Shown here piece by piece: positions 1 to 10,092 of a stretch of 10,092 nt of DNA. The notes under the pieces are model-generated. The model was not told where the DNA came from, made no database searches, and saw nothing but the letters and a program-made list of their open reading frames with translations. The DNA lies in contig JAQTNZ010000047.1 in the NCBI GenBank assembly GCA_028713595.1, forward strand, positions 1-10,092, in the 5' to 3' direction. The stretch is from Methylovulum sp. (GTDB lineage Bacteria; Pseudomonadota; Gammaproteobacteria; Methylococcales; Methylomonadaceae). The position numbers and the translations under genes are program-made. The first letter of the stretch is position 1, and each line of letters begins with the position of its first letter.

Positions 1-1584
1 ATACAAAAAATAGCCCCAACCGGAGACCACTAGGGCGCTGCTGAGCAAGGCGGAGGGGAGCCATGAGGTTTCGCCCATTTTCGGCCATATATTGCCGAGC
101 ATGTCCTGCAACATAAAACGCCCGACACGGGTACCGGCATCCAGTGTGGTCAGGATAAAAATGGCTTCAAACATGATGGCGAAGTGATACCACACCGCCA
201 ACATGCCTTTGCCAAAGGCACTGCCAAAAATGCTGGCCATGCCCACCGCTAACGAGGGAGCACCGCCGGTTCTGGCAAACAGGGTAGTTTCACCCATGTC
301 CCGCGCCAGAGCCTGCATTTGCTCGACCGTAACCGGAAACCCCCACGAGGAAATTTTTGCCACCGCATCCACAGCTTCTTTACCGACAACCCCTGCGGAG
401 CTGTTGATGGCGAAAAATACGCCGGGGTCGAGGACAGTGGCGGCAATCATCGCCATGATCGCTACAAACGATTCCAACAACATGCCGCCGTAGCCGATGG
501 TGCAGATATCACGCTCATTAGATAACAGCTTGGGTGTAGTGCCGGAGGCGACCAGGGAGTGGAAGCCGGAAATCGCCCCGCAAGCGATGGTGATGAATAC
601 GAACGGGAACAGTTTACCGCCAAATATCGGCCCGGTGCCATCGACAAACTGGGTGATCGCGGGCATTTTTACTGAGGGTTGCAGGATGATGATCGCCACT
701 GCCAACAAAGTGATAGTACCTAGCTTCATATAGGTGGACAAATAATCACGCGGGGCCAGCAGCATCCAGACCGGCAAAATCGCCGCCGCAAACCCGTAGG
801 CCATAATCCACCACGCCAAGGTCAAGCCTTCATGGTCGAACCAGCTATGCAAAACCGGATGCTGGTCAACCCAACTGCCGCCGACCACCGACAACAACAG
901 CAACAGCACCCCGATGGCCGAGGCCTCCAGCACTTGCCCCGGGCGCAGGTAGCGCATATAAACGCCGACAAAGATGGCAATCGGGATGGTCGCGGACACT
1001 GTAAACGTCGCCCATGGGCTATGCTTCATGGCATTGACCACAATCAAACCCAACACCGAAATCAGGATAATCATAATGGCGAAGGTGGCGATTAATGCCG
1101 CCGTACCACCCAACGCCCCCAGCTCATCCCGCGCCATTTGCCCTAAACTTCTGGCATCGCGGCGGGTGGACATGAACAATGTCACCATATCTTGCACACA
1201 ACCGCCCAGCACCGAGCCAAACAATATCCATAACGTGCCGGGTAAATAGCCAAACTGCGCCGCCAGTGTCGGCCCCACCAAAGGCCCAGGCCCTGCTATC
1301 GCGGCGAAATGGTGGCCAAAGACTATCCATTTATGGGTGGGGGTAAAGTCATGACCATTGTCCAAGCGTTCGGCGGGGGTGGCGCGGCTAGGGTCAACCA
1401 CCAGTACGGTAGCCGCTATCCATGCGGCATAAAAGCGGAAAGCCAGCGCGTAGACGCACAAGGCGGCGGTGACAAACCAGAGGGCATTGATGCTCTCGCC
1501 ACGCTGTAGGGCAATGCCGCCGACCGCCGCCGCGCCGATAATGGCAATGGTCAGCCAGATAAGCGTTTGTTGTAGGTTTTTCAT
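1..1584 (-). CDS. cstA: Carbon starvation protein A (peptide/pyruvate transporter), C-terminus cut by window edge
   Basis: Reading the minus strand from the ATG at 1584 gives 528 uninterrupted codons to base 1, so this is the N-terminal three quarters of a protein of about 700 residues (E. coli CstA is 701). It is a polytopic inner-membrane protein of the CstA/BtsT family, which imports pyruvate and has been linked to peptide uptake during carbon limitation. Family landmarks visible: [10 protein letters not shown] near 27-36, [16 protein letters not shown] at 90-105, [18 protein letters not shown] at 139-156, a run of hydrophobic helices, [17 protein letters not shown] at 338-354, and [19 protein letters not shown] at 472-490. 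The start fits the family N-terminus; the ribosome site is weak (GAGCA). The gene lies 247 bases downstream of the PEP-CTERM gene and is probably transcribed separately. The family assignment is secure; the substrate is inferred from homologues. Confidence 0.94.
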
Positions 1585-1634
1585 GGGGATGTGCTCGTAT
1601 AGGTCAGGGTTAAGGCCTAAGCACTTAACTGTCT

Positions 1635-1664
1635 ATTATAGGGAAGGGAAAGCGAAGGCCTTAA
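1635..1664 (-). promoter_or_regulatory. Possible cstA promoter with flanking inverted repeat
   Basis: The minus strand has a perfect TATAAT at 1640-1635, which would start a transcript near 1628, 44 bases before the cstA ATG. The -35 is poor (TTAAGG at 1664-1659, 18-base spacer), suggesting activator dependence. A 9-base inverted repeat, TTAAGGCCT at 1610-1618 and AGGCCTTAA at 1656-1664, is centred on the -10. Function is inferred from position only. Confidence 0.35.
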
Positions 1665-1769
1665 GAAGGGCAAGCCTTAGCCATCGGCCATATTGGCACA
1701 GAATGGCAAAATTAAGCAAGATTGTCATGCCCTATTGCCGTTAAAAACGGGCGCTTTTTGAGAATGGGA

Positions 1770-1806
1770 AAGCCCGTACCGACCAATGATTGGCTGGTAC
1801 GGGCTT
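1770..1806 (-). terminator. Hairpin terminator after the PEP-CTERM gene
   Basis: Perfect 11-base arms, AAGCCCGTACC (1770-1780) and GGTACGGGCTT (1796-1806), enclose a second stem CCAAT/ATTGG. The hairpin begins 25 bases past the stop codon at 1832. On the minus strand it is followed by TCCCATTCTC, a pyrimidine run rather than a true T-tract, so termination strength is uncertain. Confidence 0.6.
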
Positions 1807-1831
1807 GGCAGATAGCCGCTAACTGTATGCG

Positions 1832-2407
1832 TTAACGGCTTTGGCGGCGGCGTTGCCAAACAAACGCGCCGGCACTGATAGCCAACAGCGGCAAAGTGGC
1901 CGGTACGGGAACGGGGCTGGTTTCGCTCATAGTCCAATTAGCGGCTTGGAAAGGCGTGCCATAAAAGGTGTTGTTACTAAAATCAGCGCCGGATTGGTAG
2001 GTAAAATCCGAAAAGCCTTGCGTGGTGGCAATGCCATTGGCATTATTGATGACCACATAGAGGTCACAGCCGCTAGAATCGCCGCTGAGGGTATGGCAAG
2101 CATAGAAATCCATGAAGCTACCATCCAGCGTTACCGCCGGAATGGCGCTTCCCGATCCCAAAAAAACATCGGCACTGCTGGTAAAAGACATTGACGGTTG
2201 CGCCAAGGTGTCAAAGATCAGGTTTTGGATGGCACTGACATCGACCGTATTGTTATCGCCTTGCAGCGTCCCCACCATTTCACCACTTATCGTATGACTG
2301 GTACTACCAGTGTCCGTAAAAGAATAGGAAAAATCAAATATACTGGCGTTAACCTGGGGTACGGCCAAAGCCAGCGCAAGGCCTAGGGTAATTGCTATTT
2401 TGTTCAT
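1832..2407 (-). CDS. Secreted PEP-CTERM (VPVPAT-type) sorting-signal protein
   Basis: A 191-residue exported protein. An N-terminal signal peptide (charged MNK, hydrophobic core to about residue 19, likely cleavage after VNA at 21) precedes a Ser/Thr/Asp-rich body without recognisable enzymatic motifs. Cys104 and Cys114 could form a disulfide. The C-terminus is tripartite like exosortase substrates: VPVPAT at 166-171, a hydrophobic helix at about 172-184, then WQRRRQSR. The classic Pro-Glu-Pro is replaced by Pro-Val-Pro, nearer the VPLPA-CTERM subclass. By analogy the protein is cut and anchored or released by an exosortase and is part of the cell surface or exopolysaccharide matrix; no exosortase gene lies in this window. 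The start is fixed by AAAGAG seven bases before the ATG. A sigma-54-like promoter lies upstream and a hairpin terminator downstream, so it is probably monocistronic. Confidence 0.87.
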   Translation of the reverse strand: MNKIAITLGLALALAVPQVNASIFDFSYSFTDTGSTSHTISGEMVGTLQGDNNTVDVSAIQNLIFDTLAQPSMSFTSSADVFLGSGSAIPAVTLDGSFMDFYACHTLSGDSSGCDLYVVINNANGIATTQGFSDFTYQSGADFSNNTFYGTPFQAANWTMSETSPVPVPATLPLLAISAGAFVWQRRRQSR

Positions 2408-2446
2408 GCTTATACTCTTTGTATGGGTTAAAAATTTTCAGACATT

Positions 2447-2468
2447 ATTATAAGCAATAACAGTGCCT
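2447..2468 (-). promoter_or_regulatory. Sigma-54-type -24/-12 promoter (overlapping a TATAAT) of the PEP-CTERM gene
   Basis: The minus strand reads AGGCACTGTTATTGCT at 2468-2453. GGCAC and TTGCT match the RpoN consensus TGGCACG-N4-TTGCW, with the obligatory 10 bases between the GG and GC doublets. Transcription would start near 2442, leaving a 35-base leader. A sigma-70-like TATAAT at 2452-2447 overlaps it, with TTTACA at 2477-2472 at a long 19-base spacing, so the sequence alone does not settle which polymerase is used. PEP-CTERM genes are known to depend on RpoN with PrsK/PrsR in some floc-forming bacteria, which favours the first reading. Confidence 0.5.
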
Positions 2469-2478
2469 TTATGTAAAA

Positions 2479-2509
2479 GTGGTTTATTATCAAAATAATA
2501 AGAAACCAC
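2479..2509. promoter_or_regulatory. Inverted repeat upstream of the PEP-CTERM promoter
   Basis: GTGGTTT (2479-2485) is mirrored by AAACCAC (2503-2509), and inside these arms TATTAT/ATAATA pairs around CAAA. It spans roughly -37 to -67 of the predicted start, closer than a usual RpoN enhancer site. It may be an operator or activator site, or a chance AT-rich palindrome. Confidence 0.35.
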
Positions 2510-2637
2510 AAACACCCAGTGCTGTAAAAAAAACCGACAGCCAGCTACCCTAAAAACACAGCTATAGTTTACATCTTTTAAGGTGATTATCCTTTGACTT
2601 AGGTTGACGGCTATTGCATCGCCAACTCAACCGATAG

Positions 2638-2784
2638 CCCCCCCGTAACTGGGCTATTATTGATAAGGAGGCATTCCAAACTGTTTTAATGGGTATTGTG
2701 GATAGGGATGAGGAGGCGTTAGGAGATGCCACAAGCATCTTGCCCTTTATGGCAACCAAACAAAAACGTTCGGGTAGGGGTTAG
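2638..2784 (+). pseudogene. Possible remnant of an ECF sigma factor gene
   Basis: An open frame of 48 codons contains EAFQTVLMGIVDRDEEALG followed closely by DATS. This resembles the N-terminal region 2 of ECF sigma factors of the form LLxRIVxRDExALGELYDATS, but the ELY before DATS is missing and the frame ends soon after at a TAG (2782-2784). A strong AAGGAGG lies at 2665-2671, yet the only ATG in frame is 17 bases away at 2689, too far for normal initiation. The 3' end abuts the MITE target duplication at 2786. The resemblance is from memory of the family and covers about 20 residues, so chance similarity is quite possible. Confidence 0.2.
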
Positions 2785-2785
2785 C

Positions 2786-2797
2786 ACCCTAGAGCCG
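2786..2797 (+). repeat. Left 12-bp target-site duplication of the MITE
   Basis: ACCCTAGAGCCG, identical to bases 3094-3105, directly abuts the left terminal inverted repeat. The bases outside both copies differ, so the duplication is exactly 12 bases long. Confidence 0.8.
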
Positions 2798-3093
2798 CAC
2801 TGCCATTAAGTTAATGGAATTATTTTAACAATCAGACTGTTAAGAAGCACACACTCATTCCCACACGCTGTGTGGGAATGCCGTTAGGACGCGCCGCGTC
2901 CCGTTCCACACACCGCAGCGCGGGTGGCATGGCATTCCCACGCGGCGCGCGGGAACGAGAGTTATGCTTTTATCTTGTTGAAATTACAGGCACAAATCCT
3001 TAACTTAATGGCAGTGACGCGGCGCGTGGGAACGAGAGTTTTTCATTTATCTTATTGAAATTACAGGCACAATTCCTTAACTTAATGGCAGTG
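2798..3093. mobile_element. MITE-like non-autonomous element, 296 bp, likely IS4-family ends
   Basis: The element begins CACTGCCATTAAGTTAA and ends with its exact reverse complement TTAACTTAATGGCAGTG (3077-3093). Allowing one extra base, the inverted repeat continues through GGAATT. It is bracketed by a perfect 12-base direct repeat. There is no transposase and no credible open frame, so it must be moved in trans. A 10-13 base duplication is typical of several IS4-family groups, and the ends share the TGCC...AGTTAAGGA pattern of IS4 as I remember it; the family call is inference. The interior is GC-rich, with a perfect 11-base-stem hairpin (2856-2880), a GGACGCG/CGCGTCC palindrome (2887-2901) and GGGAACGAGAG units. 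The right end is duplicated in tandem. Confidence 0.78.
2856..2880. repeat. Perfect 11-bp-stem hairpin inside the MITE
   Basis: CATTCCCACAC, loop GCT, GTGTGGGAATG. A related imperfect hairpin TTCCCACGC/GCGCGGGAA follows at 2935-2955. The CATTCCCAC...GTGGGAACGAG vocabulary is that of REP-like dispersed palindromes seen in many gammaproteobacteria (from memory). Confidence 0.8.
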
Positions 3094-3094
3094 A
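2941..3094 (+). repeat. Tandem duplication, two 77-bp units
   Basis: Unit 1 is 2941-3017 and unit 2 is 3018-3094; by hand alignment they differ at 6 of 77 positions. Each unit runs from CGCGGCGCG, GGGAACGAGAGTT through to TTAACTTAATGGCAGTG, so the right terminal repeat of the MITE occurs twice, at 3000-3016 and 3077-3093. Confidence 0.9.
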
Positions 3095-3105
3095 CCCTAG
3101 AGCCG
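3094..3105 (+). repeat. Right 12-bp target-site duplication of the MITE
   Basis: ACCCTAGAGCCG, identical to 2786-2797, immediately follows the right terminal inverted repeat ending at 3093. Confidence 0.8.
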
Positions 3106-3134
3106 GGTAACAAACCAAAGCGCATATTGGAGAC

Positions 3135-3174
3135 AAAAAAACCGCCCATCTTCGGCATGACCGGAAAGGGGCGG
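3135..3174 (-). terminator. Rho-independent terminator of the propeller gene
   Basis: On the minus strand CCGCCC (3174-3169) pairs with GGGCGG (3147-3142), with an inner CTTTCCGG/CCGAAG partial stem, and a run of seven T (3141-3135) follows at once. It starts 62 bases after the stop codon of the gene ending at 3237. The stem and T-tract are textbook. Confidence 0.85.
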
Positions 3175-3236
3175 CAAGCTGGTTAAAACGTTATGGGCCT
3201 TATGCGGGCAGGCCCACCACTCAGCCTATTTTCAGA

Positions 3237-5336
3237 TTATTTCCCCAAATTTAAACCCAGCACGATAAGCTGCCATGTTTTTCCGCTGTCTTGGGAACGA
3301 TATAACCGCTCCGAAGTAGTGGCGAAAATGGTGTGATCGGTTGCATAAGAAGCAGAGAAGCCGATTGTCGAAGACGTTGCCGCCGGAAAATCATTCCAAG
3401 GCCCAAAGAGGAAGTTGCTTGCTATCAAACGGACTGCAATGGGGCCGAATGTCTTGCCACCATTTTGGGATTTAAAAAGCCCCTTCCCCTGCACCGCCAT
3501 AAGGATAGTTTTATCAACGGCATAATTGGGCGATAATGCGATAGCCCTAATATTCCCATCAACGCCACAGGCATCACAGGACACTTTACTCCAAGTATCA
3601 AACCCATCCGTACTTTTGAAAAGACCTTGGGTGCTGGCAATAAAGATAGTCTTATCAACCGTGTAATTGGGGGAAAACGCCAGTTTTGACTCTATGCCAA
3701 AAGTGGATTCGGAACCTTTAAGAATCCATGAGCCGCCACTATTGTGGCTTATATAAACATCACCCTTGCCTAGCGCCGCCACGAGCGTATTGTCATTGGT
3801 ATAGTTTGGCGACACTGCCAATCCTGTAACATGACCAATATGCTTTTTTTTCTGATCAAAAACTGGCGTGAAGGTTATGCCTGCATCGGTAGAACGGTAA
3901 ATGCTTGAATTTCTAGTCCCAACAAAGAACGTCGCATCGTTGGCAAATCCAGGTGATAACGCGATAATGGTAGGGAAGTCACTGCGCGGAAGGTCATGCT
4001 TTACCCACGTTTCGCCGCGGTCAGTCGATTTGCCAATAGTATACTTGCCCGTGCTAAAAAACATGGTGCTATCATTTTGGAAGTTGGGCGAAAAAACCAC
4101 GTCATCGCCGCGAGACTTGATGTTGTTTGCAATTTCTTGCCAGCTACCGCCATTATCAACCGATTTAAAAAGGCCGTTCCCGTAAGTGCTGACCACAAGA
4201 TTAGGATCCAGCGAATAATTAGGGGATATTGCGAAGCTTATTATCAGTGAGGTCGAAAGCGTAGTTAATTGGCCCCAGTTTTTTCCCCCGTCAGTAGATT
4301 GGAATAAGCCGGCAAATCCGCACAGGAACAGGGTTTTGTCACTAAGAAAATTGGGTGACATGCCAATGCCCTGAAAATCAGGTGCTTTTTGTAAAGCCGC
4401 CTGAGGCGTGGTGCTTAAGCCCGTATTATATTTTTTCCAAGCCAAACCACCGTCATTGGAAATAAAGATCGCTTTTGTCCATGTTGATACAAATGCGGTG
4501 GCATCAGCCGAATAGCCAGGTGACATGACGATTGAGCGGATATTTAAGTCTTCGATGCCGGCATTCATTTGCGCAAACGAGGCCCCACCATCGACTGTGC
4601 GAAAAACACCGCACTTGCTAGTCCCTACAAAAAAGGTATTGCGCAGTAATGGATTTTGTAGCGTGCCTATACTGGAAATTTCACCACAGCCAGAAAATTG
4701 GTACAGTTGTGTCCAAGTGTCGCCCTTATCTGCCGAAAGTGACAAGACCCCATTATTATCCCCAACCAACACCTCGAACCCGTCAGACGAATTCCAGCCA
4801 AAACCTGCAATTGCCGATAAGGGAACTGCATTATCGTAAACTTTAAGCCATTGCGCGCCGCCATTATCAGTCCTGTAAAGCCCGCGTTGCAAACCGACAG
4901 CAAAGGCGACATCGGCACTGGCCGGGGGCGTATACAGCTTTGAAAAAGCCAACGTATCCAAACCTTGGTTGGATTTATGCCACGACTCGCCGGCATTTTC
5001 AGACTTATAAATGCCATCGCCTTCGGTGCTTAAATATAACGCGGACGGAAAGCTTGGCGGAATCGCCATAAACTGAAGTTCAGTTGTATTATCGATGCCT
5101 TGTATGAGGTGTTTCCACGATTTACCGCGATTGGTTGACTTTACTACATTGCCGCGCACGATACTATAAACAGTATGGTCATCTTTGTAGGCGGGCGATG
5201 TAATAACATCAAAGATGACATCGTGAGGCACATGGGCGGAAACAGGTAAGGGAAAGCAGAAAAAAACGGCCAAAACTGATACAACCCCTGTAAAAAATGT
5301 CGCGGGCCTAGCGTTAGCGATATTGCCTAGCTTCAT
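3237..5336 (-). CDS. Secreted Asp-box (BNR/sortilin-like) beta-propeller protein
   Basis: A 699-residue exported protein of unknown substrate. Residues 1-34 are a signal peptide (hydrophobic core 14-31, cleavage after VSA), giving a mature N-terminus HVPHDV. The rest consists of about 45-residue repeats with Asp-boxes (S-x-D-x-G-x-x-W/F) starting at 67, 112, 156, 201, 247, 293, 347, 392, 437, 482, 530, 575, 623 and 681; the one at 575 (STDGFDTW) has lost its glycine. Fourteen blades would fit two seven-bladed propellers, as in Vps10/GH74-like folds, but no catalytic sialidase or glycosidase residues are recognisable. Most blades also carry SPNY/F-x2-D-x-T just before a strand. AGGAG seven bases before the ATG fixes the start. 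It has its own terminator and probably a CRP/FNR-type promoter. A binding or scaffolding role outside the cytoplasm is likely; enzymatic activity is unproven. Confidence 0.88.
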   Translation of the reverse strand: MKLGNIANARPATFFTGVVSVLAVFFCFPLPVSAHVPHDVIFDVITSPAYKDDHTVYSIVRGNVVKSTNRGKSWKHLIQGIDNTTELQFMAIPPSFPSALYLSTEGDGIYKSENAGESWHKSNQGLDTLAFSKLYTPPASADVAFAVGLQRGLYRTDNGGAQWLKVYDNAVPLSAIAGFGWNSSDGFEVLVGDNNGVLSLSADKGDTWTQLYQFSGCGEISSIGTLQNPLLRNTFFVGTSKCGVFRTVDGGASFAQMNAGIEDLNIRSIVMSPGYSADATAFVSTWTKAIFISNDGGLAWKKYNTGLSTTPQAALQKAPDFQGIGMSPNFLSDKTLFLCGFAGLFQSTDGGKNWGQLTTLSTSLIISFAISPNYSLDPNLVVSTYGNGLFKSVDNGGSWQEIANNIKSRGDDVVFSPNFQNDSTMFFSTGKYTIGKSTDRGETWVKHDLPRSDFPTIIALSPGFANDATFFVGTRNSSIYRSTDAGITFTPVFDQKKKHIGHVTGLAVSPNYTNDNTLVAALGKGDVYISHNSGGSWILKGSESTFGIESKLAFSPNYTVDKTIFIASTQGLFKSTDGFDTWSKVSCDACGVDGNIRAIALSPNYAVDKTILMAVQGKGLFKSQNGGKTFGPIAVRLIASNFLFGPWNDFPAATSSTIGFSASYATDHTIFATTSERLYRSQDSGKTWQLIVLGLNLGK

Positions 5337-5421
5337 AACATGACTCCTAAAATTGTATTTAGATAAGGGATTATATAAAAGCTATATATCCCCAACGAAC
5401 GACGCATACATTCTACGGTTT

Positions 5422-5434
5422 TTTTGCCATACTA
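5422..5434 (-). promoter_or_regulatory. Predicted -10 and transcription start of the propeller gene
   Basis: TAGTAT on the minus strand at 5434-5429 places the start near 5422, an 86-base leader before the ATG. No good -35 hexamer is present; instead a CRP/FNR-type box is centred about 42.5 bases upstream, the class II activator position within one base. Prediction from spacing only. Confidence 0.42.
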
Positions 5435-5457
5435 CATCAAAAATATCCTTACATTAA

Positions 5458-5490
5458 TTGATCTATATCACAAAATTTGATGTATATCAC
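5458..5490 (-). promoter_or_regulatory. Two tandem CRP/FNR-family binding sites
   Basis: On the plus strand TTGATCTATATCAC (5458-5471) and TTGATGTATATCAC (5477-5490) are two near-identical sites 19 bases apart, close to two helical turns; the identity extends three bases further (AAA). Each fits the FNR/Anr pattern TTGAT-N4-ATCAA at 9 of 10 positions. Read on the minus strand, they also resemble CRP sites (TGTGAT-N4-ATCA). They sit about -42.5 and -61.5 from the predicted start of the minus-strand propeller gene. The plus-strand gene at 5806 is more than 300 bases away and a less likely target. Confidence 0.55.
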
Positions 5491-5647
5491 AAATTCAATT
5501 CACAGGATTTTTGTTTATTTTTAACGGGTGCGCTTTTCCAAAAACCATAAGCGCTATATATCGGAAGCAACGACTCTATAAAAACCATATTTTTACTTAT
5601 ATTATACACCCTGCCAACCGGCCATAATTTAAAGGGAATTTTTAAAA

Positions 5648-5666
5648 AATGTATTTTCAATACATT
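5648..5666. repeat. Short perfect palindrome in the divergent spacer
   Basis: AATGTATT, loop TTC, AATACATT: an 8-base stem with a 3-base loop about 140 bases before the plus-strand gene. It could be an operator half-site pair; in such AT-rich DNA it could also be chance. Confidence 0.3.
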
Positions 5667-5805
5667 AATGTTTAATGGCAAAAACTTATAACTTAACATT
5701 GGCAAGACTCCCAAAAACGAGGCCCTGTCAAATAGTTGCCATTTTTTCAATAGCAGGGGATGATAAAGCCATCCATTACCGTTAACACACTACGGCAAGA
5801 CGCTT

Positions 5806-7347
5806 ATGACCGACCACCGCAAACGCCCATTGACCGCCTTGTATCTCGCCCTGACCCTCGCCGCCTTAACGCCGGCCACTGGCGGGGCAAAAAGCTTTTC
5901 CAGCTCACGCCCGTCTTCAGCGACAAAAACCTTTGCGTTTGGCGCCAGCAGCCGCCCAGGTTACTTTAACTCAGTGCCTCGAAACAATTATGCCCCGTCT
6001 TTATTGAAAAACTATGCTGGCGGCGCATTTAAAAGCAACCGCAGCTCGGTCAGCACTAAATTTGGCAAGAGTTACAACTCAACGCTTGAACAACAATATA
6101 GCCGGCAAACCGCACAGAAATCCTTTGAGGGTTTTCAAAAAGCCTTTCCCGCCGAAAAGCCTAGACATTTCCCGGAAGCGGATTTGCAAAAATACCGCAG
6201 CCGCTATGCCGACAATGGCATCTATCAGCAAGCCACCCACGACCAAGATGCTTGGGGTACACGCGAGCGCTATTACCGATCACAACCACCTGTTATCGTC
6301 AACGGTGGCAGCGACACCTTCGGGATGCTCTCCGGCCTGTTCCTTTATAAATTGCTCAATAACCCGGCCTCGGCGGGGGAATACGCCTATAACCACCAAA
6401 ATGACGCGGATTATTTAAAATGGCGGGCGGAAGCCGACCGTCTAGCCAAAGACAACGCCGACCTTAAAGCACAATTGGCTAAGCTCGATAGCGCAAAAAA
6501 CAGCCAAGGCGGTGCCGCGCCCAACCCCAATTGGCTGCCTAACGGTGTGCCCGCCGCCGCCGTAATGTCCGACACCGCGTTAAAAGCCAGCCAAGCTGAT
6601 TTTAAGGTCTGTGTCGGCTCCGAAGGTGGGCCTTATTATAAGGTCGCGCAAAAGGACATGCTGCCCGAACTCATCCAATGGGTAAACCTTAACCCCATCA
6701 TCACCAAAGGCACACCGGAGATCATGGCAAAACTGGCTTCAGGCGATTGCGATGCCGGCTTTATCCAAGGCGACTCCCGTTTTAACAACCAGCAATTGGA
6801 CGTGGTGTTCAAGCCCTTCCTAGAAGCCGGACATCTGGCCTGTAACGCCGCCACCCACGCCAAAACCATTGGCGACATGGCCGACAAGACCTTATGGATA
6901 CCCCAAAACTCCGGCTCGCGCATGACTTGGGATAGATTTGTCGAACTTAACCCCGTGTATTCAAAAGTCACGGTCAAAAACGCCGTCAATTATGAAGATG
7001 CCATCTTAAAAGCCGTGCAGGGCAACGACTGCCTGTTTTACATGGCCGCCCCCCATGCGGCGGCGATAGATAGGCTGATTGACCGTAAAGAGCTTAAGTT
7101 ACTGGCGATTGATGACGTAGCCTTGCTAAAGGGCGGTGTTTATAAAGCCCGCACCCTATCCTCCAGCGATTACAGCCAAGCCATCCAATCCAGCTTACTG
7201 TCCGACAACTACGTTCCGACCGTCACTACCCCGGCAACCTTTGTCATCAGCATGGCATGGAAAAACACACACCCTGACCTAGCGGCAAAAATCGCCTTAA
7301 AACTGTCAGATTTGGAAAAACAAATAACTCGTGACGTGAAACAATAA
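5806..7347 (+). CDS. Exported protein with TAXI-type solute-binding domain and Ser/Gly-rich head
   Basis: A 513-residue protein. DHRKR followed by a hydrophobic stretch (residues 8-24) forms a signal peptide with likely cleavage near GGA-KS (28/29). Residues 29-160 are low-complexity, rich in Ser, Gly, Arg, Tyr and Gln. A hydrophobic segment at about 172-184 (FGMLSGLFLYKLL) and a short charged coiled coil (203-228) follow. Residues 265-510 resemble TAXI-type TRAP solute-binding subunits: VCVGSEGGPYYKVAQ at 268-282, TKGTPEIMAKLASGDCDAGF at 300-319 and IPQNSGSRMTWDRF at 365-378. No TRAP membrane subunits adjoin it, and the long head is unlike an ordinary binding protein, so it may act as a sensor or envelope component rather than a transporter subunit. 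The ribosome site is weak; the start is chosen because it supplies the signal peptide. Confidence 0.78.
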   Translation: MTDHRKRPLTALYLALTLAALTPATGGAKSFSSSRPSSATKTFAFGASSRPGYFNSVPRNNYAPSLLKNYAGGAFKSNRSSVSTKFGKSYNSTLEQQYSRQTAQKSFEGFQKAFPAEKPRHFPEADLQKYRSRYADNGIYQQATHDQDAWGTRERYYRSQPPVIVNGGSDTFGMLSGLFLYKLLNNPASAGEYAYNHQNDADYLKWRAEADRLAKDNADLKAQLAKLDSAKNSQGGAAPNPNWLPNGVPAAAVMSDTALKASQADFKVCVGSEGGPYYKVAQKDMLPELIQWVNLNPIITKGTPEIMAKLASGDCDAGFIQGDSRFNNQQLDVVFKPFLEAGHLACNAATHAKTIGDMADKTLWIPQNSGSRMTWDRFVELNPVYSKVTVKNAVNYEDAILKAVQGNDCLFYMAAPHAAAIDRLIDRKELKLLAIDDVALLKGGVYKARTLSSSDYSQAIQSSLLSDNYVPTVTTPATFVISMAWKNTHPDLAAKIALKLSDLEKQITRDVKQ

Positions 7348-7424
7348 CTGAAGTTACGCAGTAACGCCGTTTTATTCCCGTTTGCCGCGCCGACCCCCGA
7401 CAAAATCGAGGAGCGCAGGATGAA

Positions 7425-7449
7425 GCGGCAACCGGGCCGCCTTTTCTTT
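7425..7449 (+). terminator. Possible terminator of the TAXI-domain gene
   Basis: GCGGC (7425-7429), loop AACCGG, GCCGC (7436-7440) is followed by CTTTTCTTT. It lies 77 bases after the stop at 7347. A smaller hairpin GTTAC/GTAAC (7353-7365) sits directly after the stop. Both are within repetitive DNA, so the role as terminator is tentative. Confidence 0.4.
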
Positions 7450-7593
7450 GGGTACTTTCTTTTCGACTGCACGGATGCAGGAGGTAGGGCAACGCAGGAG
7501 CAGTTGCCGAGGCGGAGCAAAAGACAAATCCGCCAGGAGCGGATTTGGTGCCAACCCGAAGGGCAAAACCCAAGGATGGGTTTTGCAGTGTAC

Positions 7594-7618
7594 CTCGCCT
7601 TCGGGTGCGAGAACCCGA
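7594..7618. other. Two mutually exclusive overlapping hairpins
   Basis: CTCGC (7594-7598) pairs with GCGAG (7607-7611), while TCGGGT (7601-7606) pairs with ACCCGA (7613-7618); both stems cannot form together. The arrangement resembles a small two-state RNA switch but may only reflect repeat structure. Confidence 0.4.
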
Positions 7619-7687
7619 TTAAATAGTGTCGCGATAGCGACTCAATCTTTCAATATCACAAAAATAACTGCTTAACATCAGACAATA

Positions 7688-8305
7688 ATGTTCTTCAACA
7701 AACCCAAACCCGCCCAACCTAGACACCTCAAGCTCAACCTAGACAGCGATGTCCGCGTGGAGCTGATAGACAGCGTCCACATTGACTTGCACCCGGCCTT
7801 TGTCCGCCCCGAAGGCCCCTTTTTTCTCCAAGCCATTGGTAACATTGAGGACGGTGACGACAACAAAGACAGCTTCACCCTCTATGCCGAAAACAACGAC
7901 AACGCCTATTTGCTGGAAATCGAAGCCCGCGCCGACCATATCGAAGCCGCCGCCCTTTACCAAAACATCCTGACCCTAAACCCCGGCGAAGACGAATGGG
8001 AAACATTAATGCAGGACATTACCGCACGGGACATCGACCTAGACGGCATCGGGTTCCTGCGGGCCTTAGGCGGTGAGGCGGCCAACGCCCCGCTATGCGA
8101 ATTGCAAGAACATATCCACACCCCAACCGAGGATTATGATTGCCTGAACAAAGTGATGCTGTTCACCCGCACCATCACCCCCGGCAACTTCACCGAACAG
8201 CTTAAAGTAGTGGTTGAAGTGATGGAAAGCCGCCAACAAGCCAGCGTATCGTTTTATCTGGGCTTTGCCCTACCCCCTTCCACGTTGACCATTTTGGGCA
8301 ATTAA
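7688..8305 (+). CDS. Small acidic cytoplasmic protein, possibly DUF2491 (YjfK-like)
   Basis: A 205-residue protein with no signal peptide or membrane segment. After a basic N-terminus (MFFNKPKPAQPRHLK) it is strongly acidic. Residues 44-79 (GPFFLQAIGNIEDGD, then FTLYAENNDNAYLLEIE) have the alternating pattern of a beta-rich domain that I associate with DUF2491, where a region about a 'GxIDxGDG' turn and a 'YxDDDxxLQ' strand recur. The C-terminal part (VMLFTRTI at 156-163, VSFYLGFALP at 187-196) also fits that family in length and position. Its role is unknown; E. coli yjfK lies near a PspA-like gene, but no such gene is here. The ATG has no clear ribosome site. It converges on the sulfotransferase gene with only 11 bases between stop codons. 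The gene is real; the family name is moderate-to-low confidence. Confidence 0.75.
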   Translation: MFFNKPKPAQPRHLKLNLDSDVRVELIDSVHIDLHPAFVRPEGPFFLQAIGNIEDGDDNKDSFTLYAENNDNAYLLEIEARADHIEAAALYQNILTLNPGEDEWETLMQDITARDIDLDGIGFLRALGGEAANAPLCELQEHIHTPTEDYDCLNKVMLFTRTITPGNFTEQLKVVVEVMESRQQASVSFYLGFALPPSTLTILGN

Positions 8306-8316
8306 GGCCCGTGCAT

Positions 8317-10092
8317 TTACAACGCCGCCGCGCTCAAATCATCGGCGGCTATTGACATCGGGCCGAGTTGCTCTTGCCCTGCCGATAATTTTCGGGCGGC
8401 TTGCAAGGCCCGCAATTTTTGGCCGGTTGCCTGCGCGGTGCGGGCTGCCTCGACTTTGCCCAAGGCATTGTAGACGACACTGAGGTTTTGATACCAACCG
8501 GCATGGCGGGGCTGTTTGGCTATCGCCTGTTGCAACAAGGCTAAGGCCGTTTCGGCCTGACCTTGCCGGAAACGGGCAATACCCAGCATATGCAAGGCCG
8601 CCGCGTGTTGTGGCTGATGTTGCACAAGGGTACTAAAAATAGTCGCCGCCGCTTCGTCGCCACCCGCTTGCAAACAGGCCATGCCCTGAAAAAAATAGCC
8701 AGCGGGTAAGGGTTCGGGTGCGACCAACGCCGCCTCTGCGGGAATACCAGCCCCCAACACCGCTTCCAACGGCTGCAAAAATTCGGCATAGCGCCGCCAT
8801 TTTTCGGTTGACGTGCTATAAATCGGTTGCCGCACTTGCCAAACGCTGGCGGTTTTTACCGCCCGTTCCAGATTTTGGTAAGCCAATACTGCATCCGTCC
8901 ATTCCAGTTGCAAATACGCGAGGATAGCCCGTGCGGCGGCTTCGGTGTCAGCGACCACGTCCTCATAACGGACGGTCAACAGCGGTTTTGCCAGCACTTC
9001 ATCCCAATGGCGCATCAGGCCTTGGTGATCGCGCAATTGCTCGCCAATATCTTTTAAATCGTAGGCGAACCCCATACCGCCGAACTTGGCCTGATAATCG
9101 GTGAAATAATTGGAAATGGCGACATCACGCGGTTCGCGCAACACATGAATAATCGGCGCGTTGGGAAACAACAAGCGTATCAGGCCGATATGCTCAAAAT
9201 TATGCGGCAACTTATCGACAATATAACGGGCATCGGGGGCATAGTGGCGCAATTCCGCCAACACCTCGGCGGCAAAATGCCGTACTTGTTCCAAGGTCAA
9301 ATCCCGCACACACTCAGGATATTGCAACCCCGAACCCAGATGATGTTCCCAAGCATTCAGCTTTTGGACAATGCCGGACAGTATGCCTATTTCCCCAGCG
9401 ACAAAAATCGCCTCATGGCCGCCTAAGATTTGCTCGACCAAGGTCGTCCCGGAGCGTGGCATCCCTAACACAAAAGTCGGCAACACCGAGGGGTCGCCGT
9501 AATGCTGGGTTTGCGCCAAAAACGCCGCCGTAAAAGTGCGGCGTATCGCCAAACAGTGTTGGCTATGTTGCGCCGCCTCGTACCTTAACAATTTGCGGTT
9601 AGCGGCATTAGCCTCTTGGGCAAAATGGAAGGCTTTCGCGTAATCTTTACGATGCTCCCACACCGCCGCCAAATCAAATAACAGGCTACTGGACACCGCG
9701 CCCTGCAAGCTGGGCAAATAAGCCACCCGTTCAATCTGGGCCAACACATCAGGGTCATCAGGGAAACGCCGCGCATTAATCAACGCGCCATAACCGGCAA
9801 TAGGATTATGCGCCGCCACCGCCTCAAAATGGGCGATAGCCTCATCGACCCGCCCCCATTGCAACAACAACTGCCCTAAGCCTAAACAGGCGGGGACATA
9901 TCCTTGCACCTGCTCCAAAGCCTGTAAGTAATAACCTTCCGCCTGACTTTCTTCGCCAGTGACACCGGCCATCGCCACCAAGGCTTCGGCACGGGCCAAC
10001 CCCGTGTCATTGACGGTCAAGGCCAGAGCTTTTCCGGCGGCAAACCGTGCGCCTTTTTCGTCAAAATGTTTGGCCCCTAACTGCGCCAGTTG
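8317..10092 (-). CDS. TPR-sulfotransferase (Sulfotransfer_3-like), N-terminus cut by window edge
   Basis: The minus strand is open from base 10092 to the TAA at 8319-8317: 591 visible residues, with the true start outside the window. A TTG at 10020 is an internal Leu codon, not the start, because the helical-repeat sequence continues through it. Visible residues about 1-160 are TPR-like helices. The sulfotransferase core follows: the PAPS 5'-phosphosulfate loop GMPRSGTT at 210-217, a Glu in VAGE (234) in the place of the catalytic base of tyrosylprotein sulfotransferases, YIVDKLPHN at 290-298, and the 3'-phosphate motif HVLREPRDVAISNY at 316-329 with Arg319 and Ser327. Residues 464-569 are further TPRs (for example AAALHMLGIARFRQGQAETAL). 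The product would move sulfate from PAPS to a protein or glycan; the acceptor is unknown. Confidence 0.92.
   Translation of the reverse strand, partial: QLAQLGAKHFDEKGARFAAGKALALTVNDTGLARAEALVAMAGVTGEESQAEGYYLQALEQVQGYVPACLGLGQLLLQWGRVDEAIAHFEAVAAHNPIAGYGALINARRFPDDPDVLAQIERVAYLPSLQGAVSSSLLFDLAAVWEHRKDYAKAFHFAQEANAANRKLLRYEAAQHSQHCLAIRRTFTAAFLAQTQHYGDPSVLPTFVLGMPRSGTTLVEQILGGHEAIFVAGEIGILSGIVQKLNAWEHHLGSGLQYPECVRDLTLEQVRHFAAEVLAELRHYAPDARYIVDKLPHNFEHIGLIRLLFPNAPIIHVLREPRDVAISNYFTDYQAKFGGMGFAYDLKDIGEQLRDHQGLMRHWDEVLAKPLLTVRYEDVVADTEAAARAILAYLQLEWTDAVLAYQNLERAVKTASVWQVRQPIYSTSTEKWRRYAEFLQPLEAVLGAGIPAEAALVAPEPLPAGYFFQGMACLQAGGDEAAATIFSTLVQHQPQHAAALHMLGIARFRQGQAETALALLQQAIAKQPRHAGWYQNLSVVYNALGKVEAARTAQATGQKLRALQAARKLSAGQEQLGPMSIAADDLSAAAL

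Follow-up and report, generated by a model that had tools for sequence, protein, structure and literature searches.

Among the non-coding repeats of bacteria, dispersed palindromes are widespread. For one class of them, the repetitive extragenic palindromes (REPs), the part of the literature available to us describes movement by transposases termed RAYTs, a GTAG motif that marks the RAYT-linked REPs, and REP dimers seated within palindromes, and it names CGTC repeats as a kind for which no mobilising enzyme is known (PMC3733652). Palindromes of this type can also lie inside or underneath other mobile DNA. QMITE2 of Coxiella burnetii is described, in the sections available, as a 150-190-bp MITE with 7-11-nt duplications and a GTAG REP inside, of which the smaller copies are REPs without terminal inverted repeats (TIRs) (PMC5896051). 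For ISRm22, an IS4-family element of Sinorhizobium meliloti, nine copies located in REPs are reported in the portion available (PMC1525189). Finally, the available text on the hupL MITE of Candidatus Thiomargarita nelsonii gives 19-bp inverted repeats, 10-bp direct repeats and a presence in 260/439 contigs, and states that its authors did not find the parental insertion sequence (IS) (PMC4853749). Here we analyse a stretch of 10,092 nucleotides from Methylovulum sp., referred to as the window. It holds a well-supported IS4-derived MITE, and the wider pattern to which this element belongs, one pair of ends with many different palindromes, is a variant of the known kinds and not a new category.

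Results

The 296-bp element in the window is a composite

The features of the element are listed in Table 1. Its 17-bp TIRs pair at 17/17 positions, and the target duplication that adjoins both ends is free of mismatches (12/12). When up to three mismatches were allowed, the 17-mer was found three times in the window, compared to 0.03 times expected from shuffled windows. The extra copy, the third TIR, closes the first unit of a 77-bp direct repeat, therefore the basic element, with a single left and a single right end, spans only 219 bp (2798-3016), and what extends over 296 bp is a composite of MITEs and not one simple MITE. A preliminary description of this DNA had presented an intact MITE with 17-bp TIRs and a perfect 12-bp duplication; the TIRs and the duplication stand, but the third TIR and the 77-bp repeat show that the element is not simply intact. 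In other respects it looks like a MITE, being short, without transposase coding (the 296 bp hold no internal ORF of at least 80 aa), bounded by TIRs with an abutting duplication and present in multiple copies with differing duplications, but it carries more than a single pair of ends.

Table 1 Sequence features of the composite element and its borders (positions in the window)
Feature	Position	Strand	Remarks
12-bp target duplication, left copy, ACCCTAGAGCCG	2786..2797	+	Exact direct repeat of 3094-3105
Left TIR, CACTGCCATTAAGTTAA	2798..2814	+	Exact complement of 3000-3016 and 3077-3093; ends shared with IS4-family ISs of relatives
GC-rich palindromic interior, type A	2851..2962		Inverted repeat, 81% complementary; similar free palindromes in G029, G015 and G024 (~72-79%)
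Inner (first) right end, 77 bp, with TIR 3000-3016 at its end	2940..3016		71/77 identical to 3017-3093
Inner right TIR	3000..3016	-	0 mismatches to the 17-mer
ACGCGGCGCGT, putative remainder of the hairpin loop hit by the inner copy	3017..3027		Fits the 11-bp target motif; matching left copy missing, inferred
Outer (second) right end, 77 bp	3017..3093		76/77 to contig 10:12792-12868 (L063), 71/77 to its neighbour
Outer right TIR	3077..3093	-	0 mismatches to the 17-mer
12-bp target duplication, right copy	3094..3105	+	Exact direct repeat of 2786-2797

The arms of the interior palindrome lie at 2851-2882 and 2931-2962, and the folding energy of the basic element is -105.9 kcal/mol with RNA parameters. 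The interior had been described as a REP-like GC-rich palindrome, and a GC-rich palindrome it is, but inspection by eye of the ends of this type A palindrome in the window showed no GTAG. A search of the window against Rfam gave no match. The 12-bp duplication fits the target motif described below and has no surrounding hairpin (inverted score 5/14). Both flanking ORFs are on the minus strand: the 191-aa ORF at 1832-2407 gave no Pfam match, and the 699-aa ORF at 3237-5336 has BNR/Sortilin-type repeats. The 191-aa protein ends in VPVPATLPLLAISAGAFVWQRRRQSR, which we take to resemble a PEP-CTERM sorting tail.

Copies with the same boundaries carry their own duplications

The source genome (3.26 Mb, 587 contigs, 77% complete) is that of a probable methane-oxidising bacterium. 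With up to two mismatches it contains 90 + 103 occurrences of the 17-mer, versus 1 + 0 for a reversed-pattern control. Elements were counted in the window and in 58 fetched contig stretches (453,852 bases), which cover the larger part of the contigs with listed copies, and a duplication was scored as kept when 10-12 bp were at least 89% identical. By this measure, 16 of the 53 distinct innermost elements in the fetched part have a kept duplication, 11 of them a perfect one. The 37 elements without are partly nests and nest remnants, and include the innermost pair of the window, where it is the outer pair that has the duplication. Kept duplications were found for 51 of 90 innermost elements in named records (29 perfect) and for 4 of 14 elements of relatives with both flanks (2 perfect). 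Randomly paired flanks of different elements reached the same threshold in only 111 of 20,000 draws, indicating that the 12/12 match in the window is not due to chance and that the ends mark the limits of a unit which has moved. Thus, the further copies with own duplications that the preliminary description had proposed to look for are present, and they bear out its view that a transposase-less element had transposed.

The named loci stem from a scan with an exact 20-mer, which gave at least 115 stretches and is a biased sample; many of the records are metagenome-assembled genomes (MAGs), in which bin errors are possible. Among the matches listed they belong mostly to Methylococcales, Legionellales and Thiotrichales, with Thiocystis, Thiodictyon, Francisellaceae, Competibacteraceae, Advenella, Nitrosomonas, Desulfococcaceae, Geobacter and Nitrospinota as further labels.

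Four elements (L061:16883-17086, L115:3934-4159, L329:301-507 and L331:301-507) have inverted instead of direct flank repeats, which match at 13-14 of 14 positions and extend over 22-61 bp with at most three mismatches. Among random flank pairs, 157 of 19,771 were as inverted as those of these four, and cross-hairpin copying after insertion is a possible origin.

An empty site in a relative, which had also been suggested as a check, was not obtained for the window: genome G021 is collinear with window positions 799-2542 at 89% identity and differs beyond, before the insertion is reached, and G030 matches the downstream gene only. The end of this collinearity, approximately 240 bp before the element, marks a rearrangement border near 2542-2550. 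Queries made of joined flanks gave a match across the joint in 40 of 88 cases, many of them self-matches or hairpin matches, and only L081 was sorted out. For this nested copy (L081:4553) a paralogous empty site is present at four loci, with 92.6-94.3% identity over 87-95 bp and a single copy of the duplication.

Relatives contain a full-length IS4-family IS with the same ends

Duplications of IS4 elements are typically 10-13 bp long; they measure 12 bp in the window and at IS4 of E. coli, and 10-12 bp at the other elements. A search of 12 genomes with PF01609 gave at least 30 matches in all, and 30 loci were fetched. One of these, L263 from a genome of the same genus, has the 17-mer on both sides, and L247 has it on one side. 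The L263 reading frame P0001 comprises 433 residues from stop to stop, the position of its start codon not being fixed, and belongs to the IS4 family (NCBIfam NF033592, 161.5 bits against a cut-off of 115). By eye it shows what we take to be the IS4-type Y(2)R(3)E(6)K motif.

When 301 genomes of the order were searched with P0001, 87 gave matches, distant relatives included. Full-length matches were found at nine of the fetched loci (L265-L273, one per genome, 61-100% identity, query included), and all nine have the 17-mer at both ends with 0-1 mismatch, giving an IS length of 1395-1404 bp. Six of them carry perfect 11-bp duplications, four, judged by their flanks, lie inside CCCAC..GTGGG hairpins, and two (L272 and L273) contain one internal TAG each. 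In G144, five equal-scoring helper copies were listed. Partial matches (L274-L277, L279, L292-L294) were left out of the nine; L275, L279 and L292 have one end and the others none. Among the next 14 fetched loci (L278-L291), which are more distant and mostly 32-38% identical, seven have perfect 10-bp duplications beside related ends such as CAATGCCGTTAAGTTAA.

The preliminary description had pointed to an IS4-family helper, and these full-length ISs with the same 17-bp ends support this. The IS itself occurs in relatives, but the source genome, at 77% completeness in 587 contigs, gave no match to P0001. Judged from the shared ends, the helper would mobilise elements of the window type. An IS4 fragment on contig 352 of the source genome (L118) was considered as a helper and rejected, as no 17-mer was seen at its edges by eye; L118:428-1286 is a broken IS4-type transposase gene with other ends and an adjoining recombinase-like ORF. 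Two Legionella genomes are rich in TIRs, and none of the three PF01609 loci fetched from them (L245, L246 and L256) has these ends. A search for the Nterm_IS4 domain (PF13006) gave no match in any of 14 named genomes. On plasmids, the helper matched 54 records, each with less than 60% identity.

Insertions favour palindromic target sites

Target sites were compared using 88 duplications of 10-12 bp, helpers included (L198 and L344 are the same and entered twice). The consensus of 49 distinct 11-bp duplications is A-(C/G)-G-C-(T/A)-N-A-G-C-(C/G)-T. The palindromy of the 88 duplications is 0.43, compared to 0.25 for random words from the same loci, and in 21 of the 88 at least five of six bases outside the duplication are also complementary, versus 6% of random pairs, thus part of the insertions sit in hairpins. 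The motif CCCAC lies at or directly before 16 of the 88 duplications, and the hairpin TTCCCACGC..GCGTGGGAA is a candidate target whose loop would receive insertions.

The same ends enclose different palindromes

Based on strict cores, the 53 innermost elements of the source genome carry palindromes of type B (32), type A as in the window (9), type C (7) and type D (1), and the four untyped ones appeared B-like (two) and A-like (two) by eye. Core hits in the fetched part of this genome that lie within a TIR pair, within 250 bp of one TIR, or without TIR number 22, 16 and 2 for type A, 36, 6 and 1 for type B, 15, 5 and 2 for type C, 2, 4 and 2 for type D, and 0, 0 and 2 for type F; no hit was obtained with the reversed control, and two hits may stem from the same palindrome, one per arm. 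An earlier set of 23 free type C hits, obtained with short cores, proved mostly due to chance on inspection and was recounted with longer cores. Sub-terminal MITE sequence is kept in the free type A copy L080, which is therefore probably a decayed element.

Relatives add cargo types F and G. Type F is enclosed by the same ends in G032 and G020, Methylotuvimicrobium and Methylomicrobium have the type B palindrome immediately inside the ends, and hairpins of TTCCCGCGAA and CTCCCTCTCC lie between the ends in a Legionellales MAG and in Methylomonas lenta, respectively. At L326:394-679 (G020), the ends surround a CCCCCTTTTTCAAAGAGGGG palindrome, type G, the core of which gave no hit in the fetched part of the source genome. 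The 119-bp element L337:228-346 (G021) has type B sub-terminal sequence without the palindrome, and is either an empty carrier or a deletion product.

Palindromes similar to the window interior also occur without the ends. Of 20 loci fetched for this likeness, 17 lack the 17-mer (up to four mismatches, flanks of ~300 bp, shorter at contig ends), among them all 15 loci of G029, G015 and G024; only L322, L325 and L326 have it. With ~72-79% identity to the window interior, the free palindromes are a repeat of the same kind and not the same copy. No match to the type A interior was found in the plasmid collection. The preliminary description had considered a hybrid in which a dispersed palindrome is spread by IS4-type ends. 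Both the free palindromes in relatives and the other palindromes between the same ends agree with this, although the element is not a single hybrid but one of many carriers.

To what extent the carriers differ is seen in their interiors. Hairpin formation with z < -3 relative to dinucleotide shuffles was found for 135 of 158 distinct innermost elements (median -5.6), namely 48/53 in the source genome, 75/90 in named records and 12/15 in relatives, versus 6/80 control windows from the same loci. The 158 interiors fall into 33 similarity groups, 22 of them singletons, and the largest (94) unites several palindrome types via shared end sequence. The sub-terminal sequence is partly common across types: on one side of type B, 15 of 32 ends tie with another type and 3 are closest to it, and 13 of 14 type C ends are closest to their own type.

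Some cargo types lie beside Y1-transposase genes

Cargo types C, D and F carry GTAG. A 177-aa Y1_Tnp-type ORF of the single-contig, same-genus genome G033 has the type C half palindrome GTCGGGTTACGCTATCGCTAACCCGACCTAC, free of mismatches, 34 bp upstream of its start; the Pfam score of this ORF is near the Y1_Tnp cut-off. In G020 a type F palindrome starts ~50 bp downstream of a Y1_Tnp ORF. Types C and F thus appear next to transposase genes of another class, and the MITE ends would give such cargo a second mobility route. In 22 Y1_Tnp loci of up to 3 kb, a single type B core was present, located in L347 at 148 bases ahead of the match, the longer type A core GTTCCCACGC was absent, and types A and B were not found within 600 bp of the Y1_Tnp genes in these loci. 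A search for Y1_Tnp in the source genome gave no match. Of note, five Y1_Tnp-type genes of the same genus (L351, L355, L357, L362 and L365) each lie beside a different GTAG-tagged palindrome, and several RAYT/REP systems may coexist in the genus.

Origin of the doubled right end

Our reading of the window element is that of an IS4-derived MITE with a palindromic interior, a collapsed nest of two copies, moved by the helper in trans, and we put its probability at roughly 75%. Nests are not restricted to the window: the fetched part of the source genome has three complete ones (LLRR), five of the LRR form, that of the window included, and five of the LLR form.

The 296-bp composite might instead have transposed as one unit, so that the nesting took place elsewhere and the 12-bp duplication is its own. 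The duplication does surround the composite, and contig 85 holds another copy with one left and two right ends that is 86% identical over positions 2-296. However, the second right end of that copy opens with a different hairpin half and its flanks share only a partial duplication, so that it may be an independent nest, and we consider transposition of the composite unlikely.

Improbable, too, is an origin in which a 219-bp element was already in place and its terminal 77 bp were then duplicated in tandem through slippage or unequal exchange. Such an event would account for two 77-bp units that directly adjoin each other with the same length and orientation, and for a first unit whose best outside match (72/80, L097) is no closer than its neighbour (71/77). 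The second unit, however, is closer to contig 10 than to this neighbour (Table 1), and therefore nested insertion followed by deletion is favoured over a fresh tandem duplication. This relatedness argument is one-sided, as the inner right end has no clearly closer outside relative. Further points against a tandem duplication are the complete nests in the same genome and the start of the repeat, as the outer right end begins exactly at a target-like hairpin loop. Recombination between palindromes or copying across hairpins, giving ends and flank repeats without any transposition, would fit the inverted flank repeats at four elements (L061, L115, L329 and L331) but is very improbable in view of the many perfect duplications in non-palindromic flanks, those of the window among them, and at full-length ISs with the same ends.

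For the nested insertion we propose the following course. The helper transposase would bind the 17-bp ends and excise the element, and the excised element would be joined to a GC-rich palindromic site with a staggered cut of 11-12 bp, so that the duplication would arise; the DNA between the ends would be free to vary and would usually be a long palindrome. In the simplest order of events for the window, a first element would have inserted at ACCCTAGAGCCG, and a second copy would have entered the hairpin loop ACGCGGCGCGT of the first. The two left ends would then have been present as directly repeated sequence, and a deletion between them would have removed the left half of the outer copy, leaving a single left end, both right ends and the outer duplication. 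We infer trans mobilisation, this order of events and the deletion, and the nesting likewise, at a locus where the left duplication of the inner copy is gone and no intermediate was seen.

Discussion

A broader, tentative proposal is that a single IS4-type end pair might serve as a general vehicle for palindromes, which, across several bacterial orders, has repeatedly taken up unrelated dispersed palindromes, both RAYT-linked GTAG REPs and orphan ones, is moved by an ordinary DDE transposase, and inserts anew into hairpin loops, its own cargo included. If true, this would offer a route by which palindromic repeats that lack their own transposase can spread. With a helper, its ends, a target motif and a natural panel of hairpin interiors at hand, carriage of palindromes by a DDE enzyme can now be tested. 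Nesting into self-carried hairpins could also explain how clusters of intergenic repeats grow and shrink.

The searched literature full text did not contain the string CACTGCCATTAAGTTAAG, and searched titles and abstracts, a set outside of which lie subscription journals and ISfinder, held no description of one end pair with differing palindromes. Thiomargarita records contain elements with window-type ends; a kinship between the hupL MITE and the window element is a lead only, drawn from the description of the former (PMC4853749). ISRm22, as far as its available description goes, differs in being a full IS and not a MITE, and in not carrying its target palindrome (PMC1525189). QMITE2, in the account available, has one kind of interior and an IS1111 element that targets it, whereas here one end pair holds many palindromes and an IS4 helper has been identified (PMC5896051). 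The ends are similar to those of IS4 of E. coli K-12, the family prototype, with 15/20 bases alike on both sides; the K-12 copy has a 12-bp duplication as well, and the helper with window-type ends falls into the NCBIfam IS4 family. However, this helper is only 25% identical to insG over 322 residues and represents another subgroup, Nterm_IS4 being absent from the 14 genomes, and the window element itself has no transposase. Finally, cargo types C, D and F share GTAG with the REP/RAYT systems, and C and F lie beside Y1-transposase genes of the same genus; compared to those systems as described in the available part of the source, the REPs studied here lie also between IS4-type ends (PMC3733652).
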